Shown here: positions 1 through 45,438 of the stretch, in pieces | Position numbering within the stretch: position 1 is the stretch's first letter | How the letters are laid out: every line of letters starts with the position of its first letter | NCBI GenBank assembly: GCA_023266895.1 | Contig: JAHFOI010000005.1 | Span: 1 to 45,438, forward strand | DNA: 45,438 nt | From: Candidatus Woesearchaeota archaeon | GTDB lineage: Archaea; Nanobdellota; Nanobdellia; Woesearchaeales; ARS49 | Direction: 5' to 3' | The notes under the pieces: model-generated | Told to the model about the DNA's origin: nothing | Seen by the model: only the letters and a program-made list of their open reading frames with translations | Database searches by the model: none | Position numbers and translations under genes: made by a program

Positions 1-394
1 CAATGATGTCTTGCTTGAATTTCACTATGACAAAGCCTTGTAATTCTGTGCGTGTTTCAACTTCCATTCCTGCAAGCCATTGTCGTGTCTGAGTTTCATC
101 AAGTTCTAATATGTTTTTGTCAGCATTTTTTCCCACGAGCTGTGCTCCTTCAATGCTTAGTCGTACATTGTGTTCATCAACATCTGCAAGGTACATGCCT
201 ACAGTGTTGAGTTTTTTGTGTTCAAGATTCATTTTTTCTACATCTCTGCTTATCCTGTACACTTTGCCTTCATTGGTTTGGGCTAACGCATAGTCTTCAA
301 GCAAATACGAGTGGTCTCCACCCCATTGCTCGCTGATTCTGCTGAGTAGCTCTCGTGCATGTTTTGCAGTCAAAAAATGAATTGTTTGCATCAT
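1..394 (-). CDS. PUA-like RNA-binding domain protein (3' truncated by window edge)
   Basis: The reading frame starts at an ATG in the ATGA overlap with the aIF5B stop codon (391-394) and stays open to the window edge, giving about 131 visible residues. The segment around residues 95-125 (LDETQTRQWLAGMEVE, then a GFVIVKF strand) resembles the PUA-like domain at the C-terminus of NOL1/NOP2/RsmF-type rRNA m5C methyltransferases. No methyltransferase motif is visible, so it may be a stand-alone RNA-binding protein. Coupling to aIF5B suggests a role in ribosome or tRNA biogenesis. The family call rests on motif resemblance only, and the C-terminus is outside the window. Confidence 0.6.
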   Translation of the reverse strand, partial: MMQTIHFLTAKHARELLSRISEQWGGDHSYLLEDYALAQTNEGKVYRISRDVEKMNLEHKKLNTVGMYLADVDEHNVRLSIEGAQLVGKNADKNILELDETQTRQWLAGMEVETRTELQGFVIVKFKQDII

Positions 395-2136
395 ACTCCC
401 CACACAGGATTTTTTTGTCGCATGATTACAGCAATTTCTTTTAACAATTCCTTTTCATCAGTGGTAAGAGTTTCTTTAAGTTCTTTGTATTTTCTGAAGT
501 CTTCTTCAGGCATGCTGCTGTACAACACATCACCTTCTTTGAGGTGGCGTCCAATAATAACATCAGGTAGTGCAATGCTAACTCTGCTGCCTCGTTTTGC
601 TTCAGGCAGTGCTTTTTGTTCATTTTGTACTTCTTTTACAAACGCTACTTGTTCTCCGTTTTGTTTCATGAGTGGTGTGTTAGGCATGAGCTTTCCTGCC
701 ATGACTTCTATGCCTACAACTGCAGGATTGCTTTGCCTGAATACATAGCCTGGGATAATTGTGATTTTTGCTGGGCTTACAAGGCCGGTGAGTTCTTTTC
801 TTTCATGACGTATTTTTTGTTCTTCTTGCCATGTTTTAAAATCATCAAGAAGTCGATAAATCACATCAGAACAAAACACAGTCATGCTTGTCTGTTCTGG
901 TTTGGGAATGTTAAAGCAAAGAATTGCTGCATTAAATGGATCTGTGATTATGTTTGCTTCTGCATCACTGAGATCTTTTTTTGTGACTGTCCCAACACTT
1001 GCTTTTTTGACTTGCACTCCTGCGTCTTGCAACAGTTTGCTTAATGCCTCGAGAGAGCCAAGGGTGTCTGCTTTGATGATTACTCCATTTTGATTTGTCT
1101 TGACCAGTACTTCTTCTATTTCTTTCTGTACTTCTTGGACTGATTGTTGTTCGTCACCTCCGCCAATAAAAGGAACTCCTGCAATAACCTGCTCTGCATG
1201 TGTTGCGCTGATGCGCACTCCCATTGCAGCATGTACTTCTTGCACGCGTGTAAAGCGTGTTTTTCTCTCGCGCATGTCTGCAAGCGCTGAAGGAATGAGC
1301 AATGCTTTTGCTTTGGTAATAATTGCAGCATCAACACCTCCAATAACAAGAGTATCATTCGCTTTGAGCGTACCATCGTAAATAATTGCGTCTAGGACTG
1401 TGCCCAGTCCTTTTTCTTCTTTGACTTCAAGAATCGTGCCTCGTGCTGGCCCGTCAGGCGTGGTGTTCAGACTTGATTCAAGATATTTTTGGGCAAGACC
1501 TGTGAGCACCATGAGCAGTTCTGGAATGCCTTGACCTGTCCTGGCACTTAGCGGTACAATAGCGATTGCTTTAGTGAAGTCATCAACCCTGTCAAAACGG
1601 TCTGCATTAAAACCTAATCCTGAAAGTGTTCCAACAATGTTGTACAGCAGAGTTTCAAACTCACGTTGCACGCTCTGGTCTTGTTTTCCTATGCTTTGAA
1701 GTAAGCTATCTGCGGTGGTTCCATGCCAATGTTGGATTGTGTCTATTTTGTTGAGCGCAATGACAAAAGGCACGTGATAGCTTTTAAGAATTTCAACACT
1801 CTCCTTGGTTTGTGGCATGACTCCTTCTTTGATGTCAATCACAACAATTGCAATATCTGCAAGATTTCCTCCACGCTTGCGTAAGTTAGTAAACACTGCA
1901 TGGCCAGGTGTGTCTATAAAGAGCAGTCCTGGAATTGTAACAACAAAATGTAGGCTAGTAAGTAAAGCGCCACACACTTTTTTCAGTGTTGCAAGAGGAA
2001 TAATACTTGCGCCAATGGCTTGCGTAATTCCTCCTGCTTCGCCTGCAGCAACTGCGCTGCCACGAATCTTGTCAAGCAAACTTGTCTTGCCATGATCAAC
2101 GTGTCCAAGAATAGTAACTATGGGTTGGCGGAGCAT
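391..2136 (-). CDS. infB: Translation initiation factor aIF5B
   Basis: A GTPase that promotes ribosomal subunit joining and initiator tRNA placement. The 581-residue length is normal for archaeal aIF5B. The G-domain is N-terminal: G1 GHVDHGKT at residues 11-18, a DTPGH G3 motif and an NKID G4 motif. Beta-barrel and IF2-like domains follow, and the C-terminal part contains the conserved RHERKELTGLVSPAKI segment. No intein interrupts the P-loop, unlike in some euryarchaeal homologues. The ATG at 2136 lies about 25 nt from a TATA element at 2157-2166, so the mRNA is probably leaderless. The downstream PUA-like gene overlaps by 4 nt and is probably co-transcribed. Confidence 0.97.
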   Translation of the reverse strand: MLRQPIVTILGHVDHGKTSLLDKIRGSAVAAGEAGGITQAIGASIIPLATLKKVCGALLTSLHFVVTIPGLLFIDTPGHAVFTNLRKRGGNLADIAIVVIDIKEGVMPQTKESVEILKSYHVPFVIALNKIDTIQHWHGTTADSLLQSIGKQDQSVQREFETLLYNIVGTLSGLGFNADRFDRVDDFTKAIAIVPLSARTGQGIPELLMVLTGLAQKYLESSLNTTPDGPARGTILEVKEEKGLGTVLDAIIYDGTLKANDTLVIGGVDAAIITKAKALLIPSALADMRERKTRFTRVQEVHAAMGVRISATHAEQVIAGVPFIGGGDEQQSVQEVQKEIEEVLVKTNQNGVIIKADTLGSLEALSKLLQDAGVQVKKASVGTVTKKDLSDAEANIITDPFNAAILCFNIPKPEQTSMTVFCSDVIYRLLDDFKTWQEEQKIRHERKELTGLVSPAKITIIPGYVFRQSNPAVVGIEVMAGKLMPNTPLMKQNGEQVAFVKEVQNEQKALPEAKRGSRVSIALPDVIIGRHLKEGDVLYSSMPEEDFRKYKELKETLTTDEKELLKEIAVIMRQKNPVWGV

Positions 2137-2156
2137 GAGAATACTTAACGCAGTGT

Positions 2157-2166
2157 GATATATAAA
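2157..2166. promoter_or_regulatory. Shared, near-symmetric TATA element between infB and a methyltransferase gene
   Basis: The sequence TGATATATAAAG is TATA-like on both strands. It sits about 25 nt upstream of the infB ATG on the minus strand and about 45 nt upstream of the ATG at 2209 on the plus strand. This supports 2209 rather than the GTG at 2155, which overlaps the element, as the methyltransferase start. One TATA element may therefore serve both genes. Confidence 0.55.
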
Positions 2167-2208
2167 GATTGGCGCAGCTTTTTAGCCAGCACGAGAATTT
2201 TCCTTTGC

Positions 2209-2847
2209 ATGGACATTCAGTCTATTCGTAACTATCAACAGGAGTCTAAATTGTTAGCCCGTGAACAAGGACTAACTGAGTTCGTGCCTTCGCATGCAAT
2301 TGTGCTTGATAAAATAGTAACTCATGCAATGAAAAAAGGGCATATTCCTCCACCTCCTGCGCGCGTGCTTGATCTTGGTTCTGGTGATGGTTCTGCAATG
2401 GGAGTGTTTGCGTGTCATGGCTATGAAACATTCGGTATTGACGTGAACCCAACACTTGTCTCGCGAGCAAATGCTTTTGCAAAAACAATGTGTGTTGAAG
2501 GTGTTGTGCCGCCACGTTTTGCAGCAGGTAATTATTTGCCTATTGAACTCAGGTCAGCCTTTTGGCCAGTACCTCATCTTTTATTAGGAGGAGATGATGG
2601 CTTTTCAGCTCTTGGTATGCCTGCTCAGGCTATAGACTTATTTTATGCCTTCATACGTATCTCCCAGTCCGCGTCTTTGAAGCGGTTTTTCTCAAGTTGT
2701 GCACGTAAAGGTGCTAAACTTCTTTCTTACACAAATCCAATCACTTCCCTTGACTTTGGTGTTGAGGTGTGTGCGTTTGATGAAATTCTTGTTGAGTGTG
2801 AACGCATTGCATTTCGTGGGATATATCAGGTGTTGGAGAAAAAATAG
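2209..2847 (+). CDS. SAM-dependent methyltransferase, class I
   Basis: A 212-residue Rossmann-fold methyltransferase of unknown substrate. Motif I (VLDLGSGDG) is at residues 53-61 and the acidic end of strand 2 (GIDVN) at 76-80. The rest is poorly conserved and lacks an NPPY-type catalytic motif, so a base-modifying N-methyltransferase is not indicated. The open frame extends upstream to a GTG at 2155, but that codon overlaps the promoter, so the ATG at 2209 is preferred. It is divergent from infB and stands alone before the surface-protein gene. Confidence 0.75.
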   Translation: MDIQSIRNYQQESKLLAREQGLTEFVPSHAIVLDKIVTHAMKKGHIPPPPARVLDLGSGDGSAMGVFACHGYETFGIDVNPTLVSRANAFAKTMCVEGVVPPRFAAGNYLPIELRSAFWPVPHLLLGGDDGFSALGMPAQAIDLFYAFIRISQSASLKRFFSSCARKGAKLLSYTNPITSLDFGVEVCAFDEILVECERIAFRGIYQVLEKK

Positions 2848-2960
2848 TTTTTGAGTAGGTGTGCCTTTTTTTCTTCTCTTTGAAGACTTTTCTTCATAAT
2901 AGCATCACTGCCAAGAAACCACTTTATTTTGTCACTTAACAATGCTCTTTTGCGCAACCT

Positions 2961-2985
2961 TTAAAAAACCCAGATACTTTCTGGG
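2961..2985 (+). promoter_or_regulatory. Promoter with inverted repeat ahead of the surface-protein gene
   Basis: A TATA-like TTAAAAAA (2961-2968) is followed directly by a perfect 6-bp inverted repeat, CCCAGA-TACTT-TCTGGG (2969-2985). The repeat lies between the TATA element and the expected start of transcription near 2987-2990, a position where a bound repressor would block initiation. The regulator is unknown. Confidence 0.45.
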
Positions 2986-3003
2986 AGTAATAACATTTCC
3001 AGT

Positions 3004-3990
3004 ATGGGGTGGAATACTATGCAAGCAAAATGGTTGTTCGGAATCTTAGCATTGTTCGTGGTTGCCTTGAGCGCTATGACCTTTGCCCAGTCGGTCCCGA
3101 TTAGTATCGGCGAAGTTCGTGTTGATGACATAAGTTTAGTCCAGAGCGGTTTTGGTTTTAATCGATTAGATGTTGAGCGTGGCCAACAAGTTGAAGTAAG
3201 AATTACTCTTGATGCATTTGATAATGCAAAAGATGTTGAAGTTCAAGCATTCTTAACAGGATATGAGTACAACAATGTTGAGCCAGTCAGCGACCGAACT
3301 CCAACCTTTGATGTTCAAAATGGCGTAACCTATGTCAAGCGCCTCCACCTTAAAATACCTGATCTTGTTGATACAGATGATTACAAGCTTCGTATCATAG
3401 TGTCTGACAGAAATAACTTTGAACAAATTGAAAACTTTGATCTCAAGATTGACACCAAGAGACATGACCTGAAAATCAAGGACATCATATTATATCCTGA
3501 TACTGCTGTGAAAAGCGGTACCGCATTACTTGCTCGTGTTCGCGTTGAAAACTACGGACAAAAAGATGAAGAAAACGTCAAAGTGCGCGTAAGCGTGCCT
3601 GACCTAGGATTATCTGTAGTTGACTACATCAATAAAGTGCGTGCTGATAAAGAAGAAGAAACCGAGGAAATGTATCTCAAGCTTCCATGCGCAAAGCCTG
3701 GCGTGTATGGTGTGAAAATTGATGTTTCCTACAATGAGGAACACAGCACCTTAAGCCAGTCAAGAACAGTCAGCATGTCAGAAGGCGATTTGTGTAAGGC
3801 AACTGCTGCACCAACTGCACAGACAACTCAAGTGGTTCAAGTTCAGCCAGTACAACCAACACCAGTTGTGGCACCACAAAAAAGCGCTCTCAGAGCAGCA
3901 TTGGAAATCATATTGTTGATTCTGGTTGCCTTACTTGTGATCATTGGCCTTGTTATTGGCTTTGGTCGCATGAACTCTGACGCACAATAA
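3004..3990 (+). CDS. Secreted, membrane-anchored CARDB-like surface protein
   Basis: A 328-residue protein exposed outside the membrane. It has an N-terminal signal segment (residues about 8-28, LFGILALFVVALSAMTFAQ), beta-rich ectodomains with a CARDB-like segment (about 150-260, including the stretch ENYGQKDEENVKVRVSV), a Thr/Gln/Pro-rich linker (about 268-292) and a C-terminal transmembrane helix (about 298-320) with a short cytoplasmic tail. Such proteins are common in DPANN cell envelopes and could act in adhesion or host contact, but nothing in the sequence fixes the role. An alternative start at 3019 (MQAKW) would give a more compact signal peptide. It is a single-gene transcript. Confidence 0.75.
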   Translation: MGWNTMQAKWLFGILALFVVALSAMTFAQSVPISIGEVRVDDISLVQSGFGFNRLDVERGQQVEVRITLDAFDNAKDVEVQAFLTGYEYNNVEPVSDRTPTFDVQNGVTYVKRLHLKIPDLVDTDDYKLRIIVSDRNNFEQIENFDLKIDTKRHDLKIKDIILYPDTAVKSGTALLARVRVENYGQKDEENVKVRVSVPDLGLSVVDYINKVRADKEEETEEMYLKLPCAKPGVYGVKIDVSYNEEHSTLSQSRTVSMSEGDLCKATAAPTAQTTQVVQVQPVQPTPVVAPQKSALRAALEIILLILVALLVIIGLVIGFGRMNSDAQ

Positions 3991-4022
3991 TTTTTTCTTT
4001 TTTAAGCTTTTTTTCTTTTTTA
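3991..4022 (+). terminator. T-rich terminator between convergent genes
   Basis: Three runs of 5-7 T residues separated by single bases follow the surface-protein stop codon directly. T-tracts of this kind are the usual intrinsic archaeal termination signal, and the convergent AlaRS gene ends at 4026. Confidence 0.5.
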
Positions 4023-4025
4023 CAC

Positions 4026-5780
4026 TTAATCAACAACTGCTTTAATTCTTCGTATTCCTGCAGCGCTGGATTCTTCTTTTATGATTTTGAAATGACCAAG
4101 TTCTTTGGTGTTTTCAACATGGGGTCCGCCACAGACTTCTAATGAAAAATTGCCTATAGCATAGACTGATACTCGCTCACTGTATTTTGCGCCAAATTCT
4201 GCTTGAGCGCCTTTTTTTCGTGCGTCATCAAGACTCATTTCGGTGCGAGTTATAGGTAAGGTTTGTGCAATTTTTTCATTCACTAAATTCTCAACCTTCT
4301 TTATTTCTTCCGGAGTTAGCTTGCGGTCACAATTAAAATCAAAACGTAATCGTTCAGGAGTGATGTTGCTGCCTCGTTGCGTGATATCCTTGCTTACAAC
4401 CTGTCGCAATGCTTCATTTAACAAATGAGTTGCTGTATGAAGCTTTTTTGTAACATCACTTGATTCACTTAATCCGCCTTTAAACTTTTTTTCTGCGCCA
4501 ACTCTTGATAATTCCTGGTGCTTGTTGAATTCTGCTGCAAATCCTTTTTCATCCACTTGAATGCCCTGTTCAGTTGCGAGTTCTTTAATCATTTCAAGAG
4601 GAAAACCATAGCTTTGAAAAAGCAAAAAGGCTTGATTAGAATCAAGAATTTTTGTATTATTTGCAATCTTTTGGAATTCTTTAAGTCCATGTTCTAAAGT
4701 TTGCTCAAACTTGTCTTCTTCTTTCTTCAACTCAGAAAGGATAAAGGTCTTTTTTTGTTCAAGCAATGGATAATCTGAGCTATACATCTTGATGATGACT
4801 TTGGCGATTTCTGAGGTAAAATCTTTTGCAGAACCCAAAAGCTTGGTGTGCCTGATGACTCTGCGAATAAAACGCCTGACAACATAGCCTTGATCAACAT
4901 TGCTTGGCCCAATACCTCGTTCATCGCCTAGCACAAATGTTGCTGCGCGCATGTGGTCTGCGATGATTCTGTACGAGCGAATATTTTTTTCAGAAGGTTT
5001 TGTGTCAGTTAATTCTGAGATTTTTGCGAAAATAGGCTGGAAAAGCTCTGAATCAAACACTGTGTTTTTCCCTTGCAAAATCATGGTTACGCGTTCAACA
5101 CCAAGGCCTGTATCAACATTTTTTTGTTGTAATGGAACAAACTTGCCTGCGTCAGTTTTGTTGTATTGTAAAAAGACATCATTCCATATTTCAACCCAGT
5201 TTTTGTTTTTTGGATTAAATACTGTTGGCGGTGGGCTGTCAGAAACCCAGTAAAAAATTTCAGTGTCAGGGCCACAAGGTCCAGTTGTTCCAGCAGGACC
5301 CCACCAATTATCTTTTTTAGGCAAAAATGATAGTCGTTGTTCTGGCATTCCTAAACTCTTCCAAACCAGTGCTGCTTCTTGATCTTTAGGCGCGTCAGCA
5401 TCACCTGCAAAACACGTTACGGCAAGACGCTGCAGAGGTAATTTCAATGTGCTGGTGAGAAATTCAAGACTCCACATAATAGCTTCCTTCTTAAAGTAGT
5501 CGCCCAGTGACCAATTACCCAGCATCTCAAAAAACGTGGTGTGTGTTGCATCGCCGACTTCATCAATGTCTTGAGTGCGAATACATCGCTGTACGTTGGC
5601 TAATCGTTTGCCTGCTGGATGAGTTTGGCCAAGTAAGTAAGGCACTAAGGGGTGCATTCCTGCAGTTGTGAATAGTACTGTAGGATCATGTTCGGGAATT
5701 AAAGAACTGCCAGGGATAATGGTATGTCCTTTTTTCTTGAAAAACTCAAGATATGCTTTCTTTAACTCTTTTGCATTCAT
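4026..5780 (-). CDS. alaS: Alanyl-tRNA synthetase, short form without C-Ala
   Basis: It charges tRNA-Ala and edits mischarged tRNA. At 584 residues it is much shorter than the usual 850-900. The class II catalytic core is N-terminal (FTTAGMHPLVPYLLG, FFEMLGNWSLGDYF, GPCGPDTEIFY). The editing domain carries the zinc-binding set H448, H452 (HTATH), C550 and H554 (CGGPH). The protein ends right after the editing domain, so the C-terminal oligomerisation/tRNA-elbow domain (C-Ala) is missing. The core motifs look like those of Patescibacteria (CPR) enzymes rather than canonical archaeal AlaRS, which suggests lateral transfer; this is from memory, not a search. A TATA element at 5803-5813 implies a nearly leaderless mRNA. 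Confidence 0.95.
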   Translation of the reverse strand: MNAKELKKAYLEFFKKKGHTIIPGSSLIPEHDPTVLFTTAGMHPLVPYLLGQTHPAGKRLANVQRCIRTQDIDEVGDATHTTFFEMLGNWSLGDYFKKEAIMWSLEFLTSTLKLPLQRLAVTCFAGDADAPKDQEAALVWKSLGMPEQRLSFLPKKDNWWGPAGTTGPCGPDTEIFYWVSDSPPPTVFNPKNKNWVEIWNDVFLQYNKTDAGKFVPLQQKNVDTGLGVERVTMILQGKNTVFDSELFQPIFAKISELTDTKPSEKNIRSYRIIADHMRAATFVLGDERGIGPSNVDQGYVVRRFIRRVIRHTKLLGSAKDFTSEIAKVIIKMYSSDYPLLEQKKTFILSELKKEEDKFEQTLEHGLKEFQKIANNTKILDSNQAFLLFQSYGFPLEMIKELATEQGIQVDEKGFAAEFNKHQELSRVGAEKKFKGGLSESSDVTKKLHTATHLLNEALRQVVSKDITQRGSNITPERLRFDFNCDRKLTPEEIKKVENLVNEKIAQTLPITRTEMSLDDARKKGAQAEFGAKYSERVSVYAIGNFSLEVCGGPHVENTKELGHFKIIKEESSAAGIRRIKAVVD

Positions 5781-5828
5781 ATCCTCAGGTTGGAAGAAGG
5801 GGTTTTAAAAGGTATCTCTGAGCAAACA

Positions 5829-5866
5829 TTTAAATCTGAATAAGATTTATCTTACTTGGTGATGTT
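5829..5866 (+). promoter_or_regulatory. Toxin-antitoxin promoter, operator-like inverted repeat and SD
   Basis: A TATA-like TTTAAATC (5829-5836) precedes the inverted repeat TAAGAT-TT-ATCTTA (5841-5854) and a Shine-Dalgarno GGTGAT just before the ATG at 5867. The dyad overlaps the expected transcription start, as in autoregulated toxin-antitoxin operons where the AbrB-type antitoxin binds its own promoter. Confidence 0.5.
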
Positions 5867-6136
5867 ATGGCTGATGTTTCAGTAACAAGAGTGAGTTCCA
5901 GAGGTCAAGTGGTGATCCCATCAGAACTCCGTGAAGGTTTCAAAGAAGGTGAAAAACTTATTATTATTCGTGAAGGCAATAAATTATTGATGAAGCCTGC
6001 GAAGGATTTTGATAAAAATATTGAGCAAGATCTTGTGTTTGCTCGAAGAACTGAGGCAGCACTAAAGCGTTATGAAAAAGGCGAACACATTGAGATGGAT
6101 TTTGATGAGTTTCTTGAGCAAGCAAAAAAATGGTAA
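5867..6136 (+). CDS. AbrB/MazE-type antitoxin
   Basis: An 89-residue protein with an N-terminal SpoVT/AbrB swapped-hairpin DNA-binding domain (about residues 5-45, VSSRGQVVIPSELREGF). The acidic C-terminal tail (about 55-89) would wrap and neutralise the toxin. The stop codon overlaps the start of the RelE-like gene by 7 nt, the usual antitoxin-first order. The upstream dyad suggests autoregulation. The assignment as an antitoxin follows from domain and context. Confidence 0.8.
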   Translation: MADVSVTRVSSRGQVVIPSELREGFKEGEKLIIIREGNKLLMKPAKDFDKNIEQDLVFARRTEAALKRYEKGEHIEMDFDEFLEQAKKW

Positions 6137-6378
6137 CTGTTGTTTTTGATTTTCATTTCCAAAAGCTCTTTTTTCGGATCAAAGATTCTTCAACAAAAGA
6201 AAGAATTCTGAAGCAGATCACAAAAATAAAAGAAACTCCTGAACTTGGCAAACCAATGCGTTTCAGTCGTAAAGGGACTCGCGAGGTGTATGTGCCTCCT
6301 TTCAGATTATCGTATGTATACATACAAGAAAAAGCAAAACTTATTTTACTTGATCTGTATCAGAAAGATGAGCAGTGA
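6130..6378 (+). CDS. RelE/ParE-superfamily toxin
   Basis: An 82-residue protein with the RelE fold pattern: an N-terminal strand and helix, the segment PELGKPMRFSRKGTREVYV with conserved basic residues, then RLSYVYIQEKAKLILLDLYQKDE as the terminal strands. RelE toxins cut mRNA on the ribosome; the ParE branch instead targets gyrase, and the two cannot be told apart here. Its last 38 nt overlap tail-to-tail with the rpe gene on the other strand (6341-6378). Confidence 0.8.
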   Translation: MVTVVFDFHFQKLFFRIKDSSTKERILKQITKIKETPELGKPMRFSRKGTREVYVPPFRLSYVYIQEKAKLILLDLYQKDEQ

Positions 6379-7036
6379 TTTTATTTTTAGTGCCAGAACG
6401 TAATTCATCTATAGCCTCCCCAATATCCTTCTTGTCAAACACTGCACTGTTTGCTACGAGCACATTAGCCCCTGCATTAATCGCGAGTCGTGCGGTTTCT
6501 GGATTTATTCCTCCATCTACTGCAATGTTTTTTTCAGGAAATAGCTGGCGTAGAGTCTTGATTTTGCTGAGTTCAACAGGTATGAATTCTTGTCCTTTTT
6601 TTCCTGGGTGCACAGTCATAACAAGAATTTCATCAGCGTGTTTTGCACAAGAGTATATTTCTTTCACAGCTGTTTCTGGACTTAGGGCAATGCATGCGTC
6701 TATGTGAAGTGCGTGCAAGTGTTTTATGAGATATTCTGCTTCTGCTTGGGTTCTGCATGCTTCTCTGTGAAAAATCACGAGTGAGGGTTTGTGTTTATAC
6801 AGTGCTAATTGGCTAATTATTTCTAAAGGGTTTCTGACCATGAGATGCAGTTCTACTTTTGCTTTTGTGCTCAAGTATTCCATGAAGTTGAGATTCACTG
6901 TTTTTTCTGGCACGAAAAGTCCGTCTTCTATGTCGATATGAAATCGTGAACTGTACAGTTCAGCAATTTTTGCCTTGCGTAAAACTTCGTCTTTGCTTGT
7001 GGTAAGCACTGCAGGAACTATGGTTGGAGGATTCAT
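6341..7036 (-). CDS. rpe: Ribulose-phosphate 3-epimerase
   Basis: It interconverts D-ribulose 5-phosphate and D-xylulose 5-phosphate in the non-oxidative pentose phosphate pathway. The 231-residue TIM barrel shows the family signatures FHIDIEDGLFVPEKTVN, LHLMV, MTVHPGKKGQEFI, AVDGGIN and the phosphate-binding VLVANSAVF. The C-terminus is slightly extended and overlaps the convergent toxin gene. It is the last gene of a fba-rpiB-rpe operon, 24 nt after rpiB. The enzyme is patchy in Archaea, where the RuMP route often replaces it, so a bacterial origin is plausible. Confidence 0.9.
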   Translation of the reverse strand: MNPPTIVPAVLTTSKDEVLRKAKIAELYSSRFHIDIEDGLFVPEKTVNLNFMEYLSTKAKVELHLMVRNPLEIISQLALYKHKPSLVIFHREACRTQAEAEYLIKHLHALHIDACIALSPETAVKEIYSCAKHADEILVMTVHPGKKGQEFIPVELSKIKTLRQLFPEKNIAVDGGINPETARLAINAGANVLVANSAVFDKKDIGEAIDELRSGTKNKITAHLSDTDQVK

Positions 7037-7060
7037 GTGTTCACGTTTGTTTTGTCAGTA

Positions 7061-7528
7061 TCATTGCTCTATTTTCTTGATTTTATTGATGCGTCTGATG
7101 TGGCGTGTTGCACTGCTAAATCTGGTGTTGAGCCATGTATGAACAATTTTTTTGGTGTTGGTAATTGAGGGGTGCAGTCCTTGAACGTGTTTTTTTTGGT
7201 CTGCGCCCGCAAGGCAGAGAATATTGGTATCTTCATCTTGCCTGCTGAGTTTTGCGAATAAAGGAGTGGGTGCTGCCACTGCGCGTATGCCTCTGATTTT
7301 GTTTGCTACAATACAAACTCCTATGCCTGTGCCACAGATGAGAATTCCTTTACTTTTTGTTTTGGCAACCTTTTGTGCTACTTGTTGTGAAATGTCAGGG
7401 TAATCGTCATTTACGTCGCGTGTTTTGTTGCTTATGTCTGTTATTTTGTGACCTTTTTTCTTGAGCCAGAGTGCAAGTTTTTCTTTGAGTGTAAATCCTG
7501 CATGGTCTGCGCCAATAATTATGTTCAT
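7061..7528 (-). CDS. rpiB: Ribose-5-phosphate isomerase B
   Basis: It interconverts ribose 5-phosphate and ribulose 5-phosphate. The 155-residue protein matches the RpiB/LacAB family: IGADHAGFTLKE at the N-terminus, CGTGIGVCIVANKIRGIRA around residues 66-84 with the active-site Cys, and RQDEDTNILCLAGA near 95-109. Most archaea use the unrelated RpiA, so an RpiB in this operon supports a bacterial-type module. It starts inside the fba stop region (4-nt ATGA overlap at 7525-7528). The basic C-terminal tail is longer than usual. Confidence 0.9.
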   Translation of the reverse strand: MNIIIGADHAGFTLKEKLALWLKKKGHKITDISNKTRDVNDDYPDISQQVAQKVAKTKSKGILICGTGIGVCIVANKIRGIRAVAAPTPLFAKLSRQDEDTNILCLAGADQKKHVQGLHPSITNTKKIVHTWLNTRFSSATRHIRRINKIKKIEQ

Positions 7529-8439
7529 CGTGTCCTCTGCGTGCCAAAGATTTTGATGTGTTCTTGAATGGTTTTTTGCATGACTGTTCGTGCATTGCTC
7601 AGGACGTGTCGTGCATCAATGTCTGCAGCATGGTACTTCATAAATTCTCTGACGCCAGTGTCAAATGCAATGCGTAGGTCAGTGTCTGTGTTTATTTTTG
7701 CAATGCCATACGTGATTGCCTGTTTGATGTCTTGCAAAGGTATGCCTTTTGTGTGGCTGAGCTTTACTCCTGCTTTTTTTGCACGGTTCGTACTTTTGGA
7801 AGACAACATGCTCGCGCCATGCAATACAAGAGGTATGCTGACTTTTTTCGCGATTTGTGCCAGAAGAGTGAGGTTGATGTGGGGTTCTCCCTGTAGCTTG
7901 TGTGCGCCGTGACTTGTGCCTATGGCAACTGCAAGTGTGTCACAACCTGTTTGTTCTGCAAAATCTTTGGCAAGCTCAGGGTCTGTGTATTGTATTTTTC
8001 CATGAATCAGGTCTTCGTTGCCTCCGAGTGTGCCAAGTTCTGCTTCAACGCATACTTTTTTTTTGTGTGCCCATGTCACGACTTGTTTTGTGAGCTGTAT
8101 GTTTTTCTGATAAGTGTATGCTGATACGTCAATCATAACTGAGGTGTAACCAATCTTGATTGCTTGTTTGATGATTGCAAGGTCAGTGCCATGATCAAGA
8201 TGGAGTGTAACAGGAATGGGGGAGTGTGCTGCGGCAGTGGCTATCATGCAGTAGAGTTGTTCAATGCCTGCGTAGTTGATTGCTCCTTGACTTGTTTGCA
8301 ATATTACTGGTGTATTGCAGTGTTCTGCTGCACCAATCACTGATTGTATTGTTTCTAAATTATTGACATTAAACGCACCAATTGCGTATTGATGTGCGCG
8401 CGCATGACGCAGTAACGCAAGAGGATTCACAAGAGGCAT
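7525..8439 (-). CDS. fba: Fructose-bisphosphate aldolase, class II
   Basis: A zinc-dependent aldolase that joins glyceraldehyde 3-phosphate and DHAP or cleaves fructose 1,6-bisphosphate. The 304-residue protein has AFNVNNLETIQ, the metal/active-site HLDHGTD, the VEAELGTLGG segment with its Glu ligand, AVAIGTSHG, LVLHGAS and KINTDTDLR. The typical archaeal enzymes are class I (DeoC-like) or FBP aldolase/phosphatase, so this class II enzyme looks bacterial. It heads the fba-rpiB-rpe operon. A minus-strand TATA at 8461-8470 lies 27 nt from the ATG, so the mRNA is probably leaderless, and a 15-bp inverted repeat lies directly upstream of it. Confidence 0.93.
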   Translation of the reverse strand: MPLVNPLALLRHARAHQYAIGAFNVNNLETIQSVIGAAEHCNTPVILQTSQGAINYAGIEQLYCMIATAAAHSPIPVTLHLDHGTDLAIIKQAIKIGYTSVMIDVSAYTYQKNIQLTKQVVTWAHKKKVCVEAELGTLGGNEDLIHGKIQYTDPELAKDFAEQTGCDTLAVAIGTSHGAHKLQGEPHINLTLLAQIAKKVSIPLVLHGASMLSSKSTNRAKKAGVKLSHTKGIPLQDIKQAITYGIAKINTDTDLRIAFDTGVREFMKYHAADIDARHVLSNARTVMQKTIQEHIKIFGTQRTR

Positions 8440-8460
8440 GAATTGCTGCCAGAATGTTTG

Positions 8461-8529
8461 GTTTAAATAACTATCTGTGATGCTAGTAAAAGACAGAAGT
8501 TTGTTATAATCTAGCTGTCTTTTACTAGC
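8461..8529 (-). promoter_or_regulatory. fba operon promoter with 15-bp perfect inverted repeat upstream
   Basis: The minus-strand TATA element (8461-8470) is preceded by GCTAGTAAAAGACAG at 8482-8496 and its exact complement CTGTCTTTTACTAGC at 8515-8529, with an 18-nt spacer. The arms cover about -43 to -90 relative to the fba start, fitting a site for a dimeric activator or two repressor half-sites. There is no plus-strand gene upstream for which it could be a terminator. Confidence 0.55.
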
Positions 8530-8534
8530 TAGGA

Positions 8535-8566
8535 AGCGACAACTGTCATAATTTATTTTTGTCGCT
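8535..8566. repeat. Second inverted repeat in the fba/dsbA intergenic region
   Basis: AGCGACAA (8535-8542) and TTGTCGCT (8559-8566) form an 8-bp perfect stem with a 16-nt AT-rich loop. ACTAG motifs flank both arms, so it looks like a degenerate, extended version of the neighbouring dyad. It could be a second regulator site or a small hairpin RNA. The dsbA TATA follows at 8625-8634. Confidence 0.4.
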
Positions 8567-8658
8567 GACTAGTGCTTGCATGAGAAGTGTGTGGATGTTG
8601 TTTTTTGCTTTTTCGAAACCACAACTTTTAAATACCTAAGCTTTACACTACTTGTAAC

Positions 8659-9228
8659 ATGAATAAATGGATTGTTGCAGTGATTATTGTGGTTGTGATT
8701 GGCGGACTGTATTGGTGGTCACGCCCGCCTTCTTATGATCCACGAACGTCTGATACTGACAATTTTCGTGGTAGTGGTGTTGAAGTAGTTGAGTTTTCAG
8801 ATTTTGAATGCCCTGCGTGCCAGCGTGCATTTCCTGAGGTTGAAGAAGCACTCACTAATATTTCGGTAAAGTTTGTGTACAAACACTTTCCGTTGACTCA
8901 GATTCACGCGCGAGCAATGGTTGCTGCAGAAGCAAGTGAGTGTGCAGCTGATCAAGGCAAGTTTTGGGAGTATTATGAACGATTGTTTGTCTCAAGAAAG
9001 CTTGCAGCAGAGGATTTTATTGCTCATGCAAAAGTACTAGGTCTTGATGTTGATGCCTTTCGTGTGTGCGTGAAAAGTCATGCAATGCAGCAACGCGTGC
9101 TTGCAGACCAGCAAGAAGGTATTGGTAGGGGTGTTCGTGCAACGCCTACGTTTTTTATAAACGGCAAAAAGTATGAAGGTGTTCTTGCTGCGGATAAACT
9201 GCGCGCACTTATCGGTGCTTCTTCATGA
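8659..9228 (+). CDS. DsbA-like membrane-anchored thiol oxidoreductase
   Basis: A 189-residue thioredoxin-fold protein. An N-terminal transmembrane anchor (residues about 4-20) places the catalytic domain outside the cell. The active site is C51-P-A-C54 in FSDFECPACQRAF, and the cis-proline loop is ATPTFFINGKKYEG near the C-terminus, as in the DsbA/thioredoxin_4 family (disulfide oxidase or isomerase of exported proteins). It has further cysteines (SECAAD, VCVK). It is leaderless by TATA position (8625-8634). It overlaps the following rhodanese gene by 4 nt, so the two form an exported sulfur/thiol module. Confidence 0.88.
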   Translation: MNKWIVAVIIVVVIGGLYWWSRPPSYDPRTSDTDNFRGSGVEVVEFSDFECPACQRAFPEVEEALTNISVKFVYKHFPLTQIHARAMVAAEASECAADQGKFWEYYERLFVSRKLAAEDFIAHAKVLGLDVDAFRVCVKSHAMQQRVLADQQEGIGRGVRATPTFFINGKKYEGVLAADKLRALIGASS

Positions 9229-9827
9229 AAAGTGTCAGGAATTGGGTTGTTGTTGTTATTATTTCTTTGTTCTTTGGTGCTATTGGCGGATATGTTGGTG
9301 CACAAGTGGTTACTCCTTCTGAACAGGCACTTATCAAAGAGTTTTATGCTGTTGAAAATGCAGTGCACGTGAGTCCTCATTCCTTAAGGAAAAAAATGAC
9401 GAGTAGCATAACTGATTTTGTACTTGTTGATTTGCGTAGCCAAGAAGAGTATGAAAAGGAGCATATTGTTGGGGCAGTTAATATTCCCGCATACAAAGAT
9501 AAGGACACTTCTGATTATGGTGCAGTGAATCGTATTGTTGGTGCATTCGCAAATCTCTCAAAACATAAAGAAATCATTGTGTATTGTTATAGCATTCCTT
9601 GCATGACTGGCAGGAAAGTTGGCAAACTGCTTGCAGAGCATGATATTTATGTGAAGAGCTTAGGTATTGGCTGGAATGAATGGCGTTACTTTTGGACCTT
9701 GTGGAATCATGAACATGAATGGAATCAGACTGCTGTGGAAGAGTATGTAGTGTCGGGTTCTGAACCTGGGGTGCCAAAACTAAGCGAAGGTGGCGGTGCA
9801 TGTGTTGTTGGTCAGTTTGGGTGTTGA
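9225..9827 (+). CDS. Membrane-anchored rhodanese-domain protein
   Basis: A 200-residue protein with an N-terminal transmembrane helix (about 7-27) and an extracellular rhodanese domain (about 50-165): the VLVDLRSQEEYEKEHIVGAVNIP core and the active loop C121-YSIP-C126-MTGR. The second cysteine in the loop and a GACVVGQFGC tail give two extra Cys pairs, suggesting thiol exchange with the DsbA-like partner rather than simple sulfurtransfer. The start codon overlaps the dsbA-like stop codon (ATGA). The functional link is an inference from context. Confidence 0.85.
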   Translation: MKSVRNWVVVVIISLFFGAIGGYVGAQVVTPSEQALIKEFYAVENAVHVSPHSLRKKMTSSITDFVLVDLRSQEEYEKEHIVGAVNIPAYKDKDTSDYGAVNRIVGAFANLSKHKEIIVYCYSIPCMTGRKVGKLLAEHDIYVKSLGIGWNEWRYFWTLWNHEHEWNQTAVEEYVVSGSEPGVPKLSEGGGACVVGQFGC

Positions 9828-9878
9828 GTCAGCACTGGATTTATAAGGAACTTCTCTACTTTGGCGTGTGTGGCAGTT

Positions 9879-10355
9879 ATGCTTAAACCGACTTTAATAA
9901 GTTCTGTATCAATATCTGATACGGTAAAAATTGTTTTTAATTTTGAAAAAGATGCTGCAGTACACCTGCATACTAGATTTAAGCGTGATGCGCGTACCTG
10001 TTTTCGACTTTGCTTTTTATATCTTCCTGAGAAGAAGGGTATTGTTGCTGCAGATCCCCTAGATGCGGTTTTTGCAGAAAAACAACGCTTAATAGCCTCA
10101 TGGAATACGCCGTATGATATCTCGCAAGATTCCAGATTGCTCGCAAATTATTTGGTTATGCTGCGTAATTTGCCCCCTTCTTTGGACTTGCCTTCTTCTG
10201 TGGAACAACGAAATTGGTATTCTTGCCAAAAAGTCATTCCGTGGTATGATCCTCTTTTGAATAGTCTTGAGAGAGGAAGCTGCGTGTCAGTGCCTCTTGA
10301 ACAAATTATTGGAAAACGTAGAAGTCTGCAACAGCCTTGTTGTACGCTGCTCTGA
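9879..10355 (+). CDS. Hypothetical protein
   Basis: Not recognised. A 158-residue soluble protein from the ATG at 9879; a longer frame begins at a TTG at 9861, but a TATA-like TTATAA at 9841-9846 favours 9879. It contains several cysteines (RTCFRLCFL, YSCQKV, SCVSV, QPCCTLL) and ends in a CCTLL tail. No signal peptide or membrane helix is obvious. It lies 51 nt after the rhodanese gene on the same strand but has its own promoter. Codon use looks like that of its neighbours. Confidence 0.5.
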   Translation: MLKPTLISSVSISDTVKIVFNFEKDAAVHLHTRFKRDARTCFRLCFLYLPEKKGIVAADPLDAVFAEKQRLIASWNTPYDISQDSRLLANYLVMLRNLPPSLDLPSSVEQRNWYSCQKVIPWYDPLLNSLERGSCVSVPLEQIIGKRRSLQQPCCTLL

Positions 10356-10455
10356 AAATTCTTTTTCCTTAACAGATTTTTTGAGCTAATGAAAAACTTC
10401 TGTTGCTCAAGAAATACTATGGGTTTTCAATCCTGCAAACATCTGTAAGAGAGGC

Positions 10456-10608
10456 TTATCTTGCTCTGGTAGAACTAATTGCTTGCTGCAACAAATCTAA
10501 TGCTATTTGTTTCGCAATATTGCGATAATGATAGCCTGGAATAGCGGACTTCAAATGAAGTTCTGCTTGTTCCCAAACTTTACCGTTATGTACTATTATT
10601 TTTTGCAT
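10456..10608 (-). CDS. Small 50-residue protein with a near-perfect Shine-Dalgarno
   Basis: A short frame starting at an ATG preceded by GGAGGTGA four nt upstream, an exact match to the anti-SD in the 16S 3' end of this window. The 50 residues begin MQKIIVHNGKVWEQAE and are mixed alpha/beta, with no membrane segment. It lies 60 nt downstream of the vapC stop codon on the same strand, so it could be the third gene of that operon. It resembles no family I know. The strong SD is the main evidence that it is translated. Confidence 0.6.
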   Translation of the reverse strand: MQKIIVHNGKVWEQAELHLKSAIPGYHYRNIAKQIALDLLQQAISSTRAR

Positions 10609-10668
10609 GTATTCACCTCCGTATATTTTTTATAAAATGAGTATGTGATTTTTTTGAATTGAATTTGG

Positions 10669-11058
10669 TTACTGAATGATTTTCACGTTAGGCAGTCCTG
10701 AGAATTCAAAGTCGCAAGTGATCAGTTTTGCGTTGTGCATTTCTGCAAGTGCGACAATGTGTGCATCGGCAATTCCAAATTTTGGTTTGCTTTTTCGGAA
10801 ATGCACATAGATCTCTGCAGTTCTTTTGCCCGCTTCAATACCGAATGGCATGAGTCTTGCGAGCGACTTCAATACTTCGATAGGCCCGCTTGATGATGTG
10901 CCCTGTTTGAGATAGAGTGTAGCTACTTCTGCAACAATAAGTCCTGTTATCAAAATTTCTGCTTGTTCACTTGATAGCAAGAGTTCAACTTTTTTTCCTT
11001 TCGGACTTCCTGACAAATAGTCTATCCATGCAGAAGTATCTATTACAAATCTATTCAT
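10669..11058 (-). CDS. vapC: PIN-domain ribonuclease toxin (VapC-type)
   Basis: A 129-residue PIN-domain nuclease. The acidic catalytic residues appear in order: D8 in VIDTSAWIDYL, a Glu in LIVAEVATLYL, D in FGIADAHIVALAE and D in KLITCDFEFSGL. VapC toxins cut tRNA or rRNA. The start overlaps the VapB-like gene by 8 nt. Assignment as the toxin of a pair follows from gene order and overlap. Confidence 0.88.
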   Translation of the reverse strand: MNRFVIDTSAWIDYLSGSPKGKKVELLLSSEQAEILITGLIVAEVATLYLKQGTSSSGPIEVLKSLARLMPFGIEAGKRTAEIYVHFRKSKPKFGIADAHIVALAEMHNAKLITCDFEFSGLPNVKIIQ

Positions 11059-11257
11059 ATTTTGAGCTCATGCGGTAATCTTCTTTTTTGTATGGTTTTA
11101 GTAAAGGAAAAGCGCCGAACCAGTTTCTTCTCATTTTTTTAATTTCCAACTGTACTGGTTCTCCATCATGAATTGCTTCAAGATCAACAATATCTTTAGG
11201 TATTCTGACCATTAAAGAACCACCGATCCGTTTCGCGCGCTGTATGGTTTCAGGCAT
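11051..11257 (-). CDS. vapB: VapB-like antitoxin, AbrB fold
   Basis: A 68-residue protein starting at the ATG at 11257. The frame is open to 11419, but the shorter start has a GGTGAA ribosome site and a TATA element (about 11286-11298), whereas the extension lies across the promoter. The core IGGSLMVRIPKDIVDLEAIHDGEPVQ is an AbrB/SpoVT swapped-hairpin domain. The C-terminal tail (LLKPYKKEDYRMSSKYE) would bind VapC. It is probably autoregulatory. Confidence 0.78.
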   Translation of the reverse strand: MPETIQRAKRIGGSLMVRIPKDIVDLEAIHDGEPVQLEIKKMRRNWFGAFPLLKPYKKEDYRMSSKYE

Positions 11258-11450
11258 AGATAATTCACCGTTATACAATGTTAAATACGTTGTTATATTT
11301 AAAGGTTGTGGTTTTGTGACTGATAAATCAATTGTGTGGGGAAAACTCTCGTATGAGAACTTGTAGAATTCTCGGAAAGATTTTTTTTGGGGTGGGGCGG
11401 GGGCGGTGTTGTTGCGCAAATAATAAATACTTCTTCTTATTCTTCATCAC

Positions 11451-11786
11451 ATGAAACAGATTTTGTTTAGCATAGCAAATAATGAAAAATTCAGCACGCT
11501 TGTTATGGAAAGAACTCCTCAGCTTCTTGTTTGGATTGACAAAGTCTTATCTGCTGCCAAACTTCCAACAGAGGGCATAGTGAATGAAGAGTCATTCAAG
11601 AATGTTCTGAAAAAAACTGATGTTCACTGGACGCATTATGATGAGGGAATAAAACAAGGCATGCGAATTGAAGTGTTTCTTGGCAAAAATCGTTTTTTTG
11701 TGGTAGTTTGTGGTGCCCAAAAAAAACGCCAGAAATTTATGCGGCAAGTTCTTTTGCAAAGCAGGTTTGTTGGTTCAAAAAAATAA
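11451..11786 (+). CDS. Hypothetical protein
   Basis: Not recognised. A 111-residue soluble, basic protein. The N-terminal half is helical (NNEKFSTLVMERTPQLLVWIDKVL) and the C-terminal half alternates strand-like hydrophobics (MRIEVFLGKNRFFVVVCGA) with a basic tail (QKKRQKFMRQ), which could contact nucleic acid. A TATA-like AATAATAAATAC (about 11419-11430) lies about 25 nt upstream of the ATG. It is divergent from vapBC and convergent with the FttA gene, 18 nt apart. Confidence 0.55.
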   Translation: MKQILFSIANNEKFSTLVMERTPQLLVWIDKVLSAAKLPTEGIVNEESFKNVLKKTDVHWTHYDEGIKQGMRIEVFLGKNRFFVVVCGAQKKRQKFMRQVLLQSRFVGSKK

Positions 11787-11804
11787 GGAATTCCGTTATA
11801 ATTT

Positions 11805-13697
11805 TTATCTTAATCTCACAGTCTCTAAATTTCTCGGTGCTACTGTTTCTATGTGTCCTTGTTTGTGAATTGAGCTTGCAAAGTCAAGCACGCTTGAGTT
11901 TTCTCCGTGGTTGACTATGATTTTTTTTGGTCTGGGACTACACCTAAAGACGTAGTTCATGAGTTGTCTTCTGTCTGAGTGGTCTGAGATTTCTATTTTG
12001 CAGACTTCCATAGCAATGCGTACTGATTCTGGTTTTGTACCATTGCGTAAGGTTACTTCTCGCTCGCCATTACGAATGCGTCGACCAAGACTTCCTTCTC
12101 CTTGATGGCAACTAAACACGAGTGTGTTTTTGGGATTTTCTGCAAGCAATCGTAAATATTCTACTGATGGCCCGCCGACGAGCATACCACTGGTTGCAAG
12201 AATAATGCAGGGTCCTTCGTATTCTATGACTTGCATGCGTTCTTTTTGTGATGCGACACGTTTGAATATTGGATTCAAAAATGGATTTTCATCGCGGTGA
12301 AATATTGACTTGCGTATGGTGTTATTCAAAAATTCTGGGTATGCAGTGTGGATTGCAGTCACGTCCCATACCATGCCGTCAATGTACACTGGCACGTCAG
12401 GAATTTCTTTTTTGCGCACCATTTCTTCAACTATGACCATCACGTCTTGGGCACGTCCAGAACCAAGCACTGGCATTAGGATTTTTCCTCCGCGAGCAAC
12501 TGTTTGCCGTATGGTTTCTTGGAGGAGGTTGTCTTGTTCTGCGCCTGGTGCCATAATGTTTGTTTTGCCACCGTACGTGCTTTCTATCATAAGTGTTTCA
12601 AGACGGGGGAACATGCAGTGTGCTGGCTCAAGCAGTGGTGTTCTGCCAAACTTGATATCGCCAGTGTACACAAGATTGTGTAATCCATTGCCAACATGTA
12701 AGTGGCACAGTGCGCTGCCAAGAATGTGGCCTGCATTGAAGAGTGTGAGTCGTATGTCTGGGGTGATATCACTGACTTCTTCATATTCTAGGGTGATGGT
12801 GTGTTTGACCATTTCTTTGACATCTTCAATGTCATACAAGGGATCTTTGTTTTCTGCACGAGCAATTTTTATGCAATCAAGCTGAAGAAGTATCATGACA
12901 TCTCTACAGGGTTCTGTGCAATAGATTGGTCCTCGGTAGCCATACTTGAACAGGTAGGGTATGAGTCCGCTGTGGTCAAGGTGTGCGTGTGTGACGAGTA
13001 CTGCGTCTAATTCTTGAATATTGAATTCTGGAGCGTCAAGATAGGGATATTGTTCGCTTCCCTCGCCCGCGACGTTGATGCCGCAGTCCATGAGGATTCT
13101 GCTTTCTGGTGTTTGCAAGAGAATGCAGCTTCTGCCAATTTGTCGTGCGCCTCCTAAGTAGGTGACTCTGACCCATTCGTTTTTTTTCTCTCTGCGCCAG
13201 CCATCATAAATTCTATGACCTACTCTGTCAAGGAATTTTTTTCTGTACTCGCTGTGTTCATAGAGTACGGCGCGTATGTTTTCGAGAAGTGTGCTTCTAA
13301 TGGGTGGCATGCGTCGGACAATAGGTACCCAGTAAATTTTTTCTCGCAAGTCTCTGAGGAGTGCGCCTTGTTTTCCTATGGCAAGTCCTGGTTTTTCCGC
13401 TTCAATGTACACAATGCTGCGTTGGGTGTCAAAAATACACTGGCCTATACCTGCATCTTCTGGGATAACTTCTTTGATTATTTTTTCTGCAGTTTCTGCA
13501 TCAACACATATTGCGGGGTCTGGGCGGAGTTCTATTCTTTTTTTGAACTGCTCAACTGCTTGTCGTATGAGCCCCTCGTTGTTGATGAAGAATTCTCTAT
13601 CTTTGGTGTAGAGCACAATGTTTGCTGCTTCAAAGCCCGCTTGGCTTATTTTTTCTTCTGGAATTATGTTTAGTATTTCTTTGAGTATTTCTGTCAT
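11805..13697 (-). CDS. fttA: KH/beta-CASP ribonuclease, transcription termination factor FttA (aCPSF1)
   Basis: The archaeal CPSF73-like endonuclease that cuts nascent RNA at U-rich sites to terminate transcription. The 630-residue protein has N-terminal KH domains (residues 1 to about 150, with the loop GLAIGKQG at 104-111), a metallo-beta-lactamase core with H237-A-H239-L-D241-H242, and the beta-CASP insert and terminal motifs (ESTYGG, MLVGGPSVEYL, SDHSDRRQLMNYV, VNHGE). All metal ligands appear intact. It lies 23 nt downstream of the proteasome beta gene. The T-rich gene ends in this window are the expected substrates. Confidence 0.95.
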   Translation of the reverse strand: MTEILKEILNIIPEEKISQAGFEAANIVLYTKDREFFINNEGLIRQAVEQFKKRIELRPDPAICVDAETAEKIIKEVIPEDAGIGQCIFDTQRSIVYIEAEKPGLAIGKQGALLRDLREKIYWVPIVRRMPPIRSTLLENIRAVLYEHSEYRKKFLDRVGHRIYDGWRREKKNEWVRVTYLGGARQIGRSCILLQTPESRILMDCGINVAGEGSEQYPYLDAPEFNIQELDAVLVTHAHLDHSGLIPYLFKYGYRGPIYCTEPCRDVMILLQLDCIKIARAENKDPLYDIEDVKEMVKHTITLEYEEVSDITPDIRLTLFNAGHILGSALCHLHVGNGLHNLVYTGDIKFGRTPLLEPAHCMFPRLETLMIESTYGGKTNIMAPGAEQDNLLQETIRQTVARGGKILMPVLGSGRAQDVMVIVEEMVRKKEIPDVPVYIDGMVWDVTAIHTAYPEFLNNTIRKSIFHRDENPFLNPIFKRVASQKERMQVIEYEGPCIILATSGMLVGGPSVEYLRLLAENPKNTLVFSCHQGEGSLGRRIRNGEREVTLRNGTKPESVRIAMEVCKIEISDHSDRRQLMNYVFRCSPRPKKIIVNHGENSSVLDFASSIHKQGHIETVAPRNLETVRLR

Positions 13698-13720
13698 TCA
13701 ATCACCGCTTTTGGTGGTTA

Positions 13721-14389
13721 TTACAATTCAAGTCGTGTGTTAATTTCTTTTTCCAGTACTTGTTGTGCTCCTGAGGCGCTAATGGTGACCACGTCAATCC
13801 CATTGCCTGAGCAGTTGTCGCGCTGGATGGCAGCATTAACTGCTTTGACTGCTAGCTTGATTCCTTCATCTATGCTTATGCCTTTTTTGTACAGTGTTTC
13901 AAGAACGCCAAGGGCAAATACGCTTCCTGAGCCATCGCTGACAAAGTCTTCATGTTCTGCTGTTGAGCCGTCAATGCCTAAGTCATATAAGTGGTATCCT
14001 GATTCGTCTTTGCCGCCGAGTAAGAAGCCGACAACGCTTTGTACCATGCTCATTTTTCTGATGTTGCTGTAGAGCATGCCTGCGAGGAGATTTGCAGCTT
14101 CTTTGACTGTGGAGGTTCTATTGGTTTGCAAATCTTTTAGCTTGAGTTCTGCTTTGATGAGTTTTGAAATCAGTTGTGCATCGCTCACAAGTCCTGCGAC
14201 TGTGACTGCCATTGTTTCGGTGATAGGAAATACTTTGTGAAATCGTCGGTTTGCGATTAAGTTGCCTGCAGTTACGCGTTTGTCTGCAGCAAGCACAATG
14301 CCATCTTTACACACTATTCCTATGGTTGTCGTGCCTGTTTTAATCATTTCTGGATGTTCCAGTGTTGTTAGTGTCGCGATAGAAATCAC
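13721..14389 (-). CDS. psmB: Proteasome beta subunit
   Basis: The proteolytic subunit of the archaeal 20S proteasome, an N-terminal nucleophile hydrolase. Cleavage after ...MIKTG would expose Thr1 of TTTIGIVCKDG. Numbered from that Thr, D17 (LAADKR) and K33 (RFHKVF) of the catalytic centre are present, and the GSGS and D residues near 130-170 fit. The start is unclear: a strong SD (GAGAGGTGA, 14386-14394) lies over the GTG at 14389, the codon at ideal spacing (14380) is ATC, and the first ATG is at 14347. A TATA element at 14425-14433 predicts transcription from about 14405, so the mRNA has a leader. The core enzyme call does not depend on the start. Confidence 0.93.
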   Translation of the reverse strand: MISIATLTTLEHPEMIKTGTTTIGIVCKDGIVLAADKRVTAGNLIANRRFHKVFPITETMAVTVAGLVSDAQLISKLIKAELKLKDLQTNRTSTVKEAANLLAGMLYSNIRKMSMVQSVVGFLLGGKDESGYHLYDLGIDGSTAEHEDFVSDGSGSVFALGVLETLYKKGISIDEGIKLAVKAVNAAIQRDNCSGNGIDVVTISASGAQQVLEKEINTRLEL

Positions 14390-14531
14390 CTCTCAAATAA
14401 TCTATTTCTAAGAAAACATCTGGAATTTATAAACCTTGTGTTTTTGAGTCTCGGAACAACTCTGTAAAAGCACTTTCAAAAACAAGATCGCTTTCAAAAC
14501 CATTATATAATACTCTTGGTGTGTGGCAGGT

Positions 14532-15707
14532 ATGAAATCTGAACGGGTGTATCGTGTTGCGTCGCATGCATCTTTTTCTTCATTGCCTCATGCGTTGCGT
14601 GTGATGAATGTGGTGACCTTTTTGTACATGCTAGGCTGGGGTATTGGCGGTCCTTTTTTTGCATTGTTTTTGAAGGAGCGTTTGAATTCATATGCAAGTG
14701 TTGGTTTTGTGTGGGGTTTGCTGCCCTTATTTGCAATACTGGTCGCTCTTGTGTTAGGCCAGATTTTAGATAGTGTGCATAAACGTTCTGTGATAAGACT
14801 TATCATGTTTTTGTATATTCCTTTTAGTGGGTTATTGCTTGGAGTGGTTTCTCTTGCAGGATTTGTTGTGTTTCGCGCGTATCATTCAATTATCGCAACT
14901 TCGTTTTGGGTTTCTGGTGAGTCATATGTGCGTTATCATTCTTCTAAAGGCAAAGAAGCTGAAGCTATTGGTTCTTGGGATTTTGCAAGTGGCATTTCTG
15001 GAGTCATAGGCGGGGTGATTGGTGCAGTGCTCGTGTATGTTCTTGGCTGGAATGTATTATATGCTATTTCTGTGTGCTCATTTCTTGCATTTGTTGCATC
15101 ATGGTGGCTTCCTGATCATGACAAGTTTGGCAAGCACGTGCGTCTCACGTCAATGGTTACGGAGTGTAAGGATTTTCTTGCTGATAAAAAACTCGTGCGC
15201 TTATCTGCTGTTGCTTTTTTGTTCACATTTGGTGTTGCCGTAACTGGCATGATGCTTCCGCTCGTGCTTTCAAAAATTGGTGCATCATTGTTTCAAGTGG
15301 GTCTTGTGTCTGCAGTTTTTAGTCTTCCTGCGTTTGTTGAACCATGGTTTTCGCGGTTTAAAAAAAAGTATGCACTGCTTGCAGTGTCTTTATTGGTGTG
15401 CGCGTTGTTGTTTGGAATCATGTTTTTCTTGAGCAATGTATTTCTCTGGTTTGTTGTTGCATTACTTCTTGGACTGGGTTTTTCTGCAGCTCAGCCCGCA
15501 TTGTTTGGCAGTATGACAAAGGCAATGCCTCGGTCAAAGATTGGTGAGTTATCTTCAGTGTTGTTTGCTGTGCGTAGTGTTGGTGCAGCTCTTGGACCCT
15601 TTGTTGCAGGAATGCTGAGTCAGTCTTATGGTTTAGGGTGGGCGTTTGTTGTTTCAGGAGTGCTGTTTGTGATTGCGTTGTGTTTGCTAAAGAAAAAGGA
15701 TTTGTGA
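14532..15707 (+). CDS. Major facilitator superfamily transporter
   Basis: A 391-residue integral membrane protein with about 11-12 hydrophobic helices. The loop after helix 2 (LGQILDSVHKRSVIRL) matches the MFS D-x-x-x-x-R/K signature region, and the second half repeats it (PWFSRFKKKYAL). The substrate is unknown; the fold resembles the drug-efflux or sugar MFS groups. A TATA element at 14503-14511 lies about 25 nt before the ATG at 14532, so the transcript is probably leaderless and the GTG at 14523 is unlikely to be used. It is divergent from psmB. Confidence 0.85.
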   Translation: MKSERVYRVASHASFSSLPHALRVMNVVTFLYMLGWGIGGPFFALFLKERLNSYASVGFVWGLLPLFAILVALVLGQILDSVHKRSVIRLIMFLYIPFSGLLLGVVSLAGFVVFRAYHSIIATSFWVSGESYVRYHSSKGKEAEAIGSWDFASGISGVIGGVIGAVLVYVLGWNVLYAISVCSFLAFVASWWLPDHDKFGKHVRLTSMVTECKDFLADKKLVRLSAVAFLFTFGVAVTGMMLPLVLSKIGASLFQVGLVSAVFSLPAFVEPWFSRFKKKYALLAVSLLVCALLFGIMFFLSNVFLWFVVALLLGLGFSAAQPALFGSMTKAMPRSKIGELSSVLFAVRSVGAALGPFVAGMLSQSYGLGWAFVVSGVLFVIALCLLKKKDL

Positions 15708-15774
15708 TGCAGAAGTGTGAATGCAGAGATTTGCTATAAGTTTAAAAACCAGTGGTTGCGTTTAATAATTCTTT

Positions 15775-15858
15775 GCGGCGGTGCCGGAGTGGCCTAACGG
15801 GCTAGGTTCAGGGCCTAGTGGCTTAGTGCCTTCGCAGGTTCAAATCCTGTCCGCCGCA
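15775..15858 (+). tRNA. tRNA-Leu(CAG)
   Basis: An 84-nt class II tRNA without intron. The acceptor GCGGCGG pairs with CCGCCGC, and the anticodon stem CTAGG/CCTAG closes the loop TTCAGGG with anticodon CAG. It has a long variable arm, and the T-arm is GCAGG-TTCAAAT-CCTGT with a G-U pair. The discriminator is A, and CCA is not encoded. A TATA-like TTTAAAAACC lies about 30 nt upstream. Confidence 0.95.
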
Positions 15859-15943
15859 TTGTTTTGAGGTTTTAGGTAGTTCTGCTACGCAGTTTTCACT
15901 TCACAGAGACTAAAGAGTAAGTCTTTTAAATGACAGTGCAGTT

Positions 15944-16315
15944 ATGAGTAAAATGAACAAAGATCTTGTTGAAGTCTGCAGAACTGCTATCTTAAGAGGA
16001 AGACTCGCGAATGCTGGAGAAACTTGGGTGAGGCTTGAAGTTTTTGATCCGAATAAAGAATATTCAGGAATGTATGCTTTTCATGTTGTTGCAAAGGTTT
16101 GTGAAAGGGCAAACAATAATTTTGGAATAACGTATCCAGAAGAAAGGGCCTATAACCTAAATGCTGCTGCAAAAGAGGGCAAAAAAAATTTGCTATTTTA
16201 TAGGTGGTGGTTCAGAAGGACTAAATCATTTGATTTTCTTGTTGAAGAAGATAGACCTGGTTACTCTGCAATTAGCGTGAGTGAAATTGTTTTGACAGAA
16301 GTTAACCGTGTTTGA
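15944..16315 (+). CDS. Hypothetical protein
   Basis: Not recognised. A 123-residue soluble protein with an aromatic-rich core (YSGMYAFHVVAKV, LLFYRWWFRRTKSFDFLV) and mixed charge; it could be a small alpha/beta RNA- or ligand-binding protein. The TATA-like CTTTTAAATGAC (15921-15932) would place transcription near the second Met (15953), so a leaderless start there is as likely as 15944. It stands alone between two tRNA genes. Confidence 0.5.
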   Translation: MSKMNKDLVEVCRTAILRGRLANAGETWVRLEVFDPNKEYSGMYAFHVVAKVCERANNNFGITYPEERAYNLNAAAKEGKKNLLFYRWWFRRTKSFDFLVEEDRPGYSAISVSEIVLTEVNRV

Positions 16316-16468
16316 ACTATGGTCTGTTCACTTTTTTCTCAAGGAAAAACAGGTTAGGTGGGCCTGAAATTATTGCGCATTTTCCTTTTAAAAGCAGGAT
16401 CTTTTTAGGCGTTTGCTGCAGAAAGCATTCATCTCATTCTGTTTTTCGGTCAACGTAAGTGCGATTTT
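16316..16468. other. Intergenic region without a visible gene
   Basis: About 150 nt between the hypothetical gene and a degenerate tRNA-end copy. I see no open frame with a ribosome site, no clear TATA for a downstream gene, and no long dyad. Confidence 0.4.
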
Positions 16469-16486
16469 AATGAGCCCGGTTGGATT
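16469..16486 (-). repeat. Degenerate copy of the 3' end of tRNA-Ile
   Basis: An 18-nt segment matches the end of the tRNA-Ile gene (16588-16605: 3' T-stem, acceptor strand, discriminator and 2 nt of flank) in 16 positions. It lies 119 nt downstream of the gene in the same orientation. Duplicated tRNA 3' ends are typical att scars of integrated elements, but no integrase or cargo lies between, so at most a remnant is left. Confidence 0.5.
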
Positions 16487-16589
16487 CTTGCGAAATAAGC
16501 GAAGCATTTTTGAGTAGGTTCAGGAACCTCAGTGACTGAATGTTCAAATCCATTTTAACTAAGAAACGCACGCGTAGCATTTCAAGAAA

Positions 16590-16691
16590 TGAGCCCGGCC
16601 GGATTTGAACCGGCGACCAATGGTGCTCCTAGGAGCTGTTGGAAGCGCTGCCATATAAGACCATCGCTCCCCCAGGCTAAGCTACGGGCCC
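16590..16691 (-). tRNA. tRNA-Ile(UAU) with a 28-nt canonical intron
   Basis: A 102-nt gene, 74 nt after splicing. The acceptor GGGCCCG pairs with CGGGCTC (one G-U) and the discriminator is A. The anticodon stem ATGGT/ACCAT encloses CTTATA, the intron, then C. The intron (28 nt, at 37/38) forms an exact BHB: central helix CTTA/TAGG, bulges TA|T and AG|C, and an inner helix GG(c)AGC/GCTCC. Splicing gives the loop CTTATAC with anticodon UAU. The variable loop is short, which excludes Leu and Ser. A UAU tRNA reads AUA directly, whereas most archaea use a CAU tRNA modified by TiaS. The best TATA (16748-16755) lies about 60 nt upstream, implying a 5' leader. Confidence 0.9.
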
Positions 16692-16748
16692 GAATGAGGA
16701 CTCCCCCTGTTTTGTAGTGGTGTGAGTCATGGGAACGATTCTCTTTCT

Positions 16749-17756
16749 TTATAAATCTGTGTGGTGTTGTTCTGGCAGGTACGCATTGTAGGTTCCTGAT
16801 TTCATGAATACTTTGTGAGGGCGTGCTGCCACGCCTTTTTGTTCATGGAGCATTTGTTCGCTGGTAAGTGCTGCAATTGCAAGAGCAACAAGCTCTCCTT
16901 TAAGAGTCATGATTGCGATGCTGGTATGGGGTTCTATGCTTGCCTCAAGTTTTGCCACGCCAGGTAAGTGCAGAGGTGCACCATTGCACAGACTTGCAAC
17001 TGCGCTGTCAAGCACCCATATTTTGGGTAAGTGTTGGCAACCAAATTCTACTGGTAAAATGTGCTTGCGTAGTAAGTCTTCTTTGTTTTGGTTTTTGTAA
17101 TACCAAACTGCATCTTCTAGTTCCTGAAGTGTTGTCCATTGGGTGTGATTAAATGGTCCTGCTTTTGTTCTAATAAGTTCTGCCATGTGCGCTCCACAAC
17201 CTATTGCGCGACCCATATCATGACAGAGTTTACGAATGTACGTGCCTGCTTCGACTCCTGCAACAAAGAGAACGTCTTGATCAATAATTTCGAGAATTTC
17301 AAAATAGTAAATGGTGCGTTCGCGCTCTTGACGTTTGACTGCTGCTTTGCGAGGCACCATTTGTGTGATGCGTCCAACAAACTTCTCGCATGCAATGCGT
17401 ATTTGTGCTTCTGAAACCTTTTTGTGAACATGCATTATTCCTACGTATTCTTTTCCTGCTGGAAGAAGAGCTTGTACAATGCGTGTTGCATTACCTAGTG
17501 CAATTGGCAGCACTCCAGTAACTGCTGGATCAAGCGTGCCTCCATGACCTGCTTTTTCTATGCCAAGAATTTTTTGCACAAAGTCACTGCATTGATGACT
17601 TGAGGGGCCTTTGGGTTTGTTAAGCACAAGAATGCCTTGTTGAATTAATTCTGGTATGGGGCGTTTGTCTGGAGCGCAACCTTGATTAGGGTCAGTGTCT
17701 GCTGAGCGTTTGGTGAGTATTTCACGGTGAACTTGTTCAAAAGGAAGAAGTGGCAT
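16749..17756 (-). CDS. cbf5: tRNA/rRNA pseudouridine synthase Cbf5 (dyskerin homologue)
   Basis: The catalytic subunit of H/ACA guide RNPs; it also modifies tRNA U55. The 335-residue protein has the TruB fold with catalytic D76 in GHGGTLDPAVTG, the VLNKPKGPSSHQ motif, the GTYIRKLCHDMGRAIGCGAHM segment and a C-terminal PUA domain (about 250-325, KIWVLDSAVASLCNGAPLHLPGVAKLE). The ATG lies about 26 nt from a TATA-like TTTTTAAAG (17778-17786), so the mRNA is probably leaderless. Its presence implies H/ACA guide RNAs elsewhere in the genome. Confidence 0.95.
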   Translation of the reverse strand: MPLLPFEQVHREILTKRSADTDPNQGCAPDKRPIPELIQQGILVLNKPKGPSSHQCSDFVQKILGIEKAGHGGTLDPAVTGVLPIALGNATRIVQALLPAGKEYVGIMHVHKKVSEAQIRIACEKFVGRITQMVPRKAAVKRQERERTIYYFEILEIIDQDVLFVAGVEAGTYIRKLCHDMGRAIGCGAHMAELIRTKAGPFNHTQWTTLQELEDAVWYYKNQNKEDLLRKHILPVEFGCQHLPKIWVLDSAVASLCNGAPLHLPGVAKLEASIEPHTSIAIMTLKGELVALAIAALTSEQMLHEQKGVAARPHKVFMKSGTYNAYLPEQHHTDL

Positions 17757-17808
17757 GAACAGTAAGTGAAGAACAGGTTTTTAAAGGTTCGTTAGTTTGA
17801 CAGGGTGC

Positions 17809-17919
17809 GTGAGGAATGATCTAGCTGAGCTTGAGTCTGCGCTTGATAGCATAGTTTCAGAGTGGCAGGTTTTTATAGATGCTATGTATCAGAAGTATGT
17901 TGTACATAAAAAGCAATAA
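17809..17919 (+). CDS. Possible leaderless 36-residue ORF
   Basis: A GTG-started frame (MRNDLAELESALDSIV...), amphipathic and helical, ending one base before the tRNA-Ser gene. Its only support is the TATA-like element at 17778-17786, which faces both cbf5 and this frame at leaderless distance. There is no SD and no known family, so it may well be chance. Confidence 0.22.
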   Translation: MRNDLAELESALDSIVSEWQVFIDAMYQKYVVHKKQ

Positions 17920-18016
17920 CGCCAGCGGCAGGATTTGAACCTGCAAGTCCTTGCGGAAAGCGGTTTTCTTGTCTTGTTTTCGAGACCGCCGCACTACCAG
18001 ATTATGCGACGCTGGC
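17920..18016 (-). tRNA. tRNA-Ser(CGA) with a 12-nt intron
   Basis: A 97-nt class II tRNA, 85 nt after splicing. The acceptor GCCAGCG pairs with CGCTGGC, with discriminator G. The long variable arm has a TCC-GCAA-GGA hairpin, and the T-arm is GCAGG-TTCAAAT-CCTGC. The anticodon stem GCGGT/ACCGC encloses 19 nt, read as CTCGAA, a 12-nt intron, then A, giving anticodon CGA. No strict BHB is visible for this short intron (central helix only partly paired), so the exact borders are inferred from the 7-nt loop rule. A minus-strand TATA lies at about 18041-18052. Confidence 0.87.
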
Positions 18017-18240
18017 AATACTAAGAAGTAAGAGGTGAGTGTTTTATTAAATTATGCTTGAAAAAAAGTTATCAAAATAAAAACTGAGGATTATGCTACC
18101 GTCAAGCATTAGAACAGAAGGCTCAAAGAACTCAGTGCTCAGCAGGAACACACGTGTCTCACTGATTATTATCAGCTTGATGAATAGGGTTTGCACAAAC
18201 AAAAATCTTATTGAAATCTAAGAACATCATTTTTCTCATC
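18017..18240. other. Intergenic region, no confident gene
   Basis: It contains the tRNA-Ser promoter (minus strand, about 18041-18052) and a 42-codon plus-strand frame (18093-18221) with a weak GAGG six nt before its ATG but no recognisable product. I do not call that frame a gene. Confidence 0.4.
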
Positions 18241-19254
18241 TCACTCAGAAAGTCTTACTTTATGCAATTCATTTGCAAGCTTTTTCAATCGGTTTTTGTA
18301 ATCCACTTGATCTGTGTCAGAACCATGAATTGTTAACTGATAGCCTTCATCAGTAATGTTTCCAAAACCAACTCGACCAACATCATGCAGCAAATACACT
18401 CTCTTCTCAAACACTCCTTCAGGCAATAATTTGCGAACTTTAGGAGCTAATCCTTCTAAAGAATATCTTTGAGAAATCTTGTTAACAACAATGTGATAAT
18501 GATTATTTTGACCCATCGGAGGAAATCTTTCCTCACGATCTTTGAGTGTTTCAATGTCTGAAACTGAAGGACTTGTGATCACAAGCCGAAAACCATTCTC
18601 AAAAGGCTTCTCATTACCAAAACACTTTTCAAGAGGCTCAGTGAGCAGGTAAGGCTTCACACCAACAGGAAGTAATTCTTTTTCCTCTCCACCTACAACA
18701 TAACCCTCCACACCTCGATGAAGTACAGCACCAATACTACCAAGCACATCAGTATTGCCCGCATCAATATCTGCCAGAATAAAATCAAACCTTCCAGAAC
18801 GAGCAAGCTCATGAAACAAAGGCAAGGTGTATTGTAATCTACGACTTTGCTCATCAGTATACAACTTGTGAGGTTTTGGTTTAAACGCATCACGCAATGC
18901 ATGTTCGTGTTTCACTTTTCGATTCGGATCTTGAAATGCAAACCATAGATTATCTCCAGATTCACGTTTTTTATACATCTTGGTATCAGGTCCATAACAT
19001 AGAACTCTATCAAGATCATAACAAAACTTTGGAGTAATATGTTTCCCCTGCTCAATATATCTCAACCACGGTTCTCTTTTAGGTGTTCCACCAAAAAGTC
19101 TTGCATGCTGCGGATTATCATAATGCAAATCAACCACACACACTCGTATATAACGCGCTAATAACTCAGCCAAGTTCAGCAATGTTGTTGTCTTTCCAGT
19201 GCCTCCTTTAGTTGATCCAACTGTAAGAAGACTGGGTTTATGCATGCGAGACAT
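18241..19254 (-). CDS. ParA/MinD-family P-loop ATPase, stand-alone
   Basis: A 337-residue protein from the ATG at 19254 (a TTG at 19269 is in frame). The deviant Walker A KGGTGKTT is at residues 16-23, Walker A' is in VCVVDLHYDNP, and Walker B is FDFILADIDAGN. The middle (about 55-130) is family-atypical, with many basic residues, and the C-terminus holds a partner-like region. ParA/MinD proteins move chromosomes, plasmids or complexes by ATP-dependent dimerisation on DNA or membrane. No ParB or centromere-like repeat array is nearby. A minus-strand TATA-like GTATAACT is at about 19295-19302. Confidence 0.8.
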   Translation of the reverse strand: MSRMHKPSLLTVGSTKGGTGKTTTLLNLAELLARYIRVCVVDLHYDNPQHARLFGGTPKREPWLRYIEQGKHITPKFCYDLDRVLCYGPDTKMYKKRESGDNLWFAFQDPNRKVKHEHALRDAFKPKPHKLYTDEQSRRLQYTLPLFHELARSGRFDFILADIDAGNTDVLGSIGAVLHRGVEGYVVGGEEKELLPVGVKPYLLTEPLEKCFGNEKPFENGFRLVITSPSVSDIETLKDREERFPPMGQNNHYHIVVNKISQRYSLEGLAPKVRKLLPEGVFEKRVYLLHDVGRVGFGNITDEGYQLTIHGSDTDQVDYKNRLKKLANELHKVRLSE

Positions 19255-19436
19255 GAATTTGCGCAACAACAGACCTGTTCTTAAACCTAGTTATACCACA
19301 ATCCACTGGACAAGTACTCGCGCAGGGCATTTAAACAAATGTTCAGGCAAGCCTAACTCAAACCCTCTGTCTCAACCTCATGTTCAAATCCCCTGCTACG
19401 AAAGAAACACATGAACGAAGTGAAACTGTACAATAT

Positions 19437-19481
19437 GCTCCCGCCGGCAAACTCAACTATGGTTTTGTAGCCAGCAGGAGC
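19437..19481 (-). pseudogene. tRNA-Glu-derived minihelix
   Basis: On the minus strand the segment begins GCTCCTGCTGG and ends CCGGCGGGAGC, which pair into an 11-bp helix (two G-U pairs) around a 23-nt loop. The first 7 nt equal the 5' acceptor strand of tRNA-Glu, and the last 11 plus AT equal its 3' end (13-nt identity). It lies 20 nt downstream of the tRNA-Glu 3' end. It is either a tRNA remnant that lost its middle or a deliberately kept acceptor-like hairpin. Confidence 0.5.
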
Positions 19482-19500
19482 TCGTTCGCACGGCTCACGA

Positions 19501-19604
19501 TGCTCCCGCCGGGATTCGAACCCGGGTCTCAGCCTATCCTTGAACTACTGTTGTCAGTAGCTCCCGAAAGGGCCGAATCCTTGGCCGGACTAGACTACAG
19601 GAGC
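19501..19604 (-). tRNA. tRNA-Glu(UUC) with a 29-nt canonical intron
   Basis: A 104-nt gene, 75 nt after splicing. The acceptor GCTCCTG pairs with CGGGAGC and the discriminator is A. The anticodon stem CGGCC/GGCTG encloses CTTTCG, intron, A. The intron at 37/38 has a textbook BHB: central helix CTTT/AAGG, bulges CG|G and AT|A, and a 9-bp inner stem capped by ACAA. The spliced anticodon is UUC. The T-arm is CCCGG-GTTCGAAT-CCCGG-like. A TATA (GATTTAAGAG on the minus strand, about 19628-19637) is centred 30 nt upstream. Confidence 0.95.
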
Positions 19605-19706
19605 GATGAGTTGTTTTTTTTGTTTGTGCTCTTAAATCTTAGTGTCGGTTGTGCCGAATCATCCGAAGGCGTAAGCCGAGGATGTGCAGGAACTGCAGTG
19701 ACTGCA

Positions 19707-19736
19707 CCTTGGCCGGACTAGACTACAGGAGCGATG
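19707..19736 (-). pseudogene. Promoter-bearing duplicate of the tRNA-Glu 5' third
   Basis: This 30-nt segment is identical to 19579-19608: 4 nt of 5' flank, the acceptor 5' strand and the D-arm of tRNA-Glu. After it the sequence diverges into its own hairpins on the minus strand: a GTGCAG/CTGCAC stem and a CATCC/GGATG stem with an inner GGC/GCC. A TATA-like CTTTAAAAACC (19756-19766) lies 30 nt upstream of the copied G1, the same spacing as at the real gene. It has no 3' acceptor strand. A transcribed tRNA-like RNA, a split-tRNA 5' half, or a dead duplicate are all possible. Confidence 0.5.
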
Positions 19737-19766
19737 CAGTCAGAATAACGTGCATGGTTTTTAAAG

Positions 19767-20285
19767 TTACTGGTGAGGTTTTCGTATGCTTTTCAGAAGC
19801 ATGCACACCAGACCAATTGTCAGCACACCAAGAAATACCCAGTATGCAATATTCCACTGTAGTGTTGTCTGTGCGGGTGCGGCAAATTGTACTGGCATAG
19901 TAGAAGCTTGCATTGTTTCGCGTAACACCTCGGGTGTTTGCAAGCGTATGTTGTGCACATATGAAACAATTCCTCCAACAACTGCTGCAATCCAGGTTCC
20001 CAGAAGCACAAGTAGTGTAGTGTTGTCTTGTGGTGGTGTAAGTATCGCCTTGCCTTTTTGTGTGAGTTCATAATACTTCCATTTTCTTCCTTCATCAATC
20101 TTGTGTACGAGTTCTGCGTTTTCTAAGGCATTAAGATGTTCTTTGATGGTTGGTACTGCGAGTTTGAGCGTGGTGCCAAGTTCTGTTTGCATGTAGTTGC
20201 GTTCTTGTAACTGCTTGAGGATGCGCACGCGTGTTTCGCCAGCAAGAGCTTTGACTGTTGCAAGGTCTAAGATAATTTTTGGCAT
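19767..20285 (-). CDS. ArsR-like winged-helix regulator with two membrane helices
   Basis: A 172-residue protein. Residues 1-80 form a winged helix-turn-helix (VKALAGETRVRILKQLQERNYMQTELGTTLKLAVPTIKEHL as positions 10-50, and the wing GRKWKYYELTQKG). Two hydrophobic helices follow at about 88-110 and 145-166. Membrane-bound wHTH proteins of this type are common in Archaea and may report on the envelope. The extracellular loop (about 111-144) could be the sensor. It lies upstream of the glycan block on the same strand order but is a separate unit. Confidence 0.82.
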   Translation of the reverse strand: MPKIILDLATVKALAGETRVRILKQLQERNYMQTELGTTLKLAVPTIKEHLNALENAELVHKIDEGRKWKYYELTQKGKAILTPPQDNTTLLVLLGTWIAAVVGGIVSYVHNIRLQTPEVLRETMQASTMPVQFAAPAQTTLQWNIAYWVFLGVLTIGLVCMLLKSIRKPHQ

Positions 20286-20441
20286 GAACTATGTAGTGTT
20301 TGTTGGTGTTTATTTGTGTTGCTATCTGAGCAGCATACAACCAAAAAAAGGGTTGTGAATTTGTAAAGTAAGGTGCAATGATCACCCCTGTGTGTCTTAA
20401 GAAAAAGAGGGGTTAGTTATGTATGGAAGTAACTTTTTCTC

Positions 20442-21686
20442 TTAATTCGTGTTGTAGAGTCTAAGAAATTCGTCAGTTACTTTTTTTGCTGAGGAGGTTT
20501 GCTGTATTTTCTTTCGTGCGTTTCTTCCGAGCTTTTCTCTTGTTGTTGAGGCAAGGCATGTTTCAATGGCGTGTGCGATTTCTTTTGGTTTGTCAGGATT
20601 GATGAGCAGTCCGTGCTTGCCTTGCTGAATATAGTCTCGCATACCTCCCCTGTTGCTTGTAATAACTGCCTTGCCTGCTGCCATTGCTTGGAGGACTGTG
20701 CGCGACATTGCTTCTGGAACAAGTGATGGTTGTATGATGATGTCGTGTGCTGCAATGGTTGCGAGAACTTTTTCTTGAGGAATTCTCGTGTTTAACTGAA
20801 CATGAGTTAAAGAATGCTGCGTGATAAAGTTTTGCATTTCTCCGCAGAGTGGTCCGCTGCCGTAAAAATTACAGGTGTAGGTTCCTCGTACTTGGGTGAG
20901 TGCTTGGAGCAATTCCCTGACTCCTTTTTGTGGAAGGTAATCTCCAAGGTAGAGCAGATGGGGTGTTTTGTGTTGTGCACTTTGTGTTTGCAGTTCAACA
21001 ATGTTTGAGATAACATGTATTCGATTTTTTGTGATTCCAATTTCTAAGAGTTTTTGTTGCATAAAACCACTGACTGCAATGTACGTTTCAAATTGTTTTA
21101 GTCTGGAGAGTCTGATTCTGAAGAGGGCATACAATGCCAGCCAGAGTGCAGGGTTATACTTGTAGTACCATGAGTTTTTGAGTTTGCCAAACACATTGCT
21201 GTGCAAAAAACACTCAACAAATCGCAGGGGTGTGCAGGTGTAGTGGCATTCTTTTTTGTCGCTATACATGAGAGTTCCTTTAGGGCAAAAAAATAAGGGG
21301 CTGTTGGTGTGAACAAATGAGCGTATGCCTTGTGGTGTGATTTTTGGGGTGGTTTTTCCCATGACTGAACTGACGTTCACGTAGTGGAGTGCGTCAAATG
21401 TTTCTTTTGTAAGTAATTTTTTAATTTGTTTTTTTGCGGAAAAAGGAAACACGAGTGTGCGTTGTATGTTGCTTAGAAAACTTCCTGGGTTTGTGCCAGT
21501 CATGATTCTGCGAAGCACGCGTACCTTTCCTTGTTGGGTTTCTGCAGGCAGTCCTTTGCAAATGCTTGTAAGCACGGTAATCTGAACTCCTTGTTCTGAA
21601 AGTGCGTGCGCAAGTGCTGATGCTGATTCTTCACCACCACCTTTACTGTCAGGAGGCCAGTATTCTGAAATAAAGAGCGAGTTCAT
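20442..21686 (-). CDS. GT4-family glycosyltransferase
   Basis: A 414-residue GT-B enzyme. The N-terminal domain starts FISEYWPPDSKGGGEE, the classic GT4 acceptor-side GG loop. The C-terminal nucleotide-sugar domain has LLYLGDYLPQKGVRELLQAL, the motif QPSLVPEAMSRTVLQAMAAGKAV with the catalytic-type E-x7-E region, and an SNRGGMRDYIQQGKHG tail. A cysteine-rich patch (KKECHYTCTPLRFVECF) is unusual. It would add a hexose-type sugar to a lipid-linked glycan at the cytoplasmic face. Last gene of the operon 25506-20442, overlapping the small membrane protein by 4 nt. Confidence 0.88.
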   Translation of the reverse strand: MNSLFISEYWPPDSKGGGEESASALAHALSEQGVQITVLTSICKGLPAETQQGKVRVLRRIMTGTNPGSFLSNIQRTLVFPFSAKKQIKKLLTKETFDALHYVNVSSVMGKTTPKITPQGIRSFVHTNSPLFFCPKGTLMYSDKKECHYTCTPLRFVECFLHSNVFGKLKNSWYYKYNPALWLALYALFRIRLSRLKQFETYIAVSGFMQQKLLEIGITKNRIHVISNIVELQTQSAQHKTPHLLYLGDYLPQKGVRELLQALTQVRGTYTCNFYGSGPLCGEMQNFITQHSLTHVQLNTRIPQEKVLATIAAHDIIIQPSLVPEAMSRTVLQAMAAGKAVITSNRGGMRDYIQQGKHGLLINPDKPKEIAHAIETCLASTTREKLGRNARKKIQQTSSAKKVTDEFLRLYNTN

Positions 21687-22021
21687 AACTGCCTCTTGTT
21701 GTCAGCATACCCTACCCACAATCCACAAAGCAAGAATATAACTGACACTGAGATATACGTTAGTGTAACAAGTGGCACTCTAAATACCACATCAAGTGCG
21801 ACAAGTGCTGTGCTCAGTGAAAGCCCAAGTACATTGGTGAGAACAAACTTTTCTGCAAAAGGAATTGGCTTTCTTATGAAATAGAGACTGGCAGGAAGAT
21901 ATGCCACAATCAAGTAGCCCAGTGTGAGCTTGAGTGCTGCACTACCATTCCACAAACCTAGGTAACTCACGATAAATATGAGCAAGATTCCAATTCCATA
22001 CTTTTTGAGATATTCACGCAT
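21683..22021 (-). CDS. Small membrane protein of the glycan operon
   Basis: A 112-residue protein with about four hydrophobic helices (residues 8-24, 30-46, 58-74, 82-105). I recognise no family. It overlaps the GT-C gene by 8 nt and the GT4 gene by 4 nt, so it is translationally coupled within the operon. It could be a flippase half, a GT-C accessory subunit, or a detached membrane segment of the preceding GT-C enzyme. Confidence 0.65.
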   Translation of the reverse strand: MREYLKKYGIGILLIFIVSYLGLWNGSAALKLTLGYLIVAYLPASLYFIRKPIPFAEKFVLTNVLGLSLSTALVALDVVFRVPLVTLTYISVSVIFLLCGLWVGYADNKRQL

Positions 22022-23645
22022 GGTGAAGAATAATAATGCCTCCTTTGTTGTATTGCGTTGTGTACTCTGGAAGAAATGATTGTATGAGTTGTTGATTGAA
22101 CTGAGCTATTTCCTTGCCAAAATTTCTGAGATAGATGTAATTAAAGTCATTAAGGTGTGTGTATTTTAGTTTGAGTTTTTCTTTGTCAAGCTTGATAAAG
22201 TGGTAGGGTGTTTTTTCTTGGGTGGAGTAGTCCCAGAGCGTATCTGCTGCCCATGAAAGAACTGTACTGTTACTAAACTCGTGTGTGTTGAGTAATGCTT
22301 GAGCTTGTATTGGCAAGTCTTTTTGTTCTATATACGCAGTTATTCTTTTGGTGTATATACAGCTTGCTTGGCCGCAGTCCTCAATAAAAAGCACGGTTGC
22401 GTTTGGTTGAGTATTTGTGTGAATCCACGTAAGTGCATTCCATTTTTCTTGATCTATGTGTTCTCCCTGAATACCTTGGCGGAGTTCGTAATATCCAGGA
22501 ATTCCTATTGCAATCATGAAAAGAGATACCATGCTAATTGCAGCAAATCTCGTGACTTTGGTATGAGTTGTTTTTTCTACACTGCTAAGTACAAAATGAA
22601 TGGAAAGAGCAGCAAATGGTGCAATAAGAATTGGAAGTAAGGTTTTTGTTCTGCCAAGATAATAGGGGCTTGCAAAAATGTAGGGAAGCACAAACATGTA
22701 AAAACCATAATATCCAGTGGTTGCTAAAAGTGGTTTATATTTTTTCCACCCTACAATTGCAATAATCAGGCCTAGTCCTACAATTGCGAGATACCATGAT
22801 GGGAAAAAGTGTAGTCCTGGTGTTGTGATGCCTCCCAAATAAGTTGTAGGAAAAGGATCTAAATTGAGTTGCAGACTATATCCTTTACTTTTCCAAACAT
22901 ACAAAAACCAGGGGAGTAACAAGGTAATTCCCATGAGTGGTAGTATGCAAAGCCTTCCCAATTGTTTTATTTTTAGCATGCCTGACGCATGTTCTTTTAG
23001 TATGAGATAGGTGAGAAATGCAAAAACAAGTGGTAAAAAAAGTATTTCTTGAGGGTGTGTCGCAATGAGCGCTGCACTGCACACTCCAACAACCCACAAC
23101 AGCCAAGTTTCTCGTGTTCGATTGTATCGTATGCTGCACCAAATAATGCCCGTGAGCAAGGTGAGTGCAATGACTTGAATCCAGAATCCAATGTACACTT
23201 CATACAACCATGCATGGGGTGCTAACGGGATAACTGTAAGTGCTGCGGAAATCAGTGAAATGCTTTTGTTGCCAAAAAATTCTTGACTTAACACATACAT
23301 AAGAAATGTTCTCAGTCCTGCAAAGAGGCACACGATAAAATAAATAGTAACCCATGCAGGCAGCCCTGTGATGCTACTTACGCCTGCTGATTCAACATAT
23401 GCAAGAGGGGGTTGTTGATTAATAGACTTTAGCTCTCCAAAAGAAACATAATACGAATTGTACATCCATTGCGTACTTTCAAGAATCATATCAATTGTGA
23501 GGCTGTGATAAAAAGGATCTGCTGCTTTAATATTACCTGGATGATCAAGAGGCATGCCATTAAGATTCAGCCGTATGCTTGTTGCAATAATGAACAACAA
23601 AAGAAGTAGAAGTTCATGCTTGTGGTTTTTTACATACTCCCACAT
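22014..23645 (-). CDS. GT-C membrane glycosyltransferase, STT3/PMT-like
   Basis: A 543-residue protein with about 11-12 transmembrane helices and a C-terminal soluble domain (about 400-543). The first outer loop contains NIKAADPFYHSLTIDMI, resembling the metal-binding D-P-Y-Y-H segment of AglB/STT3 oligosaccharyltransferases. No WWDYG motif is present in the C-terminal domain, so it is more likely a lipid-linked sugar transferase or a divergent oligosaccharyltransferase than a canonical AglB. It overlaps both operon neighbours. It would use polyprenyl-linked sugars outside the membrane. Confidence 0.75.
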   Translation of the reverse strand: MWEYVKNHKHELLLLLLFIIATSIRLNLNGMPLDHPGNIKAADPFYHSLTIDMILESTQWMYNSYYVSFGELKSINQQPPLAYVESAGVSSITGLPAWVTIYFIVCLFAGLRTFLMYVLSQEFFGNKSISLISAALTVIPLAPHAWLYEVYIGFWIQVIALTLLTGIIWCSIRYNRTRETWLLWVVGVCSAALIATHPQEILFLPLVFAFLTYLILKEHASGMLKIKQLGRLCILPLMGITLLLPWFLYVWKSKGYSLQLNLDPFPTTYLGGITTPGLHFFPSWYLAIVGLGLIIAIVGWKKYKPLLATTGYYGFYMFVLPYIFASPYYLGRTKTLLPILIAPFAALSIHFVLSSVEKTTHTKVTRFAAISMVSLFMIAIGIPGYYELRQGIQGEHIDQEKWNALTWIHTNTQPNATVLFIEDCGQASCIYTKRITAYIEQKDLPIQAQALLNTHEFSNSTVLSWAADTLWDYSTQEKTPYHFIKLDKEKLKLKYTHLNDFNYIYLRNFGKEIAQFNQQLIQSFLPEYTTQYNKGGIIILHHA

Positions 23646-24355
23646 TAGTATCTTCCTCGCAATGCATTTATCCTGATCTGGATTACTTCTTTAAACATAC
23701 GCCATGCTTCTTTCAAAGGATTTACTTTGCTTTCTGTATCATTTATCCAGACAACAGCAAGTTCTTTTATCCGAAAACCGTATTTTCGTGCAAGAAACAG
23801 TGCTTCAACATCCCAGCCAAATCGTGGAATATATTGTGTTGCGAATATTTTTTCTGCTGCAGTTTTGCTAAACATTTTAAAGCCACATTGTGTGTCATGA
23901 ATGCCCTTCACTACAAGAGTTTTTACAACCAAGTTAAAAATCTCGCCAAGCATACGCCTGTGCCATGGTTGCTTAATTTTTAGGTTTGATCCCTTGAGCT
24001 TTCGTGATCCTATAAGAACCTCAGCTTCAGTTATGTGCTGAAAGAAATTGTCTAGCTCTTCTATAGGTGTTGAAAGGTCTGCGTCGCACATGAGTCTGTA
24101 GGCTCCATGAGCTGCAAGCATGCCTGTCCTGACTGCATTGCCTTTGCCTTTGTTCGGAGTATAGCTGATTTTTTGTACGTTTTCTCTGTTTTTTCCAACG
24201 TCTTTTGTATGGTCTGTGCTTCCATCATCAACAACAATTATTTCCCAAGAGTATTTTTTTTGGCGTAAAAAAAGCAGTATTTTATCAAGTGATTGCGGCA
24301 ATCGTTTTTCTTCATTGTATGCCGGAATGATGATACTGAGATGAATGTTTTTCAT
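23645..24355 (-). CDS. GT2 dolichyl-phosphate glycosyltransferase-like protein (ALG5/DPM1 type)
   Basis: A 236-residue GT-A enzyme. It opens IIIPAYNEEKRLPQSL, has VVDDGST for nucleotide-sugar binding, NKGKGNAVRTGM, and the D-x-D region MCDADLSTPIEEL. DTQCGFKMFSKTAAEKIF is characteristic of the dolichyl-phosphate beta-glucosyltransferase branch. It would charge polyprenyl phosphate with glucose or mannose, which the GT-C enzymes in this operon would then use as donor. It has no membrane anchor at the C-terminus. It touches the GT-C gene by one base and overlaps the next GT4 gene by 4 nt. Confidence 0.9.
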   Translation of the reverse strand: MKNIHLSIIIPAYNEEKRLPQSLDKILLFLRQKKYSWEIIVVDDGSTDHTKDVGKNRENVQKISYTPNKGKGNAVRTGMLAAHGAYRLMCDADLSTPIEELDNFFQHITEAEVLIGSRKLKGSNLKIKQPWHRRMLGEIFNLVVKTLVVKGIHDTQCGFKMFSKTAAEKIFATQYIPRFGWDVEALFLARKYGFRIKELAVVWINDTESKVNPLKEAWRMFKEVIQIRINALRGRY

Positions 24356-25506
24356 GATAAAACCTTTGCGTAGACTTTTTCATACTGTTTAATGATGGTC
24401 TGCCAATCATACGTGGCCGCGAGTTCTTTTGCTTCACTACATTTCTGCGCATACACTTTTTTGTTTGTGAGTAGTATCACTGCTTTTTTGGCTAAGTCCT
24501 TATAATCTTTCTGCTTAAAGATAAACCCTCCTTTGCCATTACGGGTGACTTCTTTAAAGGGTTCAATATCTGAGACCACTACAGGAAGACCCATTGCCAT
24601 TGCATCAAGCAGTGCTATACCAAAACCTTCAAGAAGTGATGGTGAGACAAAAATGTGGCATTGCTTGCCTTTGAGTAAGTAGTCTGCCTTTTTTTCTTGA
24701 TGTCCATGAAAGATAACATTTTTTTGGATGCCTAATTTTTCGCTTAATTGCTTCCATTCTGCCTCTGAAGGGCCTCCGCCAACAATATGGCATTGAATGT
24801 CAGCAATTTTTTTGGCGATTTCTTTGACTGCATGCAGTAAGGTTCCAACATCTTTTTGTGGGGTGAGTCTTCCTAAGAAAACAATACTTGGTGTGCTTGT
24901 TTTTTTTGCAGAGATTTTTTCAAGATGTGCGTAATTAAATCCATTGGGAATTACAGTGATGTTTTTGCAGGTCACTCGTCGTTCCAAAAGACGCTTTTTT
25001 GTTGAGTTGCTGATGCTAATGATACAGTCCCATGGAAGCTTGATTGAGACGCGTTCCCAAATACTTCCAAAAATTCCTGTTAGAATTCCTTTATTTTTTA
25101 TCCACTCGCCAATCCATGTTTCATGCCAAGTTGCACATTTTTTTGCACCAGTGAGCATGCCAATAAGAAATGCCTGCCAGTACATCATGAATGAGCACCC
25201 TTCAACAATGTCTGGTTTGAGTGTGAGACCTTTGATGAGGATTGCAAGCACAGTTAGTATTCTGCGCACTAAAAATCCTTTTGAAGAGTACGGAAGTATT
25301 GGTCCTGGCCGAAGCACTCTTGCATCAAAAACTGTTGTTTCTTTAGGCTGACCTGCTTGCCTACTGCACAGCACGGTGATTTTGTAAGAATGCGACAGTC
25401 CTTTCACCAGATCAAAAACTCGGGCTTCTACACCGCCGGTTGTCTCTGCGTCTTCTGATACAGGAAAGTATTCAGTGAGCAAAAGTAAGTTTTTTCGTTT
25501 TTTCAT
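24352..25506 (-). CDS. GT4-family glycosyltransferase
   Basis: A 384-residue GT-B enzyme and first gene of the glycan operon. It has TTGGVEARVFDLVKGL near residue 23, VIPNGFNYAHLEK, the domain-two start IVFLGRLTPQKDVGTLLHAV, and the donor-site motif SPSLLEGFGIALLDAMAMG with both Glu residues of the E-x7-E signature region. A minus-strand TATA-like GATTTATAAAAC (25529-25540) lies about 27 nt from the start, giving a leaderless mRNA for the whole operon down to 20442. Confidence 0.9.
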   Translation of the reverse strand: MKKRKNLLLLTEYFPVSEDAETTGGVEARVFDLVKGLSHSYKITVLCSRQAGQPKETTVFDARVLRPGPILPYSSKGFLVRRILTVLAILIKGLTLKPDIVEGCSFMMYWQAFLIGMLTGAKKCATWHETWIGEWIKNKGILTGIFGSIWERVSIKLPWDCIISISNSTKKRLLERRVTCKNITVIPNGFNYAHLEKISAKKTSTPSIVFLGRLTPQKDVGTLLHAVKEIAKKIADIQCHIVGGGPSEAEWKQLSEKLGIQKNVIFHGHQEKKADYLLKGKQCHIFVSPSLLEGFGIALLDAMAMGLPVVVSDIEPFKEVTRNGKGGFIFKQKDYKDLAKKAVILLTNKKVYAQKCSEAKELAATYDWQTIIKQYEKVYAKVLS

Positions 25507-25671
25507 CTAAATTCGCGTATGCACCCTGTTTTATAAATCCTGTGAAAAAGCGATGCACTTTGCCAGTTTATTCAGGTGCAAAAATAGTGGACAGCATGCG
25601 CGACTTGTTAGTTTCTAAATAAAAAGAAAGAACTTGGTAAAAACTCTATATGAAGAGCTAATGCGCACTAA
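25507..25671. other. Divergent intergenic region between glycan operon and transporter genes
   Basis: It holds the GT4 promoter on the minus strand (25529-25540). I see no open frame with start signals in the remainder, and no long dyad. Confidence 0.4.
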
Positions 25672-25693
25672 TTTTCCGATAGGTTTTTATCTT
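25672..25693 (+). promoter_or_regulatory. Promoter element repeated exactly at 26449-26470 (copy 1)
   Basis: A 22-nt stretch with core CCGATAGGTTTTTATCTT is identical to one 777 nt downstream. It spans the BRE/TATA position about 25 nt before the ATG at 25713. The core of AT-rich TTTTTATC would be the TATA element and the conserved CCGATAGG an activator or BRE-like site. Confidence 0.6.
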
Positions 25694-25712
25694 TTGCGTA
25701 TGAACTACTAGT

Positions 25713-26060
25713 ATGGGAAATACAAAAACATGGGCAATTATGGTCATAGTTCTGACCACCTTTGTCACAGCGCTTGCGCAAGTGTTTCTTAAGAAAGGAG
25801 CAAGTGCTCTTGGCACAGGCACGCTTACGTTTTCTCTGGTTCTTGGTCTAGTATTTTATGGCTTTGGTGCAGCACTTTTTTTCATTGCATTGAAAGGTGG
25901 TGAGGTTAGCGTGCTAGTGCCATTTCTTGCCACAACATATGTTTGGGTAGCATTGCTTGGCAAGGGCGTCTTTGGTGAGTCAGTTTCTTTGTTTACCTGG
26001 CTGGGTATTTTTTTGGTGGTACTGGGCATAGTCTTGGTTGGAAAAGGAGGTACGGTATGA
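25713..26060 (+). CDS. EamA/SMR-type half-transporter, subunit 1
   Basis: A 115-residue protein with four transmembrane helices, the size of a single DMT repeat (EmrE, ArnE/F class). It has the polar-poor N-helix with LAQVFLKKGASALG, a VLVPFLATTYVWVALLG central helix with proline, and GESVSLFTWLGIFLVVLGIVLVGKGG at the end, which are EamA signatures. It overlaps the second subunit by 4 nt, as in heterodimeric SMR pairs. Being next to glycan genes, it may flip a lipid-linked sugar, but a small-molecule substrate cannot be excluded. Confidence 0.82.
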   Translation: MGNTKTWAIMVIVLTTFVTALAQVFLKKGASALGTGTLTFSLVLGLVFYGFGAALFFIALKGGEVSVLVPFLATTYVWVALLGKGVFGESVSLFTWLGIFLVVLGIVLVGKGGTV

Positions 26061-26404
26061 TTCCTTTGATTCCTTTGCTGTTGACCCTTTTGGGTGCATT
26101 TTTTGGGGGTCTTGGTCCAGTGTTTGTTAAGCAAGGGATAGGTCAGCTCAAGATTTTTGGTGTGCGCACCTGGTTTGAACCACGATTGCTTGCAGGAGTT
26201 TTTTTGTATGCAGCAGCAATAGGCTGTTATGTTATTGCTTTGCGACAAACTGCAGTCACACTGTTGTATCCCCTTGGCGCATTGAGTTATGCATGGGCTG
26301 CATTGTTTTCTCATCACCTGTTGCATGAGCGTTTGAATACATTTAAAATCACAGGAGTGATTTGCATTATTCTTGGTGCAGGAGTGATTAGTTTCTTCGG
26401 ATGA
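26057..26404 (+). CDS. EamA/SMR-type half-transporter, subunit 2
   Basis: A 115-residue, four-helix partner of the preceding gene. It has GPVFVKQGIGQLKIFG after helix 1, the LYPLGALSYAWAALFSHHLLHERLN segment containing the conserved Glu-Arg end of the third helix, and a final LGAGVISFFG helix. Pairing of two non-identical single-repeat DMT proteins implies a fixed antiparallel heterodimer. It is translationally coupled through ATGA. Confidence 0.82.
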   Translation: MIPLIPLLLTLLGAFFGGLGPVFVKQGIGQLKIFGVRTWFEPRLLAGVFLYAAAIGCYVIALRQTAVTLLYPLGALSYAWAALFSHHLLHERLNTFKITGVICIILGAGVISFFG

Positions 26405-26448
26405 TTACGAGGGCATAACTGTGTCTCAACTCTTTTTTAGATACTTTT

Positions 26449-26470
26449 TTTTCCGATAGGTTTTTATCTT
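26449..26470 (+). promoter_or_regulatory. Promoter element repeated exactly from 25672-25693 (copy 2)
   Basis: The second copy of the 22-nt element, placed about 25 nt before the GtrA-like ATG at 26490, the same geometry as copy 1. Two separate transcription units therefore share an identical promoter and are probably co-regulated. Confidence 0.6.
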
Positions 26471-26489
26471 GAGAAACATCTGAGGCGCT

Positions 26490-26702
26490 ATGCAAGAATT
26501 TGTCCAACAAAAACTGAAAAAACACAAAAGCTTTGTTACTTACACCTGGGTTGGTGTGTTAGTAACAATCGCAACAATCGCGCTCTCTTCAGTATTTATT
26601 GACATACTACATTTTTCTGCATTGCTCACAAACTCAGTAGTTATTGGTGGATTTTTTATTCTTAAATACTTTTTGTACAAATGGGCAGGATTTGCAAGGT
26701 AG
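26490..26702 (+). CDS. Short GtrA-like membrane protein
   Basis: A 70-residue protein with two hydrophobic helices (about 17-38 and 42-64). The ending VVIGGFFILKYFLYKWAGFAR resembles the N-K-Y-W-T-F end of the second helix pair of GtrA proteins, which normally have four helices and help move polyprenyl-linked sugars. At half size it may dimerise. It shares its promoter element with the EamA pair, which supports a common role in lipid-sugar transport. Confidence 0.6.
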   Translation: MQEFVQQKLKKHKSFVTYTWVGVLVTIATIALSSVFIDILHFSALLTNSVVIGGFFILKYFLYKWAGFAR

Positions 26703-26769
26703 TGTTGTAAAAAAAGTTGATCTGATTAGCACTTTGGCAGTATCATTTTATTTATCATACTTTTCTGGT

Positions 26770-27210
26770 TTAAAATCCCAATTCTTTTGCTTTTTCGACC
26801 AACGTGCGGTATACATACCAGTTTGCTTCATGATATATTGCTTTCAATTGAGCAGTATTGTGTCCTAGTTTGAAGACTTCATTGAGTGCGATGGTAACTG
26901 CTGGCGACCTGTTTTTTCCTGCAATGCAATGTACAAGAAGTGCTTCGCAGTCTTTCCTTCCGCTGTTGAAGTCCTCCAGAATTTTTTGAGCAAGAGTTCC
27001 ATCAAAAAGTATGCTTGTAGCACTACAATGTCTTGGCCAGACATCATCAAAAAAGTATTCTTGCACGCATAAAAAATTTGGGTGGTCTAGTGGCAAATGT
27101 TTTTTGAGTTGTGGTATTACAGGACTTGGTGACCAAATTCGTATTGCATATGTTTTGAATTGTGGTTTGAATGAAAAAAGCGTTTCAAGACCTTTGATGT
27201 AGATTTTCAT
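26770..27210 (-). CDS. Dual-specificity / tyrosine phosphatase
   Basis: A 146-residue cysteine phosphatase. The P-loop is H94-C95-IAGKN-R101-S (HCX5R), and Asp residues at 55-56 (FFDDVW) are candidates for the general acid. It would remove phosphate from phosphotyrosine or another phosphoester. It lies between glycan genes on the minus strand, 30 nt downstream of the large GT-C gene, and could be co-transcribed with it, as in bacterial capsule loci where such phosphatases control polymer length. That link is speculative. Confidence 0.85.
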   Translation of the reverse strand: MKIYIKGLETLFSFKPQFKTYAIRIWSPSPVIPQLKKHLPLDHPNFLCVQEYFFDDVWPRHCSATSILFDGTLAQKILEDFNSGRKDCEALLVHCIAGKNRSPAVTIALNEVFKLGHNTAQLKAIYHEANWYVYRTLVEKAKELGF

Positions 27211-27240
27211 GAAATAAATATGTTCTCATGCTTTAAAAAT

Positions 27241-28845
27241 CTATTCTACATTTACGTAGTTCATCACTGTTTTGCCTGTTGTGCGCTCATAAGTTCTACT
27301 TTTGACTGGCTTGCCTTGGGTGTAGTCATTGAGTTTGTTCATGTCAAACGTGCCTCCTTTTCGAAGTAAGAAATAGACTGGATTTATGTTTTTGTCATTT
27401 CGTAAAAATCCTATTTGTGCAAGATGGTAGTTATCACTGATGTAGTTGCTTACATTAGGCATGCTTAGCATGTCAAAATCCCATTGATAAATAAACAGCC
27501 AGGTGATGTTCAGGTTTTGCTCTCCATACTGAATGAGCTTTACATCCTTTTGTCGTTTGGTGCCTTTTATGTCTGCATGCCAGAGCAAGCCATATGCTTG
27601 ATGGCTGCTGTGCATGACTCGTTCTCCTGCCTGTTTGTGTTCCTTGAGGTATTCTCCTGCAACATCTAAGCCATAGAATTGTGTGTCAAACATTCGTGCT
27701 GCCGAGACATGCACTGGCGAGTAGAGCAGGAGTAGTAAGACAATGACTGTTGCGGGCATGAGCCATTGTTTTTTCATTGTTTGTGCTATGGTTTGTCCAA
27801 CAACAACAAACAAATATGCTACCATAAAAGCAATGAGCGGAATCAGTGGATATTGATGATAATTGTGCCCCATGAGTTTTTCTGCAAGCACAATAAACCA
27901 AACTATGCTGCCTGTAAGGTATGCAAGAAAGAATTTGTAGCCTGACTCGTGCAAACGCTTCCACGCAAATGCAAGAAAAACTATGCTGCCAAGCACAAAT
28001 AACTTGATCATCCAAAGGCTATAATTTTCCGCAAAAAAGTTCATCATGATCTGCCAAAATCCTGAGTCAAACAGGAGTGAAGGTTTGATTTTGCTTATTT
28101 CTTCACCTAAATCTGAGGAAACAGTTCTGATGTATAAAAACCAGCTAAAGAATAAGAAAAAAGGCACAAGGCAGACTGCATACTTTTTCCACAAAGTCTT
28201 GTCTTTGAGTTTTGCAAAAGGAAACACAAAAAATCCTGGAATGAGTAAGAGGGCAAACGTGAATTTAGTAAACACTCCCAGCATTAAAAAAAATGAGTAT
28301 GCAATAGTTGTTTTCCAACTAAATGATTCTATCCAATGCAAATAAAGATACGTGCCAAAAATGGTGAAAAATATTGCGGAATTCAACACATCCATTTGTC
28401 TTCCAAAAAAAACAAGCAAAGGCGTTATAGTCATGAGTGCTGCAGTTGTGAGCGCAAGATCTTCTCGTTTGAATAGCTTGCGTACAATAAGGTACGTGAA
28501 CAAAATACTTCCTAGAGCAAGTGCAATGTTTATACCTCGTGCCAAAGGTAGACTTTCGCCAAAAATTCTGAATGCAAGACTGACAATCAAAGGTGTGGTG
28601 GAAAATGTATCACTATGTGCTCCTGAAGGATTTTCATACAATTGAGGATAATCCCACAATGGCACAAACCAGCCTTGGCTGAACCAACCTTCGCGCTCAA
28701 AATTTCGTGCAGTTGTAAGATAGTTTGTTTCTTTCCAGTTATGATATCCTATAACTGGATAGTCAAGATGATACACTCGGAGATACGCACCGAATAAGAG
28801 AATAAGAAACAGAATTATCCAGCACGTACGTTGTGAAATTCCCAC
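27241..28845 (-). CDS. PMT/ArnT-like GT-C glycosyltransferase
   Basis: A 534-residue membrane protein with about 11-12 helices and a C-terminal outer domain (about 380-534). The first outer loop has the acidic, aromatic pattern of PMT_2 enzymes: H-N-W-K-E-T-N-Y-L near residue 35-43 (Glu in place of the usual Asp/Glu-Asp), followed by R-N-F-x-R-E-G. The family transfers a sugar from polyprenyl phosphate to protein or lipid at the outer face. The donor would fit the product of the GT2 enzyme at 23645. A near-symmetric TATA (28866-28876) suggests a leaderless start. Confidence 0.82.
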   Translation of the reverse strand: MGISQRTCWIILFLILLFGAYLRVYHLDYPVIGYHNWKETNYLTTARNFEREGWFSQGWFVPLWDYPQLYENPSGAHSDTFSTTPLIVSLAFRIFGESLPLARGINIALALGSILFTYLIVRKLFKREDLALTTAALMTITPLLVFFGRQMDVLNSAIFFTIFGTYLYLHWIESFSWKTTIAYSFFLMLGVFTKFTFALLLIPGFFVFPFAKLKDKTLWKKYAVCLVPFFLFFSWFLYIRTVSSDLGEEISKIKPSLLFDSGFWQIMMNFFAENYSLWMIKLFVLGSIVFLAFAWKRLHESGYKFFLAYLTGSIVWFIVLAEKLMGHNYHQYPLIPLIAFMVAYLFVVVGQTIAQTMKKQWLMPATVIVLLLLLYSPVHVSAARMFDTQFYGLDVAGEYLKEHKQAGERVMHSSHQAYGLLWHADIKGTKRQKDVKLIQYGEQNLNITWLFIYQWDFDMLSMPNVSNYISDNYHLAQIGFLRNDKNINPVYFLLRKGGTFDMNKLNDYTQGKPVKSRTYERTTGKTVMNYVNVE

Positions 28846-28896
28846 AATATAGTTTTGGAGGTGTAATATTTAAAGATTGTGCAAAATAAATTCAGC

Positions 28897-29063
28897 CCGC
28901 AACGTTGCTGCGGTTTTGTAGAAAAGTTTGCCACTGCCTCCTTGAAAGGCGCGCATCTCACCGTAACAATAACGCGAGAGCGAGACGTCGTGGCTGTACC
29001 GACTCAGTATCATTCAATAAGGATGCGCTGTGGCAGCGAGACCGCAGTCAAGTTTTCTACAAA
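28897..29063 (+). ncRNA. Candidate structured non-coding RNA upstream of doxX
   Basis: A GC-richer stretch than its surroundings, starting about 25 nt after the TATA-like AATATTTAAAG (28866-28876). It opens with a CCGCA-ACGTTGC-TGCGG hairpin (28897-28913), then three nested pairings in correct order: TTTTGTAGAAAA (about 28914-28926) with TTTTCTACAAA (29052-29062), CTGCC (28934-28938) with GGCAG (29032-29036), and GCGCATC (28951-28957) with GATGCGC (29022-29028). It also happens to lack stops in one frame, but the doxX start is clearly at 29131. It could be a free RNA or a long structured leader. I recognise no RNase P, SRP or C/D box motif. Confidence 0.5.
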
Positions 29064-29130
29064 CCTGGTTCTGCGTAATCTTTTTATAGCTGCCTTTCTT
29101 AGGCAGTTCATAACTCCTGAGGTGGAAACT

Positions 29131-29553
29131 ATGAAATGGTTTGAAAAACATAAAGACTGGTCGCCAGTAATCTTGCGCGTATTTTTCGGTATTGCATTTT
29201 TGGTTGCAGGCATAAGTAAGCTATTAAGCCTTGACCTAATGAAAAGTTATTTTGTGGCTATGTTTGGTGCAGCAGGTCCTTTCTTAGTGTGGCTTGTGCT
29301 GGCAGTAGAGATTCTTGGCGGACTATTCTTGCTGGTGAATTGGCATGGCAGAGAATCTGCGTTAGTGCTGAGCCTGTTAATGATTATTGCATTGGTACTG
29401 ACATGGAAACTTGGTCCCTCAACAAACATTATTGGTGCCTTGAGTCAGATGCTTATTATGAACACTAGTGGTGCTGCCAATACGCCAATTAATTTCGCAT
29501 TTTTGGCAGGCTTACTCGCGATAGTTTTTGGTGAATGCAAGCAGTGCACGTAA
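29131..29553 (+). CDS. DoxX family membrane protein
   Basis: A 140-residue protein with four transmembrane helices. The start is the ATG at 29131 with a GAGGTGG site a few nt upstream and a TATA-like CTTTTTATAG at about 29078-29088; the frame is open further upstream but crosses the candidate RNA. WSPVILRVFFGIAFLVAGISKLL is a DoxX opening, and GPFLVWLVLAVEILGGLFLLVNW holds the conserved Glu of helix 3. DoxX proteins are linked to thiosulfate:quinone oxidoreduction or membrane redox protection. A GECKQCT tail adds two Cys. Confidence 0.88.
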   Translation: MKWFEKHKDWSPVILRVFFGIAFLVAGISKLLSLDLMKSYFVAMFGAAGPFLVWLVLAVEILGGLFLLVNWHGRESALVLSLLMIIALVLTWKLGPSTNIIGALSQMLIMNTSGAANTPINFAFLAGLLAIVFGECKQCT

Positions 29554-29555
29554 GA

Positions 29556-29599
29556 GTTTTATTCTTTTTTATTTTTTTTAGGAGGGTTTTCTTTTTTTC
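29556..29599 (+). terminator. T-rich terminator after doxX
   Basis: Several T-tracts (TTTTATTC, TTTTTTATTTTTTT, TTTTCTTTTTTTC) directly follow the doxX stop codon, the expected archaeal intrinsic termination signal. Confidence 0.55.
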
Positions 29600-29672
29600 T
29601 TGGGCGAATACCTTGCCTACTGACTCAAGCAGAACCACGCCTTGCGGGAGTTTTCATTTCATATTCGCCCAA
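29600..29672. repeat. 11-bp perfect inverted repeat enclosing a GC-richer loop
   Basis: TTGGGCGAATA (29600-29610) pairs exactly with TATTCGCCCAA (29662-29672). The 51-nt loop can form two small hairpins (CTTG...CAAG and CGC-CTT-GCG). It sits between the doxX terminator and the tRNA-Lys promoter (TATATAAA, about 29679-29686). It may be a small RNA or a regulatory dyad. Confidence 0.4.
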
Positions 29673-29713
29673 CAAAGTATATAAACACATCCTGAACAAG
29701 AAGTCCTATCATT

Positions 29714-29804
29714 GGGTCCTTAGCTCAGCCTGGCTAGAGCATCCGGCTCTTAATAATAACACGCAGAAACCGGAGGGTCGTGGGTTCAACTCCCACAGGG
29801 CCCG
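29714..29804 (+). tRNA. tRNA-Lys(CUU) with a 16-nt intron
   Basis: A 91-nt gene, 75 nt after splicing. The acceptor GGGTCCT pairs with AGGGCCC (one U-G), with discriminator G. The anticodon stem TCCGG/CCGGA encloses CTCTTA, a 16-nt intron and A, giving anticodon CUU. The T-arm is GTGGG-TTCAACT-CCCAC. The BHB is relaxed: the central helix has only partial pairing. A TATA element lies about 30 nt upstream. Confidence 0.9.
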
Positions 29805-29862
29805 TTTACGCAAACGCAATTAAATTTTTAGTTCTATGAAAATAGTGAGTTATTTTTTTTCT

Positions 29863-30549
29863 TTATTTCTTTTTCCCGCAATACTTTCTCAAACATCTCT
29901 CTTCTTCCTGCACTTGTTTGGTTCCGGTTACTAAATTCAATACAACTCTTCTTGCGTGCGTGGTGGGTGCAGCAATTTTGTGGACCTCTACAGTAAACCC
30001 AAGATCATGTAAGCGTTGTATACAGAAAACCTGACGCGCACTCAGGCATTCATAGCCAAGCTTACACTCCACAAACTTAAATATTCCATTACGATAGCAC
30101 AAAAAGTCAGGCATGCCATGCTGCACTGCACAAAAGTATTGCAAGAGCTCTACCATGCCTGTGTTGTATTTTTCAGACACTAATCTGCACAGCAACTCAT
30201 ATCTATCACGCACACGAGGATATAGATCATCACGTTGCACGAGATGAAGTGAACCTCCACGCCACACACTCCAGCCCTGACGCTCAAGTCGTCTGCGTAG
30301 CAAGCGTTCAGACAACCCCTGACGTGTTTCATACACCTTGAGTGCAGGAACATACTCAACAATAATCCTGCAAAAAAACTCCTGCAAACACGACTGACGC
30401 TCAGAGTTTTTGCTATTGTCTTTCTTTTTGCGAGCATGCAAAGAATCAGTATGCTGCGTAAGTTGTTCGTTTTCTCTACCTTGCAAAATTTGTGCAGTAC
30501 ATCTTGCTAAATACTTGTCTTTCAGCAACAGCTCTTTCCATACACCCAT
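29863..30549 (-). CDS. VRR-NUC domain nuclease
   Basis: A 228-residue protein with a PD-(D/E)XK-type VRR-NUC domain in the C-terminal half: HGMPD (D148), FKFVECKLG (E161, K163), then Q173 in the S-A-R-Q-V-F turn and GFTVEVHKI. The N-terminal 60 residues are basic and probably bind DNA. VRR-NUC proteins resolve branched DNA (FAN1-like), or occur in phages and mobile elements. It stands alone between a tRNA and a candidate RNA, so either repair or mobile-element ancestry is open. Cysteines are frequent for an intracellular protein. Confidence 0.8.
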   Translation of the reverse strand: MGVWKELLLKDKYLARCTAQILQGRENEQLTQHTDSLHARKKKDNSKNSERQSCLQEFFCRIIVEYVPALKVYETRQGLSERLLRRRLERQGWSVWRGGSLHLVQRDDLYPRVRDRYELLCRLVSEKYNTGMVELLQYFCAVQHGMPDFLCYRNGIFKFVECKLGYECLSARQVFCIQRLHDLGFTVEVHKIAAPTTHARRVVLNLVTGTKQVQEEERCLRKYCGKKK

Positions 30550-30627
30550 TATCTCTCAAGATATCGCAACACATTATGCTTTACGCCCAGATGTCCAGTG
30601 TGAATTTTACTAAAAGAATTTGCTTGT

Positions 30628-30754
30628 TGTGTTGGCTTGACAACAATTTATAAACGAAAAACACGCCAGCTTTCGAGTCGCAGCCGAGAAATAATTCTCT
30701 GGCGAGTTTTTCCTTCACAAAAAAAAGAGTTATATACGCGCTAAAGCCAACACA
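30628..30754. ncRNA. Candidate structured RNA closed by an 11-bp stem
   Basis: TGTGTTGGCTT (30628-30638) is exactly complementary to AAGCCAACACA (30744-30754). Inside, CGCCAG (about 30664-30669) pairs with CTGGCG, enclosing GCCGAGAA-ATAA-TTCTCTGGC-like hairpin halves (30683-30703). TATA-like elements at 30646-30654 and 30729-30736 lie inside the loop, so the whole stem may not be in one transcript, and the region may instead be two short transcripts or a regulatory dyad. It is the only content in the 264-nt gap before the TPI gene. Confidence 0.35.
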
Positions 30755-30813
30755 TAGCACACTTCATTTTTTACATAGAAACCTTTTTATCCACTCCCTC
30801 TTGAGCTTAGCTA

Positions 30814-31488
30814 ATGCAACTTACCTTCCCTCTCATCATAATCAATTGCAAAGCATATGAGAAAGGTATTGGCAGGCATGCAGTCAAACTCTCACAAACA
30901 TGCGCACGCATCAGCAAACAAACAGGAATATGCATTGCTATTGCAGTTCAAGCAGCAGATATTCATGCAGTCAGTCATTCTGCACGCATTCCAGTCCTTG
31001 CCCAACACGTAGACTTCATTGATTACGGAGCGCATACTGGCAGTGTGCTTGCGGAAGTAGTAAGTCAAGCAGGTGCTTGCGGTACGTTGATTAATCACTC
31101 AGAAAAACCAGTACACACAAAAGAACTTGCCACAACAATTGCACGCTGCAAAACTGCAAAACTCACCAGCATAGTGTGCGTCAAAACACCCAAAGAAGCA
31201 TTCAATGCCGCAGCATTCGGTGCAGACATTATTGCAATAGAAGATTCTTCATTAATTGCAAGTACAACAAGCATCACCCAAAAAAAACCGGATTTGATTG
31301 AAAAAATCCTTGACGCAGTACCAGTCACGCCAGTAGTGTGCGGTGCAGGAATTCACACACCAGAAGATATAGCTCACGCTATCATGCTTGGCACTAAAGG
31401 AGTGCTGGTCGCAAACGCAGTCATCAATGCAAAAAACCAAGAAAAAATGTTGATGAATATGGCAAGAAAAATGAGGCAAAATGAGTGA
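30814..31488 (+). CDS. tpiA: Triosephosphate isomerase, archaeal type
   Basis: It interconverts DHAP and glyceraldehyde 3-phosphate. At 224 residues it is the short archaeal form. Catalytic residues are N11 and K13 (NCKAY), H95 (INHSE) and E143 (IAIEDSS), with the phosphate loops VVCGAGIHTPED and GVLVANAVI. It links functionally to the class II aldolase at 7525. A TATA-like CTTTTTATCC (about 30782-30791) lies about 25 nt before the ATG. It overlaps the next gene by 8 nt. Confidence 0.95.
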   Translation: MQLTFPLIIINCKAYEKGIGRHAVKLSQTCARISKQTGICIAIAVQAADIHAVSHSARIPVLAQHVDFIDYGAHTGSVLAEVVSQAGACGTLINHSEKPVHTKELATTIARCKTAKLTSIVCVKTPKEAFNAAAFGADIIAIEDSSLIASTTSITQKKPDLIEKILDAVPVTPVVCGAGIHTPEDIAHAIMLGTKGVLVANAVINAKNQEKMLMNMARKMRQNE

Positions 31489-31801
31489 AATTGTCCTTGC
31501 AAAATTTAGGATTAAACCCGGAAAGAAAAAAACATGGCTAAACTGGTGTGCACAACTCAAAAAAAGAAAAAACGAAGTGCTAAAAACACTAAAAACTGAA
31601 GGAGTAACAATAGAAGCCTGCTTTTTGTCACAAAACCAAAAACACATTTATTACTTTATGCAAGCCAAAAGTATTAATCGCGCAAAACATGTGGCACAGA
31701 AAAGTAACTACAAGATTGACTCAGAACACAAGAAAAAAAGAAAGCTCAGCCTCAAAAAAGTAGAGCTTTTGAAAGAACTGTTTCATTTTGAAAGCAAATA
31801 A
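31481..31801 (+). CDS. DUF6176-like protein
   Basis: A 106-residue, very basic protein. The N-terminal pattern (IVLAKFRIKPGKKKTWLNWCAQLKKR, then TLKTEGVTIEACFLS and IYYFMQAKS) matches my recollection of the DUF6176 dimeric alpha-beta barrel group. The C-terminal 30 residues are Lys-rich (HKKKRKLSLKKVELLKEL). It is translationally coupled to tpiA. The role is unknown. Confidence 0.6.
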   Translation: MSEIVLAKFRIKPGKKKTWLNWCAQLKKRKNEVLKTLKTEGVTIEACFLSQNQKHIYYFMQAKSINRAKHVAQKSNYKIDSEHKKKRKLSLKKVELLKELFHFESK

Positions 31802-31826
31802 TTTTTCCCTCAAACATTATTACCTT

Positions 31827-32279
31827 CTAAGCTTTTGTTAGCACAGTATTTGGATCCTTCCACAACAATCTACCTTGCGCAAATGCAGTGCGTTGATACT
31901 CACGCACACCAGCACGCTGTTCCACAAACTTCATGAAACACCAAAGCTTACGCATAAACTTGTTAACAGCTTCACGCTCTTGAACAAGTTCTGATTCTTT
32001 CTTGTACTGTAACAATACAATCAAATCAAGAATAGCTTCAACTTCACGAATGCTTCTATACGCGAACAATAAAAAATTCAAAAAACTACGATAGGTTCCG
32101 GCACCACTGCCTTCAGCAATATTCAATGGCAATCCAGTAACTGCACGACGCAATTGCGAAATAATGTTATTTGATTCATGAACAGGAATCTGCTCACAAA
32201 GTCTATACATCATAACAACAAGCTCTTTTGCAAGGGCATAAATTTCCAAGTCTTTGAATCTTTCGTTTATTGAAAACAT
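31827..32279 (-). CDS. Four-helix-bundle protein of the 23S rRNA intervening-sequence (S23) family
   Basis: A 150-residue helical protein. The signature FKDLEIYALAKELVVMMYRL, QLRRAVTGLPLNIAEGSG and FLNFLLFAYRSIREVEAIL matches the family first seen inside 23S intervening sequences of bacteria. Here it lies about 130 nt beyond the 23S 3' end, on the same strand. It may be read through from the rRNA operon. The pentameric family is thought to bind nucleic acid, but its function is not settled. Confidence 0.88.
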   Translation of the reverse strand: MFSINERFKDLEIYALAKELVVMMYRLCEQIPVHESNNIISQLRRAVTGLPLNIAEGSGAGTYRSFLNFLLFAYRSIREVEAILDLIVLLQYKKESELVQEREAVNKFMRKLWCFMKFVEQRAGVREYQRTAFAQGRLLWKDPNTVLTKA

Positions 32280-32384
32280 GAACTGCTCAAGATAATTCGC
32301 CTTAAGTAAGTTTACTAAAAAAATCCGGAAAGTTTACGAACTAGTTGATTGAATTTTCGGAAAATGTGAAACAAAAAATAAAAA
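32280..32384. other. Spacer between 23S and the S23-family gene; no 5S rRNA seen
   Basis: About 105 AT-rich nt. I looked for a 5S rRNA or a tRNA in the 3' trailer and see neither. A minus-strand promoter for the S23-family gene could lie here, but none is clear. Confidence 0.5.
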
Positions 32385-32401
32385 GGCCACACACAAACAA
32401 A
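32385..32401 (-). repeat. 23S processing stem, 3' arm
   Basis: This 17-nt GGCCACACACAAACAAA (plus strand) is the exact complement of 35439-35455. The two arms enclose the 23S gene and form the pre-23S processing stem. A second pairing, CTGGAAAG (32403-32410) with CTTTCCAG (35404-35411), continues it. Confidence 0.8.
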
Positions 32402-32404
32402 GCT

Positions 32405-35335
32405 GGAAAGATACGGACGTTGGTGACTGCATGCTGAACAACTCGTTACCTCGTTGCGTACACATCAGTTCCATCAAACAGGTCTTCTACCCATGTCCTA
32501 TGATGTCTCGTTTCACGGAGGGTTTCACGCTTAGATGCTTTCAGCGTTTATCCCAAACGGCGTAGCTGCCCGGCACAATGCCCTGTCGGACAACCGGTAC
32601 ACCAGAGGCCGCGAACGCCAGTTCCTCTCGTACTATGGCTTCCTTCCCCTTAGACATCATTGCATCTCCAGTAGATATTACACCAACTGCCTCACAGCGT
32701 TGTGAACCCAGCTAACGATCCCTTTTAATAGGTGAACCCCCTCACCCTTGCACGCTTCTGCACGCGCAGGATAGGAAGAGCCGACGGCGATGTAGCAAGC
32801 CGCGCCGTCGATGCGAACTCTCGGGCGCGACAACTCTGTTACCCCCAGAGTAACTTTTCGGTCATCCCCGGGCTCCATCAAGGAGCACACGGAGGTTCGC
32901 TAGGCCGCACTTTCGTGTCCCTTTTGAGTTATGTAAACAAAAGGGTCAGGCGAGCTTATGCCCTTGCACTCCACACCGGATTTCTGACCCGGTTGAGCTC
33001 ACCTTAGGGCCCCGCTGATATTCTTTTAGCGGGGTGCCACCCCAGCCGAACTGTCCGCAAGCAGGTGTCCCCTTACGGGTGAGCGACGCAAGTTTCGGGG
33101 TGTGGTGTTACATTGATGCCTCATGCAAAACCTGACGGTCTTGCACTCAAACGGCTCCCACATACACTATACAACAAAACCCGCGCCGCAGCTACAAGCT
33201 ACAGTAAAGTTTCATGGGGTCTTCACTTCCCACTGGAGCTCTCTGGACTTTGCACCAGAATGTTGTGTTCGGAGGATTCCGGTTGGGGACAGTGGGGACC
33301 TCATTGCGCCCTTCATGCACGTCGCCATTCAAACGACAAGGCATTTCGCTACCTTAAGAGAGTTATAGTTACTCCCGCCGTTTGACAGTCCTTCGCTCCC
33401 TTGAAAAGGAGGTTCGGATACTGTTACTGGGCAGACGTCACCGGCTGTACTAAGCCTTACGGCTTTGCAGCCAGTTGTGTTTTTGTTAAACAGTTGGGAC
33501 CCCCTAGTCAGTGCCCCCTGCACTCGCCACCTATACCGGCACGAATGCAGGGACCCCTTATGCCGAAGGCACGGGGCTAATATGCCGAGTTCCCTCAACC
33601 AGATAAGCTCCTTCACATCTCAGGCTTCTCACCTAGGGTACCAGTGCTGGTTCTTGGTACGGGCACATGAGATCTTTCTGTAAATGTTTTTCATGGGCTC
33701 CAGGCATCCAAGGAACCTGGTAAAACCAGGCTTGTCCGTGATTCAGCACATTCTCATCATAACGATACTCCTGTACTGTGTCACTATTCACACGCGCGAC
33801 GGCACGTGTCCTTGTAGCCAAAAGCGTCAATTTACAGCACGAGGTTTCCCTCACATACTCATGTGGTACCGGAATATTAACCGGTTTACCATTCCTCACA
33901 GACTCCTGTTAGGAGTTCAGTTAGGGCCGACTAACCCTTGCCTGATCGACATTGGCAAGGAACCCTTACCCTTTCGATGGCAGTGATTCTCACACTGCTA
34001 CGAGCCTACTACCGCCAGGATTTTCATTCCGACGTGGTCCCTCTTCCCTCTCAGGTTGAGTTCTGCCCACGCCAGGCGCCTGCCTACCACTTCCTTTTGG
34101 GAAGTCTTTGGTATCGGTCGCTGATTTAGCCCCGTCCATTTTGGGAACCTCTGTCCTCAACGGGTAAGCTGTTACGCACTTTTTAAAGGATGGCTGCTTC
34201 TAAGCCAACCTCCCCGCTGTCTCAAGACAAAGACTTCCTTCACCCTTTCACACTTAATCAGCTGTTAGGGACCTTAACCAAAGTCAGGGTTGTTCCCCTC
34301 TCGGACGCCAACCTTACGCCAGACGCCCCGTCTCTCAAGGTCTACGACGCTTAAACATTCGGAGTTGGACAGCAAGCCGAGCCCTTTCGGGCCCTTAACC
34401 CGCGATCCGTCGCTCTACAATTCAAGCAGTCTCGCTCGAGGCTAGACTACGGCCTACTTCGGCAGGAACCAGCTATCACCGGTCTCGATTGGCTTTTCAC
34501 CCCTAGTCCTAGGTCAGAAGAACGCGTGCACACAGCACCTCTTCAGACCTCCACGCGATTTTACTCGCGCTTCATCTTGCCCGGGACTAGATCGACCGGT
34601 TTCGGGTCGTCATCGAGTGACTCCTGGCGCTTTCACACCATGCCCCTCACCCTTGCGGGCTGCGGGCGTATTGCTTTCGCTTTGACTCCTCCAGTGTATG
34701 GATTAGTCTTGCCACTCGAAAACACTCCCTGGCACGTTATTCGAAACGCACGGTAGAACACCGAAGTGCACTACCTTTCTGAACTCAGAAGGTTTCAGGC
34801 CTTTTAACTCCCTGTCAAGGGTTCTTTTCAACGTTCCCTCACGGTACTATTTTCTATCGGACTCATAACGTGTTTAGGGTTGGAAGTTGATGCCTCCCAT
34901 GTTCCCGCTCCATATCCGGGGAGCAGTACTCGCGAACACAAGCTGTTACCTGCCCAGGTGCTGCTACGGGGCTATCACCCTTTATCGCACGCCTTTCCAG
35001 GCGACTTCGCATTACCAAGCGAGGCAATCCTCATTAAAGAGAGCCTGTGCCGACACTCCACATCGCCAACGCCTTTCAGCGCCAGCTTCGGTTTGCCCTA
35101 TGCGGTGTTCGGTCGCTCTTACTAACCGCATCTCAATTGATTTCTTTTCCTGCCGGTACTAAGACGTTTCAATTCCCGGCGTTTCCTGCCCTTTTGGGCC
35201 CAAGAGGAAGTCCTATTCGGAGATCCCTGGTTCAGCGCCTGCATACGGCTCGCCAGGGCATTTCGTTGTTAGCCACGTCCTTCATCGGCGTTATGAGCCA
35301 AGTCATCCACCTTCTGAGGTTTTGATGCTACGGAA
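32405..35335 (-). rRNA. 23S ribosomal RNA
   Basis: On the minus strand, archaeal large-subunit sequence runs from a 5' GGTGGATGACTTGG block (starting 35311) to the sarcin-ricin and 3' region near 32500. Length (about 2,930 nt) is normal. The conserved peptidyl-transferase and helix 69-like blocks match without long insertions, so I see no 23S intron. The 5' end is placed by homology to E. coli position 23 for GGTGGATG; both edges may be off by up to about 70 nt. Confidence 0.95.
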
Positions 35336-35438
35336 ATACACTCCTGCTCGTTACATTCATGTACTTCCGATCGCCTCACAAACCACTTTCATGATTTCTG
35401 AGACTTTCCAGAGTGTAATCTTATCTAGACTACAATTA

Positions 35439-35455
35439 TTTGTTTGTGTGTGGCC
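35439..35455 (-). repeat. 23S processing stem, 5' arm
   Basis: The partner of 32385-32401 (17 of 17 paired). Between this arm and the second pairing at 35404-35411 the 5' strand carries about 27 extra nt that can fold as a TGTAGTC/GATTACA hairpin, so the stem is interrupted on one side only. Confidence 0.75.
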
Positions 35456-35495
35456 TCATATAAACAGGAATTATGTTCATGTTTTCGGCGTTGCT

Positions 35496-35517
35496 ATCAT
35501 AAGCGGGTGCTTGTGAT
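35496..35517. other. Hairpin in the tRNA-Ala to 23S spacer
   Basis: ATCATAAGC (35496-35504) and GCTTGTGAT (35509-35517) pair over nine positions with one non-Watson-Crick pair and a 4-nt loop. It is probably a pre-rRNA folding element. The nearby 35460-35471 repeats the first 12 nt of the 16S gene (ATAAACAGGAAT on the plus strand). Confidence 0.4.
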
Positions 35518-35549
35518 AACCCAATCTCGCAATGATGCGTGTGATTGAA

Positions 35550-35716
35550 TGGACCCGTCGGGACTTTCGTTCATCCGTCGTCATTCGTCTATCGTCCGTC
35601 TTGTCGACGTACGACTCTGACGGGCGACTTCTGAAATTCGAACCCGAGGCCTCCCGCTTGTTTGGTCGATTGCTCGAACATGCAAAGCGGGCGCTCTACC
35701 GCTGGGCTACGGGCCC
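35550..35716 (-). tRNA. tRNA-Ala(UGC) with two introns, one in the T-loop
   Basis: A 167-nt gene in the 16S-23S spacer, 72 nt after splicing. Exon 1 is 35716-35681, intron 1 is 35680-35659 (22 nt, at 37/38), exon 2 is 35658-35637, intron 2 is 35636-35564 (73 nt, at 59/60) and exon 3 is 35563-35550. Intron 1 has a strict BHB: TTTG/CAAA, bulges CA|T and CA|A, inner hairpin with GCAA loop. Intron 2 also has a strict BHB, described in its own entry. Spliced: acceptor GGGCCCG/CGGGTCC, T-arm TCGGG-TTCGAAT-CCCGA, anticodon UGC, discriminator A. The G3:U70 pair, the identity mark of tRNA-Ala, appears only once intron 2 is removed. The D-stem has one C-A mismatch. Confidence 0.93.
35564..35636 (-). 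other. 73-nt T-loop intron of tRNA-Ala (position 59/60)
   Basis: The outer helix is the T-stem TCGGG/CCCGA. The central 4-bp helix is TTCG/CGAA, the 5' bulge AA|T and the 3' bulge AG|T, exactly the splicing-endonuclease substrate. The inner part continues TTCA/TGAA, a GAA/GGA internal loop, GTCG/CGAC and a CCGTC/GACGG stem with an inner GTCG/CGAC hairpin. Cutting after the second bulge base and joining gives the universal T-loop TTCGAAT. The intron has no ORF. Confidence 0.9.
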
Positions 35717-35750
35717 ATGTGATTATGAGAAGAGAAGCTGCTATACTCCA

Positions 35751-35817
35751 TGACAGATTTTTTTCTGTCATTTTGTAATAACGAATTCCACTTGCACAGA
35801 TGGGTGTCATTCGTTAT
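35751..35817. other. Two hairpins in the 16S to tRNA-Ala spacer
   Basis: TGACAGA-TTTTTT-TCTGTCA (35751-35770) is a perfect 7-bp hairpin. ATAACGAAT (35778-35786) pairs with ATTCGTTAT (35809-35817) around a 22-nt loop. Both are probably pre-rRNA processing or folding elements. Confidence 0.45.
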
Positions 35818-35865
35818 ATGAACAATGTGGTACGTTTGTGCTTTTATGAGCACAATAAAAAATAA

Positions 35866-37458
<1,593 letters not shown>

Positions 37459-37740
37459 CCGTGCAGAGGATAAATAGTTATTCAAGGTAGTATTCATCGC
37501 TGAACACTGCCCCGTGTAACCCAAATTCCACTTATAGATCGCAAAGTTGAAAATTTATTGTTCTTAGCAGCTTCTCTCATACTCAAGGAAGTCTTGAGCA
37601 TTCATGTGGACGACAGAGACACCTGCCTCTTATCGTTGTGTTCCTCAGTTATCCCGAGGCGAGAAAAACTGCCGGAGAATGTACCGGCTGTGGAGATGAT
37701 ATTCAAATAGGAAAGCAGGTTGTATTTAAAGCTTGCGGAA
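37459..37740 (-). promoter_or_regulatory. rRNA operon promoter and structured 16S leader
   Basis: The minus-strand TATA GCTTTAAATACAAC is at about 37724-37737, so transcription should begin near 37702 and the leader is about 240 nt. The leader holds dyads: GCCGG/CCGGC (about 37672-37690), CCTC/GAGG (near 37640) and CTCAAG-GAAGT-CTTGAG (about 37577-37594). I could not identify the 16S processing stem with confidence. Confidence 0.6.
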
Positions 37741-37968
37741 GGGGTTTTATTGACGGTAGAAAAGGTTTTACGGGTTGAAATAGCGACGAGAACTAGGTGT
37801 TTGATTGGCTTCGTGCAATTTTGTGAGGAAAAAAGTGTGGGTGAAGTCATGCGCTCCAAAAAAATGGATGAGTTTTTTTAAAATAAACTGGCAATGAAGA
37901 CTTGCAAAAAGGTATGTTAAAAATATTCAACCAAAAGCTATAAATACCTTCTTTCTTGAGGGATTGCT
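37741..37968. other. Divergent region between rRNA operon and zip gene
   Basis: Upstream rRNA promoter flank on the minus strand and, on the plus strand, a TATA-like AGCTATAAATACC at about 37937-37949 serving the ZIP gene. No gene is seen. Confidence 0.45.
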
Positions 37969-38724
37969 ATGCTGTTTACGATTTTGATTGCAGTGCTTAT
38001 CATTAGTTTGATTTCATTTGTTGGTGCACTTACGTTGTGTTGGAAATCAGAAAAACTCAAACATTTTTTGGACACGTTTGTGAGTTTTGCTGCTGGAGCA
38101 ATGGTGGCGGCAGCATTTCTTGACTTGCTACCCGAAGCAGCGCGTGATGTGGGCCTTGAAACTGTAGCACCTTATGTACTGGTAGGCATTATTGTCTTTT
38201 TCGTTGTTGAGCGATTCTTTTACTGGTATCACTGCCATAATAATGACTGTAAAGATCATAAACTGGTGAGAAAAAAATCAACAGGTTTTTTGAGTTTAAT
38301 TGGGGATGGAGTGCACAACTTCATGGATGGTGTTACGATCACTGCTGCATTTTTGTCAGGCACAAGTGTTGGCTGGTTGGCAACGCTTGTTGTTGCGTTG
38401 CATGAAATTCCTCAAGAATTCAGTGATTTTAATGTACTCATTTTTTCAGGCATGAAACCTTCTCGCGCATTGTTTTATAATTTTCTTTCAGCACTTACGG
38501 CAATAGCAGGAGCAATTCTCACGTATCTTTTTGCAAAAACAGTGAGCACTGCTGCACCCTACTTGCTTGCATTTGGTGCAGGAGGTTTTGCATACATTGC
38601 GCTTGCAGATTTGCTCCCAGAATTGCATCATGAATCAAGCGTGAAAAAAGGAATTACGCAACTCATCATGTTTATTCTTGGCATTTGCATTATTGGCGCA
38701 CTCATTGTGTGGTTGCATGAATGA
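37969..38724 (+). CDS. ZIP family metal transporter
   Basis: A 251-residue membrane protein with eight predicted helices that brings Zn2+ or another divalent metal into the cytoplasm. The metal-binding helices 4 and 5 carry HNFMDG and HEIPQE, the ZIP signature. The loop between helices 3 and 4 has a small HCHNND-C-KDH metal-binding cluster. The ATG is about 25 nt from its TATA element, so the mRNA is probably leaderless. It stands next to the rRNA promoter. Confidence 0.93.
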   Translation: MLFTILIAVLIISLISFVGALTLCWKSEKLKHFLDTFVSFAAGAMVAAAFLDLLPEAARDVGLETVAPYVLVGIIVFFVVERFFYWYHCHNNDCKDHKLVRKKSTGFLSLIGDGVHNFMDGVTITAAFLSGTSVGWLATLVVALHEIPQEFSDFNVLIFSGMKPSRALFYNFLSALTAIAGAILTYLFAKTVSTAAPYLLAFGAGGFAYIALADLLPELHHESSVKKGITQLIMFILGICIIGALIVWLHE

Positions 38725-38818
38725 AAAATTAAAAAGTTGTTGCTTCATGAAACCAGGATTTGTTTTTAAAAACACAAAGCTTAAATGTATCTTTCTTGCT
38801 GGAGTTCTTTGAGAAGCT

Positions 38819-39373
38819 ATGACTGAAATACACAAAGGGCAGAGGGTGGGTGTTTTTGTAGATGTGCAAAACATGTATTATTCTGCACGGTTCATGCACA
38901 ATGCAAAAGTAAATTTCAAAACAATGCTTCAAGATGCAGTGAATGGCAGGATTCTTGTTCGCGCGCTTGCATATGTTATTCGTACAGAAGACATTGACAA
39001 AGAAGCTTTTTTTGATGCATTGCAAAACATTGGGTTTGAGATAAAAGCTAAAGACTTACAAGTATTTGCTGGCGGTGCAAAAAAGGGCGATTGGGATATT
39101 GGTATTGCGATGGACATGATTGAAATGGCACATAAGCTTGATACACTCGTCCTTATTTCAGGTGATGGAGATTTTGTGCCACTTGTACAGCACTTGCAAC
39201 GCGCTCTTGGTTGTCGAGTTGAAGTCATGGCATTTGGCAAGTCAGCAAGCGCAAAACTCAAAGAAGCAGCTGATGCATTTTTAGATCTTGACTCAAACCA
39301 AAAAAAATATTTAATAAAGCGAGGAGAAAATGAACGAACTCAATCCAGCAAACTTCAAACAAGCCGTTCTTGA
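38819..39373 (+). CDS. NYN/LabA-like PIN-fold ribonuclease
   Basis: A 184-residue protein. The acidic active site is set by D15 with N18 ([15 protein letters not shown]), D in [13 protein letters not shown] and the D-x-D of [16 protein letters not shown], the NYN signature. Such domains cleave structured RNA, often tRNA or rRNA. The C-terminal end (about 158-184, [14 protein letters not shown]) is basic. It overlaps the thioredoxin gene by 44 nt in another frame, so its last 15 residues are constrained by the thioredoxin start. A TATA element lies at about 38778-38787. Confidence 0.88.
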
Positions 39374-39659
39374 AAGCAAAAAACCAGTTGTGGTAGACTT
39401 TTGGGCAGAATGGTGTGGACCGTGCAAACAACTTGCGCCACTGTTTGAGAAAACTGCAGGAATACTGGGTACAAAAGCAGTTTTTTGCAAGCTTAACATT
39501 GACGAAGAAGGCAATGCAGACATTGCACAAAAATACAATGTGATGGGCATACCCTGCGTGTTGGTTTTTTCTCATGGCGCAGAAGTAGACCGTATTGTTG
39601 GAATGTTACCTGAAGCGCAATTTCAACAAAAACTAAAAGGGTTTCTTGAGAGAGCGTAA
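39330..39659 (+). CDS. trxA: Thioredoxin
   Basis: A 109-residue cytoplasmic disulfide reductase. The active site W28-C29-G30-P31-C32 lies in [17 protein letters not shown], with the cis-Pro loop MGIPCVLVF near residue 76. An extra Cys (GIPCVL) sits beside the cis-Pro. The SD GAGGAG a few nt upstream lies inside the NYN gene, which it overlaps by 44 nt. No thioredoxin reductase is seen in the window. Confidence 0.95.
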
Positions 39660-39684
39660 TACTTTTGTTGAGAATTGCGTGTGA

Positions 39685-39722
39685 GTACAACTGTCTCGGG
39701 TTGTACAAAATATTTTTTCTTC
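39685..39722 (+). terminator. Hairpin plus T-tract terminator after trxA
   Basis: GTACAAC (39685-39691) and GTTGTAC (39700-39706) pair perfectly over an 8-nt loop and are followed by AAAATATTTTTTCTTC. The layout resembles a bacterial Rho-independent terminator and would work for archaeal termination because of the T-run. Confidence 0.6.
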
Positions 39723-39744
39723 TTTCTGTTAGTGAATGTGTTTC

Positions 39745-40500
39745 TTAGTCTTTTTTACTTTTATTCCACAAATATTCAAATTGTTGATCAAAAGAGTTCA
39801 CAACTTCTGGACTGGTAATTCTGAGTAAAATGACATCTGGCTCGTAAATGATGATGAGCAAGTTCTTTCCAAAAATAGTCCAAACAACTGGCATGAACAG
39901 ATCTGAAGGAAGCCAGTGAATTGTGGTGTTACAAATTTTTTGTGAGTTTAATAAACGCTGAGATACTTCTGGTGTTTTTGTTGAGAACAGCCTGATTGTA
40001 ACTCCTTTAAACCAGCGCTGAAATTCAATAGGAAAATACTCTTGAACTTGAAGATTGCCAAAACCTTTCCATTGCGTGGGTTTTTCCGCTGCTATTTCAT
40101 TAATTACTGATTTGAAGGCTTTTCTTCCTCGGTACACTTCAAAAAGTTCGGCTTCACGAATACTTGAGAATTTTGCCTGAAGTTGAGGCATGACTTCCAG
40201 CAAGTCTTTGCGAAGAATAGACCAAGAATTCTCTTGCTTGATTTTTAAATCTTCGAGCACAAGAGGGAGTTTCTTAGGATTTGTAGGGATAAACCATCGC
40301 TTGTTGTCTTCAATCATTGATGAGGCAAGACCTGCTTCAGATAAACGTTGCAATGCATCATACACATTTGCTTTATAGGTCCCCGCACGCTTTGCTATTT
40401 TATCTGCAGTAGTTTTGCCGAGTTCCAGAAGTGTGAGGTAGACTTTACTTGCAGTAGGACTTAATCCTAGTGATTCAAGAGTTTGAGCAAGATCTTTCAT
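39745..40500 (-). CDS. TrmB-family transcriptional regulator
   Basis: A 251-residue protein with an N-terminal winged helix (residues 5-75, SPTASKVYLTLLELGKTTADKIAKRAG and NVYDALQRLSEAGL), a coiled-coil linker and a C-terminal sugar-sensor-like domain (about 115-250, AELFEVYRGRKAFKSVINEI). TrmB proteins are sugar-responsive regulators of sugar uptake and glycolysis genes. It is divergent from an unknown gene and a bicupin, which are its likely targets, and a dyad overlaps its own promoter. Confidence 0.9.
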   Translation of the reverse strand: MKDLAQTLESLGLSPTASKVYLTLLELGKTTADKIAKRAGTYKANVYDALQRLSEAGLASSMIEDNKRWFIPTNPKKLPLVLEDLKIKQENSWSILRKDLLEVMPQLQAKFSSIREAELFEVYRGRKAFKSVINEIAAEKPTQWKGFGNLQVQEYFPIEFQRWFKGVTIRLFSTKTPEVSQRLLNSQKICNTTIHWLPSDLFMPVVWTIFGKNLLIIIYEPDVILLRITSPEVVNSFDQQFEYLWNKSKKD

Positions 40501-40503
40501 TTT

Positions 40504-40534
40504 AGTAGCAGTATAATACTACTACTTAAATTTA
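40504..40534. promoter_or_regulatory. Operator-like dyad in the trmB divergent promoter
   Basis: AGTAGCAGTAT (40504-40514), one spacer A, and ATACTACTACT (40516-40526) form an 11-bp inverted repeat with one mismatch. It covers the trmB transcription start, and the TATA-like TTAAATTTA (about 40526-40534) serves the plus-strand gene. TrmB binding here would couple autoregulation to control of the divergent operon. The exact site is an inference. Confidence 0.5.
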
Positions 40535-40574
40535 TGGGTTCTACCATGCTATTTATCTCTTAAAGGTGATAAAA

Positions 40575-41528
40575 ATGAGTGAAGATGAAATAAGTGGAAC
40601 AGAAACAAAAAACAGGCTCTTATTCTTATATCGAGAGAATGATTATTACTCTGCAGCAATCCCAGAAGTACAAAAAATACTGCTTGCGAAAGGAATTTCA
40701 AGTGTAACCAAAAATTTCGGGCGAGATACTAAAAACGATACTATTCTGGAAAAACTTCAACAAGAAGCTCCACAACTCTTTGAAGAACCCAGTAGCACGC
40801 TCTTAATCTCAGATCATACCTGCTTGACTCGTATACCTCGAAAATACTCTGGAAAATTCAAATCAAAACTGAACTTAGATACGCTTGTGCATAAAACTGC
40901 AGTAAACTATATCTTGCCAGAGGCAAAAAAACATGATGCCTTTAGCTTCGGACTTGATGAAATGAATGAATATGGCTCTGCCTTCATCAAGTTAGTCAAA
41001 CAAGCATTACTGTATGAAACTCCAACCAAAGTTGTATTAATTGATGATAAATACTTCTATGAACACGCACCATTTAACAGCATAAGACCTCAACTTTGTG
41101 ATGCTAAAAATGTCGCGCTTCAACAAGGTGCAGACAATGCTCCACGCATACTTTCTGATTGGCTAATGCAAGCAGGAATCAAACCTGAATCCATCAAATT
41201 TTCGAACGAAAATCATCGCAGAACCTGTAGTAATCTAGAGTACAATAAAATAGATAGTAATCGAGAGAAATATGGCAGAATAGATGATATAAATTCTCCT
41301 CAAGAAAAAGTCTGGGTTCTCTCAGATAGACATGGTGGCGCAGAACACTGGGATTGCTCTATCTCATCACTTGTGTTAAGAACACTTTGTTTGCCACTGG
41401 TAAGTTTAGCGCACTCGATGAATCAAGAGGGTCTGCTTAAGATGCCAACAGATGTGCAAGGCCAATCTCTTGCAAACACGATTCTTGAAGAAATAAAACA
41501 ATATATTCATGGTGCAGGAGGTGCTTAA
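40575..41528 (+). CDS. Hypothetical protein in a TrmB-controlled operon
   Basis: Not recognised. A 317-residue soluble protein. The start is the ATG at 40575, preceded by an AAAGGTGA site; the longer GTG start lies inside that SD. The N-terminal part resembles alpha/beta domains (RLLFLYRENDYYSAAIPEVQKILLAKG), and the segments PTKVVLIDDKYFYE, KVWVLSDRHGGAEHWDCS and TCSNLEYNK are distinctive, with several D/H/C residues that could bind metal. It overlaps the bicupin by one base, so both act together, possibly in sugar or sugar-phosphate handling given the TrmB neighbour. Confidence 0.7.
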   Translation: MSEDEISGTETKNRLLFLYRENDYYSAAIPEVQKILLAKGISSVTKNFGRDTKNDTILEKLQQEAPQLFEEPSSTLLISDHTCLTRIPRKYSGKFKSKLNLDTLVHKTAVNYILPEAKKHDAFSFGLDEMNEYGSAFIKLVKQALLYETPTKVVLIDDKYFYEHAPFNSIRPQLCDAKNVALQQGADNAPRILSDWLMQAGIKPESIKFSNENHRRTCSNLEYNKIDSNREKYGRIDDINSPQEKVWVLSDRHGGAEHWDCSISSLVLRTLCLPLVSLAHSMNQEGLLKMPTDVQGQSLANTILEEIKQYIHGAGGA

Positions 41529-42349
41529 TGACACTGCAAATTCAACATGGACTTTTAAGTGAAGGAAACCTACAAAAGTATGATTGGGGTACTGTGCGAA
41601 TTCTTATGGCCGATTATGGAAAAGAACACGCAACTGCGCGGAATATTACGCTTAACAAAAATAGTTCTGTTAACTACTCTGTGTGGGCAGACAATTGTGA
41701 AGGAGTCCTGGTTGTTGAAGAAGGCTCTGGAGAACTTTATGTTGGAATGATAACTCACAAAATTGCAAAAGGAATGGCAATACACATTCCACAACATGAA
41801 GCCGAAAAGGTTCAAATTAAAAACACAGAAACACAGGAACTAAGCATAACTTGTGTAACTTTAGCACATGAAGAACTGCCTCCTTTAGGAAGTGTTCAGG
41901 TAGTAGATCCAGCACAAACTCCTTGGAAAATCTTTGAATATGAAGCATTAGGGCGACAAGGTGTTGTTGGAGCAAGCAAGCGAATTGGAGTGCTTCAACT
42001 CGCATTTCCTATAGAACAAATACCGCTTCACATACACCCGCATTCTGATAGATTCATTAGAACAATATCAGGCCAAGGATTTGTGTATGTTGAGCCTTAT
42101 AAATATGACATGGGAGCGAATGATGCGTTCATTGCTTTTCCACGATCTCAAGTGCACACAAATGGACCGCGACCTGGCAATTGGTGGATTATTTGGAGCT
42201 TTCACTTTCCCTGGATTGACCCAGAAGTTGATGAAGAAAACGTGGGTGGGTCAGAAGCCTATGCTAAATATCTCGCAGCACCACCCAAAGCATTGTGGAA
42301 AACAAAAAAAGAGTTGGTGGACGCACTAACAAAGCACCACAACACTTAA
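41528..42349 (+). CDS. Bicupin protein
   Basis: A 273-residue protein with two cupin domains (about 15-115 and 145-230). The second has PLHIHPHSDRFIRTISGQG and a VHTNGPRPG segment, giving His ligands (H-x-H and a later His) for a metal, as in phosphomannose isomerase-like or sugar-modifying cupins. The first domain appears degenerate. Being next to TrmB, it may be an isomerase or epimerase of sugars. The start codon overlaps the stop codon of the preceding gene (TAATG). Confidence 0.78.
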   Translation: MTLQIQHGLLSEGNLQKYDWGTVRILMADYGKEHATARNITLNKNSSVNYSVWADNCEGVLVVEEGSGELYVGMITHKIAKGMAIHIPQHEAEKVQIKNTETQELSITCVTLAHEELPPLGSVQVVDPAQTPWKIFEYEALGRQGVVGASKRIGVLQLAFPIEQIPLHIHPHSDRFIRTISGQGFVYVEPYKYDMGANDAFIAFPRSQVHTNGPRPGNWWIIWSFHFPWIDPEVDEENVGGSEAYAKYLAAPPKALWKTKKELVDALTKHHNT

Positions 42350-42373
42350 ATCAGTTCACGTTTTTACTTGCAC

Positions 42374-43099
42374 ATGCAGATAACAAGGGGTTGGCACGCA
42401 ATAGGTGTTGGGTTGTATCATGTGAGTTCTCAAACTCTGGTTTTTTCAGACTTACATTTAGGGTATGAAGCAGAACTGCATAGCAAAGGCGTGCTTGTGC
42501 CACGACGACAATATAAAGAAACAATTGCGGTATTGCGAAAAATAATTGAAAGCGCAAAATTGGTCAAGACCATTGTATTAAATGGTGATCTTAAACATTC
42601 ATTTGGGCGAATTAGCTCGCAAGAATGGAATGATATTTTGCGCTTGATTGATGAACTAAGAATGCATTGTTCACAGGTTGTTGTTGTCAAAGGAAACCAT
42701 GATGCAGTTATAGCTTCTGTGCTTGCGAAAAAAGAAGTAATTGCAGTTGATGAGTTCAGGGTTGAGGACACACTTGTTCTGCATGGCGATGAATTGCCTA
42801 CTGCTCATCAAATCAAAACCACGAAAATAATTATTATCGGCCATGATCATCCTGCAATAACATTGCGTCACAAATCAACATCACACAAGTACAAGTGCTA
42901 TTTGCGAGGTGCGTACACGCGAAGAACACTTATTGTGCAGCCAAGTACGTTTCCTCTTGTTGTGGGTAGTGATGTAGCCAAAGAACAACTTATGAGTCCT
43001 TTATTGCCTGCTGACTTACGTAGGTTTGAAATCTTTGTTGTTGATGAAAAAAAGCTTGAAGTGCTGGGATTTGGAAGGCTAGGAAAACTAAAGATTTAA
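42374..43099 (+). CDS. Calcineurin-like metallophosphoesterase (COG1407-like)
   Basis: A 241-residue protein. The five metallophosphoesterase blocks are present: FSDLHLGYE (D26, H28), LNGDLKH (D72), KGNHD (N108, H109), LHGDE and IIGHDHP. The pattern is that of the archaeal ICC-like phosphoesterase group. The ATG at 42374 is preferred over a TTG at 42368. The substrate is unknown. It lies 24 nt after the bicupin but may be a separate unit. Confidence 0.9.
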   Translation: MQITRGWHAIGVGLYHVSSQTLVFSDLHLGYEAELHSKGVLVPRRQYKETIAVLRKIIESAKLVKTIVLNGDLKHSFGRISSQEWNDILRLIDELRMHCSQVVVVKGNHDAVIASVLAKKEVIAVDEFRVEDTLVLHGDELPTAHQIKTTKIIIIGHDHPAITLRHKSTSHKYKCYLRGAYTRRTLIVQPSTFPLVVGSDVAKEQLMSPLLPADLRRFEIFVVDEKKLEVLGFGRLGKLKI

Positions 43100-43125
43100 A
43101 ATGCGCAATGGGATAATTTCTCTTT

Positions 43126-43797
43126 GTGAACAAAGCGTTAGTTTTTCCTACAAGCTGCGTAAGAGAAGTATATCCTACACTGGAACGAAGATCTTTGCCA
43201 AGAAATAGCATTGATAGTGAACGTTTTAGGTATGATTGGATTGAAGGTAAACCTGTTTGCAGCAGAGCGATAGAAACAGTGTTAAGATTAATTGGCTTAA
43301 GTAGAAGGGTTTTTGTGCCGATAAAAGGAGAATTTATGAGGATGTACTATGAAGATGAAGAAAGTGCAGTGTGCGAAATTCAAGGAAGACCAATTTCACT
43401 ATCTTCAAAATGTTCAGAAGGCGCTCCTGGGTATGTATACACTCCTGCTCTCTGTTTTCGAATAGAAAAAGATACTGTAGAATTGGGCGCAAGACTTATT
43501 GAGAACTCAACTGATTGCAGAGACCTAACTAATGTTGCGGTTGAGGGACTATGGAGTGATTTGCTTAAAGGTGCGTGTGTAAGAACTATGAGAGCGAGAG
43601 TATTTGGTCGAAGATTTTTTTATCAAGAATTGGGACTATCTGTGAGTCCCCCAAATAAACTGTTAGATGTTGTTGAAGGATTGCGCGGGGCTGCCCAAGT
43701 TGTTGCGCAAAATATTCTTCCAAGTCCGTATGATTATGGCACGGAGGAGTATAAACAGCTTGTTAAAGAAACTGCTCTTAAAGCGTGCAACACATAA
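43126..43797 (+). CDS. Hypothetical protein
   Basis: Not recognised. A 223-residue soluble protein started by GTG 26 nt after the phosphoesterase gene. It contains several short cysteine-bearing stretches (TSCVREVY, KPVCSRAIE, SSKCSEGAP, STDCRDLT) and a C-terminal helix. No membrane segment or known motif is visible. It may be co-transcribed with the phosphoesterase. The lack of a good ribosome site leaves the start uncertain. Confidence 0.55.
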   Translation: MNKALVFPTSCVREVYPTLERRSLPRNSIDSERFRYDWIEGKPVCSRAIETVLRLIGLSRRVFVPIKGEFMRMYYEDEESAVCEIQGRPISLSSKCSEGAPGYVYTPALCFRIEKDTVELGARLIENSTDCRDLTNVAVEGLWSDLLKGACVRTMRARVFGRRFFYQELGLSVSPPNKLLDVVEGLRGAAQVVAQNILPSPYDYGTEEYKQLVKETALKACNT

Positions 43798-43934
43798 AAA
43801 GTCTACACAGCATAGGCATCGTTTTGTGTTGAGTTTCTGCCCCCTGTTTTTGCAACAAGAATGCGTCGCTTATTTGTTGAGAATACCCCATCGCTTGGTA
43901 ACATTGGAAACTTATCGGTTTTCTTCAGAACCAC

Positions 43935-44768
43935 TTAGTGTTTGAATGCTTTCCAGTGCTTTTGCAAGAGCAGCGCGTCGCCTTCAATATTAGGGCTTTC
44001 GGTAATAACAACACCGTTTAGTTTGAAATCTTTCCAAACTGACATAAGCTCTTTCCATTTCAAATCACTTTCTTCAAGATTCAAATGGTTTTTTTCTCCT
44101 TTTTCACCATAATTAATGCCACACACTTGAATGTGCATGTTGTCTAAGGCAGTTCTGCCAAGCTCTTTTTCAACAAACGAAAGCATGTCAGTCCATTCTT
44201 GAGCTGAATTGTTTTTTCCATTATAACGAGCATGCAAGTGCGCAAAATCAATACATGGCAAGACCTGCTCAACTTCCTGACTGAGCTTCACACATTCTTT
44301 CAAGTCACCCCACTGAGTTTCTTTACCAGTAGTTTCAGGACGAATCCATACCTTAATGTTTTCGTTTTGCAAAGTTTTCACAATGGTTTTTGTGTGTTGC
44401 TTGACAAGGTCATGCACTGCTTCTTTAGGCCTGCCAAGATAAAACGCCATGTGCCAGGTAATACTCCAGCCACCACAGGAGTTGAGGATTTTTGCTGCAT
44501 GAATCATTTTATCAATAGACGCATCAAGTTTTGATTTTTCTAACGCCGCAAGATTCACAGTGTATTGACCATGCGCGCTCAAGCGAACATTGTTTTCTTT
44601 TGCTGCGTGATTTACTTCTTTGGCTAATTCCTCTGAGATATTCACGCTATGGCCAAACTGCAATTCCATAGCATCAAGACCAAGCTTTCTTACAGTGTTA
44701 ATGCCTTCAACAGTACCCTTACCTCGTGCGAGAATAGGAATGCCAGGATTGCCAAAGATAAGACTCAT
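43935..44768 (-). CDS. Endonuclease IV / xylose isomerase-like TIM-barrel protein
   Basis: A 277-residue protein with the AP-endonuclease-2 TIM barrel. Candidate metal ligands lie at LSAHGQYTVNLA, SITWHMAFYLG, VWIRPETTGK, CIDFAHLHARYNG, QVCGINYG and VVITESPNIEG. These follow the order H, H, E, D-H, H/N, E of endonuclease IV. It either repairs abasic sites in DNA or is a sugar isomerase of the same fold; the H-E-D-H spacing favours Nfo. It starts in an ATGA overlap with the following coiled-coil gene's stop codon. Confidence 0.85.
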   Translation of the reverse strand: MSLIFGNPGIPILARGKGTVEGINTVRKLGLDAMELQFGHSVNISEELAKEVNHAAKENNVRLSAHGQYTVNLAALEKSKLDASIDKMIHAAKILNSCGGWSITWHMAFYLGRPKEAVHDLVKQHTKTIVKTLQNENIKVWIRPETTGKETQWGDLKECVKLSQEVEQVLPCIDFAHLHARYNGKNNSAQEWTDMLSFVEKELGRTALDNMHIQVCGINYGEKGEKNHLNLEESDLKWKELMSVWKDFKLNGVVITESPNIEGDALLLQKHWKAFKH

Positions 44769-45438
44769 GGGAGACCACCTACTGATTGTTTTAGGGTGGT
44801 GATAAGGGATAGGCAGTCATTAATCTTGGTTTTCATGAGCTCCCAACTACTGTCTCCTGGACTGTAATTATATTCTTGAATATCTTTTTCTGAATGGAAC
44901 GTATCAATTGTGCTTATTATCTGTACACAAAGAGCTGAATATTTTTCGATTTTATCCAACATGATTTTTTTCTGTGGTTCAGGAAGACTTTGTGCCAACG
45001 CACTAATTTGTGTGAGTTTTTCGTGAGAGGCATTTGCGTCGATAACTACGTTGTTTCTAAAGTTGTTATAGTCATCTATTAAGTCTTGTTCAAAAGCAGT
45101 GGTACTTTTTTGAATATCAGTTATGTTGTTCCGCAGCATGCTAAGTGAATTTGTACTATAACCAAAGTTATAACTAAATTCTTCGCACAACTTCAGAAAT
45201 TCGTCAGTGAATTGAGGTGTATCTACAGGAGGTGCTACAGGTGATGGATGTACAGAAGTTGCTGTGCTAATTATTCTATCATGCTCAATAAGTAAACTGA
45301 GTGCTGTTGAAAGCTCAGTTGTGTTCCAGAATTCTTGGGCTGCTACAGTGCCTAGAGTGACAATACTATTACTTACCCAATTATCAATATTTGTGCGAAG
45401 CCCAGAAATTTTGGTTTCTTGGGCAGTTGTGAATTTTG
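44765..45438 (-). CDS. Helical coiled-coil protein, 5' end outside the window
   Basis: The frame is open from the window edge to the stop at 44765-44767, giving at least 224 residues. The visible protein is mostly helical with heptad-like repeats (DIQKSTTAFEQDLIDDYNNF, SALAQSLPEPQKKIMLDKIE) and a Pro/Val linker (PSPVAPPVDTP) in the middle, preceded by a helix with LRTNIDNWV. No family is recognised. It overlaps the endonuclease IV-like gene by 4 nt, so the two are co-translated. The start lies beyond the edge. Confidence 0.65.
   Translation of the reverse strand, partial: KFTTAQETKISGLRTNIDNWVSNSIVTLGTVAAQEFWNTTELSTALSLLIEHDRIISTATSVHPSPVAPPVDTPQFTDEFLKLCEEFSYNFGYSTNSLSMLRNNITDIQKSTTAFEQDLIDDYNNFRNNVVIDANASHEKLTQISALAQSLPEPQKKIMLDKIEKYSALCVQIISTIDTFHSEKDIQEYNYSPGDSSWELMKTKINDCLSLITTLKQSVGGLP

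Follow-up and report, generated by a model that had tools for sequence, protein, structure and literature searches.

Archaea are generally described as reading the isoleucine codon AUA with agmatidine (for example PMC11938285, in the part available), in a system that joins TiaS to a tRNA-Ile2(CAU). The closest described exceptions are N. equitans and K. cryptofilum. In the accessible text of PMC6000648, these two account for the only tRNA-Ile(UAU) genes among 167 archaeal genomes, and each is read as a species-specific gain; the portion of PMC8450103 at hand states that both organisms lack tRNA-Ile2 because they have this "Ile3"(UAU). The same portion describes a tRNA-Ile(UAU) that also replaces tRNA-Ile2(CAU) in Mycoplasma, Bifidobacterium and Neorickettsia. 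In eukaryotes, most tRNA-Ile(UAU) genes contain an intron (PMC11912914, in part).

Here we describe an intron-containing tRNA-Ile(UAU) gene from a Woesearchaeota genome, located in a window of 45,438 nucleotides (the whole stretch of DNA analyzed), and follow it through the phylum. The original prediction had set this gene beside a small number of known archaeal UAU tRNAs, in agreement with the two papers on N. equitans and K. cryptofilum. As in those species, UAU appears to take the place of a CAU tRNA-Ile2, and the K. cryptofilum gene has an intron too, as far as the available source text goes. Unlike in those species, decoding by a UAU tRNA in genomes free of TiaS looks like the rule for one phylum, recurring in other DPANN lineages and in a few Asgard archaea, and the intron has a constant G at its second position (+2). 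The agmatidine system performs the same task, the reading of AUA as isoleucine, and neither of its two components was found here. With the eukaryotic tRNA the archaeal genes share the UAU anticodon and an intron at position 37/38 (in 120 of 123 genes here), whereas a Pus1-family enzyme was not found in this genome. In contrast to the bacterial tRNA-Ile(UAU), the archaeal gene has a bulge-helix-bulge (BHB) intron, and its origin is likely to have been independent of the bacterial one. The replacement itself is therefore known, whereas its breadth and the conserved intron look new: we found no paper with a phylum-wide statement on UAU in the literature searched, which excludes subscription papers and preprints.

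Structure and splice site of the tRNA-Ile(UAU) gene

The gene occupies 102 nt on the reverse strand (16590-16691), has homologues across the phylum and matches the Rfam tRNA model over its full length (RF00005, cmscan; model positions 1-71, 51.9 bits, E 2.1e-8). ARAGORN at default settings missed it, probably because of the intron. The precursor has an acceptor stem GGGCCCG/CGGGCUC, T8 and A9, a D arm, an anticodon stem AUGGU/ACCAU, a T arm GCCGG UUCAAAU CCGGC and discriminator A. Between the strands of the anticodon stem lie 35 nt, made up of a 7-nt loop and a 28-nt intron. From our reading of the structure, the 5' exon (16654-16691, reverse strand) comprises tRNA positions 1-37, with a pattern match at 16654-16684 that ends at A37; the 3' exon (16590-16625, reverse strand) comprises positions 38-73, and CCA is not encoded. 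The intron itself (16626-16653, reverse strand) starts with UGGC and ends with UAGGAG.

A canonical BHB sets the splice site. Its central helix is formed by C32-U33-U34-A35 and the intron strand UAGG (16628-16631, reverse strand), a helix also present in relatives, and it is flanked by 3-nt bulges, UA^U and AG^C. These bulges place the cut at 37/38, so that the spliced loop would read CUUAUAC and the anticodon, at 16655-16657 on the reverse strand, UAU. Eight registers are possible for a 28-nt intron, of which three keep UAU; the BHB fits the 37/38 register alone, and as relatives repeat the anticodon, the loop and the splice position, we rule out an alternative register. Both the anticodon and the spliced loop of the original prediction are thus confirmed, and its coordinates and strand were exact.

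Unconstrained folding of the pre-tRNA returned no cloverleaf, and folding alone therefore gives no support for the gene. In relatives, compensatory changes preserve pairing: each of the five pairs of the anticodon stem is kept in 95 or 96 of 96 sequences, and each of seven pairs in the acceptor stem in between 93 and 96 of 96. Judged from this recurrence and from the compensatory changes, the gene and its intron are far from chance. In many relatives, an additional intron interrupts the T loop of tRNA-Ile(UAU) (L042, L049, L062, L132, L146, L165-L167, L176, L178, L190, L193, L194 and L196).

The predicted pathway is short. The splicing endonuclease would recognize the BHB and remove the 28-nt intron at 37/38, exposing the UAU anticodon, which could pair with AUA by ordinary Watson-Crick pairing, so that neither agmatidine (TiaS), lysidine (TilS) nor a CAU tRNA-Ile2 would be needed. 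The mature tRNA would presumably be charged with isoleucine and read AUA. An unmodified U34 may also read AUG, and a further device is therefore to be expected: AUG reading could be limited by modification of U34, or by discrimination at the synthetase or the ribosome.

Absence of TiaS and TilS and the tRNA set of the genome

The original prediction had raised the possibility that this lineage lacks TiaS, and had proposed to look for a second isoleucine tRNA with a CAU anticodon. Searches with the TiaS model (PF08489) were negative in all 57 genomes of the order, this one included, and in all 371 genomes of the phylum, of which 243 have a completeness of 90% or more and a contamination of 5% or less; the four archaeal controls were positive each time. 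TilS likewise did not exceed its curated cut-off in any of the 57 genomes of the order, which rules out the lysidine route. TilS-like proteins did score below the cut-off in 40 of the 57, including our genome, where the best reached 56.9 bits, short of the required 93.6. Since the four archaeal controls also gave sub-cut-off matches to the TilS model, these proteins look like ordinary archaeal paralogues.

The genome (1,087,575 bases in 52 contigs, 100% complete) yielded 43 tRNAs with the tRNA model at E values up to 0.001. Read with introns in mind, they include Ile(GAU), Ile(UAU) and two tRNAs with the anticodon CAU. Of the latter, one shows the A1-U72 pair typical of initiators and the other is the sole elongator-like one, which leaves none spare for Ile2; no third CAU tRNA, and thus no tRNA-Ile2(CAU), was present among the 43 detected. 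A strict CAU-tRNA pattern with the common D arm found one copy in this genome. This CAU pattern was single in 83 of the 85 genomes positive for it and double in two (G004 and G288). The codon in question is in regular use: AUA makes up 188 of 730 isoleucine codons in 33 open reading frames of the window and is about as common as AUG.

The inventory is not exhaustive, since tRNAs for Lys(UUU), Thr(UGU) and Arg(CCG) could not be located in the genome even at E 10. In all, five expected tRNAs escaped the model at E 0.001, and for two or more of these the cause was an extra intron; Ala(UGC) and Ser(UGA) were first missed because of T-loop introns, that of Ser(UGA) by our own reading. It is thus possible that extra introns also conceal a CAU tRNA-Ile2 in this genome, in which no known modifying enzyme for it was found. 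These misses and the sub-cut-off TilS-like proteins are what favor the view that the UAU copy is dead or of minor importance and that AUA is read mainly by an overlooked CAU tRNA-Ile2, served by an unrecognized or horizontally acquired enzyme. The phylum-wide lack of TiaS matches, the nearly always single CAU pattern and the TilS background in the controls all speak against it, as do the covarying stems that the UAU gene has kept. We consider this explanation highly improbable.

A spliced UAU anticodon, no TiaS gene and no detected tRNA-Ile2(CAU) were thus found together, as in the Ile3(UAU) replacement and not as in the agmatidine system. We conclude with high confidence that this is the gene of a functional tRNA-Ile(UAU) of the Ile3 type, which would make TiaS, TilS and a CAU tRNA-Ile2 unnecessary for the reading of AUA.

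Several other tRNA genes are of separate interest. The tRNA-Ala(UGC) gene in the 16S-23S spacer of the window (35550-35716, reverse strand) scores just 22.5 bits with the tRNA model and by our reading has two introns, which interrupt its anticodon loop and its T loop. A tRNA-like sequence elsewhere in the genome (L038, G000:C19:2456-2545) would acquire the anticodon AUA by canonical splicing and has a poor BHB. A second His(GUG)-like tRNA gene (L040, G000:C12:19635-19717) has weak stems.

Distribution of tRNA-Ile(UAU)

A strict pattern for the 5' half of a UAU tRNA matched in at least 210 of the 371 phylum genomes. This figure is a lower bound because the UAU tRNA of a genome without a strict match (L053, from G029) was missed through an extra intron in its D loop. 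The reversed pattern, used as a control, matched in one genome (G197). In a species-representative collection with bacteria included, a pattern that combines UAU with an intron starting TGRC was found in at least 113 stretches; among the matches listed, all 80 loci are titled as archaeal and belong to DPANN lineages, plus one Lokiarchaeon. Through 32 of these 80 named loci we reached 32 further genomes, titled as Lokiarchaeota, Aenigmatarchaeota, Micrarchaeota, ainarchaeum, Nanohalarchaeota, Altiarchaeota and others, and TiaS was found in none of the 32.

The Asgard phylum is divided. TiaS was found in 81 of its 148 genomes and the strict UAU pattern in five, none of them among the 81 that are positive for TiaS. 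This distribution hints that the two are mutually exclusive there (p 0.017, from five cases and ignoring kinship). In the 67 Asgard genomes without a TiaS match we observed the strict UAU pattern in only the same five, and 62 have neither.

These results support the suggestion that the lineage lacks TiaS and show that the original prediction understated the case, as a UAU tRNA without TiaS is found phylum-wide and again in further DPANN lineages and in a small number of Asgard genomes. By these data a whole phylum departs from the agmatidine rule, probably together with much of DPANN, and Asgard archaea are split in their possession of TiaS.

A conserved intron at position 37/38

An intron at 37/38 is present in 120 of the 123 UAU tRNAs that we read. 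The 123 5' halves represent 45 families by our count and came from searches without an intron requirement: 26 are the window gene and its BLAST relatives, 30 came from the strict pattern scan and 67 were fetched from further matches of that scan. The 26 were found with the intron-bearing window gene as the BLAST query, which may favor introns; the other 97 were not. We left the 80 loci of the TGRC-intron scan out of this count because that pattern itself demanded an intron; a ratio that takes them in, 88 of 91 UAU tRNAs with an intron, is set aside together with its p-value. All three genes without an intron (L078, L080 and L081) belong to a single genus, g212, and a fourth species of the genus (L079) has kept it. 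Loss in three species and retention in one make this genus a natural test of intron function.

Intron length ranges from 17 to 81 nt in the 96 cases with the whole tRNA parsed; the intron of L155 has 24 nt in one reading, and another reading of 45 nt looks too long. G is invariant at +2 and at -3 in all 120 introns of the phylum set, and 89 of the 120 start with NGRC (7 of 22 in a single large family, 82 of 98 among the rest). The G at +2 pairs with position -7 in 91 of 93 introns, which explains its constancy in part. The five Asgard UAU introns, from a search that imposed no intron, start with TGAC, AGAC or AGGC, and our script defined the 3' splice site poorly in all but one. As a control, we examined 128 tRNAs of other kinds from loci that these searches had given. 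Thirty of these have an intron, with G at +2 in 11 of the 30 and a TGRC start in one. Elongator tRNA-Met was read in 29 cases, 10 of them with an intron. None of our p-values takes phylogeny into account.

One account of this conservation is inertia: the intron would be kept for no reason of its own, and the shared G at +2 would reflect common descent together with the inner helix of the BHB. Archaeal tRNA introns are inherited, the +2 G has its partner at -7 in nearly every intron examined, and the intron was lost in three of the 123 copies, all of which is consistent with this account. Against it, length and most of the inner sequence have diverged, yet 120 of 123 genes in 45 families keep the intron; other tRNAs from loci of these searches have introns far less often, with the G at +2 in 11 of their 30 introns, and elongator tRNA-Met also has one less often. 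We regard inertia alone as quite possible, if short of probable. The near-universal intron and its invariant G suggest that the precursor may also be a substrate in some step beyond splicing, a suggestion that lies outside the high confidence we attach to the decoding role. The conserved intron is the part of the system that most deserves experiments. The data raise a testable question: how does a UAU anticodon spare methionine codons in cells rich in AUA, and is this the reason for the conserved intron?

By eye we saw no box C/D guide in the UAU introns. Among the ten elongator tRNA-Met introns, all checked, three (L101, L116 and L117) have box C-like and box D-like sequences. In these three, a segment complementary to the anticodon loop of tRNA-Met lies just upstream of CTGA, where it is placed to guide 2'-O-methylation of C34.

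Pseudouridylation and neighboring genes

In yeast, the intron of tRNA-Ile(UAU) is required for Psi34 and Psi36 (PMC11912914 and PMC9602550, each in the part available). Two results speak against a simple reading of this dependence. Red-algal Pus1 made these pseudouridines in some precursor forms only, according to the accessible text of PMC9602550, and S. cerevisiae with intron-less tRNA-Ile(UAU) genes showed no misreading of AUG as a consequence, according to that of PMC11912914. By analogy with yeast, the archaeal intron could serve pseudouridylation of U34 and U36 by a Pus1-type enzyme, in a system homologous to the eukaryotic one. The TruA/Pus1 family (PF01416) turned up in a single genome out of 100 from the phylum, and our genome was negative. 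The model finds 12 of 14 controls and misses two, so the case for absence is strong, if not total. We consider a Pus1-type enzyme acting on the intron-containing precursor very unlikely, and any modification served by the intron would need a different one.

The simplest extra role for the intron would still be modification of the anticodon before splicing, as in eukaryotes, by a different enzyme. A fuller version of this proposal is that an intron-dependent tRNA-Ile(UAU) took the place of the agmatidine system throughout DPANN and in part of the Asgard archaea. The intron, its G at +2 and its usual GRC start would then have been retained for the sake of a non-Pus1 or RNA-guided enzyme that acts on the precursor and, by modifying its anticodon, secures the reading of AUA and not AUG; the eukaryotic form could descend from this arrangement or parallel it. 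We offer this tentatively and think it, taken whole, rather doubtful. The archaeal genes in any case bear on the origin of the intron-containing tRNA-Ile(UAU) of eukaryotes.

The tRNA is preceded, at a distance of 57 bases and in the same orientation, by a gene for a Cbf5-like pseudouridine synthase (16749-17756, reverse strand), a proximity that looked suggestive. Among 215 loci searched by tblastn, Cbf5 was found in the tRNA's locus only in L041 and L245, which come from the genus of our genome and look like one locus, and in L259. The linkage of Cbf5 to tRNA-Ile(UAU) is thus local. Elsewhere in the window, an open reading frame adjoining the 23S gene (31827-32279, reverse strand) belongs to the 23S rRNA-intervening sequence protein family (PF05635).

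Follow-up and report, generated by a model that had tools for sequence, protein, structure and literature searches.

Introns at position 59/60 of archaeal tRNA genes, and tRNA genes holding several introns, are known from the Thermoproteales and other lineages (Sugahara et al., reviewed in PMC4090602), and non-canonical tRNA introns are known in the Crenarchaeota and Nanoarchaeota (PMC4090602). Among the DPANN archaea, broad splicing is exemplified by ARMAN-2 (PMC6379350, PMC12397907). Introns with relaxed bulge-helix-bulge (BHB) motifs are reported to be removed efficiently only by splicing endonucleases (EndA) of the (alpha-beta)2 and epsilon2 types, the alpha4 enzymes being narrow in specificity, and strict BHBs are reported to be cut by narrow enzymes (PMC6379350).

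Here we describe a tRNA-Ala(UGC) gene with two introns, one of them in the T-loop at 59/60, in the rRNA operon of a Woesearchaeota archaeon; the window referred to throughout is the whole stretch of DNA analysed, 45,438 nucleotides in length. The gene resembles the Thermoproteales-type cases in its insertion site, its BHB logic, and the presence of multiple introns in one tRNA gene, but differs in that the host is a DPANN archaeon of the Woesearchaeota type, the gene is the tRNA-Ala of the rRNA spacer, the intron extends to over half of the order sampled, and a single alpha-type EndA was detected rather than an (alpha-beta)2 enzyme. With ARMAN-2, which belongs to the Micrarchaeota, it shares a DPANN host and tRNA introns outside 37/38, although the epsilon2 EndA of ARMAN-2 is a three-unit protein of 390 aa with an ASL, whereas the one found here is an alpha-type protein of 174 aa without one. 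The 59/60 position itself is already known; what is of interest is how widely the intron occurs in the lineage, and that the enzyme detected is of the alpha type only. A literature search of limited coverage turned up no account of such introns in Woesearchaeota, the only relevant hit being a paper on group I introns (PMC6125680); tRNAscan-SE 2.0 derives its models for non-canonical introns from Crenarchaeota, Euryarchaeota and Thaumarchaeota, with Woesearchaeota unmentioned (PMC8450103).

The tRNA-Ala(UGC) gene of the rRNA spacer

The features of the locus are listed in Table 1. Excision of 22 nt at 37/38 and 73 nt at 59/60 restores a standard tRNA as judged by ARAGORN, which names the spliced product tRNA-Ala(tgc). 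The product, GGGCCCGUAGCCCAGCGGUAGAGCGCCCGCUUUGCAAGCGGGAGGCCUCGGGUUCGAAUCCCGACGGGUCCA, is 72 nt long with all stems intact, and the UGC anticodon, the G3:U70 pair and A73 are all present. An initial annotation of this DNA had proposed a tRNA-Ala(UGC) with one canonical and one 59/60 intron, and all of its coordinates hold on the minus strand.

Table 1. Features of the spacer tRNA-Ala(UGC) locus, in window coordinates.
Feature	Coordinates	Strand	Basis
tRNA-Ala(UGC) gene, two introns, 16S-23S spacer (5' end at 35716, A73 at 35550)	35550..35716	-	ARAGORN on spliced 72-mer
Exon 1: acceptor 5' strand, D-arm, anticodon stem 5' strand, UGC, to position 37	35681..35716	-	
Intron 1, 22 nt, canonical 37/38	35659..35680	-	Drawable strict BHB
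Exon 2: position 38, anticodon stem 3' strand, variable loop, T-stem 5' strand, T-loop UUCGAA (54-59)	35637..35658	-	
Intron 2, 73 nt, T-loop 59/60	35564..35636	-	Strict BHB in MFE fold
BHB central helix, exon strand UUCG (positions 54-57)	35639..35642	-	
BHB central helix, intron strand CGAA	35566..35569	-	
Exon 3: U60, T-stem 3' strand CCCGA, acceptor 3' strand CGGGUCC (U70), A73	35550..35563	-	
16S rRNA gene, upstream of tRNA, same transcript direction	35868..37458	-	Rfam scan
23S rRNA gene, downstream of tRNA	32401..35336	-	Rfam scan

Strong processing stems flank both rRNA genes. The pre-16S stem is formed by 35717-35867 with 37459-37760, and a 3-nt bulge in it (UCU) adjoining GAAG:CUUC is a possible EndA site; the 23S stem, formed by 35337-35549 with 32151-32400, contains a perfect 16-bp helix.

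The two introns differ in how clearly they fold. In the unconstrained minimum free energy (MFE) fold of the precursor, intron 2 is a textbook hBHBh' structure, with the T-stem (UCGGG:CCCGA) as the outer helix, UUCG:CGAA as the central helix, UUCA:UGAA as the inner helix, and bulges of 3 nt each (5' AAU, 3' AGU). The precursor fold energy corresponds to a z of -3.98, none of 200 shuffles folding as well, and when the downstream DNA was shuffled 200,000 times, a 12-bp complement of the T-stem and acceptor arose within 230 nt in 176 cases. A strict BHB can also be drawn for intron 1 (UUUG:CAAA, bulges CAU and CAA), but in isolation it reaches -10.6 kcal/mol against -15.5 for the MFE alternative, and being 4.9 kcal/mol less stable it is only a possible structure for this intron. 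The earlier proposal that each intron lies at a strict BHB is thus borne out for intron 2, and is no more than compatible with the folding of intron 1. It had also been proposed that neither T-stem nor 3' acceptor strand exists before splicing; the strands are indeed separated in sequence, yet they are already paired as the outer helix of the precursor.

We consider it highly probable (roughly 0.93) that this gene is the cell's tRNA-Ala(UGC), that it is co-transcribed with the rRNA, and that its two BHB introns are cut by EndA and the exons joined by RtcB, cleavage, ligation and co-transcription being deduced from the sequence. The transcript of the rRNA operon would fold such that the T-loop UUCR (positions 54-57), which is almost invariant in tRNAs, provides the exon side of the BHB helix, with the YGAA close to the intron's 3' end as its partner. 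EndA would then cut both bulges, between AA and U and between AG and U, and RtcB, a gene for which is present in the genome, would ligate the exons. Because UUCR supplies half of the BHB, a spliceable intron would need only a YGAA-NN end; this would make 59/60 a recurrent site and leave the remaining intron sequence free to vary.

The gene is poorly visible to standard tools, as had been predicted: ARAGORN does not call it when run on the whole window, and its score with Rfam model RF00005 is 22.5 bits, under the gathering score of 29. The genome to which the window belongs (G000; 1.09 Mb in 52 contigs, rated 100% complete) yielded tRNA-Ala genes with anticodons CGC and GGC and this UGC gene only. 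A second intact tRNA-Ala(UGC) gene, which the initial annotation had set against its own reading, was looked for in G000 with RF00005 and with a model of 5' tRNA halves made from the tRNAs of G000 and two relatives, and none was found. It is therefore very improbable that we are dealing with a pseudogene that carries a decaying 73-nt insertion and whose work is done by another tRNA-Ala(UGC) gene, although the sub-threshold score would fit this, and with so many contigs, and isoacceptors missed at the first scan, a second copy could sit in a gap. All stems are intact after splicing, the gene is located in the rRNA operon, and the same site is occupied in relatives with the BHB pairing kept (see below).

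Group I introns have catalytic cores of more than 200 nt, well beyond the size of segments of 22 and 73 nt, and 73 nt cannot hold an ORF. An Rfam scan of the window shows no group I intron, and no other copy of the 73-nt intron was found in G000. We therefore rejected the reading in which the insert is not a BHB intron but a mobile or self-splicing one (homing or group I-like), and assign that reading a probability close to nil even though Woesearchaeota rRNA genes do hold group I introns (PMC6125680); the boundaries also coincide exactly with the points at which EndA cuts a BHB.

Other tRNA genes of the genome

The 59/60 introns of G000 are not limited to tRNA-Ala. A tRNA-Lys(UUU) gene (G000:C35:36578-36398, L240) that the first scan had missed was found with the 5'-half model, and has three BHB introns, of 18 nt in the D-loop, 39 nt at 37/38 and 49 nt at 59/60, the last with a UUCG:CGAA helix as in tRNA-Ala. 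Introns of this kind explain why standard tools take the tRNA-Ala(UGC) of the order to be absent or damaged and, in G000, do the same with at least tRNA-Lys(UUU). ARAGORN also gave wrong anticodons for several intron-bearing tRNAs, and these were re-read by eye. A tRNA with a 28-nt intron at window positions 16590-16691 (minus strand) is named Ser(tga) by ARAGORN, but reads as tRNA-Ile(UAU), a rare tRNA that has been reported from N. equitans and Korarchaeum.

Several further tRNA genes are unusual. Class II tRNA-like genes with a long variable arm and G73 are present at G000:C13 ~21230-21010 (L042), G000:C46:11594 (L242) and G000:C37:4926, and loci L279, L280 and L283 in relatives are of the same type; most have a T-loop intron. 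Their 7-nt anticodon loop reads CUGANNN, in which UGA is constant and shifted by one from its normal place, and no ordinary tRNA-Ser(UGA) was found. The tRNA-Glu genes with anticodons UUC and CUC (window 19400-19752; G000:C6:4600-5050, L241) each have a partial 5'-half duplicate about 100 nt upstream, and tRNA-Glu(UUC) has an additional 3' acceptor-like duplicate downstream. Two low-scoring degenerate tRNAs (G000:C12:19635-19717, L041; G000:C19:2456-2545, L039) are pseudogene-like or unusual: one is a His-like copy whose T-stem is poor, and the other has an apparent anticodon AUA and U56.

The 59/60 intron across the order

A search with the 16S 3' end yielded rRNA spacers first from 26 members of the family and next from 288 of the order, to which further spacers were added. 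An intron at exactly 59/60 is present in 51 of the 89 readable spacer tRNA-Ala(UGC) loci and in 33 of the 48 families of the order, counts that are approximate because the parser required G3:U70, TTGCA and a limited length, and so restricted which loci were readable. Two loci from a pattern scan (L097 and L101) gave false T-arms in the automatic parse and were excluded.

The introns of these relatives range from 14 to 152 nt and have almost nothing in common except the YGAA-NN end; the UUCR:YGAA helix is kept despite the unrelated intron sequences. All four central pairs can be formed in 52 of 60 distinct introns, as compared to 2.7% of shuffled introns. Covariation is seen between position 57 and the intron base that faces it, G57 being matched with C in 16 of 21 cases and A57 in none of 39 (Fisher p ~1e-10, relatedness ignored); when corrected for the tree, the balance is 3.6 for and 0 against in 5 independent pairs, which is too few for significance. 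An inner helix of at least 3 bp in strict register is seen in only 23 of the 60. The 59/60 junction, which is set by the register of the BHB, is also fixed by a comparison within one genus: L053 has an intron of 152 nt, L055 has none, and the T-arm and acceptor exons of the two loci are identical, such that L055 constitutes an exact empty site.

Plotted on the 16S tree, presence and absence of the intron require 6 changes, and the intron looks to be old and to have disappeared on several occasions, one of them in the sister group of G000. On this comparative evidence, the T-loop intron is a genuine and widespread archaeal splicing intron and not a one-off. We note that the spacer tRNA-Ala of relatives L079, L131 and L152 has an extra insertion in the D-loop, which brings the intron sites in this gene to at least three. 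The genome that holds L055 (G023) has two rRNA operons in one MAG, on contigs C19 (L050) and C46 (L055); the C19 operon is probably contamination, since its 16S lies outside the family and groups with another family in the 16S tree.

A scan of the GTDB genome collection with an intron plus acceptor pattern returned 31 records. Those with group names in their titles are all Woesearchaeota, Nanoarchaeota or Nanoarchaeia, with the exception of Euryarchaeota archaeon SM23-78, in agreement with the DPANN-like host proposed at the outset. A few are titled only 'archaeon', and one record is a complete chromosome, that of archaeon GW2011_AR15. Four genomes from other orders of the same class also match the intron pattern.

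The splicing endonuclease

One EndA gene was detected in G000, encoding an alpha-type protein of 174 aa with PF02778 and PF01974 domains. Its residues 3-174 align with M. jannaschii EndA with gaps of one residue, and the catalytic residues Y110, H120 and K151, as well as R144 and W171, do not vary among 16 members of the family. Every family member with an EndA match has a single such gene, and neither PF01974 (E up to 10) nor PF02778 reveals a second EndA-type gene in G000, be it a beta subunit or a fused three-unit form. By alignment, the protein lacks the 11-18-residue ASL and CSL loops that mark the crenarchaeal and ARMAN forms of the broad-specificity enzymes, and there is no insertion where S. 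tokodaii EndA has one. An alignment-based model of the protein (pLDDT 89.6) has its closest fold in 1A79 (TM 0.89/0.90), the M. jannaschii alpha4 EndA. Such alpha4 enzymes are homotetramers in which two arginines hold the bulge base, and we infer that the protein described here assembles as alpha4 too. It is like the M. jannaschii enzyme in length, domain order, catalytic triad and predicted fold, but has a Trp in place of Tyr in its C-terminal region, and its host has introns at non-canonical sites.

The initial annotation had held that introns of this kind require a splicing endonuclease of broad specificity, had inferred that this archaeon has one, and had suggested looking for an (alpha-beta)2 or epsilon2 type in the genome. 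This finds no support: the search returned only the alpha-type gene, and since the T-loop intron of the window has a strict BHB, of the kind cut by narrow enzymes, a broad enzyme is not required here. The relatives present a different situation. Many of their T-loop introns are relaxed, and narrow enzymes are reported to cut such BHBs poorly; L048 (G015) and L051 (G022) are relaxed introns in genomes with a single alpha gene. Either the enzyme is more tolerant than that of M. jannaschii, or a partner has been missed.

The latter explanation, in which the alpha protein is insufficient and an undetected beta-like partner forms an (alpha-beta)2 enzyme with it for non-canonical or relaxed sites, we regard as rather unlikely. 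The relaxed introns themselves speak for it, as does the invariant R144 and W171 combination, which resembles the Arg/Trp pair described in enzymes of the (alpha-beta)2 and epsilon2 types (PMC6379350, PMC12397907); in the catalytic subunit of N. equitans, W171 is matched in the alignment by a Trp close to the C-terminus. However, the profile searches yield one gene only, and the alpha protein used as a query reaches even the N. equitans beta subunit (3.5e-14). The lack of CSL and ASL and the fold match to 1A79 likewise count against a heteromeric enzyme.

We tentatively put forward, at somewhat less than even odds, the proposal that a single-gene alpha-type EndA without CSL or ASL removes T-loop introns across the lineage, relaxed BHBs included, with 59/60 preferred by virtue of the invariant UUCR; W171 may contribute to a greater tolerance of the enzyme. 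If true, the link between non-canonical introns and (alpha-beta)2 or epsilon2 enzymes would break. These archaea provide a natural setting in which to ask whether an alpha-type EndA that lacks the loops can serve non-canonical and relaxed sites, a task that present models give to enzymes of heteromeric or fused type. A common non-canonical tRNA intron can now be given for a large uncultured archaeal order, in its rRNA operon, and the many gains or losses among close relatives make it a good system for the study of tRNA intron turnover.
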